A stretch of 64,000 bases of DNA from Haloferula rosea (GTDB lineage: Bacteria; Verrucomicrobiota; Verrucomicrobiia; Verrucomicrobiales; Akkermansiaceae): assembly GCF_016595525.1 (NCBI RefSeq), contig NZ_JAENII010000008.1, forward strand, positions 1-64,000, read 5' to 3'. Below the pieces are notes generated by a model. That model was given only the letters and a program-made list of their open reading frames with translations. It had not been told where the DNA came from and made no database searches. Shown in pieces: positions 1 to 64,000 of this stretch. Position 1 is the stretch's first letter. Every line of letters starts with the position of its first letter. The position numbers were made by a program, and so were the translations under genes.

Positions 1-162
1 CGACTCCGAGCCAAGGGCAAGAAGTCGATTGTGATTATCGGCGCTATCATGACCAAGCTTCTTCACTTGATCTTCGGTGTCCTCAGATCCGGAAACCCTT
101 TGATCCAACCCGCCATCTCCAGCATCAACCTCATCCCGAAATATCCCGAAAATACCCCTTGA
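1..162 (+). CDS. IS110-family transposase, C-terminal fragment (runs off window start)
   Basis: The first 53 codons of the window read in frame 1 to a TGA stop. They contain a segment like IGAIMTKLLHLIFGVL followed by RSGNPL, which matches the extreme C-terminus of IS110-type (DEDD/serine, Transposase_20) transposases, where a conserved 'KLLHL-x-GVL-K-SG-x-PF' tail ends the protein. IS110 elements move without long terminal inverted repeats, so the element boundary cannot be set from this end alone. The start lies outside the window, so intactness is unknown. It sits beside a truncated RHS gene in AT-richer DNA, which fits an accessory patch shaped by transposition. The family call is from recognition of the tail only. 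Confidence 0.7.
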   Translation, partial: RLRAKGKKSIVIIGAIMTKLLHLIFGVLRSGNPLIQPAISSINLIPKYPENTP

Positions 163-227
163 TTCCATCACCGTAACTGACCCCTCTTACACGAGTGTTC
201 GATTTCCGGGGCCGACCTCTTTCTCGC
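163..227. other. Short intergenic gap between converging transposase and exported-protein genes
   Basis: The 65 bases between the two convergent stops show no convincing terminator hairpin, inverted repeat or target-site duplication. If the IS110 element has a conserved right end it must lie here, but nothing diagnostic is visible by eye. Confidence 0.4.
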
Positions 228-764
228 TCAATCTAACGGCATTCTCAACAGCTCAAGGGCTGAACTCGTCACATGAAGCAACTCGTCGCGAGGAACTTCC
301 TCGCCACGGGAAAGCCTCTCTTCGAGTGCAACTAAGTCCTCAACCACTGCAGCCTTTCTCGCCTTGACCGAATTGCGGTTCTCGATCACACGATCCACCC
401 TGAGAACCCCCAGGCTCTTTTCATTCCGGTCAGCAGTAAACACTCCCTCGAAGAGATACGAGCTAGACTTCCTCAGAACGCCGACACTCCCATCAAATTC
501 GACCTTGAGAGCACTTCGCATAAACCCCTCTTGGATGCTTTCACGAGAATCAAAAAGATAAGACACCCCACTAACTACACTCAAGATCCCTTCAACTTGT
601 AATCGCTCACGCTCAAAGTCGGATGAATTCGCTGAAATCTCCTTAATCCCCACCCGGACAGTTTGACTTCCATCCGATTCAACATTGTCCTCCTGCCCGA
701 ATCCGACTCCAAGAATTCCCCACAATGATGCTATCGCTATCGTGAAAAACTTCATAATGCTCAT
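228..764 (-). CDS. Small exported protein of unknown function, possible immunity partner of the upstream RHS protein
   Basis: The frame reads MSIMKFFTIAIASLWGILG at its N-terminus, a plausible signal peptide ending near GFGQ. The mature part is about 155 residues. I chose the ATG at 764; a second ATG nine bases in (755) gives 175 residues. The frame is open further upstream into the RHS gene, but those residues do not look like protein N-termini. The middle (roughly residues 45-120) alternates short beta-like stretches (LQVEGILSVVSG, ALKVEFDG, YLFEGVF, LGVLRVDRVI), which recalls small OB-fold-like exported domains. The C-terminal 50 residues are charged and probably helical. It lies 40 bp downstream of the RHS gene on the same strand, the usual place for an RHS immunity gene, but an export signal and lack of a recognised immunity family leave that as inference. 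The local DNA is AT-rich (one 60-base line near 541 is about 40% GC). Confidence 0.55.
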   Translation of the reverse strand: MSIMKFFTIAIASLWGILGVGFGQEDNVESDGSQTVRVGIKEISANSSDFERERLQVEGILSVVSGVSYLFDSRESIQEGFMRSALKVEFDGSVGVLRKSSSYLFEGVFTADRNEKSLGVLRVDRVIENRNSVKARKAAVVEDLVALEERLSRGEEVPRDELLHVTSSALELLRMPLD

Positions 765-804
765 TCTATATCCAAGTTGAAACTGACTCAATAACAACCC
801 ATTT

Positions 805-3066
805 TTACTTAGCATTCCCGATGTTTGTTGTGTCATCTGGATGCACAGTTCCATCAACACGCCCTTTCCTGTCAGCCCGAGGCTTCCGGCTGAGATCGAG
901 CTCCACCATATCACCGTCTGGATTAACTACAAAACCAAGCTCAAGACCCAATCCCTTCCCGAAGTGGTAGTCTTCGACCGAAAAGTAACGCGCCATTCTC
1001 ATATTGATATCGTAAACATGCCAGTCCACATCGACCACATCAGGATTGTAAGGAGGACGCTGATGCTTCGGCGATCGCGGACCCGGCTGAGAGTGGTAAT
1101 AGCCAATGACGTGGCACTGATCATCTCCATTACGATAATTCCGAAACTTCTCAAACTCTGATTCCTCAGGATTGTCAGCATTGTGGAGCCTAACACTGCG
1201 CTCCTCCTTATCGGTGATTGCCGGAGTGTATAGGTAATATAGGTCGAAACGGACTGTTGTCGTCTTCTGACAGTCATCGCTGGTATGCTTCCGCATATCA
1301 TATTCCGACTCATCGGCGTTCCTGCATGAACAATCAACACGTGATTTCTCGCTACGGCTCCAGCAGCGCAGAATGAAGCCGCCGTATTCCCAATGGTTCT
1401 TTTTACTGAGAGGAAATATCTCCTTCATAGCGGCAACGGCTGCGCTCCTCGCAGTATCATATTTTGTCTGAAGGGCTACGAGACCGAGCAAATCCCACCG
1501 ATTCACCCCATCATTCCCGACGAATCCGTATAAGTTGACCCCGCCGCGTTCCCCGATTGGATCCCTGGATGGCCACCTTCCCGTCACCGGGTCGTAGTAT
1601 CTGTAGCCATAATAGCTGAATCCAGTTTCCTCGTCTCGATACTTCGTGCTGAACTGCCAAGGGTTGTCGTCGACGAGGACGCCAGTGGATTCGCGCACGT
1701 TGCCGAAGGCATCGTAACGGTAGATCCCTCCGTTGTTCGCCTGATTGGTCAGGCGGGCGGGGTTGCCATTCCCGTCATAGTGGTAGTAGAGGGCGTGGCT
1801 ACCGGTGACGACGCGTGCCAGCAGACCGCCCACACCACCGGCTCCCTGGAGGCTGCCACTGAGATCCTCGCCCCAGACCAAATACGCCCGCAGGATCGGG
1901 GCGTTGGTGCTCGGGGCTGCGGCATGTTCCTGAATCACGTTCCATCCGTCATAGACGAAGAGGACGGTCTCGGCAACCAGAGAACTCCCATCGTCAGCGG
2001 AGGTTGCATGGGTGGTGGTTTCCTTGGCCACGCGGCGCCCGAGGGCGTCGTAGTGGTAGTAGGCGATGGGGTTCCCGGCCGAATCCCTCACCTCCCGGAG
2101 CCGATTCCAGGCATCCCAGACGAAGCTGCGCGTGCCGTCACTGGTCAGATTGCCGTCCGCATCGTGGTTTCGGGTCCCCTGCGGCGGGGTGGTGGGTGAG
2201 GTGATGGTGGCATACTGATTGAGGTCGTTGGGGGCATAGTTGGTATTGCCCTGCGCGACGGTCGACGAGGCTCCTTGAAGGGTCACCGCAAGACTGGTGC
2301 GGTTGCCCATGTCGTCATAGCTGTAGTCGTGGTCTTTGACGAAGGGGGCGGTGGTATTTCGGGGATCGCTCACGTCGTGGTCGACAGCTGTCAGCTGTCC
2401 GGCAGCATCGTGCTGGTAACGGTCGCCCACATTGCCCTTCCAAGCTTGGGCGATGCGCCGGGAACGCTTGTCGTAGGTATACCAGTTTCCATCCATCCAA
2501 CCTCCGTTGGTATTGCGGTGGACCCGTCCGGTGAGCCGCTTGCCTTGGTCGTAATTGGGGTCGGTGCTTGCTCCATTCTCATACTGCAGCCAATCGATAA
2601 GTCCGTCCTTGCGGCGGGTGTAGGTCGCTAGCGCGGTGGTCTGGCCGTCATCGGGGTTGTAGACGTATTGCAGCTGACCGCGCAGGTTGTAGCGATAGTC
2701 CACTTGCTCGGTGCCCCCGGGGCTGGTTGGATAGGTCAAATGCGAGAGTCGGCCGGCGTCATCGTGATCGTAGCCTACGAGGTAGCTCTGGCCCGTATGC
2801 GCCTGGGTGACGGTGGAAGGGTCTCCATTGGCGTGATACGTGGTGGTCACGGTGGCGATGCTATTATTCTGCGTCAAGGGGCGGCCGCTGTCATCGTAGG
2901 TGAAGCTGCTGTTCTCCCCTGAACCGTAGAGTCCAGGCCCGCTCCAGTTAATGGAGGTCAAGCGGTCGCGCTGGTCGTAGCCATAGGTCGCCTTTTTCAG
3001 GCTGGGGCGTGTGTGGGTGGCTTCAACTGTGATTTCCCTCCCCTCACTCTCGCCCCCAAGCTCCAC
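805..3066 (-). CDS. RHS/YD-repeat protein with C-terminal DUF4329 (JAMM-like) domain, 5'-truncated
   Basis: Residues from about 25 to 490 are YD repeats (for example YDQRDRL, YDDSGRPL, YDDMGNRTSL, YDALGRRV, YDAFGNVRES). They end in the RHS core signature RYRDEETGF-like KYRDEETGFSYYGYRYYDP, then GRWPSRDPIGERGG and NLYGFVGNDGVNRWDLLGL. The variable tip after that (about residues 520-753) contains AAVAAM, E560 in WEYGGFIL, and H658 in GYYHSQPG, followed by an Asp-rich stretch and VNPDGDMVEL. This layout matches DUF4329, a JAB/JAMM-like domain common on polymorphic toxins. The second His of the usual H-x-H is Gln (Q660). No signal peptide, Tc-type shell or plug region precedes the repeats, and the first residues overlap the end of the upstream hydantoinase-like gene by 23 bases. 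The gene is therefore likely a displaced 3' part of a longer RHS gene. Whether it is expressed from its ATG is uncertain. Confidence 0.75.
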   Translation of the reverse strand: MELGGESEGREITVEATHTRPSLKKATYGYDQRDRLTSINWSGPGLYGSGENSSFTYDDSGRPLTQNNSIATVTTTYHANGDPSTVTQAHTGQSYLVGYDHDDAGRLSHLTYPTSPGGTEQVDYRYNLRGQLQYVYNPDDGQTTALATYTRRKDGLIDWLQYENGASTDPNYDQGKRLTGRVHRNTNGGWMDGNWYTYDKRSRRIAQAWKGNVGDRYQHDAAGQLTAVDHDVSDPRNTTAPFVKDHDYSYDDMGNRTSLAVTLQGASSTVAQGNTNYAPNDLNQYATITSPTTPPQGTRNHDADGNLTSDGTRSFVWDAWNRLREVRDSAGNPIAYYHYDALGRRVAKETTTHATSADDGSSLVAETVLFVYDGWNVIQEHAAAPSTNAPILRAYLVWGEDLSGSLQGAGGVGGLLARVVTGSHALYYHYDGNGNPARLTNQANNGGIYRYDAFGNVRESTGVLVDDNPWQFSTKYRDEETGFSYYGYRYYDPVTGRWPSRDPIGERGGVNLYGFVGNDGVNRWDLLGLVALQTKYDTARSAAVAAMKEIFPLSKKNHWEYGGFILRCWSRSEKSRVDCSCRNADESEYDMRKHTSDDCQKTTTVRFDLYYLYTPAITDKEERSVRLHNADNPEESEFEKFRNYRNGDDQCHVIGYYHSQPGPRSPKHQRPPYNPDVVDVDWHVYDINMRMARYFSVEDYHFGKGLGLELGFVVNPDGDMVELDLSRKPRADRKGRVDGTVHPDDTTNIGNAK

Positions 3067-6000
3067 CGCCCGGCGTTTCGATCCTTACGCGTTCACCCGC
3101 CTCCGCCAGGTAGGTCACCACTCCCGGCAGTTCCACCTCGGAGCCCTCGGCATGGATCCGCGTCTGTTTCCCTCCGAGCCCATCGGCCCCACCGTCCATA
3201 CCGGATGGACACGTGGTCCTTCGTTGGGTGAGGAACGAAACCGTCACCGGCCGGAGGAATTCAATCTCGCGCACGATCCCATCACCGCCGGGATGAATCC
3301 CGGTGCCCCCCGACCCCCGACGTAACCGGTGTTGGGTGACGCGAACCGGATACCGTTGCTCCATCAACTCCGGATCCGTTAGAGCGGTATTGGTCATGTG
3401 GACATGCCTGCCGCTGCATCCGGCATGGCCCGGACCTGCACCGGAACCTCCGGCAAGGGTTTCGTAGTAGCCGAATCCATCGTCGCCAAAGAGGAAGTTG
3501 TTCATCGTCCCCGGCCCGTTCGCCGAAATTCCGAGTGCTTCGAGAAGTGTATCCGCCAGACGTTGGCTGGTTTCCACATTTCCTCCCACCACAGCAGGTG
3601 CCTGCCCAGCTGGCCGCGAGAAATCCGGATTCAGCATTCCCGCGGGAAGCACGATCTCAACCGGAGCCAGCAACCCTTCATTCAGTGGCACGTCGTCCTT
3701 CAACCACAAACGCAGGACATACAGGAGCACGCTGCGAACGATCGCCGGGGTCGCGTTCAGGTTCCCCGGGTGCTCATCCGCACTCCCGGTGAAGTCAACG
3801 AGCATCCGGCCACCGCCCGAAGTGATCCTCACCTTCAAGATCCGCCCGTCATCCAGAACTCCCTCCGCGCCACGAAGCGCGATCGGCCCTTCCAGATGAT
3901 CACGCATCAACCTCGCCGATCGCTCGACCACCTCCGAAAGACGTCTCCTCACTTCATCCGCGCCAAAACCATCCGCCAGTTTCACCAGTGCATCCCGGCC
4001 GAAATGGCAGGCTGCCAGCTGGGCTTCGGCATCAGCAAGATTGTCCTCCGGCCGTCGCGATGGATACGGCGCATCCCGTAGCAGCGCTTCCAATCGGTCC
4101 AATCGGGCCCTCCCCTTCTCGACCAGCAGCATCGGAGAAATCAGCACGCCTTCTTCCGCCAGGCAGGTGGCGGATGCCGGCATCGACCCCGGGGCCATGC
4201 CACCAAGTTCCGCATGGTGGGCGCGGTTCGCCACGTAGCCGAGCAGCTTCGCGTCGCGATCATGCACCGGGGCGATCACGGTCACATCCGGAAGATGGGA
4301 TCCTCCGGCTCCCGGATCATTCGTGATCACCACATCGCCAACCCCGAGCTCGATCCGCTGGACCACCTCCCGGACACAGACTCCCAGCGCACCCAGATGG
4401 ACCGGCACGTGAGGCGCACTCGCGACCAAGCGTCCATCGACATCCAGCAAGGCACAGGAGTAGTCCATGCGGTCCTTGACGTTGGTGGAGACCGCGGTGC
4501 GCTTCAGAGCTTCACCCATGGCATCGAGCATTCCCTCGAAGCGACTGCGGAAAAGCCCGGCAAGCACCGCATCCGGGGTGGCCGTTCCGGTTTCACGCGA
4601 TGCGCCCGACGCACGTTCCAGCCACAGGGTCTTGCGCGAACCCATTCGCATCCTCCACCCCTCGGGGATCACGCAGGTCGAGAAGCAGTCCTGGAGCAAC
4701 TCCGGCCCGTGGACGAAGGTTTCGCCAAAAGTCTCCTTCGCCACGGGTTCCAGCGTATCCTCTCCGATGACCCGCAGGGCCACCAGTTCGAGCACGCGCT
4801 CCTCCCCGACGGGATAGCCAAAGGTCTGCTGGTAGGTGCGTTTGAATGCGCCTTCGAGATCCGAGGCACTTCCGTGCATCGACTCCACGTCCAAGGCCGA
4901 CTCCTGCCCTTGGATCCGCAGCGTGGCAAGCCAGCGCATCCGCGGCGACTCGATGCCGAGCGCCCTGCCGACCTCATCCGCCAACCTGCCCCAGATGCCC
5001 TCCACGTCCGCATCATCGAGGACCTGCAGCACCTGGGAGACCGCCTGCTCCTGCCGGACTGCCCGCTCCAGACCCCACGCACTCAGCAAGCCCGCATCGC
5101 CGGGGACGAGGACATGATCCAGCTCGAGTTTCTCCGCAATCGCCGTCGCATGTTGAGGGCCGGCTCCGCCGAAGGCCAACAAGGCATGCCCGCCCATGTC
5201 CACACCCTCCCGGATGCTGACCGACCGAATCGCCTCGGCCATGGTCTCCACCGCGATGTCCCGCAGCCCCCGGAGCAGACCACCGGGATCCGCCACCACC
5301 TCACCCGTTGATTCCATCTCCGCGATGAGCTCGGCGAACTTCGCTTCCGACGCCCTTCGATCCAGTGGAATGCCCGCCTTGTCAGGATCCATCAAGCCAA
5401 GCAGGAGATTCACATCGGTCAGCGTCAGAGGGCCGCCCCGTCCATAGCACGCCGGTCCTGGATCCGACCCCGCACTCTCCGGACCCACCTCCAACTGGCC
5501 GTGTCGCCACTGACAGATCGATCCTCCTCCGGCCGCGACTGTCTCGATCTTCAGCGCCGGAGCCACCACGCGGGCAGGCCCGATCTGCTGCTCGCTTCGA
5601 TACTGAAAGGATCCATCCAGACGCGCCACATCCGTGCTCGTACCCCCCATGTCAAAGGTCAGCAATCGAGGGAATCCGGCCGCGCGACCGATCTCCGCGG
5701 CTCCGATCAAGCCACCTGCCGGGCCGGAAAGGAGCGAATCCTTCGGGTGATAGCGATCCGGAGGCACGAGCCCCCCGGCGCTGGTCATGAACCCGAGCCC
5801 CGCGCCATCGAGCGGACCGGAAACCCGCGCCACGAAATGCCGCATGATCGGCGCCAGAAACGCATCGGCCACCACCGTCTCGGTCCGCGGAAGAAGACGG
5901 ATCAACGGTGCCGTCGCCGAGGAAAGCGTGACCTCGGAAAATCCCTCCGCCCGCAACCATTCTCCGACCTGATCCTCGTGGCGCGATGATCGCCAGCCGT

Positions 6001-6664
6001 GCATCAACGAAACCGCCGCGACTTCACATCCATCCTCAAGCGCTTGCCGGGCCTGCCGCCTGACCTGCAATTCATCGAGTGGATCCAGTTCATCCCCACC
6101 CGGATCCAACCTACCACGAATGCCGTAGACGCCGGTCGCCAGATGCTCATGAGCCGGTTGCTGCAACGAGAACAGATCCACCCGCCTCTGGTCGCGGATC
6201 TCCAACAGATCCTCCATCCCCTCGGAAACGAACAAGGCCACCCTGGCTCCTTTCCCCTCCAACAAGGCATTCGTCCCGCGCGTCGTCGCCACCCGCATGT
6301 CCAGTTCGGGAAATTCCTCACCCGGTCCGACACCGACCAGAATCCGCGCCGCCACGACCGGGGCCTCTTCGCCGCCGTCGAGCTCCACCAACCCCTTGCC
6401 ACCTCCATGCAGGACGCGTCCTCCTTCATGCCCGGTCACCTCGACACCATCGGCACTTTTCCACCCGACCAACAGGCCATCGGGCCAGCCCACCGCCGCG
6501 CCCTTCAAATCCATCCAACCCTCCGCATCCGGCGCACCGAGCTCCACCCTCAACCTGCCATCAGACAGGATCTTGCAGCGGGATTCCCTGCCATCAGGGC
6601 TCCGTGCCCAGGCATCGGTGAAGGTTCCTCCGGTATCCACCCGGACCTGCCAGCATCCACTCAT
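3044..6664 (-). CDS. Fused HyuA-HyuB hydantoinase / 5-oxoprolinase-type enzyme
   Basis: This 1,206-residue protein fuses both subunits of the ATP-dependent hydantoinase/5-oxoprolinase family. The N-terminal half (about 1-670) is HyuA-like, with the actin-type phosphate motif VDTGGTFTDAW at residues 9-19 and a second motif LTFDMGGTSTDVA near residue 330. The C-terminal half (from about 695) is HyuB-like, starting near LFRSRFEGMLDAMGEA, with ITNDPGAGGSHLPDVTV and ending in the usual IETPGGGAWG. Members hydrolyse 5-oxoproline or hydantoin rings with ATP, and the length equals eukaryotic-type 5-oxoprolinases. The exact substrate cannot be read from sequence. I chose the ATG at 6664 because it overlaps the upstream stop as TGATG; a start 33 bases earlier adds an unlikely leader. 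It appears translationally coupled to an MglA-like gene, an unusual partner. Confidence 0.88.
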   Translation of the reverse strand: MSGCWQVRVDTGGTFTDAWARSPDGRESRCKILSDGRLRVELGAPDAEGWMDLKGAAVGWPDGLLVGWKSADGVEVTGHEGGRVLHGGGKGLVELDGGEEAPVVAARILVGVGPGEEFPELDMRVATTRGTNALLEGKGARVALFVSEGMEDLLEIRDQRRVDLFSLQQPAHEHLATGVYGIRGRLDPGGDELDPLDELQVRRQARQALEDGCEVAAVSLMHGWRSSRHEDQVGEWLRAEGFSEVTLSSATAPLIRLLPRTETVVADAFLAPIMRHFVARVSGPLDGAGLGFMTSAGGLVPPDRYHPKDSLLSGPAGGLIGAAEIGRAAGFPRLLTFDMGGTSTDVARLDGSFQYRSEQQIGPARVVAPALKIETVAAGGGSICQWRHGQLEVGPESAGSDPGPACYGRGGPLTLTDVNLLLGLMDPDKAGIPLDRRASEAKFAELIAEMESTGEVVADPGGLLRGLRDIAVETMAEAIRSVSIREGVDMGGHALLAFGGAGPQHATAIAEKLELDHVLVPGDAGLLSAWGLERAVRQEQAVSQVLQVLDDADVEGIWGRLADEVGRALGIESPRMRWLATLRIQGQESALDVESMHGSASDLEGAFKRTYQQTFGYPVGEERVLELVALRVIGEDTLEPVAKETFGETFVHGPELLQDCFSTCVIPEGWRMRMGSRKTLWLERASGASRETGTATPDAVLAGLFRSRFEGMLDAMGEALKRTAVSTNVKDRMDYSCALLDVDGRLVASAPHVPVHLGALGVCVREVVQRIELGVGDVVITNDPGAGGSHLPDVTVIAPVHDRDAKLLGYVANRAHHAELGGMAPGSMPASATCLAEEGVLISPMLLVEKGRARLDRLEALLRDAPYPSRRPEDNLADAEAQLAACHFGRDALVKLADGFGADEVRRRLSEVVERSARLMRDHLEGPIALRGAEGVLDDGRILKVRITSGGGRMLVDFTGSADEHPGNLNATPAIVRSVLLYVLRLWLKDDVPLNEGLLAPVEIVLPAGMLNPDFSRPAGQAPAVVGGNVETSQRLADTLLEALGISANGPGTMNNFLFGDDGFGYYETLAGGSGAGPGHAGCSGRHVHMTNTALTDPELMEQRYPVRVTQHRLRRGSGGTGIHPGGDGIVREIEFLRPVTVSFLTQRRTTCPSGMDGGADGLGGKQTRIHAEGSEVELPGVVTYLAEAGERVRIETPGGGAWGRE

Positions 6665-7224
6665 CAGGTCAGCCGTCCCGCCCCTGCCTGACGCCACAGG
6701 GCATTGAACACCGCGCCTTCGCCATGCGGGCGACTCGCCGAAGTCACCACGCGCGCCACCTCTTCACCCGGCGGCAGACCAAGCCAACCATCCATACGCG
6801 ACGGCTGGAAACCCGGGTGGCCGTCGCATCGATGGTACTGGAGAACCAGTGGCTTCGAGCGGAGATCGTAGCCACCCCGCTGCGCACTCTCCGCCACGCG
6901 CTGGAGCGACCTCCAGCCCTCCTCCAGATGCTCATGACGCACGTCGAACACAAAGATCACCGCATCGGATTGACGAACCAACAGATCCTGTCCGGCCACA
7001 TACGGACACGCATCATCGAGACAACGCATCAGGAGAGTGCGGCGATCACCCGCCTCGTTGGGCGCGGCGATTTCCGCCGACCACACTCTCAACTCGCCGA
7101 CATAGTGCGCCAGCGGTTCGGCGTTGAACCGCCGACAAACCGCCTCAAGCACTTCCTGGCGGCCGTGACCAAGAGCACCTGCCACGGTCACCCGGAATGG
7201 GCGTGCATCCGTGGAGCTGCTCAT
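6664..7224 (-). CDS. MglA-like small GTPase-fold protein with degenerate nucleotide-binding motifs
   Basis: The 186-residue protein follows the MglA/Ras-like pattern: a beta-strand and loop at the N-terminus (VTVAGALGHGRQEVL, residues 12-26), then SDAVIFVFDVRHEHLEEG, then KPLVLQYHRCDG, which aligns with MglA 'LPLVLQYNKRD'. The P-loop GxxxxGK[ST] is changed to G-ALGH-G-R-Q (R22, Q23), and the base-specificity motif NKxD is changed to HRCD. Both changes argue against normal GTP binding, so it is probably a pseudo-GTPase. It lies 17 bp downstream of a roadblock-domain gene, the same pairing as MglA with MglB, where the roadblock protein binds the GTPase. Its stop overlaps the hydantoinase-type start. 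MglA family assignment is by motif recognition; loss of GTPase activity is inference. Confidence 0.65.
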   Translation of the reverse strand: MSSSTDARPFRVTVAGALGHGRQEVLEAVCRRFNAEPLAHYVGELRVWSAEIAAPNEAGDRRTLLMRCLDDACPYVAGQDLLVRQSDAVIFVFDVRHEHLEEGWRSLQRVAESAQRGGYDLRSKPLVLQYHRCDGHPGFQPSRMDGWLGLPPGEEVARVVTSASRPHGEGAVFNALWRQAGAGRLT

Positions 7225-7241
7225 GACCGGCGAAGATGCGT

Positions 7242-8030
7242 CTACATCCGACCGATTTCACGGGCGGCAATCATCAGGGTCTCGCGAACCCCGGGTGCGA
7301 AGCCTCCATCGGTCTGGACAGCCAGCATGACCGATCCTTCACGGATGAAGTCGATCGGAGCGCTACCACAATAAAGTTTCACCTGACCCCCACCGAAGCC
7401 AAGACCACCAAGGACGCGCTTGATGCCTTCCACGGCTCCGATGTCCGCGGCCGAAACACGACCCAGCTGGCGGATGCCTGGAAGGGCGCCTGCACGCTGA
7501 AGGATTTCGCTTTCGGAAAGCTCGCGGTCCACGCCGAAAATCGCGCGCAACTCGAGCTGCTTGATCGTGGAGGAATCGGATTCAGTCATGTCGATGGATG
7601 ATGAAGAGGGTGCGGGTGAAGCCGGAGCCGGCGTCACCGGCTCCACGGCAGGAGCGGGTTCCACCTTCTCAGGTGCCTGGCCGAAGGGAGAATCCTCCTT
7701 CTTGGCCGGCTCGGGGGAACCCCCAAACGGGCTCGAGGCCGGCTCTGCGGATTTCGGTGATTCATCGACACCGAATGGAGAAGTCGAAGCGGCGGGTGGC
7801 TCGAAACCGAAAGGTGACTTGCCCTGCCCCGAAGCGAATGGGCTACTCGATTCAGCCTCCGGCTTCAGGCGCGTTGCCTCCTCGTCATCACCTGCCACGG
7901 CAAATGGCGACTTGGGGGCCTCGGCCGGGGCGGCAAACGGGTTCTTCGCGGACTCGTCGACCGCGAACGGGCTCTTCGGAGGAGAGGCAAAGCCTTCCTG
8001 CGGTTCAAAAATTCCTTTTTCTTTGCTCAT
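7242..8030 (-). CDS. Roadblock/LC7 (MglB-like) protein with N-terminal SPF-repeat disordered tail
   Basis: Residues 1-150 are low-complexity, rich in Pro, Ser, Ala and Glu, and carry eight copies of a [SN]PF[AG] motif at about residues 20, 30, 41, 63, 72, 84, 100 and 114. The C-terminal ~105 residues look like a roadblock/LC7 fold, ending with LAVQTDGGFAPGVRETL and AAREIGR, close to MglB-type C-termini. Roadblock proteins regulate or scaffold MglA-type GTPases, and an MglA-like gene follows 17 bp downstream. I chose the ATG at 8030 (MSKEKGIFEPQEGF); a GTG 33 bases upstream is possible but gives a basic leader unlike the rest. The repeated linear motif suggests a multivalent docking tail. The protein also contains several KSPF sites with Ser before Pro, possible phosphorylation targets; that is speculative. 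Confidence 0.65.
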   Translation of the reverse strand: MSKEKGIFEPQEGFASPPKSPFAVDESAKNPFAAPAEAPKSPFAVAGDDEEATRLKPEAESSSPFASGQGKSPFGFEPPAASTSPFGVDESPKSAEPASSPFGGSPEPAKKEDSPFGQAPEKVEPAPAVEPVTPAPASPAPSSSSIDMTESDSSTIKQLELRAIFGVDRELSESEILQRAGALPGIRQLGRVSAADIGAVEGIKRVLGGLGFGGGQVKLYCGSAPIDFIREGSVMLAVQTDGGFAPGVRETLMIAAREIGRM

Positions 8031-8149
8031 CCTACGCTGGTTGGGGTGTGGGGAAACGCGCACCTGTTGGATGCACGATTTGATTTAACTAGCCAAACAT
8101 TCCGCTAAAGTCGAGGCCTCATCGCGTCGTTCTGACAAGCCCGACGGGC

Positions 8150-8695
8150 TCATCCCTCAACGAGACGTTTCAGTTTCCGCTTCACACTCACTTTGGCGGC
8201 CGGGGACACGCGATCGATGAAAAGCACCCCGTTGAGGTGATCCGTTTCGTGCTGGATCGCCCGCGAAAGCAAGCCATCGGTCTCAATCTCCAGAACCCTT
8301 CCGTCGAGTTGGGGAAGCTTCGCCTTCACCACGGCGGGTCGACGGACGTCCGCGCGAATCTCGGAAATGCTCAGGCACCCTTCGGTGTCCTTCTCGCGTT
8401 CCTTCCCGAATTCCAGTTCCGGGTTGATGAAGACGAGCGGCATGATGGATGCCAGGTCGGCGTCTTTACCGTCCACCTTGAGAAAGGAAATGCACTCCGG
8501 GTCGTGCGACACATCGACCACGGCCAAGCGGATCGCCTTCCCGATCTGCGGAGCCGCCAGCCCGACACCTTGGGCGTCGTACATGGTCTCGATCATGTCA
8601 TCGACCAACTTGCGCAGTTCGTCGTCCACCTCTTCCACCTTCCCGCAGCGCTCGCGCAGCACGGGGTCACCATATTGGACAATATCGAGAATCAT
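8150..8695 (-). CDS. def: Peptide deformylase
   Basis: The 181-residue product removes the formyl group from the N-terminal Met of nascent proteins in the cytoplasm, using a bound metal. All three family motifs are present: GVGLAAPQ (residues 43-50), EGCLS (105-109, metal-ligand Cys107) and QHETDH (148-153, the HExxH metal site with catalytic Glu150). Length is normal. An insertion of about ten residues around 65-85 (HDPECISFLKVDGKDADL) lies between motifs 1 and 2. The ATG at 8695 overlaps the stop of the upstream ExbD gene (ATGA), so it is likely translated from the TonB-ExbB-ExbD message. Confidence 0.97.
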   Translation of the reverse strand: MILDIVQYGDPVLRERCGKVEEVDDELRKLVDDMIETMYDAQGVGLAAPQIGKAIRLAVVDVSHDPECISFLKVDGKDADLASIMPLVFINPELEFGKEREKDTEGCLSISEIRADVRRPAVVKAKLPQLDGRVLEIETDGLLSRAIQHETDHLNGVLFIDRVSPAAKVSVKRKLKRLVEG

Positions 8696-9129
8696 TCGTT
8701 TTCTGCGTTTTCAGCCGGCAGCTGGATCCGTGCCGGCACGTCCTTAATCTCAATCCCCGCCTCGGTCAACGCATCCCAGACCGCAACCAACTGCTCGAGG
8801 GACACCTCCTTGTCCGCTTCCAGCTCGAGCTTCCTGCCCGGGTTCTCCTTCACGTAGGCGGAGAGGTAAGCCTTGAGCAACTTGATGTTCGGAACCGTTA
8901 GATCGTCGAGACGGATGGCTCCGTCGCGATCGACCGCAAGGATGGAGCGGGCGTCCGCAATCGTATCCGACGGCACTTCACGCACCGTCGGCAACTCGAT
9001 CTTGAGCACCTCGCGCTTCTTCTTGAACTCCGAAGAGACGATGAAAAAGATCAGGACGATGAACAGAATGTCGATCATCGAAACGATCGGCAACTGCCGC
9101 GGGCGCTGAACTGGACGTTCGAATTGCAT
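8692..9129 (-). CDS. exbD: ExbD/TolR-family biopolymer transport protein
   Basis: The 145-residue protein has the ExbD layout: a short cytoplasmic N-terminus, one membrane segment (about residues 14-33, IVSMIDILFIVLIFFIV) with the conserved proton-path Asp20, and a periplasmic domain ending in an Ala/Glu-rich tail. With ExbB it forms the inner-membrane motor that uses proton motive force to energise TonB. It follows exbB by 9 bp and overlaps def by 4 bases. The order TonB-like, ExbB, ExbD, Def on one strand suggests a single operon. Confidence 0.92.
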   Translation of the reverse strand: MQFERPVQRPRQLPIVSMIDILFIVLIFFIVSSEFKKKREVLKIELPTVREVPSDTIADARSILAVDRDGAIRLDDLTVPNIKLLKAYLSAYVKENPGRKLELEADKEVSLEQLVAVWDALTEAGIEIKDVPARIQLPAENAENE

Positions 9130-9138
9130 CGTCTGACC

Positions 9139-9846
9139 CTACTTGTCGGATGCTTTTGAACTCCCGAACAAGCCTTCAGCCCGCGGGGCTTGCTCGCACA
9201 CATGGCCCATCTTCGTCAGCAGCACCTCAAGCACCGCCGCGTAGGTTTCGATCTTCCGCTGGAAATATCCCTGCGCGATGATCGAAGGTACGGCAATCGC
9301 CATACCAACGATGGTCGTCTTGAGCGCCCGACCGATACCACCGGTAATCATCATCCAATCGGCATCGGACTCGATCCCCGAGAAGACCACCACCAACCCG
9401 GAGGCCGTCCCAAGCAACCCGAGCAGCGGCGCCACGCTGGTCACCACATCAATTGCAGTCATCCCCGCATGCAGGCGGACGATCTCCGCACGAGCCATCG
9501 ATTGCACGGCTTCGGCGATGTCGGTCTGGGATCGACCACGCTGGCTGACTGCCACCGAGCAGAGACGCGCCAGCGTACTTTCGCCACGATCGAACTCCGC
9601 GAGCACCGGCTCGAAATTCCCATCCCTCACCCGCTGGTCGAACTGCTCGACCTCCGCCTCGAGCGAATCAGGAAGCACCCTTGATTTCCTCAGGGTCAGC
9701 ACCTTGAACATGATGGCAGCGAGACCGACCACCGAGGTGATCCCGAGAAGGATCATGAAGATGCCACCTTCCTCGAAAAACAGCCCGATCTGCTCGACCA
9801 ATCCGGGTTCCGCATCCGCGGCTGCTAGAATCATTGAGTTCCACAT
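9139..9846 (-). CDS. exbB: ExbB/TolQ/MotA-family proton channel protein
   Basis: The 235-residue product has three predicted membrane segments, near 28-50, 130-152 and 165-192, the ExbB topology. The MotA/TolQ/ExbB signature is visible as VTSVAPLLGLLGTASGLVVVF followed by GGIGRALKTTIVGMAIAVPS (split here into two parts). It would partner the ExbD encoded directly downstream and the TonB-like protein upstream. The N-terminus MWNSMILAAADAEPG could serve as a short, non-cleaved leader. The gap to the upstream gene is 24 bp. Confidence 0.93.
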   Translation of the reverse strand: MWNSMILAAADAEPGLVEQIGLFFEEGGIFMILLGITSVVGLAAIMFKVLTLRKSRVLPDSLEAEVEQFDQRVRDGNFEPVLAEFDRGESTLARLCSVAVSQRGRSQTDIAEAVQSMARAEIVRLHAGMTAIDVVTSVAPLLGLLGTASGLVVVFSGIESDADWMMITGGIGRALKTTIVGMAIAVPSIIAQGYFQRKIETYAAVLEVLLTKMGHVCEQAPRAEGLFGSSKASDK

Positions 9847-9870
9847 GATAAATTGCAGGGCAAAACGCCC

Positions 9871-11004
9871 CTAAAAGATGAAGTTGTAAAGGAGTTCCAG
9901 CGGCTCGCCCTGCAATTCGCGGCGCACGTCGTCCGGCATCTTTGGCAGGTTTGCCTCCCGAATTGCCTTGTGGGTAAAACCTTTCTGGATCGCACCGATG
10001 CCGAATTCCTCGACCGTGCCAACGGATCGGACCCGACCATTCTCATCCAACACGACCTGAATCCGGATCACGCCCGGGGTGATCAGATCGCGGTGCTGGA
10101 TCACCCGCCTCTGCCAAGCCTGCTCAATCGCCCGCCCGATCGCCGCATGGTAGCGCCCGAGCGCCCCCTCCTTCACATCCAGCGATGCCGTTCCCCGTCG
10201 AGAGATCGACCCCTTCAGCAAGGTCCTCCGTTGGTATCCGCGGAAGCCAGGTTCATTCGTCGCCTGAGGTTTCGCCGGCTTGGGTTGTTCCTCCACCTCT
10301 TCCTCGACCTTCGCGATCTCCTCTTCCGCCCTCTCCTCGGGCGACGCCTTCGGCTCTTCCTCCGCCATGTCAGGAGAAATCGGGCGATCCACCGACAACG
10401 GCCCTTCGGCCAGGCGCTGCCTCTCCCCACTCGCCTCCTCATCCGGAGACTCGGTTTCCGTGCCGCTCGGCGTCACCGGCTCGACCGGTTCAGTGACGGT
10501 CTCGGTGACCTCCTCAGGCATCGGGCTCGGTTCCTCCTCTCCGGGCGTGGCAGCGCGGTCATGCTCCAGCACCCCGTCCTGATACTCACTCACCGTGGTC
10601 TCGATCTCGCCAGCTCTCGGTTCGATCCCCTCCTGACTGGGAAGGTCCTCCATCCCCTCGACCGGATCCGCCTCGCTCGTCGCCACCGTATCCCGCTCGC
10701 CAATGAAGGCAGGATCCTCCGGGATCTCCGCCGTCTGATCATCCGAGGTGCGCGCAAATGCCTTCGGCCGTTCTGCCGCCGGCGGTTCGACCTTTTCCGA
10801 GGTCACCGGCTGGATCGTGATCGACCTCGACTCGGGCTCGGCCGCTTGCTCGGACGGAGTGGGAGGCTGAAAAATCAGCGTCTGAATGGCCATGAACGCC
10901 AGGAAGAGCACCACGCCCACATTGATTCCCAACGACAACAACAAGGCCGTGAGCCACAGCCTTGCATCATCAGATCGGGAGGAATGGATTACGCCTGCGG
11001 TCAT
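9871..11004 (-). CDS. TonB-family energy transducer, long acidic linker
   Basis: This 377-residue protein has a single N-terminal membrane anchor (about residues 17-43, LTALLLSLGINVGVVLFLAF), a long Pro/Glu-rich linker (about 48-250) and a C-terminal domain (about 275-377) containing YHAAIGRAIEQAWQRRV and VVLDENGRVRSVG, typical of TonB/TolA-type C-termini. TonB transmits ExbBD energy to outer-membrane receptors. The linker is strongly acidic (many Glu runs such as EERAEEEIAKVEEEVEEQ) where classical TonB has Pro-Glu/Pro-Lys repeats. The gene heads an apparent operon with exbB, exbD and def. No TonB-dependent receptor is encoded in the window, so its client is unknown. A TolA-like role is an alternative. 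Confidence 0.8.
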   Translation of the reverse strand: MTAGVIHSSRSDDARLWLTALLLSLGINVGVVLFLAFMAIQTLIFQPPTPSEQAAEPESRSITIQPVTSEKVEPPAAERPKAFARTSDDQTAEIPEDPAFIGERDTVATSEADPVEGMEDLPSQEGIEPRAGEIETTVSEYQDGVLEHDRAATPGEEEPSPMPEEVTETVTEPVEPVTPSGTETESPDEEASGERQRLAEGPLSVDRPISPDMAEEEPKASPEERAEEEIAKVEEEVEEQPKPAKPQATNEPGFRGYQRRTLLKGSISRRGTASLDVKEGALGRYHAAIGRAIEQAWQRRVIQHRDLITPGVIRIQVVLDENGRVRSVGTVEEFGIGAIQKGFTHKAIREANLPKMPDDVRRELQGEPLELLYNFIF

Positions 11005-11145
11005 GCGAACACGGGCCTACCATTGATGCTGGCCGACCCTCCTGCAACCGAGATGTCCGTTCCCGCCCAGAAAATCGACAAGCCCCACCGGACCTCTCGG
11101 GCATGCCATCGGCCCACGATCCGGCACTCTGAAGTGCCCCGCAGC

Positions 11146-11595
11146 CTACCAGTCGATGGTATTGTCCGGAATGTGACCCTCGGCCGTATTCAACGAACAG
11201 CTCATGTAGAGCGTGCCCATGTCCGGGATCTGGTTCCCACCGAGCGTATAGGTTCCCCCGGCCGGACATTTCGGCAATTCCTCGAAGAACAGTCCCGTGC
11301 CGATCACTTGGGCCTCGAGATTGAGCGCCGTCTGCCCCGGGTTGAGGCCCGACATGTTGCCATACCCCCTCACCGCCTTCTGGACGGCTTGCAGGTTCAT
11401 GATGCAACCCGAACGGTCCGACCCTCGTTTGAAGGCTTTCGCGCCGGTCATCAGAAGGGTCGCAAACAGGAGAAGAAACAGAATGACGACGGCGAGCTCG
11501 ATCAGGGTCATGCCGGGCATCGCACGGAAAGCAAGCGGACGCCGGGACACGCTCGAAACACGTTGGAGCCCCCGCGAGCGGGTGACGGATTTCAT
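11146..11595 (-). CDS. Type II/IV pseudopilin-like protein (prepilin N-terminal methylation motif)
   Basis: Residues 25-45 read AMPGMTLIELAVVILFLLLF, a class III prepilin signal: cleavage after Gly28, Met29 as new N-terminus, and the conserved Glu at mature position 5, followed by a hydrophobic helix. The leader of 28 residues is long and basic, so a later start is possible, although no other Met precedes the motif except Met26. The rest (about 115 residues) has two Cys and Gly/Asn-rich strands, with the pattern CPAGGTYTLGG often seen in small Verrucomicrobia pseudopilins. It stands alone; no secretion ATPase or other pilin gene is near. Confidence 0.75.
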   Translation of the reverse strand: MKSVTRSRGLQRVSSVSRRPLAFRAMPGMTLIELAVVILFLLLFATLLMTGAKAFKRGSDRSGCIMNLQAVQKAVRGYGNMSGLNPGQTALNLEAQVIGTGLFFEELPKCPAGGTYTLGGNQIPDMGTLYMSCSLNTAEGHIPDNTIDW

Positions 11596-11719
11596 GGCTG
11601 GTTTTTGGGACTAAGGGTGCCGGGGAAGCTCCGATCAGACTAGATAGGTCAGAGTTCCCGACAAGAAGTTTTTTAAAACTTTCAGGAAAACCTAATCAAT
11701 TCAACGGCTTCGGCCTGCG

Positions 11720-13054
11720 TCATCCACGCCCCCGAGCCAGCTTCCAACACTCAAGGAAACCGCTCGCGAAGTCATCCGGCTTCGACCGGGTCCAGGCGTC
11801 GACTTCATCCGCCGAAAGCCAGAGCGTCGATTCGACCTCGGAACACGGAAAATGCGGCTTCCCGTCCCACCTCACCATGTAGAGCACCACGTGCTCCCAG
11901 CCCGTTGCCTCCGTCGGCGGCAGCTTCCCCACCTCCTCAGGCTCCAGATCGACGATTCCCATTTCTTCCTCCATTTCCCGGATCGCGGCGTCCCGATAGT
12001 TCTCACCCCGATCCAGATGCCCGGCGACACTGGAGTCCCACACGCCCGGATGGGCATCCTTCAACCGAGAACGAAGCTGAAGGAGCAACTCCCCCCGATG
12101 GTTGATGGCGAACACATGCACGGCTCGATGAATCAATCCTTTCTCGTGGACTTCCGCCCTCGTCGCCTCACCCACGACCTCGTCGGACTCATCCACGACA
12201 TCAAAGAGCTCATCACCTTTCTGGGGCAGCTCCTTGAGCGGATGCTCATCGTAGATCCTCGCTACCTCCACCCACTGCTCGAGCGTCAACTCCTCCGCTC
12301 GAACCGTCGGCAACAACCCCATCTTCGGAGCCACCTCCGACCACGCCGGCTCGGCAGGCAACTGCTTCTGCAGTTGCTTCCTCCGTTGCGAAAAACCCCT
12401 GCGAATCAGCTCGTCAAAGCGCGCTCCGTCAAATACCGGGAGCTCATTGGTCAAGGGCTCCAACACCGCCACCGACGAGTCGATCTGCGGTCGTGGATGG
12501 AAGGCCTCGGGCGGCACCACCTTCAGCGGCGTCACCTTCCACTCGCATTGCACCCGCAGGCTCAGCACCCCGTAAGCCTTCGTCCGCGGCACCGCACCAA
12601 GACGGTCGATCACTTCCTTCTGCAGCATGATCACCGCGCGCTCGAAAGGATGCGGGCGGGACAGCAGGTTCCGCATGATGGCTCCACCCGAGGAATACGG
12701 GAGGTTGCCGAGAAACTTCAACGGCCGATGCTTCCACAGCACCCGGGGATCGAAGCGAGCGCCGTCGGCGTGATGGACCTCGACGTCATCGCGATCCCGG
12801 AAGCGTTCCTTCAGCCATGCCGCAAGACGGGAATCGAACTCGATCAGGATCAGCCTCCGGACCTTCCCCAGCACCAACTCGGACAGGGCGCCCGTGCCGG
12901 GACCGACTTCCACCACGGCATCCTCCGGCTTCAGCTCGAGCTGATCCGTGATCCACTGCGCCACGTTCGGGTCGCAGAGGAAATTCTGCCCCAGCTGTCG
13001 ATTCGGCCGCACCCCCGCCTGCTCCAGGGCCTCCATGATTTCAGTTCCGGTCAC
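11720..13054 (-). CDS. rsmA: RsmA (16S rRNA dimethyladenosine transferase) fused to a Nudix hydrolase
   Basis: Residues 1-272 are a complete RsmA/KsgA, which dimethylates two adjacent adenines near the 3' end of 16S rRNA using S-adenosylmethionine. Visible motifs are NRQLGQNFLCD (18-28), the SAM loop VVEVGPGTGALSEL (47-60) and the catalytic NLPY (117-120). Residues 282-444 are a Nudix hydrolase with a perfect box at 345-367 (G-x5-E-x7-REMEEEMGI), preceded by DELFDVVDESDEVVGEATR, closest in style to YfcD/isopentenyl-diphosphate-isomerase-like Nudix proteins. There is no stop or frame break between the domains (HPLKELPQKGDELFDVV is continuous), so this is a true in-frame fusion. Nudix substrate is unknown. 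The gene diverges from the folding-factor gene across a 443-bp gap. Confidence 0.93.
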   Translation of the reverse strand: MTGTEIMEALEQAGVRPNRQLGQNFLCDPNVAQWITDQLELKPEDAVVEVGPGTGALSELVLGKVRRLILIEFDSRLAAWLKERFRDRDDVEVHHADGARFDPRVLWKHRPLKFLGNLPYSSGGAIMRNLLSRPHPFERAVIMLQKEVIDRLGAVPRTKAYGVLSLRVQCEWKVTPLKVVPPEAFHPRPQIDSSVAVLEPLTNELPVFDGARFDELIRRGFSQRRKQLQKQLPAEPAWSEVAPKMGLLPTVRAEELTLEQWVEVARIYDEHPLKELPQKGDELFDVVDESDEVVGEATRAEVHEKGLIHRAVHVFAINHRGELLLQLRSRLKDAHPGVWDSSVAGHLDRGENYRDAAIREMEEEMGIVDLEPEEVGKLPPTEATGWEHVVLYMVRWDGKPHFPCSEVESTLWLSADEVDAWTRSKPDDFASGFLECWKLARGRG

Positions 13055-13219
13055 CCCGCCAAAGGACAGGTCCCGCCGCCCCTCCGCAAGCCCCGGATGA
13101 CGAATCCCAAGGAAAGCCCCACAAATTTCTTTTCAAATCTTTGAACATTCAGCGACCTGATCGGTCTCTCTATTTTGAAAGCCGCGCGTAAGTGCAGTTT
13201 TCATGTAAGGGTGAACAGC

Positions 13220-13293
13220 AGTTGTCAGTTCTAGAGCCCCCCGGCTAGGGACTGCGCAACTTCCGCCGTCGGGGAGTGGGTGCTCCCCGGCGG
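13220..13293 (+). other. Two adjacent RNA-type hairpins, possible structured leader or small RNA
   Basis: Bases 13220-13261 can fold into a long imperfect hairpin: AGTTG pairs with CAACT, CAGTTC with GGACTG and TAG with CTA, around a C-rich loop. Bases 13263-13293 form a second hairpin with CCGCCG and GGGGAG on the left arm pairing with CTCCCC and GGCGG on the right. A T-rich stretch (TTCTTTTCC) follows the second hairpin, so it could end a plus-strand transcript. The region lies about 200 bp upstream of the SurA/PpiD-like gene. No known RNA family is recognised. Confidence 0.4.
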
Positions 13294-13313
13294 CAACTTC
13301 TTTTCCGGAGGTG

Positions 13314-13352
13314 CCATCTGTTCCGGCCATCTGTTCCGGCCATCTGTTCCGG
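13314..13352. repeat. Three perfect tandem copies of a 13-bp unit
   Basis: The unit CCATCTGTTCCGG occurs three times head to tail at 13314-13326, 13327-13339 and 13340-13352 with no mismatch, followed by a partial related GGCCC run. It sits just after the second hairpin and about 145 bp before the folding-factor start. Thirteen bases is not a helical-turn period, so a simple replication-slippage repeat is the plainest reading. Confidence 0.9.
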
Positions 13353-13497
13353 CCCTGCCCGCCCCTTCTTCCCCGCCCCCCTTTCCGGGCATCGTCGCGC
13401 CGCCACTCACTTGGCTGCATTCGGTTAAGAATAAGGGTTGAAGGCAGAGTCCCGGCTCCCTTTACTTCCGCGCCCGCGAACAAGCGGCTGCCCATTC

Positions 13498-15162
13498 ATG
13501 ATCGAGAACATTCGTAAATATACCGGCCTGATCATTGTCGTGATCGTTCTCCTGCTGCTCGGATTCCTCTTTATGGATACCAGCGGATTCTTCCGCCAAT
13601 CCGCCGCTGGAGCGACTTACGCCACCGTCGATGGCCGGAATTACAGCCAGTCGGAATTCATCAACATCGGCTCATCCCCGATGCAAATGACCGGCAGCAT
13701 TCGCAGCTTCGACCCGAACGGCCTGGAGATCATGCGCTTCTCCCGCACGCTCATGGGCAATGCGGAAAGCGAAGAGAATGCCGCACTCAACTTCTTTGCC
13801 GGCCGCCTGATCATCCAGAAGGCCGCCAAGGATTTCGGCATCCACACGTCCGCCGCAGACATCCGAGAGTTCATCGAAGGCCTGCAGATGTTCCAGTCGC
13901 AACCACCCGTGGGCAGCGCCCCCGGCACCCAGGGCGACTTCGATCAAGTCCGCTACAACCAGTTCATCAAGAACCTCGGCGCCTACGGCATGGTCGAGCG
14001 CGACTTCCAATCCCTCGTGTCCGACGTCATCGTCGCCGCCAAGCTGCGCGAAATCCTCGGCGGTGGCCTCACCGGATCCACCGACCTGGCGAAAGCCATG
14101 GCCGTGGTCACCTCGCAGCAGATCACGGCGGAAATCGCCGTCATCAGCGCCGATGCCATTCGCGAAAAGATCAAGCCGACCGACGAAGAACTGATGGCCT
14201 ACTGGGAAACCCTCAAGGACGCCTATCAGACGGAGAAGCGGGTGAAGGTCTCCTACCTCCTCACCTCCCCCACCTACTCCGCGGAAGCCAGCGAGCCGGA
14301 GGAAGAAGCGTCCGACGCGGAGAAGACCGACGAGCAGAAAGCTGCGGACGAAGAGGCCAAGGCCAAAAGAGCCGAGCTGCGCAAAGCAGAGGACAAGAAA
14401 TTCGCCGTCGCCATCGACTCCTTCATCACGGAAGTGGGCAGCAGCGAGGGCAAGGACTTCGAAAAGCTCATCGAGGACAACGGTTGGCAGCTCGTGTCGA
14501 CCGATTGGCTCACCACCTCCACTCTTCCCGACGATCTGAAGCTCACCACACGGGGTGCTTCCGCGGGCAAGACGATCTCCGACTACATCTTCGAGCTGAA
14601 GACCGGTCCTGACCCACTCGCCCCGTTCACCAACGTGATCGGCGTGGGCACCAACCAGTGGCTGGTCGTGCGCCTCGACGAACTCGACGAGCCCCGCACC
14701 AAGACCTTCGAAGAGGCCAAAGAAGAGATCACCGAGCGCTACATTTCCGAAAAGGTCAACGAAGCGCTGACCCAGGACGTGGAAGCCAAGGGCAACGCCC
14801 TCAAGGAAGCCGTGGCCGCCGGCGACTCATTCGAAGAAGCCGCCAAGGGACTCGGCCTCGAAACCAAGACCCTCGGACCATGGGGCGTCTCCGACCCACT
14901 TCCCGAGGAAGCCGCAGGCCGTGAAATCTTCCAACTCGCCTCCACCGTCAACCCGGGTGAATTCGCCGAGCCCCTGATCGAAGACGACCGCGCCGTCATC
15001 ATTCACGTGGTCAAGCGTGAGATCCTCAAGGACGACAACCGCGGACAGCAGTACGACCGCTTCGCCTCCCAGTTCGAGGTGCAGAACGAGAACGCCGCCT
15101 TCGCCGGCTGGCTCGATCAGCAGCTGGAAGACGCCGACATCAAGGGCCCACAAGGCCGCTGA
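13498..15162 (+). CDS. SurA/PpiD-like membrane-anchored periplasmic folding factor
   Basis: The 554-residue protein starts MIENIRKYTGLIIVVIVLLL, a short cytoplasmic piece plus one membrane anchor (about residues 8-27), as in PpiD. The following SurA_N-like helical region (about 50-200) has FINIGSSPMQMTG and SAADIREFIEGL. The C-terminal 200 residues contain the parvulin-like pattern AAGDSFEEAAKGLG, GPWGVSDPLPEE and FAEPLIEDDRAVIIHV. Such proteins bind unfolded envelope proteins leaving the Sec channel; some are proline isomerases. A charged insertion (about residues 262-300, Glu/Ala/Lys-rich) is likely a coiled coil. An upstream ATG or leader (to 13438) exists but would put extra residues before the anchor, so I chose the ATG at 13498. 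Catalytic isomerase activity is not certain. Confidence 0.8.
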   Translation: MIENIRKYTGLIIVVIVLLLLGFLFMDTSGFFRQSAAGATYATVDGRNYSQSEFINIGSSPMQMTGSIRSFDPNGLEIMRFSRTLMGNAESEENAALNFFAGRLIIQKAAKDFGIHTSAADIREFIEGLQMFQSQPPVGSAPGTQGDFDQVRYNQFIKNLGAYGMVERDFQSLVSDVIVAAKLREILGGGLTGSTDLAKAMAVVTSQQITAEIAVISADAIREKIKPTDEELMAYWETLKDAYQTEKRVKVSYLLTSPTYSAEASEPEEEASDAEKTDEQKAADEEAKAKRAELRKAEDKKFAVAIDSFITEVGSSEGKDFEKLIEDNGWQLVSTDWLTTSTLPDDLKLTTRGASAGKTISDYIFELKTGPDPLAPFTNVIGVGTNQWLVVRLDELDEPRTKTFEEAKEEITERYISEKVNEALTQDVEAKGNALKEAVAAGDSFEEAAKGLGLETKTLGPWGVSDPLPEEAAGREIFQLASTVNPGEFAEPLIEDDRAVIIHVVKREILKDDNRGQQYDRFASQFEVQNENAAFAGWLDQQLEDADIKGPQGR

Positions 15163-15168
15163 ATCATC

Positions 15169-15504
15169 ATGTCTGAACGCGACGACCTGTTTGACGAAGC
15201 CAACGGCTGCCTGGCCGTCGGCGATCTCGAAGAGGCCGCCGCGCTCTATCGGCGCTGCACCCAGCTCGACCCGGACTTCTTCGACGGCTGGCACGCCCTC
15301 GGCATGGCCCTGCTCAAGCTCGGCCAGGTCAAGGAAGCCATCGGATGCGGGCTTCAGTCCGTGACGCTCCGGCCCAACGACCTGCTCGCCTGGACCTCGC
15401 TGTCCCAGATGTACGTCCGGGATGGCAACATCCCCGAAGCCGAAGCCGCAAAGGGCAACGCGCGCATCCTCTCTCTCGGCGGCAAGGTGGATCGCTCCTC
15501 CTGA
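15169..15504 (+). CDS. Small tetratricopeptide-repeat protein
   Basis: The 111-residue cytoplasmic protein is almost entirely TPR helices. About three repeats are visible, with the TPR pattern of small and large residues in ANGCLAVGDLEEAAALYRR, GWHALGMALLKLGQVKEAIG and AWTSLSQMYVRDGNIPEAEA. TPRs mediate protein-protein contacts; no enzymatic domain is attached. It starts 6 bp after the folding-factor stop and ends 38 bp before metG, so the three genes are probably co-transcribed. Its partner is unknown. Confidence 0.85.
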   Translation: MSERDDLFDEANGCLAVGDLEEAAALYRRCTQLDPDFFDGWHALGMALLKLGQVKEAIGCGLQSVTLRPNDLLAWTSLSQMYVRDGNIPEAEAAKGNARILSLGGKVDRSS

Positions 15505-15542
15505 TCGCCCCCCGTTTTCCAATTCTCCATCCCTTTCCTGCG

Positions 15543-17111
15543 ATGCTCATCACCACCGCCATCGACTACACCAACGGCGCCCCACACATCGGGCATGCCT
15601 ACGAAAAGGTCCTCGCCGACGTCCTCACGCGCTACCACCGCCTGCGCGGCGATGAAGCCTACTTCCTGACTGGAGTCGACCAGCATGGCCAGAAGGTCCA
15701 ACAGACCGCCGAGAAGGAAGGCATCCATCCCGCCACCTTCGCCAAGAAGAAGACCAAGCTTTTCCTCAACCTGTGGAAGAAGCTGGGCCTCGAGTTCGAC
15801 GGCTGGGCCGAGACCACCGACGACCGCCACAAGGCCTGCGTGCAGAAGATCCTCCAGGACCTCTTCGACCGTGGACTGATCTACAAGAAGCAGTATCAGG
15901 GCTACTACTCGGTCAGGCAGGAGCAGTTCATCACCGACAAGGAGCGGAATGAGGACGGCGAATTCGGCCCGGAGTGGGGCGAGGTCGAAGAACGGGACGA
16001 GGAGAACTACTTCTTCCGCCTCGCCGATCAGGCCGACTGGCTGAAGGAATTCGTCAACTCGCTTCCGGACTTCGTCATCCCGAGCTTCCGGCGCAATGAA
16101 CTCGTCGGTGCACTGGATCGCGTCGGTGAGGGCGACCTCTCCATCTCCCGGCCCAAGGAACGTCTCCGCTGGGGCATCGAGCTTCCCTTCGATGAGAACT
16201 ACGTCACCTACGTCTGGTTCGACGCCCTGATCAACTACATCTCCTTCGCCGGCTACCTCGCCACCAACGATGCCGACCTTCCGCAGTTCGACAAGCTCTG
16301 GCCGGTCGACGGCAAGCGTCCGCTGCACATCATCGGCAAGGACATCCTCGTTCCTGCCCACGGGGTTTACTGGCCGTGCATGCTTCACGCCATGGGGCTC
16401 CCCGACAGCCAACTACCGCAGATCCTCGTCCACGGATGGTGGAACATCCGCGGCGAGAAAATGTCCAAGTCGCTCGGCAACATCGTCGACCCCGACGAAC
16501 TCGCCGACAAGTTCGGCGTCGACGCCCTGCGCTACTACCTCGTCCGCGACATCGTCACAGGCAAGGACTCCGACTTCGATCTCGATCGTCTCGTCATGCT
16601 CTACAACCAGGAGCTTGCGAACGAACTCGGCAACCTGTGCAACCGGGCGCTCAACATGACCGCCCGCTTCTGCGGAGGCACGGTCACGACAACCCACGAA
16701 CCATCCGAAGCCGATCAGGCGCTTCGCACCTCGCTCACCGACAGCATCGCCGCCTACCGCGCATGCATGGATGCCTACGACATCGCCGGCGCGCTCAAGG
16801 CCATCAATGCCCACGTGTCGCACTGCAATGCCTACGCCGAGCAGAACAAGCCATGGGAACTCTCCAAGGACCCTGAGAAGAAGGACAAGCTCGAGAGCGT
16901 CCTCTTCCACATGGTCGAGAGCCTTGCGCACCTCACCCTGCTCCTCTCACCCGTGCTGCCCGAGCCGGCGGCACGACTGGCACACCAACTGCGCATGGAC
17001 GACCTGCTCTCCTTGAAGCTCGATGACCTGAGTTGGGGACTGGTTCCGGATGGCCATCAGACCGGCAAACCCAAGCCTGTCTTCCCGCGGATCGTGGTTG
17101 AGGAAGCGTAA
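15543..17111 (+). CDS. metG: Methionyl-tRNA synthetase, short form lacking the zinc knuckle and C-terminal tRNA-binding domain
   Basis: The 522-residue enzyme charges tRNA-Met with methionine. The class I signatures are intact: HIGH at residues 15-18 (PHIGHAYEKV) and KMSKS at 306-310. The connective-peptide region around YQGYYSVRQEQFITDKE has no Cys, whereas many MetRS have two or four zinc-binding Cys there; the local motif EERDEENYFFRL keeps the family's ESYFFRL pattern. The protein ends soon after the anticodon-binding helices, without the EMAP-II/Trbp111-like domain. I chose the ATG at 15543 because the 66 codons upstream in this frame overlap the TPR gene and are Arg/Pro-rich. The gene follows the TPR gene closely. 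Confidence 0.95.
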   Translation: MLITTAIDYTNGAPHIGHAYEKVLADVLTRYHRLRGDEAYFLTGVDQHGQKVQQTAEKEGIHPATFAKKKTKLFLNLWKKLGLEFDGWAETTDDRHKACVQKILQDLFDRGLIYKKQYQGYYSVRQEQFITDKERNEDGEFGPEWGEVEERDEENYFFRLADQADWLKEFVNSLPDFVIPSFRRNELVGALDRVGEGDLSISRPKERLRWGIELPFDENYVTYVWFDALINYISFAGYLATNDADLPQFDKLWPVDGKRPLHIIGKDILVPAHGVYWPCMLHAMGLPDSQLPQILVHGWWNIRGEKMSKSLGNIVDPDELADKFGVDALRYYLVRDIVTGKDSDFDLDRLVMLYNQELANELGNLCNRALNMTARFCGGTVTTTHEPSEADQALRTSLTDSIAAYRACMDAYDIAGALKAINAHVSHCNAYAEQNKPWELSKDPEKKDKLESVLFHMVESLAHLTLLLSPVLPEPAARLAHQLRMDDLLSLKLDDLSWGLVPDGHQTGKPKPVFPRIVVEEA

Positions 17112-17133
17112 GCCTCCCGCGGCAGGCAGTCGC

Positions 17134-17445
17134 TCAATCACCGAACTTCCACCCCTTCGGCCTGCCCGGGTGGAATTTCGTCCGTCCCCCGCTCGCCTTG
17201 CGCATCGGGTCGAAGAGCATGTCCATCCCGCAGGCCTTGATCTCGTAAACCTGCTCCATCAGCTCGCCCAGCCGACCTTTCGGGAAGCCACGCTCCTTGA
17301 ACCATACGAGATACTCGATTGGCAGGTCATGGATCGGATAGCCATCAGGAGGGAACTCCTTCTTCCCATACTTGCCGAACGGCATCCGCATCGCCGCGAT
17401 CTCGATCAGCAGATTGCGGAAATCCTCACGGTCGATCTCGCTCAT
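17134..17445 (-). CDS. DUF3820 family protein
   Basis: The 103-residue protein matches DUF3820 (named 'putative quorum-sensing-regulated virulence factor' in databases) by MPFGKYGKKEFPPDGYPIHD, LPIEYLVWFKERGFPKGRLG and ELMEQVYEIK (shown as separate pieces). These small proteins resemble the RNase-H-associated or exonuclease-linked 'MPFGKYKG' modules; a biochemical role is not established. It follows the UvrD-like helicase gene by 14 bp; a TTG at 17463 in the same frame would overlap the helicase stop. The ATG at 17445 is preferred. Context hints at a nucleic-acid role, which is inference. Confidence 0.85.
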   Translation of the reverse strand: MSEIDREDFRNLLIEIAAMRMPFGKYGKKEFPPDGYPIHDLPIEYLVWFKERGFPKGRLGELMEQVYEIKACGMDMLFDPMRKASGGRTKFHPGRPKGWKFGD

Positions 17446-17459
17446 GCCATCATCGGGGT

Positions 17460-19520
17460 TCAAAACGGTTCATCCACGTCCCCCCAGTCCTCGTCCGGGC
17501 TGCTGTCCCACGACGGCGACACCTTCCACTCCTCAACCATACTCTTCGGGAAATCCCCGAGGAAGCGCGAGGGCTTCTGGATCACATCACCCGAATAACT
17601 CTTCGGGTTGATCAGCGGATAGCTCATGTACAACTCGTCCTTCGCCCGGGTCACCGCGACATAGAACAAGCGCCTCTCCTCCTCCATCATCTCCACGTCG
17701 TCGGCCTCGATCACCCGACCATTGGGAAACTGACCTTCCGCCAGCCAGATCACGAAGACCACCTTCCACTCCAGACCCTTCGCCTGGTGGATGGATGAAA
17801 GCGTGACCTTCTCGGTGTCAGGCTCCGTCTTGTCGCCGGTCGGCTGACCGTCGGCAGACCCCAGCAGGGAAAGCTGGGAGAGAAACTCGAGAATGTCCTC
17901 GAATCCGTCCGCGTAGCTCATCAGCTGTTCGATGTCACTACGACGGTTCTCGTAATTGTCGAAGGTCGTCTGGAGATGCTCGTCATACATCCCTTCCAGC
18001 ACGCTGTAGACCATGTCGCTCGGACGGGCGAACTCACCGTTCGGTGTCATCTCATCGAGGATGTAGCCGAGCTGCTCCCAATGCCGCACCGCCTTCTTCG
18101 GTGGCTTCATCGACCCCAGTGCCTCCTTCCAATCCGGGATCTCCTCGCTCTTCGCCCAGCCCCCGGCCACCCAGGCCTGCCACAGCTTGTCCGCCCCCTT
18201 GGCTCCGATCCCCGGCAGCAGCTGCACCAGACGCTTGAAGCTCGTTTCGTCGCGACGATTCGTCACCAGACGCATGAAGGCTGCGATGTCCTTGATGTGG
18301 GCCTGTTCGAAAAACCTCAACCCGCTGGTGATCCCGAACGGGATATCGTGGCGGGTGAGCTCCATCTGTAGCTCCAGCGACTGGAAGTGCGCCCGGTAAA
18401 CCACCGCCATCTCCTCCAGCGGAATCCCCTCGTCCCGCAGCTCCAGAATCCGCTGACAGACGAACCGAGCCTGGGTCGAGGGATCCTCCAGCGCCACCAT
18501 CGCCGGCTTCACCCCCTTCTGCCCCCGCGCCGACCTCAGATCCTTTTCGAATCGGGCGCCATTGGCACGGATCGCCGCATTCGACAGGTCGAGGATCTCC
18601 GGCACACTGCGGTAGTTCGTCTCAATCTTGAACACCCGGCAATCCTTGAACCGCTCGGGGAAGGACAGGATGTTCCCCATGTCCGCACCACGCCACGAGT
18701 AGATTGACTGCGCATCATCCCCGACCGCCATCACCGACGCACCACCGCCCGTCAGCAGATCGATCCACTGACACTGCACCGAGTTCGTATCCTGATACTC
18801 GTCGACCAGCACATGCTGGAAACGCTTCTGATAGAGCGCGAGCAGGTCCGGGTGCTCCTTCAGAAGCTTCAGGGTGAGCACCAGCAGGTCATCGAAGTCC
18901 ACCGAGTTGGTGTCCAGCTTCCGCTGCGTGTAGCGCTTGTGCACCTCGATGATTTCCTCCTCCCAATCGATGAAATAGGGATAGCGCTGATCGATGAGAT
19001 CACTCAGGGACACCCCCGTGTTCTCGACCAGGCTGAACATGCTGGCGAGCACATCCGACTTCGGGAAACGCCGGACCTTCGTATCGATCTCCAGACTCGC
19101 CACCACTCCGCCCATCAGGGACTTCTGGTCGTCGCGGTCGAGGATCGAGAATGCCTTCGTCAGCCCGATCTCCTCCGCGTGTCGACGCAGGATCCGGTTG
19201 CCAATCGAGTGGAACGTCCCACTCCACATCGCCGAAAGATCATGCGGCACCAACTCGCGCACCCGCTCGGTCATCTCCCGCGCCGCCTTGTTGGTGAAGG
19301 TCAGCAACAGGATCCGACGCGCATCCACCCCCTGATCGAGAAGCCAGGCCACCCGATACGTCAGCGTCCGGGTCTTCCCCGATCCCGCACCGGCAATCAC
19401 CAGCGCCGAACCCGGCGCCGAGGTCACCGCCGCGAACTGCTCGTCATTGAGCTCGGCACGATAATCGATCCCCGACGATGGAGCCGACGACGGTCGGTTC
19501 AGCTGATACTCACGTGCCAT
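17460..19520 (-). CDS. UvrD/PcrA/Rep-family superfamily 1 DNA helicase
   Basis: The 686-residue protein is a 3'-5' SF1A helicase acting in DNA repair or replication restart. Visible motifs are the Q motif region LNDEQFAAV (25-33), Walker A AGAGSGKT (43-50), motif Ia TFTNKAA (74-80), Walker B DEYQDTN (240-246), motif III GDDAQSIYSWRGA (267-279), motif IV ETNYRS and the late motif SSIHQAKGLEWKVVFVIW. The family also includes UvrD, PcrA and Rep; I cannot separate them by eye, so no symbol is given. The C-terminal end is short, without the PcrA Tudor-like tail seen in about 720-residue members. A 103-residue DUF3820 gene follows directly. Confidence 0.94.
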   Translation of the reverse strand: MAREYQLNRPSSAPSSGIDYRAELNDEQFAAVTSAPGSALVIAGAGSGKTRTLTYRVAWLLDQGVDARRILLLTFTNKAAREMTERVRELVPHDLSAMWSGTFHSIGNRILRRHAEEIGLTKAFSILDRDDQKSLMGGVVASLEIDTKVRRFPKSDVLASMFSLVENTGVSLSDLIDQRYPYFIDWEEEIIEVHKRYTQRKLDTNSVDFDDLLVLTLKLLKEHPDLLALYQKRFQHVLVDEYQDTNSVQCQWIDLLTGGGASVMAVGDDAQSIYSWRGADMGNILSFPERFKDCRVFKIETNYRSVPEILDLSNAAIRANGARFEKDLRSARGQKGVKPAMVALEDPSTQARFVCQRILELRDEGIPLEEMAVVYRAHFQSLELQMELTRHDIPFGITSGLRFFEQAHIKDIAAFMRLVTNRRDETSFKRLVQLLPGIGAKGADKLWQAWVAGGWAKSEEIPDWKEALGSMKPPKKAVRHWEQLGYILDEMTPNGEFARPSDMVYSVLEGMYDEHLQTTFDNYENRRSDIEQLMSYADGFEDILEFLSQLSLLGSADGQPTGDKTEPDTEKVTLSSIHQAKGLEWKVVFVIWLAEGQFPNGRVIEADDVEMMEEERRLFYVAVTRAKDELYMSYPLINPKSYSGDVIQKPSRFLGDFPKSMVEEWKVSPSWDSSPDEDWGDVDEPF

Positions 19521-19540
19521 TTCAGTAGTGACCCGGGTTC

Positions 19541-21166
19541 TCAGGAGACATCACCCGACTTCACTGCAGCAGCGGCATGATCCATGTCCTCCCCCGCATC
19601 GACCCGCCGGGCGAACGCCTTGAACTTGGCCAACTCCTTCTTGATCACCGGCAGCATGAAGTAAACCCCGATCAGGTTTGCAAACGACATGCTGAACAAC
19701 ATCGCATCGGAGAAATCGATCACCGCCCCAGGCGACATCGCGGCACCCAGGATGATCACGAGGCAGAAGATCACCTTGTAGGTCAGATCCGCCGCATGCG
19801 ACTTCCCGAAAAGGAATTTCCACGCCTGAAGTCCGTAGTAGGACCACGTGATCAATGTCGAGAGCGCAAACAGAATCACTGCAATCGAAAGCACATAGGA
19901 GAACCACGGCACGACCGAAGCAAAGGAGTCCGAGGTGATCGTAATCCCGTCCACCCCTTGGTGCGTGTAGTCGCCGGTCACGATCACCACCAGCGCTGTC
20001 ATCGTGCAAATCAACACCGTGTCCACGAAAGGCTCCAACAGCGCCACCAGACCCTCGCTCGCCGCAAAGCGCGTCTTCACCGCCGCATGGGCAATCGGCG
20101 CCGAACCAATCCCCGCCTCATTCGAGAAGGCAGCACGACGGACACCCTGCAAGAACGTGCCGATCAAACCACCGGCCATCGCCTCCCCGCTGAAAGCCTT
20201 CTCGAAAATCAATCCAAAGGTCGGGCCGATCTTGTCGATATGGGTTCCAAGGACGATGAAACAGCCAATGATGTAGAGCACCGTCATCGCGGGCACCAGA
20301 CGGGCCGTGATCTTTCCAATCCGGGAAATGCCGCCGATGATGACCGCTCCCACCAGCAGAGCGACCGCGACTCCGACCGCCCAGCGGTATCCCTCCACCG
20401 CGCCGCCTGTCACATTTGCTAGCTGCGACGTCGCCTGGTTGATCTGGAACATGTTCCCGCCCCCGAAGGAGGCACCAATCGCACAGATGCTGAAGAAGAC
20501 CGCCAGCGTCTTGCCCAGAGGCCCCAGGCCGCGCTCCGCGAAGCCACGCGTCAGATACAGCATCGGTCCACCATGAACCTTCCCGTCCTTTCCGATCTGC
20601 CGGTATTTCACACCCAGCGTGCACTCGGCGAACTTGCTGCTCATGCCGCACAAACCCATGACCACCATCCAGAAGGCTGCCCCCGGGCCACCGACACTGA
20701 TCGCGATCGCGACGCCTGCGATGTTGCCTAGCCCGACCGTTCCCGAGACCGCCGCCGTCAACGCCTGGAAGTGGGTGATCTCGCCGGGATCGTCACTCTT
20801 CGAATACTTCCCCCTCACGGTTTTCAGCGCCAAACCGAAGCCACGGACGTTGATGAACTTGAAAAAGATCGTGAAGAAAACCGCGCCTCCGGCCAGCCAA
20901 AGGAGGACAAAAGGAACCTCGAGGTCCACCTTGTTCTCGCCCTGCCCGATCTCCCCTTTCCAAATCGGCACGAAAACTACCGTCGAGACGGCGTCGGTGT
21001 AGGGCTGAACGGCTTCATTCAGCTTCTCGTCAAAGGTGAGTTCCTTCGCCGGCGGCTCGGACTCGTCCTGCGCTGAGAGCTGGGTCGTGGCTCCACCAAT
21101 GAACAGGAAAACGGCGACGAATGTCAGCATGGGGCTGCCTAGGCGAGTGAACAGACGACGAATCAT
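19541..21166 (-). CDS. AGCS-family alanine/glycine:cation symporter with cleavable signal peptide
   Basis: The 541-residue inner-membrane protein imports alanine or glycine with sodium. The family signature is GTVGLGNIAGVAIAISVGG with FWMVVMGLCGMSSKFAE, and about eleven hydrophobic segments follow. It starts MIRRLFTRLGSPMLTFVAVF, a signal peptide ending near LSAQD, and then a periplasmic stretch of about 40 charged residues (residues 35-75) before the first transporter helix; typical AGCS proteins lack this extension. I chose the ATG at 21166; an earlier start adds eight residues. A 20-bp gap separates it from the helicase, and it is probably co-directional but independent. Confidence 0.92.
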   Translation of the reverse strand: MIRRLFTRLGSPMLTFVAVFLFIGGATTQLSAQDESEPPAKELTFDEKLNEAVQPYTDAVSTVVFVPIWKGEIGQGENKVDLEVPFVLLWLAGGAVFFTIFFKFINVRGFGLALKTVRGKYSKSDDPGEITHFQALTAAVSGTVGLGNIAGVAIAISVGGPGAAFWMVVMGLCGMSSKFAECTLGVKYRQIGKDGKVHGGPMLYLTRGFAERGLGPLGKTLAVFFSICAIGASFGGGNMFQINQATSQLANVTGGAVEGYRWAVGVAVALLVGAVIIGGISRIGKITARLVPAMTVLYIIGCFIVLGTHIDKIGPTFGLIFEKAFSGEAMAGGLIGTFLQGVRRAAFSNEAGIGSAPIAHAAVKTRFAASEGLVALLEPFVDTVLICTMTALVVIVTGDYTHQGVDGITITSDSFASVVPWFSYVLSIAVILFALSTLITWSYYGLQAWKFLFGKSHAADLTYKVIFCLVIILGAAMSPGAVIDFSDAMLFSMSFANLIGVYFMLPVIKKELAKFKAFARRVDAGEDMDHAAAAVKSGDVS

Positions 21167-21294
21167 GTCCGGGCAGGCTGGCAACTCCAATCCCTCCCGG
21201 CAAGGCTGGAGGCCACCGAGCTGAAGATGCCGGTTTCATGCCCCAATATTCTCTTGATTCACAGAGCCCAATAGGTCTCATTCGCCCCAGCCGT

Positions 21295-21369
21295 GCACGG
21301 GTAGCTCAGCGGTAGAGCAACCGGTTTACACCCGGTTGGTCGGCGGTTCGATCCCGTCCCCGTGTACCA
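21295..21369 (+). tRNA. tRNA-Val, anticodon UAC
   Basis: The 75 bases fold as a standard cloverleaf. The acceptor arms GCACGGG and CCCGTGT pair with one G-U; the D stem is GCTC/GAGC; the anticodon stem ACCGG/CCGGT encloses loop TTTACAC, giving anticodon UAC for Val; the T loop is TTCGATC. The CCA end is encoded (21367-21369). The 3' portion of this gene is repeated downstream. Confidence 0.95.
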
Positions 21370-21498
21370 TTCTTTTTCTGCTCGGAACCCTAACCGGCTG
21401 GCCTCCCCCCCCACACTTCGCGACATCAACGATCGAGGGGACGGGTGAGAACCGTGGCGAGCGAAGCGAGCCCTTAGGTTCAATGCGGCGGGAGCCCC
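21351..21498 (+). repeat. First copy of a duplicated tRNA-Val 3' segment (unit 1)
   Basis: This block begins inside the T arm of tRNA-Val and runs through its CCA end and about 130 bp past it. It aligns without gaps to 21561-21708, with about six mismatches in 148 bases, at a period of 210 bp. The duplicated 19-base tRNA 3' end (ATCCCGTCCCCGTGTACCA) is the kind of sequence used as an attachment core by tyrosine-recombinase elements. It also contains GCGAGCGAAGCGAGC, a small inverted repeat. Confidence 0.9.
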
Positions 21499-21560
21499 CG
21501 GCGACCGGATCCCTTCATGGCGAAGCCACCATCCGGCATGGCCCCGGCGCAGCGCAGGCA

Positions 21561-21708
21561 ATCCCGTCCCCGTGTACCATTCTTTTTCTGCTCGGAACCC
21601 TAACCGGCTGGCCTCCCCCCCCACACTCCGCGACATCAACGATCGAGGGGAAGGGTGAGAACCGTGGCGAGCAAAGCGGGCCCTCAGGTTCAATGCAGCG
21701 GGAGCCCA
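21561..21708 (+). repeat. Second copy of the tRNA-Val 3' segment (unit 2, partial tRNA)
   Basis: This copy holds only the last 19 bases of the tRNA plus the downstream flank, so it cannot make a tRNA. It is close to unit 1 but diverges after GGGAGCCC. The 62 bases between the units (21499-21560) and the 75 bases after unit 2 (21709-21783) show no gene I can support. Confidence 0.9.
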
Positions 21709-21783
21709 TGGCCAACTGGACCGCAGTTCGAATCGGACGGGAAAAACCCTTGCGCCCGGTGCGCGCAGCGCGACGATTCGCGC

Positions 21784-24700
21784 GTGCCAGCGACGGCGCT
21801 CAATCCGTGGTTGAGCCGAGCATCGGACCAACCCGCATTTCGAGATCGCCTCGCCTCATTGGGCTCAGGTGAAGGACCCATCGTGTTCGACCATGTCGAT
21901 TTCCCGGCCTCGGCCTGGCTCATCGCCGTCATCCTCGATGCCCTTCCCCGCGGAAAACGCTGCTGGATTCTCGTTCATGCGCCCAAGCAGCGGGAGCGAC
22001 TCGCGCTCGAACTGGAGTTGTGGAAGATCCGCTCCGAGATCCTGCCCGATCCGCCGATGATTCTCCAGGAAGGCGAGGTCTCCGACCCCGAGGGCGCGGC
22101 GGCGCGCTTGGAGACGCTCGCCTACGCCGGGCGAGCCAGAACCTGCGGGATACTTGCTTCCCCCGACGTCTTTGATCAGGAAGCTCCGTCGCCCGAGCAG
22201 CTGACCCAGCAGGCACTCAGTCTCCGGGTGGGTGAGGAATCCGACCCGCAGGAGCTTGCCTCGCGCCTCACGGCTCAAGGATTCATCCGGGGTCCCATCG
22301 TCCAAGGCCGTGGCCAGTTTGCGATCCGTGGTGGGATTCTCGACGTCTTCCCGTGGCAGGCCGGCCATCCGCTACGACTGGAGTTCTTCGACACGGAGAT
22401 CGAGTCCATTCGTGAGTTCGACATCGACTCCCAAGCCTCCCAGCGAAAGCTGAGCCGGGCCGACCTGCTGATCGGAGAGCCTACGATGGACTCCACCGTC
22501 GCAGCCTATCGGCGACCGGACGACCTCGTCGTCCTTCTCGGACAACCGCCTGCCGACGCTCCCGACTACGACATCCACCTCCTCGAAGGAGCACTCGATC
22601 AGGAGGGCGAGGAAGATTTCTCAACTGCATGTTTCAGCCGGCCGCTGGGTCAGTTTGAAGCCGGCGACTTCATTCTGCAGGAGGCACTCCGCGAACGCTT
22701 CTTCCAGCAACTCGACGACTGGGCCAGGGATGACTGGCGCGTTGGCATCGTGTTCGCGAACCGAGGTGAGCAGGAGCGCTTTCAGGAGCTCCTCCCCGTC
22801 GACCAGCAAGACCACCCACCGGAGTTCCTGACCGGTGAGTTGATGGAAAGCTTCACCGTGCCTGCGGCGAAGCTCGCACTGCTTTCCTCGTCGGAAATTT
22901 TCGGCCGTTACCAGAACCCGACCGCCGCACGACGAAGCCGGACCGACCAGCAGCGGAACCATGTCGCGCGCGCTTCGATTTCAGACATCAATGAGGCGGA
23001 TCTCGTGGTTCACTCAGAGTACGGCATCGGCCGGTTCCGCGGCATTGAGTCCGACGACGATGGCGAGGAACAAATCATCATCGAGTTCAGGGACGGCGCG
23101 CAGCTTGCAGTACCGATCGACCAAGCCCACCTGGTCGGCAAATACGTCGGCCTCGGTGGCCGCACCCCGGAGCTCTCGAAACTCGGCGGCAACTCGTGGC
23201 GCAACGCACGTCGAAATGCCGAACAGACCATCCTCGACTACGCGGCCCGTCTACTGCGCGTGCAAGCCGAGCGCGAGGCCGTCTCTGGCTTCGCCCATCC
23301 TCCCGATTCACGATGGATGTGGGAATTCGAGAACTCATTCCACTTCACCGAGACTCCCGATCAGCGCCGGGCGATCGACGAGGCAAAGCGGGACATGGAG
23401 TCGCCGCGACCGATGGATCGACTGGTCTGCGGCGACGTCGGATTTGGCAAGACCGAGGTGGCCATCCGCGCTGCCTTCAAAGCGGTCACAGGAGGCAAGC
23501 AGGTCGCGATCCTCTGCCCGACCACAGTCCTCGCCGAGCAGCACTGGCGCACCTTCCGGGAGCGGATGAGCGACTACCCGATCCGCATCGACCTGCTCAA
23601 CCGATTCCGAACCGCCGCCGAAGCGAGGAAGACGATCAAGGATGTGGCCAGCGGCTCGGTCGACATTGTCATCGGCACCCACCGCCTGCTTTCCGCCGAC
23701 ATCACCTTCAAGGACCTCGGCCTCGCCGTGATCGACGAGGAACAGCGGTTCGGAGTGAAGCACAAGGAGCGCTTCAAGGAGATGTTCCGCCAGATCGACG
23801 TGCTGACCCTCTCCGCCACACCCATTCCCCGAACCTTGTACATGGCCCTCATGGGTGCCCGGGACATGTCGACCATCGACACGGCACCGCCGAACCGCGT
23901 GCCCGTCCACACCTCGGTCACCCCCTACGACGAGCGCCTGATCCGCGAAGCGATCAAGCGGGAGATGAAGCGTGGAGGGCAGATCTTCTTCCTGCACAAC
24001 CGGGTGAAGTCGATCGAGATGATGCGCAAGAAGCTCACCGAACTCGTCCCGGATGCCCGCATCCTCGTCGGTCATGGCCAGATGGAGAAGGACGAGCTCG
24101 AGGTCGTCATGCGCGGTTTCGTCCATGGCGAAGCCGACATCCTTCTTGCCACCACCATCATCGAGACCGGCATCGACATCCCGAATGCCAATACCATTCT
24201 CATCGACCGCGCCGACCGCTTCGGCCTGGCCGACCTCTATCAGCTGCGCGGCCGCGTCGGCCGTGCCGGCGAGAAGGCCTACGCCATTCTACTCCTCCCA
24301 CGCGAAATGGTGACCCAGGGGGACGCCCGCAAGCGCATCCACGCCATCAAACAATACACCGCCCTCGGCTCGGGATTCAAAATCGCCATGCGCGACCTCG
24401 AGATCCGCGGAGCCGGCAACCTGCTCGGCACCAAACAATCGGGACAGATCGCGGCCGTCGGCTTCGACCTCTACTGCCAGCTCCTGCGCCAGTCCGTCGA
24501 TCGCCTCCAGGGGAAAACTCCACAGGAACGCGTCGACACCACCTTCCGCTCCGACTTCACCGCCTTCTCCGCCACCGAGTTCGAACGGGGATCCGGGGAC
24601 GGGCCGATGCTGCCCTGCTACCTGCCACCCGGCTGGCTCGGAGAGACCCGACTCCGTGTCACCGCCTATCGGGAACTCGCCGAGTGTCAGAAGGAATCCG

Positions 24701-24960
24701 ACTTGATCCAACTGGCCGATCGATGGGCCGACCGATTCGGCCGCCTGCCCGACGAAGCCCGCAACCTCGTCGACGTCTCGCGACTCCGACTGCTCGCCGG
24801 CGCGAAGGGTGTGCAGAGCATCGAGATCAAGGGGCAGCGGCTGATGCTTCAGCGCAACGGCGACTACATCATGCTGGAGGGCCGGCGATTCCCCCGCCTG
24901 ACCACGACAGTCCCCGCCGAAAAATTGCAGGAGGCCGTAAACCTGCTGCGCACCCTTTGA
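21784..24960 (+). CDS. mfd: Transcription-repair coupling factor Mfd
   Basis: The 1,058-residue protein removes stalled RNA polymerase and recruits UvrA. In order: a UvrB-homology/UvrA-binding region (about 1-330), a CarD/RID-like RNA polymerase-binding domain (about 400-465, ADLVVHSEYGIGRFRG and AVPIDQAHLVGKYVG), a RecG-like translocase with Walker A GDVGFGKT (550-557) and DEEQ box (651-654), and a C-terminal TRCF domain. Motifs VIDEEQRFGVKHKE and SATPIPRTLYMALMG are characteristic. No ATG lies near the N-terminus. The GTG at 21784 gives a coherent start; GTGs at 21655 and 21664 are in the duplicated tRNA flank and give a Cys/Gly-rich leader. The product is about 90 residues shorter than E. 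coli Mfd, the shortfall being at the N-terminus. Confidence 0.95.
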   Translation: MPATALNPWLSRASDQPAFRDRLASLGSGEGPIVFDHVDFPASAWLIAVILDALPRGKRCWILVHAPKQRERLALELELWKIRSEILPDPPMILQEGEVSDPEGAAARLETLAYAGRARTCGILASPDVFDQEAPSPEQLTQQALSLRVGEESDPQELASRLTAQGFIRGPIVQGRGQFAIRGGILDVFPWQAGHPLRLEFFDTEIESIREFDIDSQASQRKLSRADLLIGEPTMDSTVAAYRRPDDLVVLLGQPPADAPDYDIHLLEGALDQEGEEDFSTACFSRPLGQFEAGDFILQEALRERFFQQLDDWARDDWRVGIVFANRGEQERFQELLPVDQQDHPPEFLTGELMESFTVPAAKLALLSSSEIFGRYQNPTAARRSRTDQQRNHVARASISDINEADLVVHSEYGIGRFRGIESDDDGEEQIIIEFRDGAQLAVPIDQAHLVGKYVGLGGRTPELSKLGGNSWRNARRNAEQTILDYAARLLRVQAEREAVSGFAHPPDSRWMWEFENSFHFTETPDQRRAIDEAKRDMESPRPMDRLVCGDVGFGKTEVAIRAAFKAVTGGKQVAILCPTTVLAEQHWRTFRERMSDYPIRIDLLNRFRTAAEARKTIKDVASGSVDIVIGTHRLLSADITFKDLGLAVIDEEQRFGVKHKERFKEMFRQIDVLTLSATPIPRTLYMALMGARDMSTIDTAPPNRVPVHTSVTPYDERLIREAIKREMKRGGQIFFLHNRVKSIEMMRKKLTELVPDARILVGHGQMEKDELEVVMRGFVHGEADILLATTIIETGIDIPNANTILIDRADRFGLADLYQLRGRVGRAGEKAYAILLLPREMVTQGDARKRIHAIKQYTALGSGFKIAMRDLEIRGAGNLLGTKQSGQIAAVGFDLYCQLLRQSVDRLQGKTPQERVDTTFRSDFTAFSATEFERGSGDGPMLPCYLPPGWLGETRLRVTAYRELAECQKESDLIQLADRWADRFGRLPDEARNLVDVSRLRLLAGAKGVQSIEIKGQRLMLQRNGDYIMLEGRRFPRLTTTVPAEKLQEAVNLLRTL

Positions 24961-24970
24961 TCCGGGCATC

Positions 24971-26560
24971 CTATTCGGCACCCTCACGATCCCTCGCCGC
25001 TTCACGCATCGCCACGGCATCGATGAGCACCGGCCAGCTTTCCGGATCGGCCTTGAATGTGGCATCCATCAACTTCCGATTCGGTTGCTTCTGCTGGACT
25101 TCCACATGCACCCTGACCTCGTCGCCCCACCCTTCCACGGGACAGAACGAATAGGTCGAACCCGCCGTCGCACTTCTGCTGCGATTGCTCTTCACCGCCG
25201 ACAACCAGACCACCACACGTTCCCAATCATCCCCGGCTTCCGAAGTCGGCGCGACTTCCTTTGGCTGCATGACCTTGAACAGGACTCCCGGTTTCCGCTC
25301 CAGTTCGAAGCGGAAATCGGAGTCGCCGGACGCCGAGACATCGACTTGAAATGACTTTGAGTAGGGATCATCGTCCCGCTCGGAGTCTCCCATGAAGCAC
25401 CGAAAATCGATCTCTCCGGCGGGCAACTTCCCCACGAAGACTCCCTGGGCATCGAAATCCACCGTCGTCTCCGATCTGGATCCGCAGCTTCGATTCACTT
25501 CCAAGGCCCAGCCTTCTCCTGCAGGATCCGAGAACTGAAAGGAAGCCGACATGGGCACCACGGGAGCACCCCCGGTGTGGCCATCTACTAGACTCACCCG
25601 AGCATCGACCCGGGGACGCATTGAAACCGACAACTCGACGTGTCCCGTCTCCCTCCAAGCCTCCTGCGGAACCAAGCGCCCGGATTGATACCCCGGGCAC
25701 TGGATGGCGAGCTGGCTGATCCTGACCCCGGAAAGGATGAATCTCCCATCGCGATCGGTGACCACCTCGCGCGACCCGATCGTGAGCGGGTGATGGATCC
25801 CGCCATGATGCGACAACACAGCCCCTTCGATGGCCTCACCGGTCACCCGGTCGATCACCCGACCGGAAATCCTGTCACACCGCCGAAGCTCCAACGGACC
25901 TTCATCAAAATGGACCGGCTCGCTCCGTGCCTCCTTGTAAAATTCGATGTCGCCCGCAATCGAACGTACCGCCCACCCCATCATCGTAGCTCCATCCCGC
26001 TCGGCGCGCGCCAGCACCTCCATTCCCGAGTCGAACGAGTAGCCTTGGATGACCGCCCCTCGCAACCGGTATCTTCCCTGCGCGTCAGTCGAGGTGCGGA
26101 ACCACGGGAGCCCTTCAGCCACTCGATTCATATAAACCTGCAGGTAGGTGATTGCTCCGAATCTTCCCACGGTCACATCCGCACCCGCCACCGGAGCGCC
26201 ACCTTCATCGATGACTATCCCTTCCAGCCAGAACTCCGGCTGGAGGCGGATTGGATCCTTCGGCAATCCATACTGCCAGATGCTGAGGGCGCAGCCCGGG
26301 GAATCGATCACCAGGAACGAACCGGCGAAGGCACCTCCGAGCTTCTCATCTCCACCCCGCTTCGCCCAGGTCTCCAGATCAGACTTCGTCACCTGCCAGT
26401 CCCCGTCGGCGGTGGGATGGACCTCGTGAATCACCGCCTCCGCAACGGGTTTGCCATCCGGCCCCGTGATATCACGGGAAACCGCCTCAAGCTCCGGCGC
26501 GCCAAACGCCAGAGCCACGAAGCCGTTCATCACCGCAGCCAGCCACATGCACCGATCCAT
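24971..26560 (-). CDS. Exported protein with carboxypeptidase regulatory-like domains
   Basis: The 529-residue protein starts MDRCMWLAAVMNGFVALAFG, a signal peptide with likely cleavage after FGA. At least three segments follow a beta-sandwich CarboxypepD_reg/CNA-B-like pattern: GIVIDEGGAPVAGADVTVGR with the following TDAQGRYRLRGA, then SGRVIDRVTGEAIEGAVL with TDRDGRFILSGV, and a Ser/Asp-rich C-terminal part. These domains are structural modules on envelope and secreted proteins; no catalytic domain is recognised. It converges on mfd (11 bp gap). I took the ATG at 26560 over one 54 bases upstream because it begins the signal peptide. Function is unknown. Confidence 0.7.
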   Translation of the reverse strand: MDRCMWLAAVMNGFVALAFGAPELEAVSRDITGPDGKPVAEAVIHEVHPTADGDWQVTKSDLETWAKRGGDEKLGGAFAGSFLVIDSPGCALSIWQYGLPKDPIRLQPEFWLEGIVIDEGGAPVAGADVTVGRFGAITYLQVYMNRVAEGLPWFRTSTDAQGRYRLRGAVIQGYSFDSGMEVLARAERDGATMMGWAVRSIAGDIEFYKEARSEPVHFDEGPLELRRCDRISGRVIDRVTGEAIEGAVLSHHGGIHHPLTIGSREVVTDRDGRFILSGVRISQLAIQCPGYQSGRLVPQEAWRETGHVELSVSMRPRVDARVSLVDGHTGGAPVVPMSASFQFSDPAGEGWALEVNRSCGSRSETTVDFDAQGVFVGKLPAGEIDFRCFMGDSERDDDPYSKSFQVDVSASGDSDFRFELERKPGVLFKVMQPKEVAPTSEAGDDWERVVVWLSAVKSNRSRSATAGSTYSFCPVEGWGDEVRVHVEVQQKQPNRKLMDATFKADPESWPVLIDAVAMREAARDREGAE

Positions 26561-26709
26561 TTCCTGAGCATAGCAGATCTTCCTCCCCGGTCCGTCAAGG
26601 CTGTGTAAATCCACCTCATCCCCCGAAATTGCCCGAACGATCCCCCGGAAATACGCACACAGCAGAGGCTGGACAAGGGACGAGGCCAGAAGGTGAACTC
26701 ATCCCCCAC

Positions 26710-28011
26710 ATGAACCGCCCTCATCGTTTCTCGTTGTTTTCAGCCGTTGCCCTCATGGCGACCTCCCTCCCGGCCGCGGCCCAGGATGAAGTCTCCGCCA
26801 TCGATAGCGGGGATACCGCCTGGATGCTCACGGCCACCGTGCTGGTGCTCCTCATGACCCTCCCGGGTCTGTCTCTATTCTACGGCGGACTGGTGCGGGC
26901 CAAGAACGTGCTCAGTATCCTCGTCCAGTGTTTCGTGATGGCTGCCCTGATGAGCATCATCTGGATCACCTTCGGCGCAAGCTTCGCCACCGGTCCGGAT
27001 ACGAACCTGTTCATCGGGGATGCCTCGAAGGTGATGCTCAAGCACCTGACGCCGGATCCGAATCTGGCCAATGGCACCATCCCGGAGAGCGTCTGGCTCA
27101 CCTTTCAGATGACCTTCATCATCATCACTCCGGCGCTGATGGTCGGAGCGTTTGCGGAGCGCATGAAATTTTCCGCCATGCTCATCTTCACCACGCTCTG
27201 GACGATCTTCTCCTACCTGCCGATCTGGCACATGGCCTGGGGTGGTGGCCTTTTCCACCACTGGAATGTCCTCGATTTCGCCGGCGGCACGGTGGTCCAC
27301 ATCAATGCCGGTATCGCCGGACTCGTCGCCTGCATCATGGTCGGAAAACGTCGCGGTTTCCCGGGTCCGCTCCTCACTCCGCACAGCGTGCCTTTCACCG
27401 TGATCGGGGCCTCACTGCTGTGGGTCGGTTGGTTCGGATTCAATGCCGGCTCAGCCGTCGCCGCTGATGGGGCGGCTGGCATGGCGATGCTGACAACCCA
27501 GAGTGCAACTGCGGCCGCCGTCCTCGTGTGGATGGCGCTCGAGTGGTTCGTGCAGGGCAAGCCGACTGCCGTCGGTGTCGCCACCGGCGCGGTGGCCGGA
27601 CTGGTCGCAATCACCCCGGCCGCAGGTTCCACCACCGTCGCTGGCGCACTTGCCCTCGGCGCGATCTCCAGCCTCATCTGTTACTTCACGGCGACCAAGC
27701 TCAAGCCTGCCCTGCGCTACGATGACTCTCTGGACGTCTTCGGCGTCCATGGTGTCGGCGGCATTGTCGGTGCCGTCCTCACCGGCGTCTTCATCCGTCC
27801 CGATGCGCTGGCCGAGGGAATGACCATCGCGACCCAGACCTGGGCACAAACCAAGAGTGTGATCGTCACCATCGTATGGAGCGGCGTGGTTTCGGTCCTG
27901 GCTCTCGCGATCGCCAAGTTCACCGTCGGACTCCGCGTCAGCGAAGACCACGAGCAGTCCGGCCTCGACCGCACGGCTCACGGCGAGGAAGCCTACAACA
28001 CCGAGGGATAA
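26710..28011 (+). CDS. amt: Ammonium transporter (Amt family)
   Basis: The 433-residue channel moves ammonium/ammonia across the inner membrane. A signal peptide (residues 1-25, ending LPAAAQD) precedes eleven membrane helices, as in E. coli AmtB. Recognisable signatures are SLFYGGLVRAKNVLSIL, HINAGIAGLVACI (twin-His-like pore His) and DSLDVFGVHGVGGIVGAV (second pore His). I chose the ATG at 26710; the upstream frame (to 26629) is not protein-like. No GlnK/PII gene flanks it, unlike the common glnK-amtB pair. A strong terminator follows 20 bp after the stop. Confidence 0.95.
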   Translation: MNRPHRFSLFSAVALMATSLPAAAQDEVSAIDSGDTAWMLTATVLVLLMTLPGLSLFYGGLVRAKNVLSILVQCFVMAALMSIIWITFGASFATGPDTNLFIGDASKVMLKHLTPDPNLANGTIPESVWLTFQMTFIIITPALMVGAFAERMKFSAMLIFTTLWTIFSYLPIWHMAWGGGLFHHWNVLDFAGGTVVHINAGIAGLVACIMVGKRRGFPGPLLTPHSVPFTVIGASLLWVGWFGFNAGSAVAADGAAGMAMLTTQSATAAAVLVWMALEWFVQGKPTAVGVATGAVAGLVAITPAAGSTTVAGALALGAISSLICYFTATKLKPALRYDDSLDVFGVHGVGGIVGAVLTGVFIRPDALAEGMTIATQTWAQTKSVIVTIVWSGVVSVLALAIAKFTVGLRVSEDHEQSGLDRTAHGEEAYNTEG

Positions 28012-28031
28012 GCTTCCGCACCCCCATTTCA

Positions 28032-28067
28032 ACGCCCGCCTCCGACCTCCGGAGCGCGGGCGTTTTT
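28032..28067 (+). terminator. Rho-independent terminator of the ammonium transporter gene
   Basis: The arms CGCCCGC (28033-28039) and GCGGGCG (28056-28062) pair perfectly around a 16-base loop and are followed by TTTTT. The location, just past the transporter stop and before the next start at 28158, fits a plus-strand terminator. Confidence 0.85.
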
Positions 28068-28157
28068 CGTGGGTTGCTTCCTCTTCGACCCCGCTCTGCG
28101 GCCTCTTCCCTCCAAAACCCTTGAAAACCCGCGCGTAGCATCAACGTTAGTGCTTCG

Positions 28158-30005
28158 ATGCGACGCCTTCTCCTCCTTGCCCTGATCCACGCCTCCCCGG
28201 CGGACGATTTTGCGACCAAGGCGGTCCCATTTCTCAAGGCTCACTGCTACGAGTGCCACAGCGCCAACGACCCCAAGGGCGGGATCGAGGTCCATGAAAT
28301 CCTCTCCACGGACGCCGCCTACCGCCACCATGAGTTCCTCGACCGGATCGCCGAGGCAGTGAAGTGGGAGGACATGCCGCCACCGGAGGACGTCGACGTC
28401 GTGCCCGACGACCAGGAGCGCAGCGACTTCCTGCGCGAGATCGATCGGATTCGCACCACCTTGGAGAAAGGTGACTTTCCACGCCAGGCGGGCCGCCCGA
28501 CCTTGCGACGACTGAACCGCGACGAGTATTCCTACACCGTCCGCGATCTCTTCGGGGTCAAATTCCTCGCCGGCCATGATTTCCCGTCCGACGGAGCCGG
28601 TGGCTCGGGCTTCAACAACACGGGCGATGCCCTGTTCGTGCCGCCGGTGCTGATGGAGAAATACCTCGCGGCCTCGCGCAAGGTGATCGACGCACTTTAC
28701 GCGTCGCCAGCGTCCCTCAACCGGACGCTGCTTGCCCGCCCGGACGACAAGAAGTCGCCCGAGCAGGCAGCGAGGGAGGTCCTGACCATCCAGGGCTCAC
28801 TCGCCTTCCGACGTCGCATTTCAGACGAGGAACTGAATGGCTTGATTGGCTTGTTCAACAGCCGGATCCAACGAGGCGACGACTACGAGGCGGCGCTTCG
28901 CTCTCCCCTCCAGGCCCTCCTCATCCACCCCGCATTCCTTTTCCGGGTTGAGAAAGACCAAGCAGGCAAGGACGAGTGGAAGCTCGACGACTTCGAGCTC
29001 GCCACCCGGCTTTCGTACTTCCTGTGGGCATCGATGCCCGACCGCGAACTTTTCCAGCTCGCCGATCAGGGAAAACTCTCCGATCCCGCCGTGCTGGCCG
29101 CGCAGACCGAGCGCATGATCGCCGACCCGAAATTCGAATACTTCGCCCGTCACTTCGGAGGTCAATGGCTCGGCTTCGACGACCTCCGCGAGGTCGCCAA
29201 CCCCGACCCGAAACGCTTTCCCGAATTCACCCCCTCGCTCCGGCTCGCAATGTATCGGGAGTCCGTCGACTTCCTCACCCACCTCATCCGCCGCAACCGC
29301 CCGGTCCTGGAGCTCGTGCACGCCGACTACACCTTCGTGAATGGCGAGCTCGCCCGCCACTACGGCATTCCCGGCATCCGCGGAAACGAGAGCCAGAAGG
29401 TCGAACTCCGAGACCCCCAGCGCGGCGGAGTCATCGGACAGGCATCCATCCTCACCGCCACATCGCTTCCCTTGCGCACCAGCCCGGTCAAGCGGGGCAG
29501 CTGGATTCTCGACAACCTTCTGGGCACTCCGCCCCCACCACCGCCCCAGGATGCCGGGGTGCTTCCCGCCGATGACCGCTCGAGCGAGGGACTTTCGTTC
29601 CGGCAGCAGTTGGAGATCCACCGCGACAAGCCGAGCTGTGCCGGATGCCACGCGAAAATCGACCCCTTGGGATTCGGCCTCGAGAACTTCGATGCCATCG
29701 GACGCTGGCGGGATCGCGACGTGAATGGCAAACCGGTCGATTCGCTCGCGGTGATGCCCGGCGACATCACCTTCTCCACGCCCGCCGAGCTCAAGAAGCT
29801 CCTCCTCTCCAGCGATGAACTTTTTCTCAAGAACCTCGCTCGCCGCATGCTATCCTATGCCATCGGTCGCCAGCTCGAATACTACGACGAACCCGCCGTC
29901 GCCGAGCTGGTGCGTGAGCTCCGGGCCAATGACCTGAAGGCCCAATCCCTCGTCCTTTCCATCGTCCGCTCCCATCCCTTCCAATACCGCAGCGCCAATC
30001 GCTGA
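28158..30005 (+). CDS. Planctomycete-type DUF1592 protein with cytochrome c-like CxxCH motifs
   Basis: The 615-residue protein has a short leader (MRRLLLLALIHASPA) and then a heme motif CYECH (Cys30-His34) in a PSCyt1-like region, followed by DUF1587/1592/1588/1585-type domains (TLRRLNRDEYSYTVRDLFG, FATRLSYFLWASMPDRELF-like FELATRLSYFLWASMPD, and CAGCHAKIDPLGFGLENFD with CxxCH at 494-498). This multi-domain family is characteristic of Planctomycetes and Verrucomicrobia and is thought to be an exported cytochrome-like oxidase or dehydrogenase; the reaction is not known. It is followed 6 bp later by a DUF1552 gene, the usual partner. Confidence 0.9.
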   Translation: MRRLLLLALIHASPADDFATKAVPFLKAHCYECHSANDPKGGIEVHEILSTDAAYRHHEFLDRIAEAVKWEDMPPPEDVDVVPDDQERSDFLREIDRIRTTLEKGDFPRQAGRPTLRRLNRDEYSYTVRDLFGVKFLAGHDFPSDGAGGSGFNNTGDALFVPPVLMEKYLAASRKVIDALYASPASLNRTLLARPDDKKSPEQAAREVLTIQGSLAFRRRISDEELNGLIGLFNSRIQRGDDYEAALRSPLQALLIHPAFLFRVEKDQAGKDEWKLDDFELATRLSYFLWASMPDRELFQLADQGKLSDPAVLAAQTERMIADPKFEYFARHFGGQWLGFDDLREVANPDPKRFPEFTPSLRLAMYRESVDFLTHLIRRNRPVLELVHADYTFVNGELARHYGIPGIRGNESQKVELRDPQRGGVIGQASILTATSLPLRTSPVKRGSWILDNLLGTPPPPPPQDAGVLPADDRSSEGLSFRQQLEIHRDKPSCAGCHAKIDPLGFGLENFDAIGRWRDRDVNGKPVDSLAVMPGDITFSTPAELKKLLLSSDELFLKNLARRMLSYAIGRQLEYYDEPAVAELVRELRANDLKAQSLVLSIVRSHPFQYRSANR

Positions 30006-30011
30006 GACATC

Positions 30012-35289
<5,278 letters not shown>

Positions 35290-35334
35290 ACCCGCCCACC
35301 CACAAGCCCCCGGCCGGCAAATCATCTCTCCTCC

Positions 35335-36072
35335 ATGCCCCACATCTTCCGTCTGCTCACCCTCGGCCTCACGCTGCTCGTCACTTCATGTTTCGAGGTT
35401 CGCGAGGAAATCTGGATCGACGCCCGCGGCGGAGGACGCATGCAGATGGACTACAGCCTTCCCAGGGCCGTGGTCACCCCACTGGGCGGCGAAGCCGGGA
35501 TCCGCGAACAGGTCGACGAGTTGCTGCGCGAAGCACCCGAACTCCGATTGGATGAGCTTGTGGTCACCCACGAGGACGACCAGATCCTCATCCATGCGGA
35601 GCTCTCGACCGACTCCATGTTTTCCCTGCTCGACCTTTCCGAGAGCGCTGCCGTGGAGGGCTTGCCGGACGCCGCTTTGAAGTTGATCGGTGAGTTCGAG
35701 TTCCAGCGCGAGGGCACGGACATCACGTTCGCGCGCAAGGTGGACGTCGGGTCGGCTCTGGGGCTCGCCGCCATGATGATCCCGAAAGCAGAGAAGGCCG
35801 AACGACGGATGACCTACATCATTCACCTGCCAACCGCGGCAAACGTCCACAGCGCCGACCGGACGGAGGATGAAGGGCGCACCCTGATCTGGGACAAGAC
35901 CTTGGGAGAAGCCATGGGGGAACCCATGCTGATGACCTTCACCGCCCCCATCCCCTTGCCCTGGGGGTGGATCGCCGCGGCCATGATCATCATCATGGCC
36001 ATTCCGGTTTTCGCCATTCGACGGTGGCGAAAGCGGGCGGCGATTCGAAAGATCTCCACGACCGCCACCTAG
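35335..36072 (+). CDS. Lipoprotein-like exported protein with C-terminal membrane anchor (DUF3153-like)
   Basis: The 245-residue protein starts MPHIFRLLTLGLTLLVTSCF, a type II (lipobox-like LVTSC) signal. A beta-rich domain follows, then one membrane segment (about residues 209-228, WGWIAAAMIIIMAIPVFA) and a basic tail. This lipoprotein plus C-terminal helix layout resembles LppM/DUF3153 proteins, whose function is unknown. It begins 45 bp after the beta-galactosidase, and its last four bases overlap the end of the convergent membrane-protein gene. Confidence 0.6.
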   Translation: MPHIFRLLTLGLTLLVTSCFEVREEIWIDARGGGRMQMDYSLPRAVVTPLGGEAGIREQVDELLREAPELRLDELVVTHEDDQILIHAELSTDSMFSLLDLSESAAVEGLPDAALKLIGEFEFQREGTDITFARKVDVGSALGLAAMMIPKAEKAERRMTYIIHLPTAANVHSADRTEDEGRTLIWDKTLGEAMGEPMLMTFTAPIPLPWGWIAAAMIIIMAIPVFAIRRWRKRAAIRKISTTAT

Positions 36073-37076
36073 CCATCCTCCTCTTCGGAGGTGAGGCTTT
36101 CGATGGTCTCCACCGACGCCCGGTCGCGTGGACGGAGAAACAGGAGGCCTCCCATCAAGGTCCAGATGAGGGAACAGGCGAAACCGATGAGCGTTGCTGC
36201 CACCGCGATGTCCGGTTTCATGCCGGTCAGGTCTTCCATCAGGATCTTCATGGATGCCTCGCGCACCCCGAGCCCCGAAATGGACAGCGGCATCGCGCTG
36301 AGCATGTCCACCACTGGCATCGCAACCAGGATCGGAGTCGCATCCACCATCGAACCCGCCGACCGCGCGCCGCACCAGAAGCTGGCATAGTAGATCGGCA
36401 GCATCACGATTGCTGCCGCAGTGGCAAGCAGGGCATGGCCCCACTTCGTCCGATACACATCGAGCGCTTCGGGGAACTTCCTCATCATGGCGAATCGGGT
36501 GTGAATCAGCTTTGCCTTGATGCGGTTGTGGATCGGCGGAGCGGACATCACGAACATGAACACGATCGATGCCAGGCCTCCGCTGAAGAACACCCACGAA
36601 AATTTCAGGATGGCGCGCGTCTCCTCACTCTGGCTGGCGAGCGCATCAAAGCGGCCCGCGGTCAGCGCGAAGAACACCACCGACATCGCGATCAAGCCGA
36701 CCAAGTGATCAAACATCACCGCCAGGGTGACCGCCATCTTTCGTTCGGGATGATCGCGGATCAGCAGGAAAATGCGGGCGGCATCACTGCCGATGCTCCC
36801 GACCGCGAGCAGGTTGAACAAATTGCCGATCAGGGTCAGCTCAACCGAGCGCCACAGCGTGATCCGGATCCCTTGAGCGAGCAAAAGCACCCACAGGCGG
36901 AAGGCCGTCAGGAGAACCGTGACCCCTGCAAGAAAGATGCCCGGCAGAATCCAGCGCCACGACAGATCACCCGGGCTGGCGAGGATGGAATTGTCCCATT
37001 CAACTTCCCGCAGTGCCCACCACAGGCACAAGCCGGTCAGGACCAGTTTGATCAAAAACAGCAGCCACTTCTTCAT
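36069..37076 (-). CDS. Lysylphosphatidylglycerol synthase transmembrane-region (UPF0104/AglD-like) membrane protein
   Basis: The 335-residue protein has about eight membrane helices and no soluble domain. The N-terminal KKWLLFLIKLVLTGLCLWW and RLWVLLLAQG with SVELTLIGNLFNLLAVGSIG and the later PLSISGLGVREASM match the LPG_synthase_TM (UPF0104) family, which includes flippase-like parts of MprF and glycolipid proteins. It is the last gene of a cluster with acyl carrier protein and FabG-like genes on the same strand, so a role in lipid or lipid-linked-sugar export is plausible but inferred. Confidence 0.85.
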   Translation of the reverse strand: MKKWLLFLIKLVLTGLCLWWALREVEWDNSILASPGDLSWRWILPGIFLAGVTVLLTAFRLWVLLLAQGIRITLWRSVELTLIGNLFNLLAVGSIGSDAARIFLLIRDHPERKMAVTLAVMFDHLVGLIAMSVVFFALTAGRFDALASQSEETRAILKFSWVFFSGGLASIVFMFVMSAPPIHNRIKAKLIHTRFAMMRKFPEALDVYRTKWGHALLATAAAIVMLPIYYASFWCGARSAGSMVDATPILVAMPVVDMLSAMPLSISGLGVREASMKILMEDLTGMKPDIAVAATLIGFACSLIWTLMGGLLFLRPRDRASVETIESLTSEEEDG

Positions 37077-37101
37077 CCGACTGCCAATGCATCACCCGGG
37101 A

Positions 37102-37362
37102 TCAAGGCTGCGCCTCGATCTCCTTGGCGACCGTCTCGACGCTTTCGAGCACGGTCTTGGCCTTGTCGGCATCGCCGATCTTGAGCCCGAAATGCTTTTC
37201 GATGGCGACCACCAGTTGCAGCGCATCCACCGAGTCCAATCCCAGACCTTCGGCTCCGAAGATCGGCGTGTTGTCTTCAATCTCCGATGCTTCGAAATCG
37301 AGCATGAGCTCGTCGATCATCATCTCCTTGATCTGCGTCCGCAGTTCCGCGCCTTCAGCCAT
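37102..37362 (-). CDS. Acyl carrier protein
   Basis: The 86-residue protein carries acyl chains on phosphopantetheine attached to Ser44 in the motif LGLDSVDALQL. Acidic composition and length fit ACPs. It lies 25 bp before the flippase-like gene and 27 bp after a FabG-like gene on the same strand, indicating a dedicated lipid cluster; whether it is the main fatty-acid ACP or a specialised one cannot be told here. Confidence 0.9.
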   Translation of the reverse strand: MAEGAELRTQIKEMMIDELMLDFEASEIEDNTPIFGAEGLGLDSVDALQLVVAIEKHFGLKIGDADKAKTVLESVETVAKEIEAQP

Positions 37363-37389
37363 TTGAGTTTCGTTTAAGTGTCTTTTTTT

Positions 37390-38142
37390 TCAGAAAATGC
37401 CGCCGTCGATCTTCAAAGCGGAACCTGTGATGTACCCTGCATCCTGACAAGCGAGAAAGCCGACCGCGGCGGCGACCTCTTCGGGACGACCGAAGCGACG
37501 CATCGGGATGCCCGATTTCGCCCGCTTGGCGGCGTCCGAATCCATGTCGGAAAGTGCCTCGGTCTCGATGTATCCGGGAAGGATGGCATTCACCGTAATC
37601 CCGGCCCGGGCGACTTCCTTGGCCAGGGTTTGACTGAGCGTCACCACGCCGGCCTTGGCCGCAGCATAGTTCGTCTGGCCCACCGGAGGAAGCAGGGCAC
37701 TCAGCGAGGCGATATTGATGATTCGCCCGAATCGCTGGCCCATCATCGTGCGGATCACCGCCCGGCATCCGTAGAACACGGAATCGAGATTGGATGAAAT
37801 CACCGAGCTCCAATCCTCATCGGACATCGTGGCGAGAAGGGAGTCGCGGTGCACCCCGGCATTGTTCACCAGCACGTCGAGCCGGCCATCCTTTGCCGAA
37901 ATCCTGGCCACGGCCGCCTCCCAGTTCTCACGATCCGTGACTTCAAGTCCCACCAGCTCGCATCGACCTCCGAATTCGGCCGCAAGTGCCTCCGCCTTGA
38001 CGCGGCTCGACCGGACACCGAGCCAAACTCGGGTTTCCTCGTCTTGCTCCAGAAACCATCGGCCGATGGCCAAGCCCAGCCCGCCATTTCCACCTGTCAC
38101 CAAGATGCTACGCACGGCCCCAGCATCGGCCCCGAACGCCAT
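37390..38142 (-). CDS. fabG: 3-oxoacyl-ACP reductase-like short-chain dehydrogenase
   Basis: The 250-residue enzyme is a classical SDR. The NADPH-binding loop is VTGGNGGLG (about 15-23), NNAG is at 93-96, and the catalytic set is Ser146, Tyr159 and Lys163 (YAAAK). The C-terminal GSALKIDGG with SGIPMRRFGRPEEVAAAV is FabG-like. It would reduce a 3-oxoacyl-ACP, consistent with the neighbouring ACP gene. Because there may be another fabG in the fatty-acid locus, this could be a pathway-specific paralogue. Confidence 0.88.
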   Translation of the reverse strand: MAFGADAGAVRSILVTGGNGGLGLAIGRWFLEQDEETRVWLGVRSSRVKAEALAAEFGGRCELVGLEVTDRENWEAAVARISAKDGRLDVLVNNAGVHRDSLLATMSDEDWSSVISSNLDSVFYGCRAVIRTMMGQRFGRIINIASLSALLPPVGQTNYAAAKAGVVTLSQTLAKEVARAGITVNAILPGYIETEALSDMDSDAAKRAKSGIPMRRFGRPEEVAAAVGFLACQDAGYITGSALKIDGGIF

Positions 38143-38188
38143 TTGGCAAGCCGCAGAATGTCATGGGCATGCAGCAACTGATCCGGCG

Positions 38189-38941
38189 CTACCAGCGAGC
38201 CAGCATGAGACGTGTCACGATGCCTACCGCCGCCGCGATCACCGCGAACCAAATCATGATCACCCCAACCTTCCGGGATGCTTGGTCATAGGTCGGGAAC
38301 ACCCCCTCCGGCGTCTTGTCCTTCATGCTGACAAGCGACCACCCGATGCCCACTCCGGCGATCCCGAACAGCAGGAAGCCGCACCCGGCAATGATGCAGC
38401 ACACGAATCCTCCCAGCACCAGAAACCGGGACGCCTGCTTCCCCTCCTGCTTCAACCTGAGGCTCTGCTCCCGCTCCCGCTGGACCGCCGCAGGGTCCAG
38501 CCCCCTCGCCTTGGCCATTTGCCGAGCGTGAGCCACATCGAACGCGCTCCACTCCGACTCATGGGCGAGGATCTCAATCAGATCGTCGTCACTCGCGGTA
38601 AGGAGGTGGTGATCCTCAGGAAGCGGGTCATTCAGATAGGTCGCTTCCAAGAGATCCCGCGCCTTCGGATAGTCCTCAGCGGCAACGGAGAAAATCACCT
38701 CCGCGTCCCGCTCGGCACCCAGACTGGAAAGATCGAAGGTCGGAGCGGTGGAGCTGGTCCGGTACTCAATCCCCGCTCCATCGAGCAATCCGATCAAGTC
38801 GTCCGCCGGTCCACCATGCCTCAACCGCTGCAATTCAACAAACTCATCGTCCACAGGGTGATCGAATAGGTCATCAGCCCCATGCTCAAGACGTTCCTTC
38901 ACGATCGAACGGATCAGAAGCCACCAGCCGGCGCCGCGCAT
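38189..38941 (-). CDS. Membrane protein with N-terminal DUF2007-like domain
   Basis: The 250-residue protein begins with a soluble acidic domain (about residues 20-165) that resembles DUF2007-type 'signal-transducing' domains (FVELQRLRHGGPADDLIGLL, AGIEYRTSS). Next come two membrane helices (about 170-195 and 225-247). Segment SEWSAFDVAHARQMAKARGLDP is typical of these proteins. The ATG at 38941 overlaps the upstream membrane gene by 56 bases; a GTG at 38902 would reduce this to 17. Function is unknown. Confidence 0.55.
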   Translation of the reverse strand: MRGAGWWLLIRSIVKERLEHGADDLFDHPVDDEFVELQRLRHGGPADDLIGLLDGAGIEYRTSSTAPTFDLSSLGAERDAEVIFSVAAEDYPKARDLLEATYLNDPLPEDHHLLTASDDDLIEILAHESEWSAFDVAHARQMAKARGLDPAAVQREREQSLRLKQEGKQASRFLVLGGFVCCIIAGCGFLLFGIAGVGIGWSLVSMKDKTPEGVFPTYDQASRKVGVIMIWFAVIAAAVGIVTRLMLARW

Positions 38942-39422
38942 AACTCAGCCCCGACTTGAGGGAGAGCATCAACAGAGGCGCCAGCAGCAGGCAGCAAAGC
39001 CGACATCCATTGAATCCATGTGCGAGGCCAAGCCCCAGGGCCATGACCACCTGGGGGACAAAGACGAACCACAACATGGACTCACAGGAAACGAGGAGAC
39101 TGCGGAAGTACGGCTTCTGCCAGCTGGCATTCAGTCCCGCCGTGCTCTGCCCCGAAAGCTGGGTCGTCTGAATCTGATCGCCCAACAACTCGGTGAGCAA
39201 TGCCCCACCATGGAAGAAACCGGCAATGCCAAGCCCCGCGAGACCCATCAGGCAGGCAGTGACTCCATCTCTGACCTCCCCACCCATGGCTCCGAGCAAC
39301 CAGGCCGCGATCCCACCTCCCATCAGCGAAGCCAGCACCACCAGGACCATGACCAGCCTCACAAACCGAAGGAATGCGAGACTCAGCCTGACCCCGAGCG
39401 GGAAGCTGTCTTCTGGATTCAC
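38886..39422 (-). CDS. Small integral membrane protein of unknown function
   Basis: The 178-residue protein is hydrophobic, with about four membrane helices (for example [40 protein letters not shown]). It has no recognised domain. Its ATG overlaps the ilvD stop (ATGA, 39419-39422), so it is translated from the ilvD message. Confidence 0.6.
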
Positions 39423-41119
39423 AAATACTTGTCGGTCACCGCACCCTCACTGGCGCTGGTCACCAACTTGGCATACTTCGCCAGCACCCCCCGCGTGTAG
39501 CGCGGCTCGGGCTGGGTCCAGTTGTCGCGGCGAGCCTGCAAGGCCTCGTCATCGAGATTCACGGAGATCTTGTTGTTGACGGCATCAATCGTGATCTCGT
39601 CGCCATCGACCAGCAAACCGATCGGCCCACCCTCATGAGCTTCCGGGGTGATGTGGCCAACTACGAATCCGTGACTCCCTCCGGAGAATCGGCCGTCCGT
39701 GATCAGGGCCACGGTCTTGCCAAGTCCACGGCCCATGATCGCACTGGTGGGGCCGAGCATTTCGCGCATCCCCGGACCACCCTTCGGTCCCTCGCGACGG
39801 ATGACGATCACATCGCCGTCCTGAATCCCTCCTTCGAGGATCGACTTCATCGCATCGTCTTCGGAATCAAACACCTTGGCCTTGCCGGTGAAGGACTCGC
39901 CTTCCTTGCCGGTGATCTTGGCGACCGCACCACCCGGCGCGATGTTCCCGTATAGAATCCGCAGGTGGCTGTCCTTCTTGATCGGATTGTCCAGCGGACG
40001 GATGACCTCCTGACCTTCGGGATAAACCAAGGGTGAGTTCGCCAGGTTCTCCGCCATGGTCTTGCCGGTCACCGTCATGCAGTCACCGTGCAGCAGCCCT
40101 GCCTCAAGCAGCATGCGCATCAGAGGCACCGTGCCACCAATCCGCACCAGCTCGGCCATCACGAAACGACCGCTCGGCTTCAAATCCGCCAACAGCGGCA
40201 CCCGCTTCCCGATCTCGGTGAAGTCGTCGATGGAAAGTTCGACCTCAGCGGCACTCGCCATGCCGAGAAGGTGCAGCACCGCATTGGTGGATCCCCCGAG
40301 CGCAATCACCACCGTAATGGCGTTCTCGAACGCCTTGCGGGTCATGATGTCGCGGGGCTTGATCCCCTTGTCGATCAGGTTGAGCACCGCCGCACCGGCA
40401 TCAAAGCAATCGCGCATCTTGTCGTCGCTGACCGCCGCCTGCGCCGAGCTGTTGGGGAGACTCATGCCCAGCGCCTCGATCGCCGAGGCCATGGTATTCG
40501 CGGTGTACATGCCCCCGCAGGATCCCTCGCCCGGGATCGCGCAGCTTTCCACCGTCTCCAGTTCTTCGTCGGAAAACTCACCCGATGCGTGTTTCCCGAC
40601 CGCCTCAAAGATCGAAACGATGTCGAGCTGTTCTTCCTTGCCCTTGATGGTCGCGCAACCGGGAAGGATCGTTCCGCCATACACGAAGACGCTCGGGCGA
40701 TTCATCCGCGCCATCGCCATCACGCAGGCCGGCATGTTCTTGTCGCAGCCGCCGATGGCCACGAATCCGTCCATCCCCTCGCAGCCCACCACCGTTTCGA
40801 TCGAGTCGGCGATCACCTCGCGGGAAACCAGCGAATACTTCATCCCCTCGGTCCCCATGGAAATACCGTCGGAAATCGTGATGGTGTTGAAAATCACCGC
40901 CTTGCCACCCGCCGCATCAGCCCCTTTCGCGGACTCCTTGGCCAGCCGGTCGATGTGGATATTGCACGGAGTGACCTGCGACCACGTGGAAGCGATCCCG
41001 ATGTGCGGTTTGGAGAAATCCTCTTTCTCAAAGCCGACCGCATACAGCATCCCCCGCGAAGGGGCACGATCGGGGCCATCAAGCATGGGCGAGGAATACG
41101 GGCGGCGTTCGTCTGACAT
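39419..41119 (-). CDS. ilvD: Dihydroxy-acid dehydratase
   Basis: The 566-residue iron-sulfur enzyme makes the 2-oxo acid precursors of valine, isoleucine, leucine and pantothenate. The cluster-binding Cys motifs [12 protein letters not shown] and [16 protein letters not shown] are present, as is [16 protein letters not shown] near the N-terminus. Length fits the family. The ATG at 41119 ([10 protein letters not shown]) is preferred over a start 27 bases upstream. It is the first gene of a minus-strand run and diverges from serA across 191 bp. Confidence 0.96.
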
Positions 41120-41310
41120 GGCCGGACTGTGTTTTTCCACGCACACGACGTCAAGACGCAGGGGCGCCAGAGTCGGTCAAATTCCCATCGCCCCGGAATC
41201 CACCCGCGGCCCCGTCCCACCCGTCATGCCATCCATTTAACCCAACTGACAGTCTCGGCCACTCAGAAGCCTTGCCAGTCGCCGCTGAGCAACTTATGGC
41301 CTCCGGCCTC

Positions 41311-42915
41311 ATGGCCACCTATCGCGTTCTCGTCTCGGACCCCATTTCGGAAATCGGCGTCGCCGCTCTCAATGCTCATCCCGACATTTCCGCCGATTTC
41401 AAGACCGGCCTCCCACCTGAGGAGCTGATTTCCATCATCGGCGAATACGATGCCCTCGTCGTCCGTTCCCAGACGAAGGTCACCGCCGAGGTGTTCGCCG
41501 CCGCCAAAAAACTGCGGGCCGTCGGCCGGGCCGGCGTCGGAGTCGACAACATCGACCGTGCGGCCGCCACCGACCACGGGGTGATCGTCATGAACACGCC
41601 GACCGGCAACACCATTTCGACCGCCGAGCACGCCTTCACCCTGATGCTCTCGACCGCCCGGAACATCGCTCCGGCCCACGCCGAAGTGCTCGCAGGGAAC
41701 TTCAAGGCAGCGCGCAAGGCCTACCAGGGCATCGAGCTCAACGGAAAGCGCCTTGCCGTCCTCGGCATGGGCCGGATCGGCTCGGAATTCGCCAAACGCG
41801 CCCAGGCATTCAACATGAAGGTGGTCGCCTACGACCCATTCCTGACCCAGAGCCGCGCAGATGAACTCAAGGTTGAACTGGCGGAATCCCCCGACATCGC
41901 CCTGAACGGAGCCGACGTTGTCACCCTCCACGTGCCGCTGACCGACGACACCAAGCACATTCTCAACGAAGCTCGCCTCGCCTCGATGAATCCCGGTGCC
42001 ATCGTCGTCAACTGCGCCCGCGGCGGCCTGATCGACGAACCCGCGCTCAAGGCAGCGATCGAATCCGGACACATCGCCGGCTGCGGTCTCGATGTCTTCG
42101 AGGAAGAACCACCGCCAGCCGACCACATCCTTTTCGGGCTCAACAAGCACGTCGCCTTCACCCCCCACCTCGGTGCCTCGACCAATGAAGCCCAAGAAAA
42201 CGTGGGAATCCAGGTGGCCGAGCAGATCCGCGATTTCCTCGCCACCGGCGAGATCCGCAACGCGATCAACATGCCGTCGCTCGACGCCGCCGCCCTCGCG
42301 GAAGTCGGCCCCTACCTCGACCTCGCCGGCTCCCTCGGCAAGCTGCTCGCCAAGCTGGGCCCGGAGAACCCGGACTCCCTGCGCGTGTCCTACCACGGCC
42401 CGCTGGCCAAGAAGGACACCGGACTCGTCTCGCGCAAGGCCCTCACCGCCTTGCTCAGCGCCCGCCGCAGCGACGGCCAGGTCAACATCGTCAACGCCCC
42501 CGCCGTGGCCCAATCAATGGGCCTCGACCTGACGGAGTCCACCATCAGCGCCCAGACTGAGTTCAACGAGCTCCTCGTCGCCGAGCTGCGCAAAGGAGAT
42601 CAGCGCTTCCGCGTGGCAGGCACCATCATCGGCAAGAGCCCGCGCATCGTGGAAATCGACCGCTTGTTCGTCGACACCAACATCAAGGGCGAATTCCTCA
42701 TCGTGAAGAACGACGACCGCCCCGGTATCGTTGGCGCCGTCGGCACCCTGCTCGGCTCGGCCCAGCAGAACATCGCCAACCTCTCGCTCGCCAGAAACAA
42801 GAGCGACGGCAACGCCCTGACCGTGATCGAGGTCGATTCGCCGCTCTCAGCCGAGCTGATGGACTCCATTCGCAGCACCCCCGGCGTCCTTTCGGCGACC
42901 GGAGTCAGCCTGTGA
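41311..42915 (+). CDS. serA: D-3-phosphoglycerate dehydrogenase, long form with ACT domain
   Basis: The 534-residue enzyme starts serine biosynthesis by oxidising 3-phosphoglycerate with NAD+. It has the NAD-binding core (VLGMGRIGSEFAKRAQ), substrate segments GRAGVGVDNID and NCARGGLID, catalytic His near PHLGASTNEAQENVG, an intervening domain and a C-terminal ACT domain (residues about 460-534, NDDRPGIVGAVGTLLG) that usually senses serine. The ATG at 41311 gives MATYRVLVSD, the best N-terminus; an ATG 15 bases upstream also fits. The divergent ilvD gene is in a different amino-acid pathway. Confidence 0.95.
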   Translation: MATYRVLVSDPISEIGVAALNAHPDISADFKTGLPPEELISIIGEYDALVVRSQTKVTAEVFAAAKKLRAVGRAGVGVDNIDRAAATDHGVIVMNTPTGNTISTAEHAFTLMLSTARNIAPAHAEVLAGNFKAARKAYQGIELNGKRLAVLGMGRIGSEFAKRAQAFNMKVVAYDPFLTQSRADELKVELAESPDIALNGADVVTLHVPLTDDTKHILNEARLASMNPGAIVVNCARGGLIDEPALKAAIESGHIAGCGLDVFEEEPPPADHILFGLNKHVAFTPHLGASTNEAQENVGIQVAEQIRDFLATGEIRNAINMPSLDAAALAEVGPYLDLAGSLGKLLAKLGPENPDSLRVSYHGPLAKKDTGLVSRKALTALLSARRSDGQVNIVNAPAVAQSMGLDLTESTISAQTEFNELLVAELRKGDQRFRVAGTIIGKSPRIVEIDRLFVDTNIKGEFLIVKNDDRPGIVGAVGTLLGSAQQNIANLSLARNKSDGNALTVIEVDSPLSAELMDSIRSTPGVLSATGVSL

Positions 42916-43002
42916 TTCCGCAAATTCTTTCACTCTCATTGAATTCCGGGGAACTTTGCCGTTGCCAAGCCCCGCCTCCCTCTGAAAACATCACTCCAAC
43001 GT

Positions 43003-43434
43003 ATGAAAAAACTCTTCATTCTTGCGACTGCGTTCTTCGCTTTCAGCGGCATTGCCTCCGCTGACATCCAAGCCCCTCCAGGCCACGCTTACAACTCGAC
43101 CCGGAAACTGGGCCGTGCCATCAGCAACATCCTCTACGGCTTCATGGAAATCCCGGAGCAGATCGTCCGTAAGGGCGATGACTACGGTCGCAAGGCTGGC
43201 TACTCCTACGGTGTGGTCGACGGCACCAGCCGTGCCCTTCGCCGCCTCGGCTATGGCTTCTACGAGCTCTTCACTTTCACCTGCCCGACCTACCGTGGCA
43301 CCTTCAAGCCACCTTACGAAAAGTGTGGCATGGACAACCGCATTGAGATGAACGTGCACGACGGCCTCTCCGAGTTCCCACCAGAGCTGGGTTTCGAGAC
43401 CTACTACAGGCACAGCCGCACTCAGAGATACTGA
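43003..43434 (+). CDS. Exosortase-system-associated protein, TIGR04073 family
   Basis: The 143-residue exported protein has a signal peptide (MKKLFILATAFFAFSGIASA) and the family's segments RKLGRAISNILYGFMEIPEQI and RRLGYGFYELFTFTCPTYRG. These Verrucomicrobia proteins co-occur genome-wide with the exosortase/PEP-CTERM system; function is unknown. A good terminator follows 30 bp after the stop, so it is likely a single-gene transcript. Confidence 0.88.
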   Translation: MKKLFILATAFFAFSGIASADIQAPPGHAYNSTRKLGRAISNILYGFMEIPEQIVRKGDDYGRKAGYSYGVVDGTSRALRRLGYGFYELFTFTCPTYRGTFKPPYEKCGMDNRIEMNVHDGLSEFPPELGFETYYRHSRTQRY

Positions 43435-43465
43435 TTTTCTGCAGTCCACGTTCAGCGTGAATTTC

Positions 43466-43502
43466 ATCCCGGCAGCGGCTCAGGCCCTGCCGGGATTTTT
43501 CT
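43466..43502 (+). terminator. Rho-independent terminator of the TIGR04073 gene
   Basis: ATCCCGGCAG (43466-43475) pairs perfectly with CTGCCGGGAT (43487-43496) around an 11-base loop and is followed by TTTTC. This is one of the strongest terminators in the window. Confidence 0.9.
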
Positions 43503-43615
43503 TGCTTGGTGAAGGTGCCCGAAACCGAGACCGGCGCCCTGCCCTCTGCTCTTCCGGGTTTCAAAATGACGGAATATCCCGCAAACTTTTCCCCCTAGCC
43601 GCGTTTCAACCTCCT

Positions 43616-44371
43616 ATGAATCCGACCCAGTCCTTCCTGATTGCACTGCTGATGATCCTCTTCATCGGCACAGCGAACGCCGAGTCGCGAACCTGGCGGA
43701 ACAAGGAGGGCTCCGGATCCTTCACCGGGACCTACCTGGGGCACGACGCCCGGCACGTGACCATTCGCCGTCAGGACGGTCAGGTCTTCACCCTGAACAT
43801 CGACAAGCTTCACGAGACCGACCAGGCGTGGCTGACCGCAAAGAACCCGCCAAAGGCCGAGGAAACACCGATCAACCCGAACGCGATTTTCGACACCCTT
43901 TGCTTCGGCGACAACCGCAAGGATGTCGAAGCGAAGCTGAAGGCCAGCAAGGTGGTGGAGACCACCCTCGATGAGACCTTCTTCGGTCGCTTCGGCCTGA
44001 ACGGCACCTACCGGACCAAGCAGCAGATCGGCGGGCTCCACTGCGAACTCTACTTCGACTGGTCCAAAGCCGGCAACCTGGAGGAGATCTCCCTGCAGAC
44101 CCAGGGCCTTGGCTCGGAATCCTATGCCAGCCGACTTCAGGACAACTGGACCGAACTCGCCGACCTCCTGACCACCCTGCACGGAAAACCCCTCCAGGCA
44201 GGCAAGTATCCGGAACGCAATGAGCTGCAGAACGACCTGTTCCTCGCTTCCCACATCTGGCGTCTCGACGGCGGGGGCTCCGCACTGCTTGGCACCTCAA
44301 TGCAGTCCGGGAAATACCTGATTGTCGTCCGCTTCACCACCGCCTCGATCGAGCCCGTCCGCGTCCCTTGA
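43616..44371 (+). CDS. Exported protein with SHD1 (SLA1-homology 1) domain
   Basis: The 251-residue protein has a signal peptide (MNPTQSFLIALLMILFIGTANA), then an SHD1-like domain (residues about 24-75, RTWRNKEGSGSFTGTYLG and VTIRRQDGQVFTLNIDKL) common in Verrucomicrobia and Planctomycetes exported proteins. The remainder (about 80-251) is a beta-rich domain with no recognised family. The earlier in-frame start at 43457 lies in the preceding terminator and is rejected. Confidence 0.75.
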   Translation: MNPTQSFLIALLMILFIGTANAESRTWRNKEGSGSFTGTYLGHDARHVTIRRQDGQVFTLNIDKLHETDQAWLTAKNPPKAEETPINPNAIFDTLCFGDNRKDVEAKLKASKVVETTLDETFFGRFGLNGTYRTKQQIGGLHCELYFDWSKAGNLEEISLQTQGLGSESYASRLQDNWTELADLLTTLHGKPLQAGKYPERNELQNDLFLASHIWRLDGGGSALLGTSMQSGKYLIVVRFTTASIEPVRVP

Positions 44372-44391
44372 TCCCCACGGGGCCTCATTTC

Positions 44392-44835
44392 CTAATCCCG
44401 CTCGACCAGCGAGACCTGCAACACCCCGCAGGCTGCCAGGCAATTGAGCACATCGGTGAACCGCTGCGTGCTGACGCCGTCATCCGTCATCAGCATCACC
44501 CCGAGTTCCTCGCTCCCGGCCGCAGCAACTGCGGCTTCAAGCCCACGCTTCAGAACCGGAAGCTCCCGTCCGTCACCGCCATGGGCCACCGTGATCCCCG
44601 CCTCTCCCTGACCCCAGATCACGGAATTGTCCGGAGTGATCTCGATCCAGACCGGAGTGCTCGAATCCATGGCTTCCCCATGGGGGACCGGCAACTTCAT
44701 CGGCAGATCCCGCTCGGTCGGCATGATCGTCGTTGCGACCAGAAAGAAGATCAGCAACAGGAACGCGATGTCGACCATCGAGCTCATGCCGCTCCGACCA
44801 CTCGACTCCTTGAACTCGGGAAAGGTGATTCTCAT
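44392..44835 (-). CDS. Orphan ExbD/TolR-family protein
   Basis: The 147-residue protein has one membrane segment (about 18-38, SSMVDIAFLLLIFFLVATT) with the conserved Asp22 and a periplasmic domain of ExbD type. There is no ExbB/TolQ or TonB gene adjacent, unlike the set at 8,692-11,004. A second ExbD often pairs with an ExbB elsewhere. Only one base separates its start from the ATG of the divergent gene used here, and that neighbour's start is doubtful. Confidence 0.85.
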   Translation of the reverse strand: MRITFPEFKESSGRSGMSSMVDIAFLLLIFFLVATTIMPTERDLPMKLPVPHGEAMDSSTPVWIEITPDNSVIWGQGEAGITVAHGGDGRELPVLKRGLEAAVAAAGSEELGVMLMTDDGVSTQRFTDVLNCLAACGVLQVSLVERD

Positions 44836-44836
44836 G

Positions 44837-47800
44837 ATGCTGGGAACGAACCAACCCGGGATTCTCTTGGGTTCGTATTCGAATCGCAGGTTCCAAACCT
44901 GTGCGGCCCATTCCTCCCTCGCCTCTAGGATTGAATCCACCCATGATCCTGCAATCAAACGTCTCACTCCAATCCGATTCGCGCTTGGGATCTGCCTGGG
45001 GATCTCCTCACTGGCATTCGCAAGTGACTTCCCCGAGCCCACCAACAATCAGGCAGTGCGGGACACACCGTTGGAGGATCCGGAGACCCTCGTCGACCGG
45101 TTCACCCTGCCCGAGGGTTTCAAGGCCACGCTCTACGCCGCGGAGCCGGACATCAGGAATCCCATCGCGATGTGCTGGGATGAACGGGGGAGAATGTGGG
45201 TGGCCGAGAACTACACCTACTCGGACCAGAAGGAACGCTACGACCTGAAACTGCGCGACCGCATTCTCATCTTCGACGACACCGATGGCGACGGGCGCTT
45301 CGATGAACGGACGGTGTTCGCCGACGATCTCCAGCGCCTGACCAGCATCGAGCGCGGCTTCGGCGGTGTGTATGCGCTCTGCCCACCCCACTTGCTTTTC
45401 ATCCCCTGCGAGGAGGATCGCCCCACCGGCCCACCCGTGGTTCTGCTTGATGGCTTCGGTGCGGACAATGGATTGCGCCACACGATTGCCAATGGCCTCA
45501 AGTGGGGTCCGGATGGATGGCTCTATGGTCGCACAGGCATCACCCGAACCTGCCACATCGGGCCACCTTCCACGCCCAAGGATGAACGCCAGCCGATTGG
45601 CGGAGGGATCTGGCGATATCATCCCGTCCACCAACGATTCGAGCCCTACTGCCACGGCACCACCAATCCCTGGGGCTCCGACTGGAACGCCAACGGCGAT
45701 CTCTTCTTCATCAATACGGTCATCGGCCACCTTTGGCACGCCATCCCGGGCGCACACTTCAAGCGCATGTTCGGAGAAGACCCCTACCCCCACGTCTACG
45801 AACTCATCGACCAACACGCGGATCACTACCACTGGGATACCGGCAAGAAGTGGAAGCAATCCCGCAATGCCGCCGGACTCTCCGATGATCTCGGTGGTGG
45901 ACACGCCCATGTCGGCATGACGATCTATCAGGGAGAACAGTTTCCGGAGAATTACCGCGGCAAGGTCTTCACCGCGAATCTGCATGGACGTCGGATCAAC
46001 GTGGATCGCCTCGAACCCTCAGGGAGCGGCTACGTCGGAAAGCACGAACCCGATTTCATCAGCACCAGCGACCCGTGGTTCCGTGCGGTCGAGGTTTCGA
46101 CCGGCCCGGACGGTTCGCTCTACATCCTCGATTGGAGCGACATCGGAGAATGTCATGAGCACGACGGTGTCCATCGTACTTCAGGCCGGATCTATCGAAT
46201 CAGCTACGGAGATCCCACACCCTTCAGAACGGACCTGGGCAGCCTGAGCAATGAGAAGTTGATCGAGCTCCAGACAAACCGCAATGAATGGGCATCCCGC
46301 ATGGCCCGGTGGGAACTCAGACAGCGAGTCCACCAAGGAGGCGACCAGAGACTCGAAGCCATCTCAGCCCTCGTCGGGAGGATCCTGCCCAATGCTCCGG
46401 AAAAATCCCCCGAAAGCACCGCACTCCGCCGCCTGTGGCTGATGTCCACCCTCCGGAATGACACAGTCGAAGCAGCCGCCATGCTTCCCTGGCTCACCCA
46501 GGACACGCCTGCACTGCATTCGCAGTTGATCCGGATCCTGATCGACAACCCGTCAACCAACAAACCTGACCACAAGCCCGGGGTTCCACCGGTAGTTTGG
46601 AACCGGATCACCGATCCAGAGTTGGTCGGCGCTCATCCTTCCACGCGACTCGCACTTGCCTCGTCGCTGCCGAAACTCCAAGAAGACCAGCGGGTCGAAC
46701 TCGCCCGACTCCTTCTCTCCTTCGAATCCGACTCCAGTGATCACAACCTCCCCCACTTGATCTGGTCGGGGATTTGCCAACTCCCACTGCCGCGACTCGT
46801 CGATTTGTTCGAGGACTGTCGCCTCCCGCCGGTCCGGCGGTTCATTGCCCGGCGCATCGCAGCAGCGGTGAACGAGACACCGGCAGCCCTCAATGCCCTG
46901 CTCGACATCCATGTCGAGAGTGGAGCCAGGGAGAGGATCGACGGCCTGACTCAGGCATTCGACGGCTGGAAACGCGCCCCCCGACCGGACAACTGGGCTG
47001 CTTTCGTGAAACAACTTCCCGAGGCCGAACAACATGCCCCCTCGGTCATCGCGCTCAGCATCCTTTTCGGGGACAAACGCCAACTGACCACCCTGCGGCA
47101 GACAGCCATGAAGACGGATGCCCCCGTCGAGGCCCGGCGTGGCGCCTTGTCCCTGCTAGTGGAACTCGCCGCCCCGGACTTGCAGGAAATCTGTGAAGCC
47201 TGCCTGGATGTTGAGGAACTCGCCCCGATCGCCATCCACGGCCTGTCTTCCAGCAAAGACCCTTCGGTCGCCGAATCACTGATTCGCCGCTATCCGGATC
47301 TGCCGGATCGAGCCCGTAGCGAAGTGATCACACTTCTTCTGTCGCGACCAGCCTCCGCATCGCTGCTTCTCGACCATCTTGGCACCACGATTCCAACCGC
47401 GGACCTGACCACCATTCATGCCCGACAAATCAAGCATCTCAACAAGCCCACACTGAACGAGAAGCTCTCCGCTCGCTGGGGCGAACTACGAGAGTCACCG
47501 GAGCAACTGATACAAAGCATCGCCAGCTACCGCTCGAAGCTCACACCGGAATTCCTGTCCAAAGCCAACCCATCACAAGGGCGCCTTCTTTTCCAATCCA
47601 ATTGTGCCGCCTGCCACAAGCTCTACGGGGAGGGTGGCTCCATCGGTCCGGACATTACCGGGAGTGGTCGCCATTCCATCGACTATCTCCTCGAGAGCAT
47701 CGTCGACCCCAATGCCGTCGTGGCCAGCGAGCACGCGCTGATGCTTCTCTATCTGAAAGACGGACGCGTTCTCAGCGGGATGCAGCGCCGACAGACCCCG

Positions 47801-47983
47801 CAAACCATCACTCTGAGCATGACCGACCGTGAGGTGACCGTTTCCCGTGAGGAGATCCGGAAGCAGGAGAAGCAGAAGGCCAGCATGATGCCGACCGGAC
47901 TTCTTGACCCGCTCAATGACCAGGAACTCCGCGACCTGATCGCCTACTTGATGTCCCGCGAGCAGGTCGAACTACCCCGCTAG
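44837..47983 (+). CDS. PVC-type heme-binding CxxCH dehydrogenase (start uncertain)
   Basis: The protein has a beta-propeller dehydrogenase domain (about residues 75-475, FTLPEGFKATLYAAEPDI, GMTIYQGEQFPENYRGK, STGPDGSLYILDW), alpha-helical HEAT-like repeats, and a C-terminal heme-c domain (TIGR02603-like) with CAACH near residue 925 and GPDITGSGRHSIDYLLESIVDP nearby (in two pieces). The family is PVC-specific and presumed an exported electron-transfer dehydrogenase. No ATG, GTG or TTG starts the obvious signal peptide KRLTPIRFALGICLGISSLA (around 44957-45019). The only nearby in-frame ATG is at 44837, adding an odd 40-residue leader. An ATC at 44954 or a small indel would give the expected N-terminus. 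The end at 47983 is firm. Confidence 0.8.
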   Translation: MLGTNQPGILLGSYSNRRFQTCAAHSSLASRIESTHDPAIKRLTPIRFALGICLGISSLAFASDFPEPTNNQAVRDTPLEDPETLVDRFTLPEGFKATLYAAEPDIRNPIAMCWDERGRMWVAENYTYSDQKERYDLKLRDRILIFDDTDGDGRFDERTVFADDLQRLTSIERGFGGVYALCPPHLLFIPCEEDRPTGPPVVLLDGFGADNGLRHTIANGLKWGPDGWLYGRTGITRTCHIGPPSTPKDERQPIGGGIWRYHPVHQRFEPYCHGTTNPWGSDWNANGDLFFINTVIGHLWHAIPGAHFKRMFGEDPYPHVYELIDQHADHYHWDTGKKWKQSRNAAGLSDDLGGGHAHVGMTIYQGEQFPENYRGKVFTANLHGRRINVDRLEPSGSGYVGKHEPDFISTSDPWFRAVEVSTGPDGSLYILDWSDIGECHEHDGVHRTSGRIYRISYGDPTPFRTDLGSLSNEKLIELQTNRNEWASRMARWELRQRVHQGGDQRLEAISALVGRILPNAPEKSPESTALRRLWLMSTLRNDTVEAAAMLPWLTQDTPALHSQLIRILIDNPSTNKPDHKPGVPPVVWNRITDPELVGAHPSTRLALASSLPKLQEDQRVELARLLLSFESDSSDHNLPHLIWSGICQLPLPRLVDLFEDCRLPPVRRFIARRIAAAVNETPAALNALLDIHVESGARERIDGLTQAFDGWKRAPRPDNWAAFVKQLPEAEQHAPSVIALSILFGDKRQLTTLRQTAMKTDAPVEARRGALSLLVELAAPDLQEICEACLDVEELAPIAIHGLSSSKDPSVAESLIRRYPDLPDRARSEVITLLLSRPASASLLLDHLGTTIPTADLTTIHARQIKHLNKPTLNEKLSARWGELRESPEQLIQSIASYRSKLTPEFLSKANPSQGRLLFQSNCAACHKLYGEGGSIGPDITGSGRHSIDYLLESIVDPNAVVASEHALMLLYLKDGRVLSGMQRRQTPQTITLSMTDREVTVSREEIRKQEKQKASMMPTGLLDPLNDQELRDLIAYLMSREQVELPR

Positions 47984-48010
47984 CCGCGACCATTTGCAAG
48001 CGCGGAGGGA

Positions 48011-49192
48011 TCAATGCCAGAAGTCCACGGCATACCCGCACTCTTCGGCGACGGCTTGGGTGAAGAAATAGTCACCCCAGCTTGTGTAGACACTGATGAA
48101 ACTCCCCTGACCGTCGCCAACCTCCCCTTCACGCAGGAGACCCGCTCTCGCCGTGGTCGAATCGAGAAATCGCTCCGAACACAGCGCACGAATCATCCGC
48201 TCCTTGCCCTCGAGTAGCGCTGGTGTGGCCTCACCCAGGCGATCCAACTCCTGAATCGCGCAACAGGCAATGGCCGCGGCCGACGAATCACGGATCGCCG
48301 TGTCCTCATGAGCCAGGGAAAAGTCCCAGACCGGAACTCCCACCCCATCGAGCTCATTCACAAACTTTTCGGCCACCTTTCGAGCCGCCGCAAGGTAACT
48401 CGCATCCCCCGTATGCCTGAAACCCAAAGCGAACCCATACATTGCCCAGGAGGCACCCCGGGCCCAGTGGGAATCGATATCCAGCCCACAGTAATTGTCA
48501 CCCCCGAGCGGACTCCCGGTCTCCGGATCGAAGCGGAACGCATGGAAGACCGACCCATCAGGGCGCACGAAGTGCTTCAAGGTGGTATTGGTATGCCGAA
48601 TTGCAATATCCCGAAGACGTGTATCGCCTTCCTCCTTGGCCGCCCAGTAGAGCAGCGGCAGGTTCATCAAACTGTCGACGATGGCAAGGCCTTGGTATTT
48701 GCAGGAGGAATCGTCCATTCGCCCCCAGGCGCGGATGTAATCTCCAGGTTCGATGAACCGGTCGGCCAATAGGCGCGCCGCACGCAAACCGGTCTCGCGA
48801 TGCCGCTCCTCGCCCGTGCGCCGATACAGAGCCACCGAGTACAATGAGAAAAGAAAACCCAGGTCGTGCATGGTATCCTTCCCATGCCGTCCGATCTTCT
48901 CTTCGTAGTTCTCTTTGAGGCCACCAACCACATCGAGCAACTCAGGGTCATCTGCCGCAGCCGATGCGATCAGAGCCATTCCAGCAAAGAACGAGGTCGT
49001 CCAGTTGTCGATATGGTAGAACGACTCATTGCGGTCCGAGTAGTGGCCGGCTCGGTCGAAACCCCAACTCGCAGGAGATGCAACCAAGGATGGGAAGAAC
49101 TTCCGTATCTTCGAAATCGAGGCACCCAACGCACTCTCAACATCCGTCATGCACGGAGTCGCAAGAGTGTCGATGTCTGACTGAATTGCCAT
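48011..49192 (-). CDS. GH88 unsaturated uronyl hydrolase
   Basis: The 393-residue enzyme is a glycoside hydrolase family 88 member, which removes the unsaturated uronate left at the non-reducing end by polysaccharide lyases. The two catalytic/ligand Asp positions are visible: Asp110 in TMHDLGFLF and Asp173 in IVDSLMNLPLLYWA, with the GxxDDSSCKYQGLA signature between. No signal peptide is evident, fitting a cytoplasmic disaccharidase. The ATG at 49192 begins MAIQSDIDTL. It follows a heparinase-like lyase gene on the same strand by 97 bp. Confidence 0.88.
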   Translation of the reverse strand: MAIQSDIDTLATPCMTDVESALGASISKIRKFFPSLVASPASWGFDRAGHYSDRNESFYHIDNWTTSFFAGMALIASAAADDPELLDVVGGLKENYEEKIGRHGKDTMHDLGFLFSLYSVALYRRTGEERHRETGLRAARLLADRFIEPGDYIRAWGRMDDSSCKYQGLAIVDSLMNLPLLYWAAKEEGDTRLRDIAIRHTNTTLKHFVRPDGSVFHAFRFDPETGSPLGGDNYCGLDIDSHWARGASWAMYGFALGFRHTGDASYLAAARKVAEKFVNELDGVGVPVWDFSLAHEDTAIRDSSAAAIACCAIQELDRLGEATPALLEGKERMIRALCSERFLDSTTARAGLLREGEVGDGQGSFISVYTSWGDYFFTQAVAEECGYAVDFWH

Positions 49193-49289
49193 GGTTGTGT
49201 GCCGCAACTGAGAGTAGCCCGGAACACGAAGACTAGGCACGAGATCAGCCTAATGAAGCATCCAAACGGTTTCCTTGTTAACTCGTTTC

Positions 49290-51974
49290 CTACCGAAATG
49301 CTGCAGGGTGAACCAATGCATTCTCAGCATTCCATGTCACCTCCCCCGAGGACCGGCAGCGCCATGCTCCATTTTGATCTCTTATCAAAACGGCCGTAAC
49401 CGGCTGCGGACCATTGGCGGACACTTTCAAGCCCGGCATTTCAAGCAGCTTCCCATGACCGAGGTACACCTCCTCAACCTGTCCCTTTTTGATCAGCACC
49501 ACCCCCAGCGTTCCTTCGAAGGTCACCCCCTCGATCTCAAACGCTTTCCCGGGGGTCGCCGATTCAACAAGGAACACCTTGGCGTCCTCCCCCGACACCA
49601 GCACCGCCGCATGCCCCCCATCGGTCCCGCATCGCCGGACGGAACGGATCCAGGCACCCCGCTCCTCGAAATAGGGTTCATAAAGTGCCACGAAAGGTCG
49701 ACTCCAAGCTTCACCCGATTGACGCACCAGCACCGTCGGCATCGGCATCTTGTCGAGCCCACGCGGCAGGTTCTTTCGAATGGCTCGATTCTGGGGAGCC
49801 TCCATCGAAAAGATCCGCCTGTCCTTTTCCCCAAGCATCCACATCGCCATGGTCGGACTTTTCCCGTCAGGAAGACGCAGCGGAAAGATCGCACGAAAAT
49901 CACCATCGAACTCCGTCGAGCTTTCTGCACGAAAGTAGTCGTAGCCACTGAGGTCCCCATGCTGCTCGCCGAGCAGCTCGCATGGCTCGAAGCCGAGTGA
50001 ATCCCCCTTCCGGTCCACCACGGTCACCTCCTGCGCCTGTCCATGATACAGGTAGTCGTGACACCGCTCCTGATCAGCATCGAGCACACGGGACCGGAAC
50101 ACATCGAAGTAGAATCCGGTCTCCCCGTCGATACGGACGACTCCCAGGGTCCGCCGCTGGTCGGCTGCCGGACGGAGATGCCGGAACCTTGCTTGAGCAA
50201 ACCCGATGTGCTCGGTGAGCCCCGTCTTCTCCGACTCCGGCTCAACTGCCTCGAGAGTCATTGCCAACTGGCCTGGCCCCTCGGGCGGATACAGCGCATG
50301 GCCATTGGGAATCACTGTATTGTGGGCCGCCATTCTCGAGTAGTAATGACGTTGATCCCTCTGCCAGTAGCTGGACCCACGACCGGGGTCCGGAGCAAGA
50401 ATCTGTCCCGCGCCATACAATTCGATGGCGAGACCATTCGCATGGGCATGCCCACCGGCAGTCCCAAACATGGCCGCGGACAGGTCGTGCTCGGGAGCCG
50501 ATCCATCCAGATGCATCATCAGCGCATTGAGTGGCTCTGCCATGAAAGTGCGAAGCGGCTCCTTCGACAACGGCGCAACGTCCAGCAGATCTCCGACATA
50601 ACTCGTGACGGCATGAAGCGTGGCCTGCTTTGACCGGTCATAGCGTCCGGTCTTGATCTCGTTGAGAAGCAGCGATGTCAGGCGCGCTTCCTGCTCCCGC
50701 TTGCCCAGCTTTCTCGCTGCGGAAATCAACATCTCCAGCGCGTTCATGTTGATCCGGATATTCGTCGAGTCACCGAGACCGATCGACAGACCATTGGGAT
50801 GCACCAGTTCGGCCTGCACCAGCAAGGCACGCTCCAATTGTGGGTGGTCCAGGAGCTCACGTCCTCCCGGTTCGAGAGCGAGCAGGTTTGCCACCCCGAG
50901 GATGCTCGCCGTCGTTTCAAATCCATAGCCCGGCGCTTCCGGCCAGATCGCGGTCTTTCGATCGTAACCCTGTTCGACCACCTGCATCAATCCAAGCTGA
51001 CCCGGTCGGTCCGCATGCAGGACTTCACCGACATAGTACTCGCGACCTCTCCCGTCGGAGTAATACTCATCAGGCTCGAGCACGAGGCCTCCGTGGGCAA
51101 TGATCTTCGCCTGGAACAGGTTCCAGTTCCCCTCGTTCAAGCCGCCCTCGACCACGCGGTCCGCCATCCGCTTGATACCCTTCTGGATCACCAAGGGGTC
51201 CTTCCCCGACTCAACCAAGTAGGAGTGGATGAAGTCGTAGCACTGGCTGATGAGGATCAGGATATCCTCGTGGATGACCTCGAACGAGGTCGTCCCGATG
51301 ATCCGCCCCGAGCCGCTCTCGGGGTCCTCGATCCGCGGAGGCAAAACATACTGAAAGCCCTCCATGTAGGTCCACAGCACCGGCAGCGCCACCTTCGCAT
51401 AGCGCTCTTCCCCGGTGACCCAGTGGAGAAATGCGGCCTCCGCAGCGATGGTCATGATGTGAAAGTTCACCGACTCAATCAGGCGCCCGGTCTGACTGGG
51501 ATGAACCCACTCGCCTTCATCCTCTTCGGTATTCCACAACCACACGTCGTCCCCCCACGAGTTGTAGGGCTTCCAATCCTCAATCTTCCGGGGAACCACA
51601 TAGATGGATTTCCAGTCTCGTGCCCCCGCGAATCTGGGCGTAGGGACCGGCGCCCGTCCCTCACCTCCGATCCACTTTGACTCGCGTGTCACAGGGAGCA
51701 TGTAGTGCGTCTCCCAATTCATCATCAGTCGCGATACCAGCCAATCGGGCTCCTCCTCGACCTTCTTTGCCACAGGATCCACCCGACTCTTGATCACCTC
51801 GTAGGCCGCCTTCACCCATCCGACATCACTCACTCTGGATTGCATCTCCGCATGGTCGGATGCACGAACCAGCAACCGGGGGTGATCCGCCCTCGCCCCA
51901 GGCGCCGTGACCAGCAATACCCCCACGATCCGTATGAGCCAACCACACGTCCAACGCCAAACCGCACAGGCCAC
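49290..51974 (-). CDS. Heparinase II/III-like polysaccharide lyase, GTG start coupled to the symporter
   Basis: The 894-residue protein has an alpha/alpha-toroid region (about 30-400) and a heparinase II/III-like beta-sheet domain (from about 480) with the signature GTAGGHAHANGLAIELYG (His509, His511) and ILAPDPGRGSSY. Such lyases cut acidic polysaccharides (alginate, glycosaminoglycans, ulvan or similar) by beta-elimination. I chose the GTG at 51974 because it overlaps the symporter stop as TAGTG and starts a signal peptide (CGWLIRIVGVLLVTAPGARA). A start at 52124 would overlap the symporter by 150 bases. Substrate is unknown. Confidence 0.85.
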   Translation of the reverse strand: MACAVWRWTCGWLIRIVGVLLVTAPGARADHPRLLVRASDHAEMQSRVSDVGWVKAAYEVIKSRVDPVAKKVEEEPDWLVSRLMMNWETHYMLPVTRESKWIGGEGRAPVPTPRFAGARDWKSIYVVPRKIEDWKPYNSWGDDVWLWNTEEDEGEWVHPSQTGRLIESVNFHIMTIAAEAAFLHWVTGEERYAKVALPVLWTYMEGFQYVLPPRIEDPESGSGRIIGTTSFEVIHEDILILISQCYDFIHSYLVESGKDPLVIQKGIKRMADRVVEGGLNEGNWNLFQAKIIAHGGLVLEPDEYYSDGRGREYYVGEVLHADRPGQLGLMQVVEQGYDRKTAIWPEAPGYGFETTASILGVANLLALEPGGRELLDHPQLERALLVQAELVHPNGLSIGLGDSTNIRINMNALEMLISAARKLGKREQEARLTSLLLNEIKTGRYDRSKQATLHAVTSYVGDLLDVAPLSKEPLRTFMAEPLNALMMHLDGSAPEHDLSAAMFGTAGGHAHANGLAIELYGAGQILAPDPGRGSSYWQRDQRHYYSRMAAHNTVIPNGHALYPPEGPGQLAMTLEAVEPESEKTGLTEHIGFAQARFRHLRPAADQRRTLGVVRIDGETGFYFDVFRSRVLDADQERCHDYLYHGQAQEVTVVDRKGDSLGFEPCELLGEQHGDLSGYDYFRAESSTEFDGDFRAIFPLRLPDGKSPTMAMWMLGEKDRRIFSMEAPQNRAIRKNLPRGLDKMPMPTVLVRQSGEAWSRPFVALYEPYFEERGAWIRSVRRCGTDGGHAAVLVSGEDAKVFLVESATPGKAFEIEGVTFEGTLGVVLIKKGQVEEVYLGHGKLLEMPGLKVSANGPQPVTAVLIRDQNGAWRCRSSGEVTWNAENALVHPAAFR

Positions 51975-53734
51975 TACTCGGATCGGTGTCGCGATCGATA
52001 GCTGAAGCAGACGATGGCCCCCACCAGAATCATGACTCCCCCGCAGGCGAGAAAGCAAAGGCGACCGGTCATGGGATTGGGAATCCATACGAGAGATGCG
52101 ACGAATAGACCATAAATCAGGCACAGACGGCCAATGGAAACGGAAATCGCCCTCTCTTCTTTCAACCCCGACCCGCTTGGCGAAACCACCGGCGTCTTCA
52201 ATCGGCCGAAGAAGTCGTCCAAGCGCTTCATGTAGCTCTCATCCTTTTCGTCGTAGAACCATCCGGTCGCAAAAAACCACATCGTGCAGAGCCCACAGAC
52301 GATGAAGACACTGCTGAAGATTCGGAATGTGGTCACCTCCTCGGGAAGAAACGGCCCCTCCATTCCGGGCAGGAAGGCGAACATCTCAGGCGTCAACCAG
52401 AACCGGACCACGTAGGAAGCGCAAAGCCCCACCACCACCGTCGACCATCCCGCCCAAGGTGCCGTCTTCCGCCTGAACAAACCAAGAAACAACGGAATCG
52501 ACATCGGCAGACCCAGGCTGATGGCCACCTGTGTCAGGAGATCGAACAAGGCCATCTCCCTCATCGTTTCCCAAAGAAACGCACAGGAGACCATGATCGC
52601 TCCAAATACCCCCGTCGCCAGCTTCGAAACCACCAGCAGCTGTCTTTCCGGACAATTCGGGTGCATCACCGGCAGGAAGAAATTCCGAACGAAGATCCCC
52701 GCGCCCTGATTCAGCCCGGCATCCATCGAGGTCATGGTTGCCGCGAAAATCCCGCACAACAACAGCCCGAGCATCCCGGTGGGCAGCACCTCGCTCGCCG
52801 TCAACACAAACGCCCCTTCCTCAGGAAACTTCAGATTCTCCATGATCCCTCCAATGTCCCCGTCGTGGCGAATCGCCGCCACGGTCGGAGGAATCAGCCA
52901 GATCAAGGGCGCCACGATCATCCCGATCATGGGAATCAGCAGGGTGAGGCGCGCATCACGATCACTGCGGGCCATCAGGAACTTCGCCGACTTGTCGATC
53001 GAGTTCTCCTCAAAGAGCTTGGTGACCATCAAGGCGACAAACCACAGGGCGATGAACTGGGGCCTCGAAAATTCTCCCCAGTCACGGTGGGCAGACGGCG
53101 CTTGCTCCAACATCCCCCGGATTCCACCGATGTCGGCTTGATTCAGTGCCAAAACCGCCACCAGAACGGTTACGGTCACCACCAGGAACATCTGGACAAA
53201 GTCGCTGGCCACAACACCGAACGAGCCACCAAGCATCGCAAGAATCGTTACCGATGCTCCTAGAACCAAAATCACGATCGGCGTTTCCGCACCCAGGACC
53301 GCAGCCATGAATACCGCAACGGCATTCAGCGTGACTCCGCCGAAAATCAGGATGAACGGCAGCCTCGCCCACGTGAAAAACACCTGGGTGCCCGGGCCAA
53401 ACCTCAATCGCACCGCCTCGAACGGGGTGATGACCTGCATCCGACGGAAACGATAGCAGGTGAATGCGAGAAGGATCAGCAGGGGAACGAGAATCGAATA
53501 GAACAGCAGGATCGAATAGGCACCGGTCTGGAACATCTTCCCGGCCGCGCCCGTGAAGCTCCAGGCGCTGAAGCCCGCCATCCACACCGAGGCGCCCGTC
53601 ACCCACCACGGCATGATCCCCCCTGCCCGGAAATAGTCGGACGTGCTTTTCGATCTGCGCGCATACGTGATCCCCACCCCAAGGAGGAAGATCACGTAAA
53701 ACGCGATGCTGATGAGATCGTATCGGTCGATCAT
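51974..53734 (-). CDS. Sodium:solute symporter (SSS family)
   Basis: The 586-residue inner-membrane protein has about thirteen helices and the SSS signatures VWMAGFSAWSFTGAAGKMF near the N-terminus and LGVGITYARRSKSTSDYF. SSS proteins import sugars, sugar acids or amino acids with sodium. It directly precedes the lyase gene with a TAGTG overlap and then GH88, so uptake of lyase-made uronate disaccharides or sugar acids is likely. The C-terminal part contains a hydrophilic stretch near EKDESYMKRLDDFFGRLK. Confidence 0.9.
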   Translation of the reverse strand: MIDRYDLISIAFYVIFLLGVGITYARRSKSTSDYFRAGGIMPWWVTGASVWMAGFSAWSFTGAAGKMFQTGAYSILLFYSILVPLLILLAFTCYRFRRMQVITPFEAVRLRFGPGTQVFFTWARLPFILIFGGVTLNAVAVFMAAVLGAETPIVILVLGASVTILAMLGGSFGVVASDFVQMFLVVTVTVLVAVLALNQADIGGIRGMLEQAPSAHRDWGEFSRPQFIALWFVALMVTKLFEENSIDKSAKFLMARSDRDARLTLLIPMIGMIVAPLIWLIPPTVAAIRHDGDIGGIMENLKFPEEGAFVLTASEVLPTGMLGLLLCGIFAATMTSMDAGLNQGAGIFVRNFFLPVMHPNCPERQLLVVSKLATGVFGAIMVSCAFLWETMREMALFDLLTQVAISLGLPMSIPLFLGLFRRKTAPWAGWSTVVVGLCASYVVRFWLTPEMFAFLPGMEGPFLPEEVTTFRIFSSVFIVCGLCTMWFFATGWFYDEKDESYMKRLDDFFGRLKTPVVSPSGSGLKEERAISVSIGRLCLIYGLFVASLVWIPNPMTGRLCFLACGGVMILVGAIVCFSYRSRHRSE

Positions 53735-53797
53735 GCGCCGACCACCCCTAGCCTGATCTCAAGGCCACAGGGAGGAAAACCTGCCAGAGATTTCATC

Positions 53798-53819
53798 AGC
53801 CGGCCTGTGTCGGCCGGCT
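53798..53819 (-). terminator. Perfect 8-bp hairpin between pseudopilin and symporter genes
   Basis: AGCCGGCC and GGCCGGCT pair perfectly around a six-base loop, 8 bp past the pseudopilin-like stop on its strand. No T-tract follows on that strand, so it is either a terminator without a U-run or an mRNA-stabilising hairpin. Confidence 0.45.
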
Positions 53820-53826
53820 CGCTGCC

Positions 53827-54522
53827 TCACTTTGCCGTGAGGTCTTGATTCAGACGGCCGACATGACCATCCCAGTAAAGACCGAGACGGTAGCTGCCGT
53901 GAGCCATTCCTGATGGAAGACCGTCGAACCAACCCGGCGTGCTGCCTACGAAGTTCGGGTGCTCCCGGTCCACTTCAGTCAACATCAGTCGTTGTGCGGG
54001 ATTGCCCATCTTCGACATCGCCGCAGACAACTTCATGCCATCCCGCCTCGCATCTCCATAGGGATAGCCAAAAGGAAGGAAGTTGGGCTGGGGCCTTGAG
54101 GGATTGTCACACTTGCCGCGCCCGGAATAAACACGGTGCATCACCAGCAGCGACGGACCGTCCTCATTGACACCGCGCTTCTGCCAACGCGCCGCCGCAA
54201 GCTCGGGGAAGAACTGACCTTCATAGGGATCCTCTCCACCAAGGTAGGGAGCGAGTGGTTTCACCAAACCCCTTCCCCGGTTGGTCCAGATGGGCCCAAC
54301 GCCACCGGAAGTCGTCGGAAGAATCCCGTTGTTGTCCCCGCAATACATCTGGATCGCTCCGAAGACCGACCGCAAGTCATTGGCGTCCACGGCAGCCGAT
54401 GAGCTCGCCTTCACCTTCTGGTAACCGATGAACGACAAGGCAGCCAGAACCGCCACGATCAGGATCGAAACCATCAGTTCAACCAAGGTGAAGCCGCGAG
54501 CACCACGACGTCGTGAATTCAT
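53827..54522 (-). CDS. Prepilin-type N-terminal cleavage/methylation protein, DUF1559-like
   Basis: The 231-residue protein starts MNSRRRGARGFTLVELMVSI with a type III prepilin site after Gly10, Phe11 as new N-terminus and Glu15 at position 5, then a hydrophobic helix. The C-terminal segment LYWDGHVGRLNQ carries the H-x-DGHV pattern of the large PVC-group pseudopilin paralogues (DUF1559/SBP_bac_10). Earlier in-frame codons up to 54666 do not form a signal-peptide start and are rejected. Role unknown; the genome probably has many paralogues. Confidence 0.85.
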   Translation of the reverse strand: MNSRRRGARGFTLVELMVSILIVAVLAALSFIGYQKVKASSSAAVDANDLRSVFGAIQMYCGDNNGILPTTSGGVGPIWTNRGRGLVKPLAPYLGGEDPYEGQFFPELAAARWQKRGVNEDGPSLLVMHRVYSGRGKCDNPSRPQPNFLPFGYPYGDARRDGMKLSAAMSKMGNPAQRLMLTEVDREHPNFVGSTPGWFDGLPSGMAHGSYRLGLYWDGHVGRLNQDLTAK

Positions 54523-54824
54523 CGCTTTGGAACCGCACCGATCGGCGCGACCAACGAAACAGGCACAACTTTCAAAGGATTGGGTTTTTGCGCTTTCCAT
54601 AAGCGTGAAGGTGCTCGCGGAGACCCACAATTCGCAAGTGAGAATCCCCGGATGTGAGGTCACCATGTAAACCCTGATGACTTCACAACGAGTTTACAGG
54701 GTGACTCCAGCATCCCTTCCCCAATCAAGGTCACCACCCGTAGGGTTACCGATACCGATCGAGAACTTGGGAGAGAACCCAATGCTTCCGACCTCAAAGA
54801 AAACAAGACCCAAACCGCAAACTC
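54523..54824. promoter_or_regulatory. 302-bp divergent promoter region with operator-like repeats
   Basis: This gap separates the pseudopilin gene (minus) from the large beta-strand-repeat gene (plus). Beyond the inverted repeat at 54659-54705, GGTCACC occurs again at 54729-54735 and the near match GGTTACC at 54744-54750. TTGGG and CCCAA near 54770 form a small hairpin. I see no protein-like frame and no clear -35/-10 pair. Confidence 0.4.
54659..54705. promoter_or_regulatory. Long inverted repeat, candidate operator
   Basis: GTCACCATGTAAAC (54659-54672) and GTTTACAGGGTGAC (54692-54705) are inverted with 13 of 14 positions complementary. Their centres are about 33 bp apart, close to three helical turns, and no T-tract follows, so a protein-binding pair of sites is more likely than a terminator. 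Confidence 0.5.
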
Positions 54825-57599
54825 ATGACCATGAAATCCACCCCACGATCCAAAACCCCAAGATCCGTTCCTTACTCGCTCCGACTCGGCCTCGCCGCCA
54901 TTCTCCTTTCTCCTTCCGTCAATGCCCAGTCGACATGGAATGGTGCGACGGATGCCCTGTGGAGCACCGCCACCAACTGGGATGTCGCTCCGATTGATGG
55001 AGCGGCACTCATCTTTGATGGCTCCGCCAACGTCGCGAACACCAACGACTTCATTACGTCTCTCAGTGCGGCAAACGAAGATTCCTTCACCTTTCCCGCG
55101 ACGGCCGGATCTTTCGTCATCAGCGATGGTGGCGCAGGAACTGTAACCATCGGAACCACGGCCGGTTCCAACAATCTGGCATTCATGGACACCACCACAC
55201 CCCAGGAGATCGCTCTTGACCTCCAATTCGCAGGTGGAGGCCGGGACCGGAGGGTTCAGATCAACACCGCGGGTGCAACGCTGAGACTCAGCGGAAACAT
55301 TGACTCCTCGAACAGCTGGCTCTTCCCGAACGGAGAAGCGGGCACCATTGAACTCACCGGCGACAATACCGGACCCGGCAAGGGCGTCCACAGCTCAGGG
55401 TCCAATGGCATGCGCGCTTGGTGCCGACTCAACTCCCAGAATCAAACCATCGCACTCGGTAGCCCGACCTGTCTGGGCGACGCCAACGTCGACTTCGCGA
55501 ATCTGCGTGGACTCCGCATGAACACCGGCGGCCAGGTCCTCACCACCGTCGGCGGCATGGATCTCGTCGGCGCCAACAAGGTGGACTCGACCATCAGTTG
55601 GAACGAAAGCACCAGTTACATCGGCTCCGGTGACCTCGAAGTGGGCGGCCTGATCTACACCAAGAACAACGGACGCGCATGGTCGGTCGACGGTGGAGGT
55701 GAGTTCATCATCTCCGGACAGGGGCTCATCCTCACCACCCGGGAGGCAGCCCAGGTGATGATCCTGCAGCCTCTCAACGGTAACGTGATCACCATCAATG
55801 GCCCGATTCACGACACCCATCAAAGCGGTGGTATCGTGACACAGGCCACGGGATTCGGTGGTGTCCCAACCGATGGTGTCCTCCGCCTCCAAGGAACGGG
55901 GACCGTCAACATCAACGCCGACAACTCGTCCACACTGAATGGCGAAGTCTACATCCGCACCGCTGGGCTCACCGTGAAACTTGGCGATGCAAACGCGCTC
56001 GGAACCTCGGGAGATCCTGTCGATGTGGTCACCCCGGTGTCAGTCGATAAGGTTTCCCAAACCTACACCAGCGCCCCCGCCAATGAGATTGATGTGGCCG
56101 ACACCACAGACATCGAAGTAGGCTTCACGATCACCGGCCCTGGTATCCCGGCTGGTGCAGTGGTCACCGCCATCGACAGTCTCAACAACATCGTCACCAT
56201 GGATGTGGACGCGACAGCGGATGGTAGCGATGTCTCCCTGAACTTCAGTGGGGACCTCGTTGAGACCGAAACGCCTGGTAGAACCAATCTGGAGAACGGA
56301 ACGCTCGACCTGAACGGCTTCACCGTCAGCGAAACCTTCGTGAACATCGCCGGGGGCAGCAAATTCATCAACAGCAACACCGGCACACCTGCTGAGATCC
56401 TCACCGAGATCGTCAATCAGGGCAATCCGACCTTCGATGGTGACGGTGACATCATCGTCAACAACATCCGTCGCACGAATGGTGTCACTCGCCGCATCTT
56501 CAAGAACGGGGCTGGCACGCTGACTCTTGGTGGTGATCAGGACAATGGTCGCTATGGTCTCACCGTCGATGGCGGCGACGTCATCCTCGCAAAGACTGCG
56601 GGTGAGGCTGTTGCCCGTTTCCCACTGATCATCAACAACGCCGCCAGCACGGTCACGCTCACCAATACCGGTGAACAGATCGGCAATCAAACGGATGGCA
56701 ATGGCTTGCACCAGATCAACGAGGGCACGCTCGACTTCAATGGATTCGACGAAAGCCTCGGCGCCCTGTCGACCAGCAGCGGCACCGAACCAGGTGGCCT
56801 CGTGACCAACAGCAACGTAGGCACGACCTCCACGCTGACCCTGCTCGGTGCAGGCTCGGATGCGACATGGCCGGGAACGCTGAGTGGCGACCTCAACCTC
56901 GTGAAGGGCGGAGCGTTCATTCAGACCTTCACCGGCACGGTGAACTACACCGGTGACACCACGGTCAACGACGGAACGCTTGAGTTCGGAGCCGGCACGG
57001 ATCTTGATGACTCCTCAACGGTGAACATCAATGGTGCCACCGCCTTCCTGAAGCTCGACGACGCGGCCAACGACACGGTCGACAGCCTCTTCTTCGATGG
57101 TGTGCAGCAAGCCGCCGGCACATGGGGTTCCACCTCCTCGGCAGCCACCAATCAAGACGACACCCGCTTCTCGGGCACCGGCGTCCTGACTGTAACCACC
57201 GGTCCATCGGCCACCGACTACGACACCTGGCTTGGAGGTTTCACCTTTGCCCCTGGTGACGACACCACCGGCACCGGTGATCCGGATGGTGATGGTCTCA
57301 CCAACGACGAAGAGTACGCTTTCGGCCTGAACCCAACACTCGGAAGCTCGGTCAATCCATATGTGGTGGGCGCAGGCGATGTCACGGCTGGCACATTCAG
57401 CTACACACGTCGTGATCCCGCACTGAGCAGTCTCACTTACTCGGTCTTTGTCTCGGATGACCTCGTGAACTGGATCGAAGACACCACCGCCACCCAGACA
57501 CCAGGGCCGACCGATGGCGACGGCAACCAGCAAGTGGATGTCACCCTCACCAGCCCACCAACGGGCGACAAGGGCTTCGTCCGCGTTGAGGCGAACTGA
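54825..57599 (+). CDS. Large exported autotransporter-type beta-strand-repeat protein with TSP3-like C-terminus
   Basis: The 924-residue protein has a signal peptide (LRLGLAAILLSPSVNAQS), many Gly/Thr/Asn-rich beta-strand repeats of the PATR type (for example GAGTLTLGGDQDNGRY and GDTTVNDGTLEFGAG), and a C-terminal calcium-type TSP3 segment at about 819-835 (DPDGDGLTNDEEYAFG) followed by an about 100-residue domain ending FVRVEAN. PATR proteins are usually large cell-surface or secreted beta-helices; in Verrucomicrobia they often end with this TSP3 and short tail. No PEP-CTERM or autotransporter barrel is seen at the end. A terminator lies 23 bp after the stop, so this is a single gene transcript. 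It may bind or cleave glycan; no catalytic motif is visible. Confidence 0.75.
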   Translation: MTMKSTPRSKTPRSVPYSLRLGLAAILLSPSVNAQSTWNGATDALWSTATNWDVAPIDGAALIFDGSANVANTNDFITSLSAANEDSFTFPATAGSFVISDGGAGTVTIGTTAGSNNLAFMDTTTPQEIALDLQFAGGGRDRRVQINTAGATLRLSGNIDSSNSWLFPNGEAGTIELTGDNTGPGKGVHSSGSNGMRAWCRLNSQNQTIALGSPTCLGDANVDFANLRGLRMNTGGQVLTTVGGMDLVGANKVDSTISWNESTSYIGSGDLEVGGLIYTKNNGRAWSVDGGGEFIISGQGLILTTREAAQVMILQPLNGNVITINGPIHDTHQSGGIVTQATGFGGVPTDGVLRLQGTGTVNINADNSSTLNGEVYIRTAGLTVKLGDANALGTSGDPVDVVTPVSVDKVSQTYTSAPANEIDVADTTDIEVGFTITGPGIPAGAVVTAIDSLNNIVTMDVDATADGSDVSLNFSGDLVETETPGRTNLENGTLDLNGFTVSETFVNIAGGSKFINSNTGTPAEILTEIVNQGNPTFDGDGDIIVNNIRRTNGVTRRIFKNGAGTLTLGGDQDNGRYGLTVDGGDVILAKTAGEAVARFPLIINNAASTVTLTNTGEQIGNQTDGNGLHQINEGTLDFNGFDESLGALSTSSGTEPGGLVTNSNVGTTSTLTLLGAGSDATWPGTLSGDLNLVKGGAFIQTFTGTVNYTGDTTVNDGTLEFGAGTDLDDSSTVNINGATAFLKLDDAANDTVDSLFFDGVQQAAGTWGSTSSAATNQDDTRFSGTGVLTVTTGPSATDYDTWLGGFTFAPGDDTTGTGDPDGDGLTNDEEYAFGLNPTLGSSVNPYVVGAGDVTAGTFSYTRRDPALSSLTYSVFVSDDLVNWIEDTTATQTPGPTDGDGNQQVDVTLTSPPTGDKGFVRVEAN

Positions 57600-57622
57600 G
57601 TTCGGCTTCATCACATGATTCC

Positions 57623-57654
57623 AAAGGCGGCAGTCGAAAGACTGCCGCCTTTTT
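57623..57654 (+). terminator. Strong Rho-independent terminator of the beta-strand-repeat gene
   Basis: AAAGGCGGCAGTC (57623-57635) pairs perfectly with GACTGCCGCCTTT (57640-57652) around a GAAA tetraloop, followed by TTC. This 13-bp stem ends the transcript of the large exported protein. Confidence 0.95.
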
Positions 57655-57739
57655 CATTCCCACAGGGAATCCCTGATTCCACGCTTCTCTCACGCACAAG
57701 CTCGAAACCGGGGTCTCCCCCCTCGCACCGAAGTGCGCA

Positions 57740-57761
57740 GTCACATGGTCAACCGTGTGAC
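57740..57761. promoter_or_regulatory. 22-bp near-perfect palindrome, candidate operator of the sulfatase operon
   Basis: GTCACATGGT (57740-57749) and ACCGTGTGAC (57752-57761) are inverted with one mismatch around CA. It lies about 98 bp upstream of the FAD-oxidoreductase start and downstream of the preceding terminator, the right place for an operator of this operon. The inner TGGT/ACC arms resemble GntR/FadR-type sites, but the outer arms differ and no regulator is in the window. Confidence 0.55.
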
Positions 57762-57859
57762 CTCTTGGACTTCTTTCCCGGCGTAAGTTACCCTCCGAAT
57801 GTTGGGTAAAGCGATAGGCTGACCCATCCCCCCGGCCCGAGACCCCCGACACCCGATCC

Positions 57860-59518
57860 ATGCTCCACCCGAACCGCATCCTGCTTCTTTTCTTCATCAC
57901 CTCACTTTGCCGTGCTGAAGTCATCGATCACGACATCTGTATCTACGGGGCCACGTCAGCGGGTGTCACGGCAGCCGTGCAAGCAGCTCGCGACGGAAAG
58001 TCGGTGATCATCGTTGATCCGAAGCGCCATCTCGGCGGACTGACCACCGGCGGTTTGGGGGCCACGGACATTGGCAACAAGGATGTCATCGGCGGCATCA
58101 GCCGCGAGTTTTACCACCGCATCGCCAGGCACTACAAAGATGATGCCAGCTGGAAATGGGAGACTCGTGAACATTTCTTCGAGAATCGCTCCAAACGTTC
58201 CAAGCTCTCCGAAGTCATGAAGGAAGATGGCACGATGTGGACCTTCGAGCCCCATGTGGCCTCGAGGATTTTCAAGACCATGCTCGAAGAGGTGGAGGTG
58301 ACCGTGCACTTCGAGCAACCGATTGCTTCGGTCAGGAAGGAAGGCAAACGGATCACCAGCTTCAGCACCGAGACCGGGAATGCCTACCGCGCCAGGATGT
58401 TCATCGATGCCACCTACGAGGGCGACCTGATGGCACTCGCAGGCGTAACCTACACCGTCGGGCGCGAAGCCAACCCGAAGTATGGGGAGAAAGCCAACGG
58501 CATCCGGAAGGAAACACCGAAGAACCAACTTTTCGGCAGCATCGATCCCTACGTGGTCCCAGGTGATCCCACCAGCGGCTTGATCCCACTGATCCAGGAT
58601 GGCGACGGGGGCACCCCGGGTGATGGAGACCATCGCGTGCAGGCCTACAATTTCCGCCTGTGCTTCACCAATGTTCCTGAAAACCGCCTGCCTCTCGACA
58701 AACCGGACAACTACGACCCTCAAACCTACGAACTGGCCGCGAGACGGATCGAAGTCATTCTTGAAGCCGGCAAGGAACCACTGATGAAGAACTTCTGCAA
58801 TCCGGTCTGGATGCCGAACGGCAAAACCGACATCAACAACAGCCAGGGCATCTCCACCGACTTCATCGGGGCGAACTACGATTACCCGGATGCCGATGCA
58901 GCCAGGCGCGACGAGATCTGGAAGGCCCACGAGGACTACGTCCGTGGATTCTGGTATTTCATGTCCACCAGCCCGCGGGTTCCCGAGAAGCTTCGGAACG
59001 AGTTTCTCTCCTTCGGACCGTGCAGGGACGAATACGTGGACGACAACTTCTGGTCACCCCAGCTCTACGTGCGGGAAGCACGCCGCATGATTTCAGAGTA
59101 CGTGATGACCGAGCACCACTGCCGGAGCAAGGTGGTCGCACAGGATTCGATCGGCATGGCCGCCTACGGCATGGACTCTCACAACTGCCAGCGGATCGTC
59201 CAGAACGGGGCCGCCCGCAATGAAGGCGACGTGCAGATCCACGGCCTGAAGCCATACGGCATTTCCTACCGGTCCATCGTCCCGAAGACCCACGAGTGCT
59301 CCAACCTCTTCGTCCCGGTATGCCTCTCAGCGTCCCACATCGCATTCGGATCCATCCGCATGGAACCCGTCTTCATGGTTCTCGGTCAGTCTTCCGCCAT
59401 TGCGGCTTCTCTGGCCATCGACCATGACCTTGCGGTCCAGAAGCTCGACTACCAGACTCTCCGCCCCGCCCTCATCAAGGCGAAGCAGATACTTGAGCGG
59501 CCGACGAAAAAGAACTAG
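57860..59518 (+). CDS. Exported FAD-dependent oxidoreductase (FAD_oxidored family)
   Basis: The 552-residue protein starts with a signal peptide (MLHPNRILLLFFITSLCRA) and then an FAD-binding Rossmann fold, ICIYGATSAGVTAAVQAARDG, followed by VDPKRHLGGLTTGGLG. This is the FAD_oxidored (PF12831) group common in PVC bacteria, often encoded with sulfatases in glycan loci. The substrate is unknown. It is the first gene of a plus-strand operon with an esterase-like protein and two sulfatases. Confidence 0.88.
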   Translation: MLHPNRILLLFFITSLCRAEVIDHDICIYGATSAGVTAAVQAARDGKSVIIVDPKRHLGGLTTGGLGATDIGNKDVIGGISREFYHRIARHYKDDASWKWETREHFFENRSKRSKLSEVMKEDGTMWTFEPHVASRIFKTMLEEVEVTVHFEQPIASVRKEGKRITSFSTETGNAYRARMFIDATYEGDLMALAGVTYTVGREANPKYGEKANGIRKETPKNQLFGSIDPYVVPGDPTSGLIPLIQDGDGGTPGDGDHRVQAYNFRLCFTNVPENRLPLDKPDNYDPQTYELAARRIEVILEAGKEPLMKNFCNPVWMPNGKTDINNSQGISTDFIGANYDYPDADAARRDEIWKAHEDYVRGFWYFMSTSPRVPEKLRNEFLSFGPCRDEYVDDNFWSPQLYVREARRMISEYVMTEHHCRSKVVAQDSIGMAAYGMDSHNCQRIVQNGAARNEGDVQIHGLKPYGISYRSIVPKTHECSNLFVPVCLSASHIAFGSIRMEPVFMVLGQSSAIAASLAIDHDLAVQKLDYQTLRPALIKAKQILERPTKKN

Positions 59519-59650
59519 CAGCCCCGATGATTTCGCCATGACACCCACCCATCGACCTCCAGACGCCAGCCCATGCGATCCACGGACAGGCGGAGCACAT
59601 GGGTCACTTTCCTCATCGTCATCGCGGCGATCAGCGCAAACCTCCAGACC

Positions 59651-60523
59651 ATGAAGCACCCCCCTCATTCCATCATTCGGGCCTCGATCCAACTCCTTTT
59701 CGCGGTGCTTGCCCCCGTCGCCGCTGCCGATCTCAAGCCGGATCGCTCCGTAATCTACAAGACGGTGGGTAACACCAGGCTCCACCTCGAAATCTTCGAA
59801 CCCCGGGATCTGAATGCATCCGACAGTCGATCCGCCATTGTATTCTTCTTCGGCGGCGGATGGAACGGTGGATCGACCAAACAATTCCACCAGCAAGCCG
59901 AGACACTTTCCAACATGGGCATGGTGGCCTTCTGTGCGGACTATCGGGTCAAGAGCCGGAACAAGACCACTCCTTTCGAATGCGTAACAGACGGCAAGTC
60001 CGCCATCCGCTGGGTGCGCGAACATGCCGCCGAACTCGGGGTGGACCCGAACAAGATCGTCGCCTCGGGTGGCTCCGCGGGCGGTCATGTGGCCATCTGC
60101 ACCGACCTCATCACCGGATACGAAGAAAAGGGCGAGAACCCCGAGGTGAGCTCGCGCCCGAATGCTACCATCCTCTACAATCCGGTGATCGATACCACGC
60201 GCAAAGGCTACGGAGCCGCCAGGTTCGACGCCGATCAGCAAACCACCCTCTCTCCCTGCCATCAGGTCAAAGAAGGACTCGCGCCCACCATCGTCTTCCA
60301 CGGAACCAAGGACACCACCGTGCCATTCGAAAACGCGGAACGCTTTACCGAACTGATGAAGAAGCACGGCAATGAATGCACGCTCGTCCCCATCGTTGGC
60401 AAAGGTCACGGCTCGTTTAACTCACTCGCATTCCGGCCGAAGAACGACAAGGCCGACTATGATCTGACCATGACGCGTTCGATCGATTTCCTGAGATCCC
60501 ACGGCTACCTCGAGAACCCATAG
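59651..60523 (+). CDS. Exported alpha/beta hydrolase (esterase-like)
   Basis: The 290-residue protein has a signal peptide (MKHPPHSIIRASIQLLFAVL...AAA) and an alpha/beta-hydrolase fold with nucleophile Ser142 in GGSAGGH, Asp221 in FHGTKDTTVP and His253 in GKGHGSF. The oxyanion segment is FFGGGWNGG. Such enzymes in glycan loci are often acetyl or feruloyl esterases. An alternative ATG at 59573 also begins a hydrophobic leader (MRSTDRRSTWVTFLIVIAAI); the later start is preferred because it is followed directly by the mature domain. Confidence 0.8.
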   Translation: MKHPPHSIIRASIQLLFAVLAPVAAADLKPDRSVIYKTVGNTRLHLEIFEPRDLNASDSRSAIVFFFGGGWNGGSTKQFHQQAETLSNMGMVAFCADYRVKSRNKTTPFECVTDGKSAIRWVREHAAELGVDPNKIVASGGSAGGHVAICTDLITGYEEKGENPEVSSRPNATILYNPVIDTTRKGYGAARFDADQQTTLSPCHQVKEGLAPTIVFHGTKDTTVPFENAERFTELMKKHGNECTLVPIVGKGHGSFNSLAFRPKNDKADYDLTMTRSIDFLRSHGYLENP

Positions 60524-60546
60524 GACATCCCTTCCAAGCCATACCA

Positions 60547-62028
60547 ATGAGACTCGCAACCGCATTTTCCACCGTCCTGCTAGCCATGGCCGCCGCGAGC
60601 CAGTTGGTCGCGGAAGTCACCAAGCCAAACATCGTCCTGATCCTTGCCGATGACCTTGGATATGGCGACGTCCAGTGCCTCAATCCGGAACGGGGAAAGA
60701 TTCCCACTCCACACATCGACCAGCTTGCGGCCGAGGGCATGATCTTCACCGACGCTCATAGTAGTTCCTCCGTCTGCACGCCTACTCGCTATGGTCTTCT
60801 CACCGGCCGCTACAACTGGCGCACCCGTCTCCAGCGGTTCGTCCTTTACGGATACGACAAACCACTGATCGCTGCGGATAGGCTGACCGTGGCAGGATTG
60901 CTTCAGAAGAACGGCTACACCACCGCCTGCATCGGCAAGTGGCATCTCGGCATGGGCCTGCCAGAGGGAGAACCCGACCCGAAGATCACCGACGGCCCCC
61001 TCACCCGCGGCTTCGGCACCTTCTTCGGAATCAGCGCATCCCTCGACATGCCGCCCTACGCCTTCATCGATGGCGACCGATTCACCCAACCGCTCACAAC
61101 CACCAAGACCTGGATGCGCACCGGAGCTGCCGCGGAAGACTTTGAAGCGATCGACGTCCTTCCCACCTTCACCCGCAAGGCCATCGATTTCATCGAGGCG
61201 GAAGCGAAGACCGACAAGCCGTTCTTCCTCTACATGCCCCTGACCTCACCCCATACCCCCATCGTGCCGAACAAGGAGTGGCAAAAGAAGAGCCCGATCG
61301 GCCGCTACGGCGACTTCGTCATGGAAACCGATGCCATCGTGGGTGAGATCACCAACTCCCTGAAGAGGGCCGGGGTCAGGGACAACACCCTCATCATCGT
61401 GACCGCAGACAACGGGTGTTCCAAGGCCGCAAGAGTTCCCGACATGGAGAAGAAGGGTCACTACCCCAGCGCCGATCTGCGTGGCTTGAAAACGGACATC
61501 TTCGAAGGGGGCCACCGGGTTCCCTTCATCGCCCGCTGGCCGGATCGCATCGAGGCTGGCAGTCGGTCGGATCAGACGATCTGCCTGAATGACGTGATGG
61601 CCACCAGCGCCGAGATCGTGGGGGTCACCCTTCCCGACAATGCGGGTGAGGACAGCGTCAGCATCCTGCCCGCACTTCTTGGCAAGCCCATCCCCAACCA
61701 ACGGGAGGCCCTGGTCCATCACGCCATGGAAGGTGACTTCGCCATTCGTCAGGGAAAGTGGAAGCTCATCCTCTGTTCGCACTCGGGCGGCGTAAGCGAT
61801 CCGAAATACAACAGCGAGAAGTCCAGAACACTTCCTGAAAACCAACTCTATGACCTGAGTGCCGACCTCGGTGAGACCCGCAATCTCCAGGCCGAGCACC
61901 CCGAAGTCGTCGCGGAACTGACCAAACAACTGGAGAAGATCATCGCCAACGGACGCAGCACTCCGGGCGAAGCACAAAAGAACGACGCGCCGATCAAGCT
62001 GCGAAAAGTGCACAAAATCAAGAAGTAG
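60547..62028 (+). CDS. Exported arylsulfatase-family (S1) sulfatase
   Basis: The 493-residue protein has a signal peptide (MRLATAFSTVLLAMAAASQLVA) and the sulfatase fold, with KPNIVLILADDLGYGD and the formylglycine motif C77-T-P-T-R81. Cys77 must be converted to formylglycine by an FGE or anSME enzyme, which is not in the window. S1 sulfatases remove sulfate esters from glycans. It follows the esterase by 23 bp and precedes the second sulfatase by 18 bp. Confidence 0.92.
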   Translation: MRLATAFSTVLLAMAAASQLVAEVTKPNIVLILADDLGYGDVQCLNPERGKIPTPHIDQLAAEGMIFTDAHSSSSVCTPTRYGLLTGRYNWRTRLQRFVLYGYDKPLIAADRLTVAGLLQKNGYTTACIGKWHLGMGLPEGEPDPKITDGPLTRGFGTFFGISASLDMPPYAFIDGDRFTQPLTTTKTWMRTGAAAEDFEAIDVLPTFTRKAIDFIEAEAKTDKPFFLYMPLTSPHTPIVPNKEWQKKSPIGRYGDFVMETDAIVGEITNSLKRAGVRDNTLIIVTADNGCSKAARVPDMEKKGHYPSADLRGLKTDIFEGGHRVPFIARWPDRIEAGSRSDQTICLNDVMATSAEIVGVTLPDNAGEDSVSILPALLGKPIPNQREALVHHAMEGDFAIRQGKWKLILCSHSGGVSDPKYNSEKSRTLPENQLYDLSADLGETRNLQAEHPEVVAELTKQLEKIIANGRSTPGEAQKNDAPIKLRKVHKIKK

Positions 62029-62046
62029 GTCCCCAAACCCCTTACC

Positions 62047-63495
62047 ATGAAAACGCTCACGATTCTCTCCTGTGCCTTGTTGCTGCCCTGTCTCTCCGCA
62101 GCTGCCGACGACAAAGCGAAAAAGCCCAACGTCCTCTTTCTGGTTTCCGATGACCTTCGCCCGGAGCTCGGATGCTACGGGAATGACGTCATCAAGAGCC
62201 CGAACATTGACGCCCTCGCGGCCAGCGGGCTTGTCTTCAACCGCGCCTATTGCCAGCAGGCCGTGTGCTCACCATCGCGTAGCAGTGTCATGACCGGAGC
62301 ACGTCCCGACACCACCGGGGTCACGAACCTGACCACCCACTTCCGCGAGGCCATGCCCGACGTGGTCACCCTGCCACAACTCTTCAAGAACCACGGCTAC
62401 ACCTGCAGGGCATATGGCAAGATCTATCACGGCGACCTTCAGGACCCCCCATCGTGGTCCCCACAGAAGGAGCAGTCGTCCATTCGCGGCTTGTTCAATT
62501 CAAAGACCTACCTGGTCGCTGACAAGGAACCCGTCAAGCTCACCAAGACCGACCGCGGACCCGCCTTCAGGAAAACGGATGACCCTCCGAATGGCGGTGG
62601 TGAAGGGAAGCTCGCCGACCAGGCCATCGCCGCACTGAGGGACCTCAAGGCCGAGTCAGAACCTTTCTTCCTCGCCGTCGGCTTCCACAAGCCCCACCTC
62701 CCATTCAACGTCCCGAAATTCTACTGGGATCTCTATGATCGCGACGAAATCCCGCTCGCTCCGAACTACTTCCTGCCACAAGACGCCCCCGAGTTCGCTT
62801 TGGTCGAGAAACCGGAGATGTGGAACTACAGTGGTGTCCCCGACACCGCCGATCTCCCGGAAGACTACCGCCGCGATCTCAAGCACGGCTACTATGCCGC
62901 GGTGAGTTACATGGACGCCCAACTTGGCCGCGTTGTCGACGAGCTCGACGCCCTCGGCCTCCGCGACAACACCATCATCATCCTGTGGGGCGACCACGGC
63001 TGGAAACTCGGTGAGCACCGACGCTGGGCGAAGCACAGCTGTGTGGAGAACGACACCCGTTCCCCGCTCCTCATCAGCACCCCGGGGATGCCGTCCAAGG
63101 GTGACACCACTGATGCCCTCGTTGAGTTCGTCGATATCTACCCAACCCTCGCCGAGCTCGCAGGCCTCCCCCTTCCCGACCACCTCGAGGGCAGCAGCTT
63201 CACACCGCTGATCGAGAAACCGGACAGGGAATGGAAGGAAGCCGCCTTCAGCCAGTATCCTCGCAGCTACAAGGGCAAGCGTCTCACCGGGTACACCATG
63301 CGGACCGATCGCTATCGCTTCACCCGCTGGGTCCACACCAAGGATCACTCCAAGGTCGAGGCCATCGAACTCTACGACCACGACAAGGATCCTCAAGAAA
63401 ACATCAACATCGCCCCGAACCCCGAGAACCGCGCCCTGATCGAGAAGCTCACCGAGCAATCAAAGGCAGGCTGGAAAGCAGCTCTCAAACCATGA
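62047..63495 (+). CDS. Exported sulfatase, iduronate-2-sulfatase-like (S1)
   Basis: The 482-residue protein starts with a signal peptide (MKTLTILSCALLLPCLSAAA), then KPNVLFLVSDDLRPELGCYG and the formylglycine motif C74-S-P-S-R78. The YCQQAVCSPSR and GDHGWKLGEHRRWAKHS segments are typical of the iduronate-2-sulfatase-like S1_7 group. It overlaps the next gene at 63492 (ATGA), so the operon continues. Confidence 0.9.
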   Translation: MKTLTILSCALLLPCLSAAADDKAKKPNVLFLVSDDLRPELGCYGNDVIKSPNIDALAASGLVFNRAYCQQAVCSPSRSSVMTGARPDTTGVTNLTTHFREAMPDVVTLPQLFKNHGYTCRAYGKIYHGDLQDPPSWSPQKEQSSIRGLFNSKTYLVADKEPVKLTKTDRGPAFRKTDDPPNGGGEGKLADQAIAALRDLKAESEPFFLAVGFHKPHLPFNVPKFYWDLYDRDEIPLAPNYFLPQDAPEFALVEKPEMWNYSGVPDTADLPEDYRRDLKHGYYAAVSYMDAQLGRVVDELDALGLRDNTIIILWGDHGWKLGEHRRWAKHSCVENDTRSPLLISTPGMPSKGDTTDALVEFVDIYPTLAELAGLPLPDHLEGSSFTPLIEKPDREWKEAAFSQYPRSYKGKRLTGYTMRTDRYRFTRWVHTKDHSKVEAIELYDHDKDPQENINIAPNPENRALIEKLTEQSKAGWKAALKP

Positions 63496-64000
63496 CCATC
63501 ATCCGCATGATCCAACCCTTCACCTCCGCCCTGCTGATCAGTTCAGTAATCCTCATTTCGGAGGCTCGAAGCGAAGTCACCACGACTTCCCTCCTGAACG
63601 AGATGGTAGATCGCGAAGCACTCCCACGCTTCCCATCGTCCGATTTCCGCCTGAAGCAGGCCAGCAGTTACAACCGGGCATCGAAGACCCCGGACGACGA
63701 GAAGGGCTGGTTCACCAACCGCGACTTCAACTCAAACGACCGCGACAAGAACTTCATCCGTATCGACAATAGGGACGGCCGCAAGGAATGGGTCCTGATG
63801 GATCACAAGGGTGCCGGAGCCATCGTTCGCACATGGATGCCGTGGGCGAACGATCGCAAACCGGACACCGACACCATCATCCGGATCTACCTGGATGGCG
63901 CCGCCGAACCCGTCCTTCAGGGGAACATGCTCAGCCTCTTCGATGGCAGCGGCCTGATCCCCTACCCATTCGCACACGAGTCCCTGCGCTCCGCCGTCTC
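63492..64000 (+). CDS. DUF2961 family exported protein, cut by window end
   Basis: The ATG at 63492 overlaps the sulfatase stop as ATGA, and the frame stays open to the window end (169 complete codons). It begins MTIIRMIQPFTSALLISSVI, a signal peptide, and the mature part has QASSYNRASK, GWFTNRDF, VLMDHKGAGAIVRTW and IIRIYLDG, matching DUF2961, a family recently linked to glycoside hydrolase activity (GH172-like). It belongs to the FAD-oxidoreductase/sulfatase operon. Function of this member is not established. Confidence 0.75.
   Translation, partial: MTIIRMIQPFTSALLISSVILISEARSEVTTTSLLNEMVDREALPRFPSSDFRLKQASSYNRASKTPDDEKGWFTNRDFNSNDRDKNFIRIDNRDGRKEWVLMDHKGAGAIVRTWMPWANDRKPDTDTIIRIYLDGAAEPVLQGNMLSLFDGSGLIPYPFAHESLRSAV

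Follow-up and report, generated by a model that had tools for sequence, protein, structure and literature searches.

The stretch of Haloferula rosea DNA analyzed here (the window; 64,000 nucleotides of contig NZ_JAENII010000008.1) carries on its reverse strand two adjacent genes, whose coordinates and reading frames were borne out on re-reading. The first (7242..8030, ATG at 8030) encodes P0001, a tailed roadblock-like protein of 262 aa. It features eight [SN]PF[AG] motifs within a Pro/Ser-rich tail of low AlphaFold confidence (residues 20–117, 7680..7973) and, according to fold and alignment comparisons, a roadblock-like C-terminal domain (residues 158–262, 7245..7559). The second gene (6664..7224) encodes P0002, a protein of 186 aa identified as MglA-like by profile and fold matches, in which sequence and alignment reveal a degenerate P-loop, GALGHGRQE (residues 16–24, 7153..7179), and a degenerate G4 motif, HRCD (residues 131–134, 6823..6834). 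On the same strand, a fused hydantoinase A/B (5-oxoprolinase-like, 3044..6664) follows, the ATG of which overlaps the P0002 stop codon in the sequence TGATG, as originally described. Genes for a peptide deformylase (8150..8695), an ExbD/TolR-like protein (8692..9129), and an ExbB/TolQ-like protein (9139..9846; profile match and neighbourhood comparison) are located upstream of P0001, likewise on the reverse strand.

The [SN]PF motifs of P0001 are positioned at residues 20, 30, 41, 63, 72, 84, 100, and 114, and each of them is followed by A or G. Shuffling of the 157-residue tail yielded, on average, 0.07 [SN]PF[AG] motifs (maximum 3) and 0.34 [SN]PF motifs (maximum 5); the observed number of eight was reached in none of 100,000 shuffles, which supports the eight-fold, multivalent tail proposed in the original prediction. 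AlphaFold block means for residues 1–150 ranged between 47 and 66. Scanning of both proteins against Pfam and NCBIfam revealed neither a roadblock nor a GTPase match at E-values up to 10, the sole matches being Nucleoporin_FG (E 0.012) and a chance-level match to RdgC. An FG nucleoporin repeat was rejected, since the match reached 16.9 bits compared to a cut-off of 32.2 and its E-value was put down to composition.

The C-terminal domain of P0001, for which the same limit applied to Pfam Robl_LC7 (no match at E up to 10), is represented in three distant tailed homologues by domains matching Robl_LC7 below the cut-off (E 0.005–0.29), and in a fourth (L177) by a partial match (E 0.14). In the VIA structure comparison, it achieved a moderate Z of up to 7.7 over 93 residues, a range that the tool calls common, and the rows listed comprised roadblock, MglB, Rag/Ragulator, and profilin structures, as well as one MON1A/CCZ1 entry; the best Foldseek match had an E-value of 0.029, none being found at E ≤ 0.001. 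These fold scores and the sub-threshold Pfam matches of the distant homologues argue with moderate strength for a roadblock-like domain. Compared to relatives outside the Akkermansiaceae, the domain lacks about 20 residues; relative to the longer homologues, the missing stretch perhaps corresponds to one strand. Homologues of P0001 were matched in 27 out of 57 relatives searched, its own genome counted.

P0002 was found to be a member of the MglA family by fold as well as by sequence homology. Its structure model (pLDDT 91, pTM 0.88) retrieved exclusively MglA on Foldseek ranks 1–14 (best E 6e-13), and the top 11 PDB entries in the VIA comparison were all MglA (Z 21.6–19.2, the next entry scoring 17.2). 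A canonical MglA profile (A3) retrieved P0002 from the whole genome with an E-value of 2e-9, and the single sequence matched Myxococcus xanthus MglA in the PDB (E 4e-5). Furthermore, aligning A3 by hhalign with profile A6, built from 22 MglA-like loci plus the window (L130 left out) and including one canonical row (L158), resulted in an E-value of 1e-36. At the G1 position, G16-ALGHGR-Q23-E24 stands where GxxxxGK[ST] is expected, at G4 H131-R-C-D134 replaces [NT]KxD, and the stretch aligned with G3 reads CLDDA, which is neither TVPGQ nor GTPGQ. The Group 1 arginine-finger column holds Arg in one alignment, with the neighbouring G2 Thr changed to Val, the placement being uncertain. Sequence and structure model thus agree with the predicted absence of nucleotide motifs from an MglA fold, and P0002 would accordingly be classed as a pseudo-GTPase, i.e., a G-protein fold that appears to have lost its nucleotide motifs.

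MglA and MglB constitute a known cell-polarity switch. Like the M. xanthus and T. thermophilus systems (PDB 3t12, 6h5b, and 6izw), the locus combines a small protein of the Ras-like MglA fold, whose homology to MglA is shown by both profile and structure comparisons, with an adjoining roadblock-like protein; in contrast, P0002 is devoid of the G1, G3, and G4 motifs, P0001 carries SPF motifs in a tail and has a roadblock-like domain of reduced length, and a search of the window's genome for the MglB-type domain Robl_LC7 detected no match, including at E ≤ 1. The original prediction had regarded the pair as a module not matching the known one, which was not supported by the relatives outside the family. 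Of 22 order-level genomes not belonging to the family, nine carry a canonical MglA (GK[ST], NKRD) adjoining a longer tailed roadblock protein. In 7 of these 9 genomes an MglB-like gene comes next after MglA, as judged from a Robl_LC7 search at E ≤ 1 (four over the cut-off) with adjacency taken from coordinates, compared to 0 out of 13 family genomes in that search. The combination of GxxxxGK[ST] and NKRD was kept in all ten rows outside the family of a motif table of 44 proteins (the other 34 belonging to the family). TVPGQ together with DRT, the Group 1 type, was present in 13 out of 15 proteins looked at from relatives outside the family; according to passages of PMC4316618, TVPGQ characterizes Group 1 MglA and GTPGQ Groups 2–5. 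G052 was scored as canonical via G1 and G4, its G3 and G2 being unusual. Because the canonical form is found in other families and classes, we infer that it represents the ancestral state, and because the outside relatives pair a canonical MglA with a tailed roadblock protein, mostly accompanied by an MglB-like gene, the P0001/P0002 pair is, as deduced from sequence comparison, a derived and degraded form of the known MglA-MglB module. An ancient pseudo-GTPase was also considered and rejected in view of the canonical relatives outside the family.

Within the Akkermansiaceae, the canonical MglA profile matched 29 out of 117 genomes, 27 of them non-marginally (G019 and G123, with E-values near 0.001 in long open reading frames, were set aside), and missed G014, G017, and G027, all of which carry an MglA-like gene. 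In all 27 genomes the tailed roadblock domain co-occurs, compared to a background of 63 out of 117 family genomes, and the listed coordinates place both genes side by side, confirming the proposed pairing. No MglA-like gene was found beside the roadblock gene at 42 out of 64 family loci, so that the partner would be dispensable for whatever P0001 does. The refuting case set out in the original prediction, a homologue at the same place whose P-loop is intact and which lacks SPF repeats, does occur in distant relatives, e.g., G036 and L174. Robl_LC7 exceeded the cut-off in none of the 117 family genomes, a test of moderate sensitivity for MglB that passed the cut-off in four out of nine genomes outside the family. 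Weak sub-cut-off matches were restricted to G012 and G296, both in longer frames, the match in G012 residing on a different contig from its roadblock gene. It should be noted that the 66 family loci are loci rather than genomes (L132 and L135, which have no tail, are additional copies from genomes that also contribute another locus), that all loci other than L158 were assigned to the family without a taxonomic check, and that the genome set (G) and the locus set (L) overlap. The roadblock alignment was made without L122, L130, L132–L135, and L158, 55 of the remaining 60 loci being included in A5.

Among the 34 family MglA-like proteins of the motif table, [NT]KxD occurs in none and GxxxxGK[ST] in two, while the P-loop Lys is present in 26 and absent in eight, P0002 among them. 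On the tree of MglA-like proteins, the Lys must have changed state three times or more; due to the long branches of L143, L120, and L141/L146, the number of losses is unsure. The incomplete L145 and L127 were left out of motif tables and trees, and G267, G281, and G313b out of the 44-protein table. G313, one of the 27 genomes with the pair, harbors an extra canonical-looking MglA on a separate 3.4-kb contig, and this copy (G313b) may represent contamination. Since 26 of the 34 proteins retain the Lys, some relatives may bind nucleotide, and P0002 itself could be imagined as a nucleotide-dependent switch of altered chemistry, using another ligand, Mg-independent binding, or Arg22 in place of Lys. 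As described in passages of PMC4316618, the G4 Lys is often missing from Group 2 and 3 MglA, and CvnD9 is an active GTPase despite its non-standard G4. However, P0002 deviates at G1, G3, and G4 alike, and this explanation is considered very improbable. The actinobacterial conservons to which CvnD9 belongs resemble the locus in combining a roadblock protein (CvnB) with an MglA-family protein of non-standard G4 (CvnD), but, according to the same passages, they additionally encode a histidine kinase plus one more conserved protein, neither of which was seen beside P0001/P0002.

Evolutionary rates differed between clades. In a sister clade, dN/dS of the altered MglA-like protein was between 0.08 and 0.13 in seven overlapping pairs, compared to 0.08 for a single pair of canonical MglA; judged by these ratios, the altered protein is constrained there as strongly as canonical MglA. 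In the window's clade, four pairs gave 0.33–0.46, a fifth being not calculable. All ratios are NG86 values (YN00 returned no usable values for most pairs), which are rough near synonymous saturation, and the pairs share genomes and are thus not independent. P0002 shares 33–42% identity with four relatives, compared to 55–81% for the roadblock domain in the same pairs; between G014 and G017, the MglA-like proteins share 49% and the roadblock domains 90%. As far as these sequences indicate, a fast-evolving MglA-like gene adjoins a conserved roadblock domain in the window's clade.

Such divergence would also be expected if P0002 were a non-functional relic, its GTPase having become useless after the loss of MglB and the gene decaying towards deletion, with P0001 alone being of importance. 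Consistent with this, P0002 keeps 4 of 16 conserved motif residues and 11 of 42 other conserved residues (canonical set without G052); motif residues are not preferentially lost, and the missing motifs are therefore explained equally well by general divergence and by selective loss, which tilts the balance a little away from a scaffold and towards a relic. In addition to the loci without an MglA-like gene, several copies look broken: L130 is truncated, the gene listed both as L127 and as G281 is without the P-loop half, G267 has one in-frame TGA and an open frame without the first half, and L145 is incomplete. The P-loop of L145 is intact (GSAGAGKSG), although the middle of the protein is absent. 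On the other hand, the P0002 reading frame is intact, with a confidently modelled fold and dN/dS below 1, and the sister-clade protein is constrained as described above. P0002 also keeps more of the sister-clade consensus in its C-terminal half (34/67) than in its N-terminal half (25/66), a pattern shared by L128, G002, and L093, but not by L092 and L103. A relic is regarded as somewhat unlikely.

The reading tentatively preferred, with a probability of roughly 0.47, is that of a lineage-specific MglA-MglB derivative in which P0002 serves as a nucleotide-independent partner of P0001 under relaxed constraint and may be heading towards loss. Its starting point would have been the MglA-MglB polarity module with a GTPase-type MglA and a tailed roadblock protein. 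In the family lineage, where MglB was not detected by the Robl_LC7 search, the roadblock domain would have been shortened and the G motifs of the MglA-like protein lost to differing degrees. P0002 would no longer bind or cycle GTP and would act as a fixed Ras-fold partner, presumably contacting the P0001 roadblock domain, while the repeated SPF motifs of the tail are putative recruiters of clients. With no GTP cycling in P0002 and recruitment by the SPF motifs, the output would no longer require GTP switching. P0002 may now be drifting towards loss in the window's lineage, the roadblock domain staying conserved.

The genomic neighbourhood was also evaluated for functional partners. The order TonB-ExbB-ExbD-deformylase-P0001 recurs among family loci, the deformylase being located upstream at 50 out of 62 and ExbD at 28 out of 58 loci with enough sequence, which could mean that P0001 and P0002 serve the ExbB-ExbD-TonB-like genes or the deformylase and are unrelated to polarity. 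In the 58 loci, which are related and were counted without a statistical test, ExbD and the MglA-like gene occurred together at 16, ExbD alone at 12, the MglA-like gene alone at 4, and neither at 26. Weak ExbB-like matches were also detected near the canonical pair in three out of nine order-level regions, plus a fourth from a separate search, but no deformylase match was found in these nine regions. Gene order by itself does not prove joint function, peptide deformylase is a housekeeping gene, and the 26 loci with neither gene beside P0001 further speak against such a role, which is regarded as improbable, the connection to ExbB-ExbD being retained as no more than a lead. The original prediction had included the hydantoinase as coupled to the module. 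A hydantoinase is located within 900 bases downstream at 20 out of 64 family loci; because 14 of these 20 are without and only 6 with an MglA-like gene, the coupling is probably incidental and not part of the module, and the enzyme as functional partner was rejected as the leading idea.

A more far-reaching proposal, which we consider unlikely, is that a GTP-driven polarity switch was converted into a nucleotide-independent scaffold in the Akkermansiaceae, the MglA fold being selected as a fixed adaptor and the SPF clients possibly including the ExbB-ExbD motor. CENP-M is, like the dynein light intermediate chain (LIC), a pseudo-GTPase, and if the proposal were true, the pair would be a bacterial counterpart of LIC at several stages of nucleotide-site loss. 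According to passages of PMC4359372, human LIC1 binds guanine nucleotides and fungal LIC binds none, the motifs being present in metazoa and diverged in fungi. Fungal LIC shares the Ras-like fold with diverged motifs and a bridging function to a cargo-binding region; it is, however, eukaryotic with an unrelated partner, and the title of that paper places the cargo-binding region on LIC itself, whereas the tail of the P0001/P0002 pair sits on the roadblock protein. No published description of such a pair was found among the matches listed in searches of open-licence PMC papers. Within a single family, the P-loop of MglA-like proteins is intact in some, devoid of the Ser/Thr in others, and devoid of the Lys in still others, and there are also loci without an MglA-like gene. 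As these graded states stand beside the same tailed roadblock gene, a stepwise transition from switch to scaffold, or from switch to loss, can be tested across orthologues, and the tailed roadblock protein persists in many lineages without the GTPase.

The genes for the tailed roadblock-like protein P0001 (262 aa; 7242–8030) and the MglA-like protein P0002 (186 aa; 6664–7224) are neighbours on the reverse strand, separated by a gap of 17 bases, and the pair is a lineage-specific derivative of MglA–MglB that either serves as a scaffold independent of nucleotides or is a relic in decay. The original prediction of a module without a known match was too strong, since canonical pairs of a tailed roadblock protein and MglA, mostly followed by an MglB-like gene, were found outside the family.

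No Pfam match was obtained for P0002. However, its single sequence matched M. xanthus MglA (E 4e-5), and a profile of canonical verrucomicrobial MglA (keeping GxxxxGK[ST] and NKRD) retrieved P0002 from the window's genome (E 2e-9). Comparison of the P0002 family with the canonical MglA set using hhalign yielded an E value of 1e-36, the family alignment including one canonical row. For the AlphaFold model (pLDDT 91, pTM 0.88), the best 11 PDB entries were all MglA (Z 21.6–19.2; next entry 17.2). Sequence matches and model together identify P0002 as an MglA homologue. The degenerate P-loop (GALGHGRQE) and the HRCD motif reported previously were both found, as were all eight [SN]PF[AG] repeats claimed for the P0001 tail, a number far above chance (reached in 0 of 100,000 shuffled tails).

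The P0001 tail was predicted with low confidence, and the domain at residues 158–262 was well predicted. Its listed structural matches were roadblock, MglB, Rag/Ragulator and profilin proteins and one MON1A/CCZ1 entry (Z ≤7.7); Foldseek searches with this domain returned nothing at E ≤0.001 (best 0.029). Structural support for the roadblock assignment is thus moderate. Further support comes from longer tailed proteins of genomes outside the family, matched by profile (E 6e-20), and from sub-cut-off Robl_LC7 matches at the C-terminal domain of more distant homologues (E 0.005 to 0.29). Approximately 20 residues present in the longer relatives are missing from the family roadblock domain. Second copies of a roadblock-like domain were seen at two fetched loci (L083, 8507–9253, genome G006; L084, near 8272–9111, genome G013), both lacking [SN]PF[AGS] and any MglA-like match in the fetched region.

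Outside the family, two combined searches matched 9 of 22 order-level genomes, and in all nine the tailed roadblock-like protein adjoined MglA. A Robl_LC7 match (E ≤1) directly followed MglA in seven of them; four of these matches passed the cut-off (G036, G043, G049, G052) and three fell short of it (G041, G042, G054). MglB candidates were detected at 12 of 15 MglA-bearing loci using a profile from three of these loci, so that three count by construction, and three others were weak (E 2e-4 to 0.016). Across the phylum, the arrangement is not common, because the tailed roadblock profile matched only 10 of 193 genomes. At two class-/phylum-level loci (L176 and L177), the matches were weak and the two genes lay on opposite strands, L177 additionally carrying a helix-hairpin-helix domain. 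All 15 MglA proteins compared kept GxxxxGK[ST] and NKRD, and 13 (exceptions G052 and L158) contained TVPGQ and DRT, described in part of PMC4316618 as the Group 1 signature; a passage of the same source places Verrucomicrobia in Group 5, not Group 1. Examples with this signature are located at L088 (8444–9064) and L174 (4364–5026). SPF motifs varied in number among the tails (19 in G049, 10 each in G041 and G048) and were scarce or missing in others. By eye, long tailed proteins (L081, 7141–9738; L088, 9082–11682; L174, 5034–6953) seemed to contain repeats resembling 'LPL..IL..LP' upstream of the roadblock domain, segments over which Pfam gave no match.

Within the family (117 genomes; presumably Akkermansiaceae), the tailed roadblock domain was present in 63 genomes. 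Robl_LC7 exceeded the cut-off in none of the 117 (weaker match in two), and was absent at E ≤1 beside the roadblock gene in all 13 family genomes of the search shared with the order-level set. Likewise, the MglB profile had no match at E ≤1 across 88 loci of the family, a count that includes short loci and overlap between sets. The canonical MglA profile matched 29 of the 117 genomes, two marginally; the other 27 all had the roadblock domain, adjacent by coordinates. Among 66 named loci taken as family, 64 had enough downstream sequence, and 22 of these featured an MglA-like gene. In 34 family MglA-like proteins, [NT]KxD was never found and GxxxxGK[ST] only twice; the P-loop lysine was kept in 26 and missing in 8. 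The tree requires at least three changes of lysine state, which represent losses provided that the canonical state is the ancestral one. Some copies appear broken. The family genome G313, which has an altered MglA, additionally encodes a canonical-looking one on a 3433-base contig (L195; contig 21) that is possibly a contaminant.

In the sister clade (mostly GAADxGKLA and HRAD), dN/dS across seven overlapping pairs was 0.08–0.13 for the MglA-like gene and 0.06–0.28 for the roadblock domain, compared to 0.08 and 0.05 in the one canonical pair. In the window's clade, the corresponding values were 0.33–0.46 (four pairs, a fifth not being calculable) and 0.07–0.29 (five pairs), and are rough because synonymous sites are near saturation. 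Motif loss is therefore compatible with strong constraint in the sister clade, whereas it accompanies relaxed constraint in the window's clade. P0002 keeps an equal share of conserved motif residues (4/16) and other conserved residues (11/42), which argues against the nucleotide site having been lost selectively. Sister-clade consensus residues are better kept in its C-terminal half (34/67) than in its N-terminal half (25/66), which would speak for a retained surface; three of five clade relatives are alike in this bias and two are not.

Beyond the fold, motif loss, pairing, tail and lack of a detectable MglB, all of which are shown here, P0002 would bind no GTP and would directly contact the P0001 roadblock domain, and the SPF motifs of the tail may recruit clients. 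The closest working analogy is the fungal dynein LIC, described in part of PMC4359372 as a Ras-fold protein without nucleotide binding that forms a bridge to a cargo-binding region.

The reverse strand also carries genes for peptide deformylase (8150–8695), ExbD (8692–9129) and ExbB (9139–9846), and a fused hydantoinase gene (3044–6664) overlapping that of P0002 by TGATG. For the ExbB/ExbD-type AglRQS of M. xanthus, a section of PMC3169522 proposes a cytoskeleton link via AglZ and MglA, a precedent that may bear on the ExbB–ExbD neighbours as a lead only. An ORF adjoining the hydantoinase gene (805–3066) shows YD/RHS-like repeats, named by sequence appearance. Upstream of exbB, a TonB-like ORF (9871–11004; E 0.064) and a short ORF weakly similar to type II pseudopilins (11146–11595; E 0.13) both recur at family loci.
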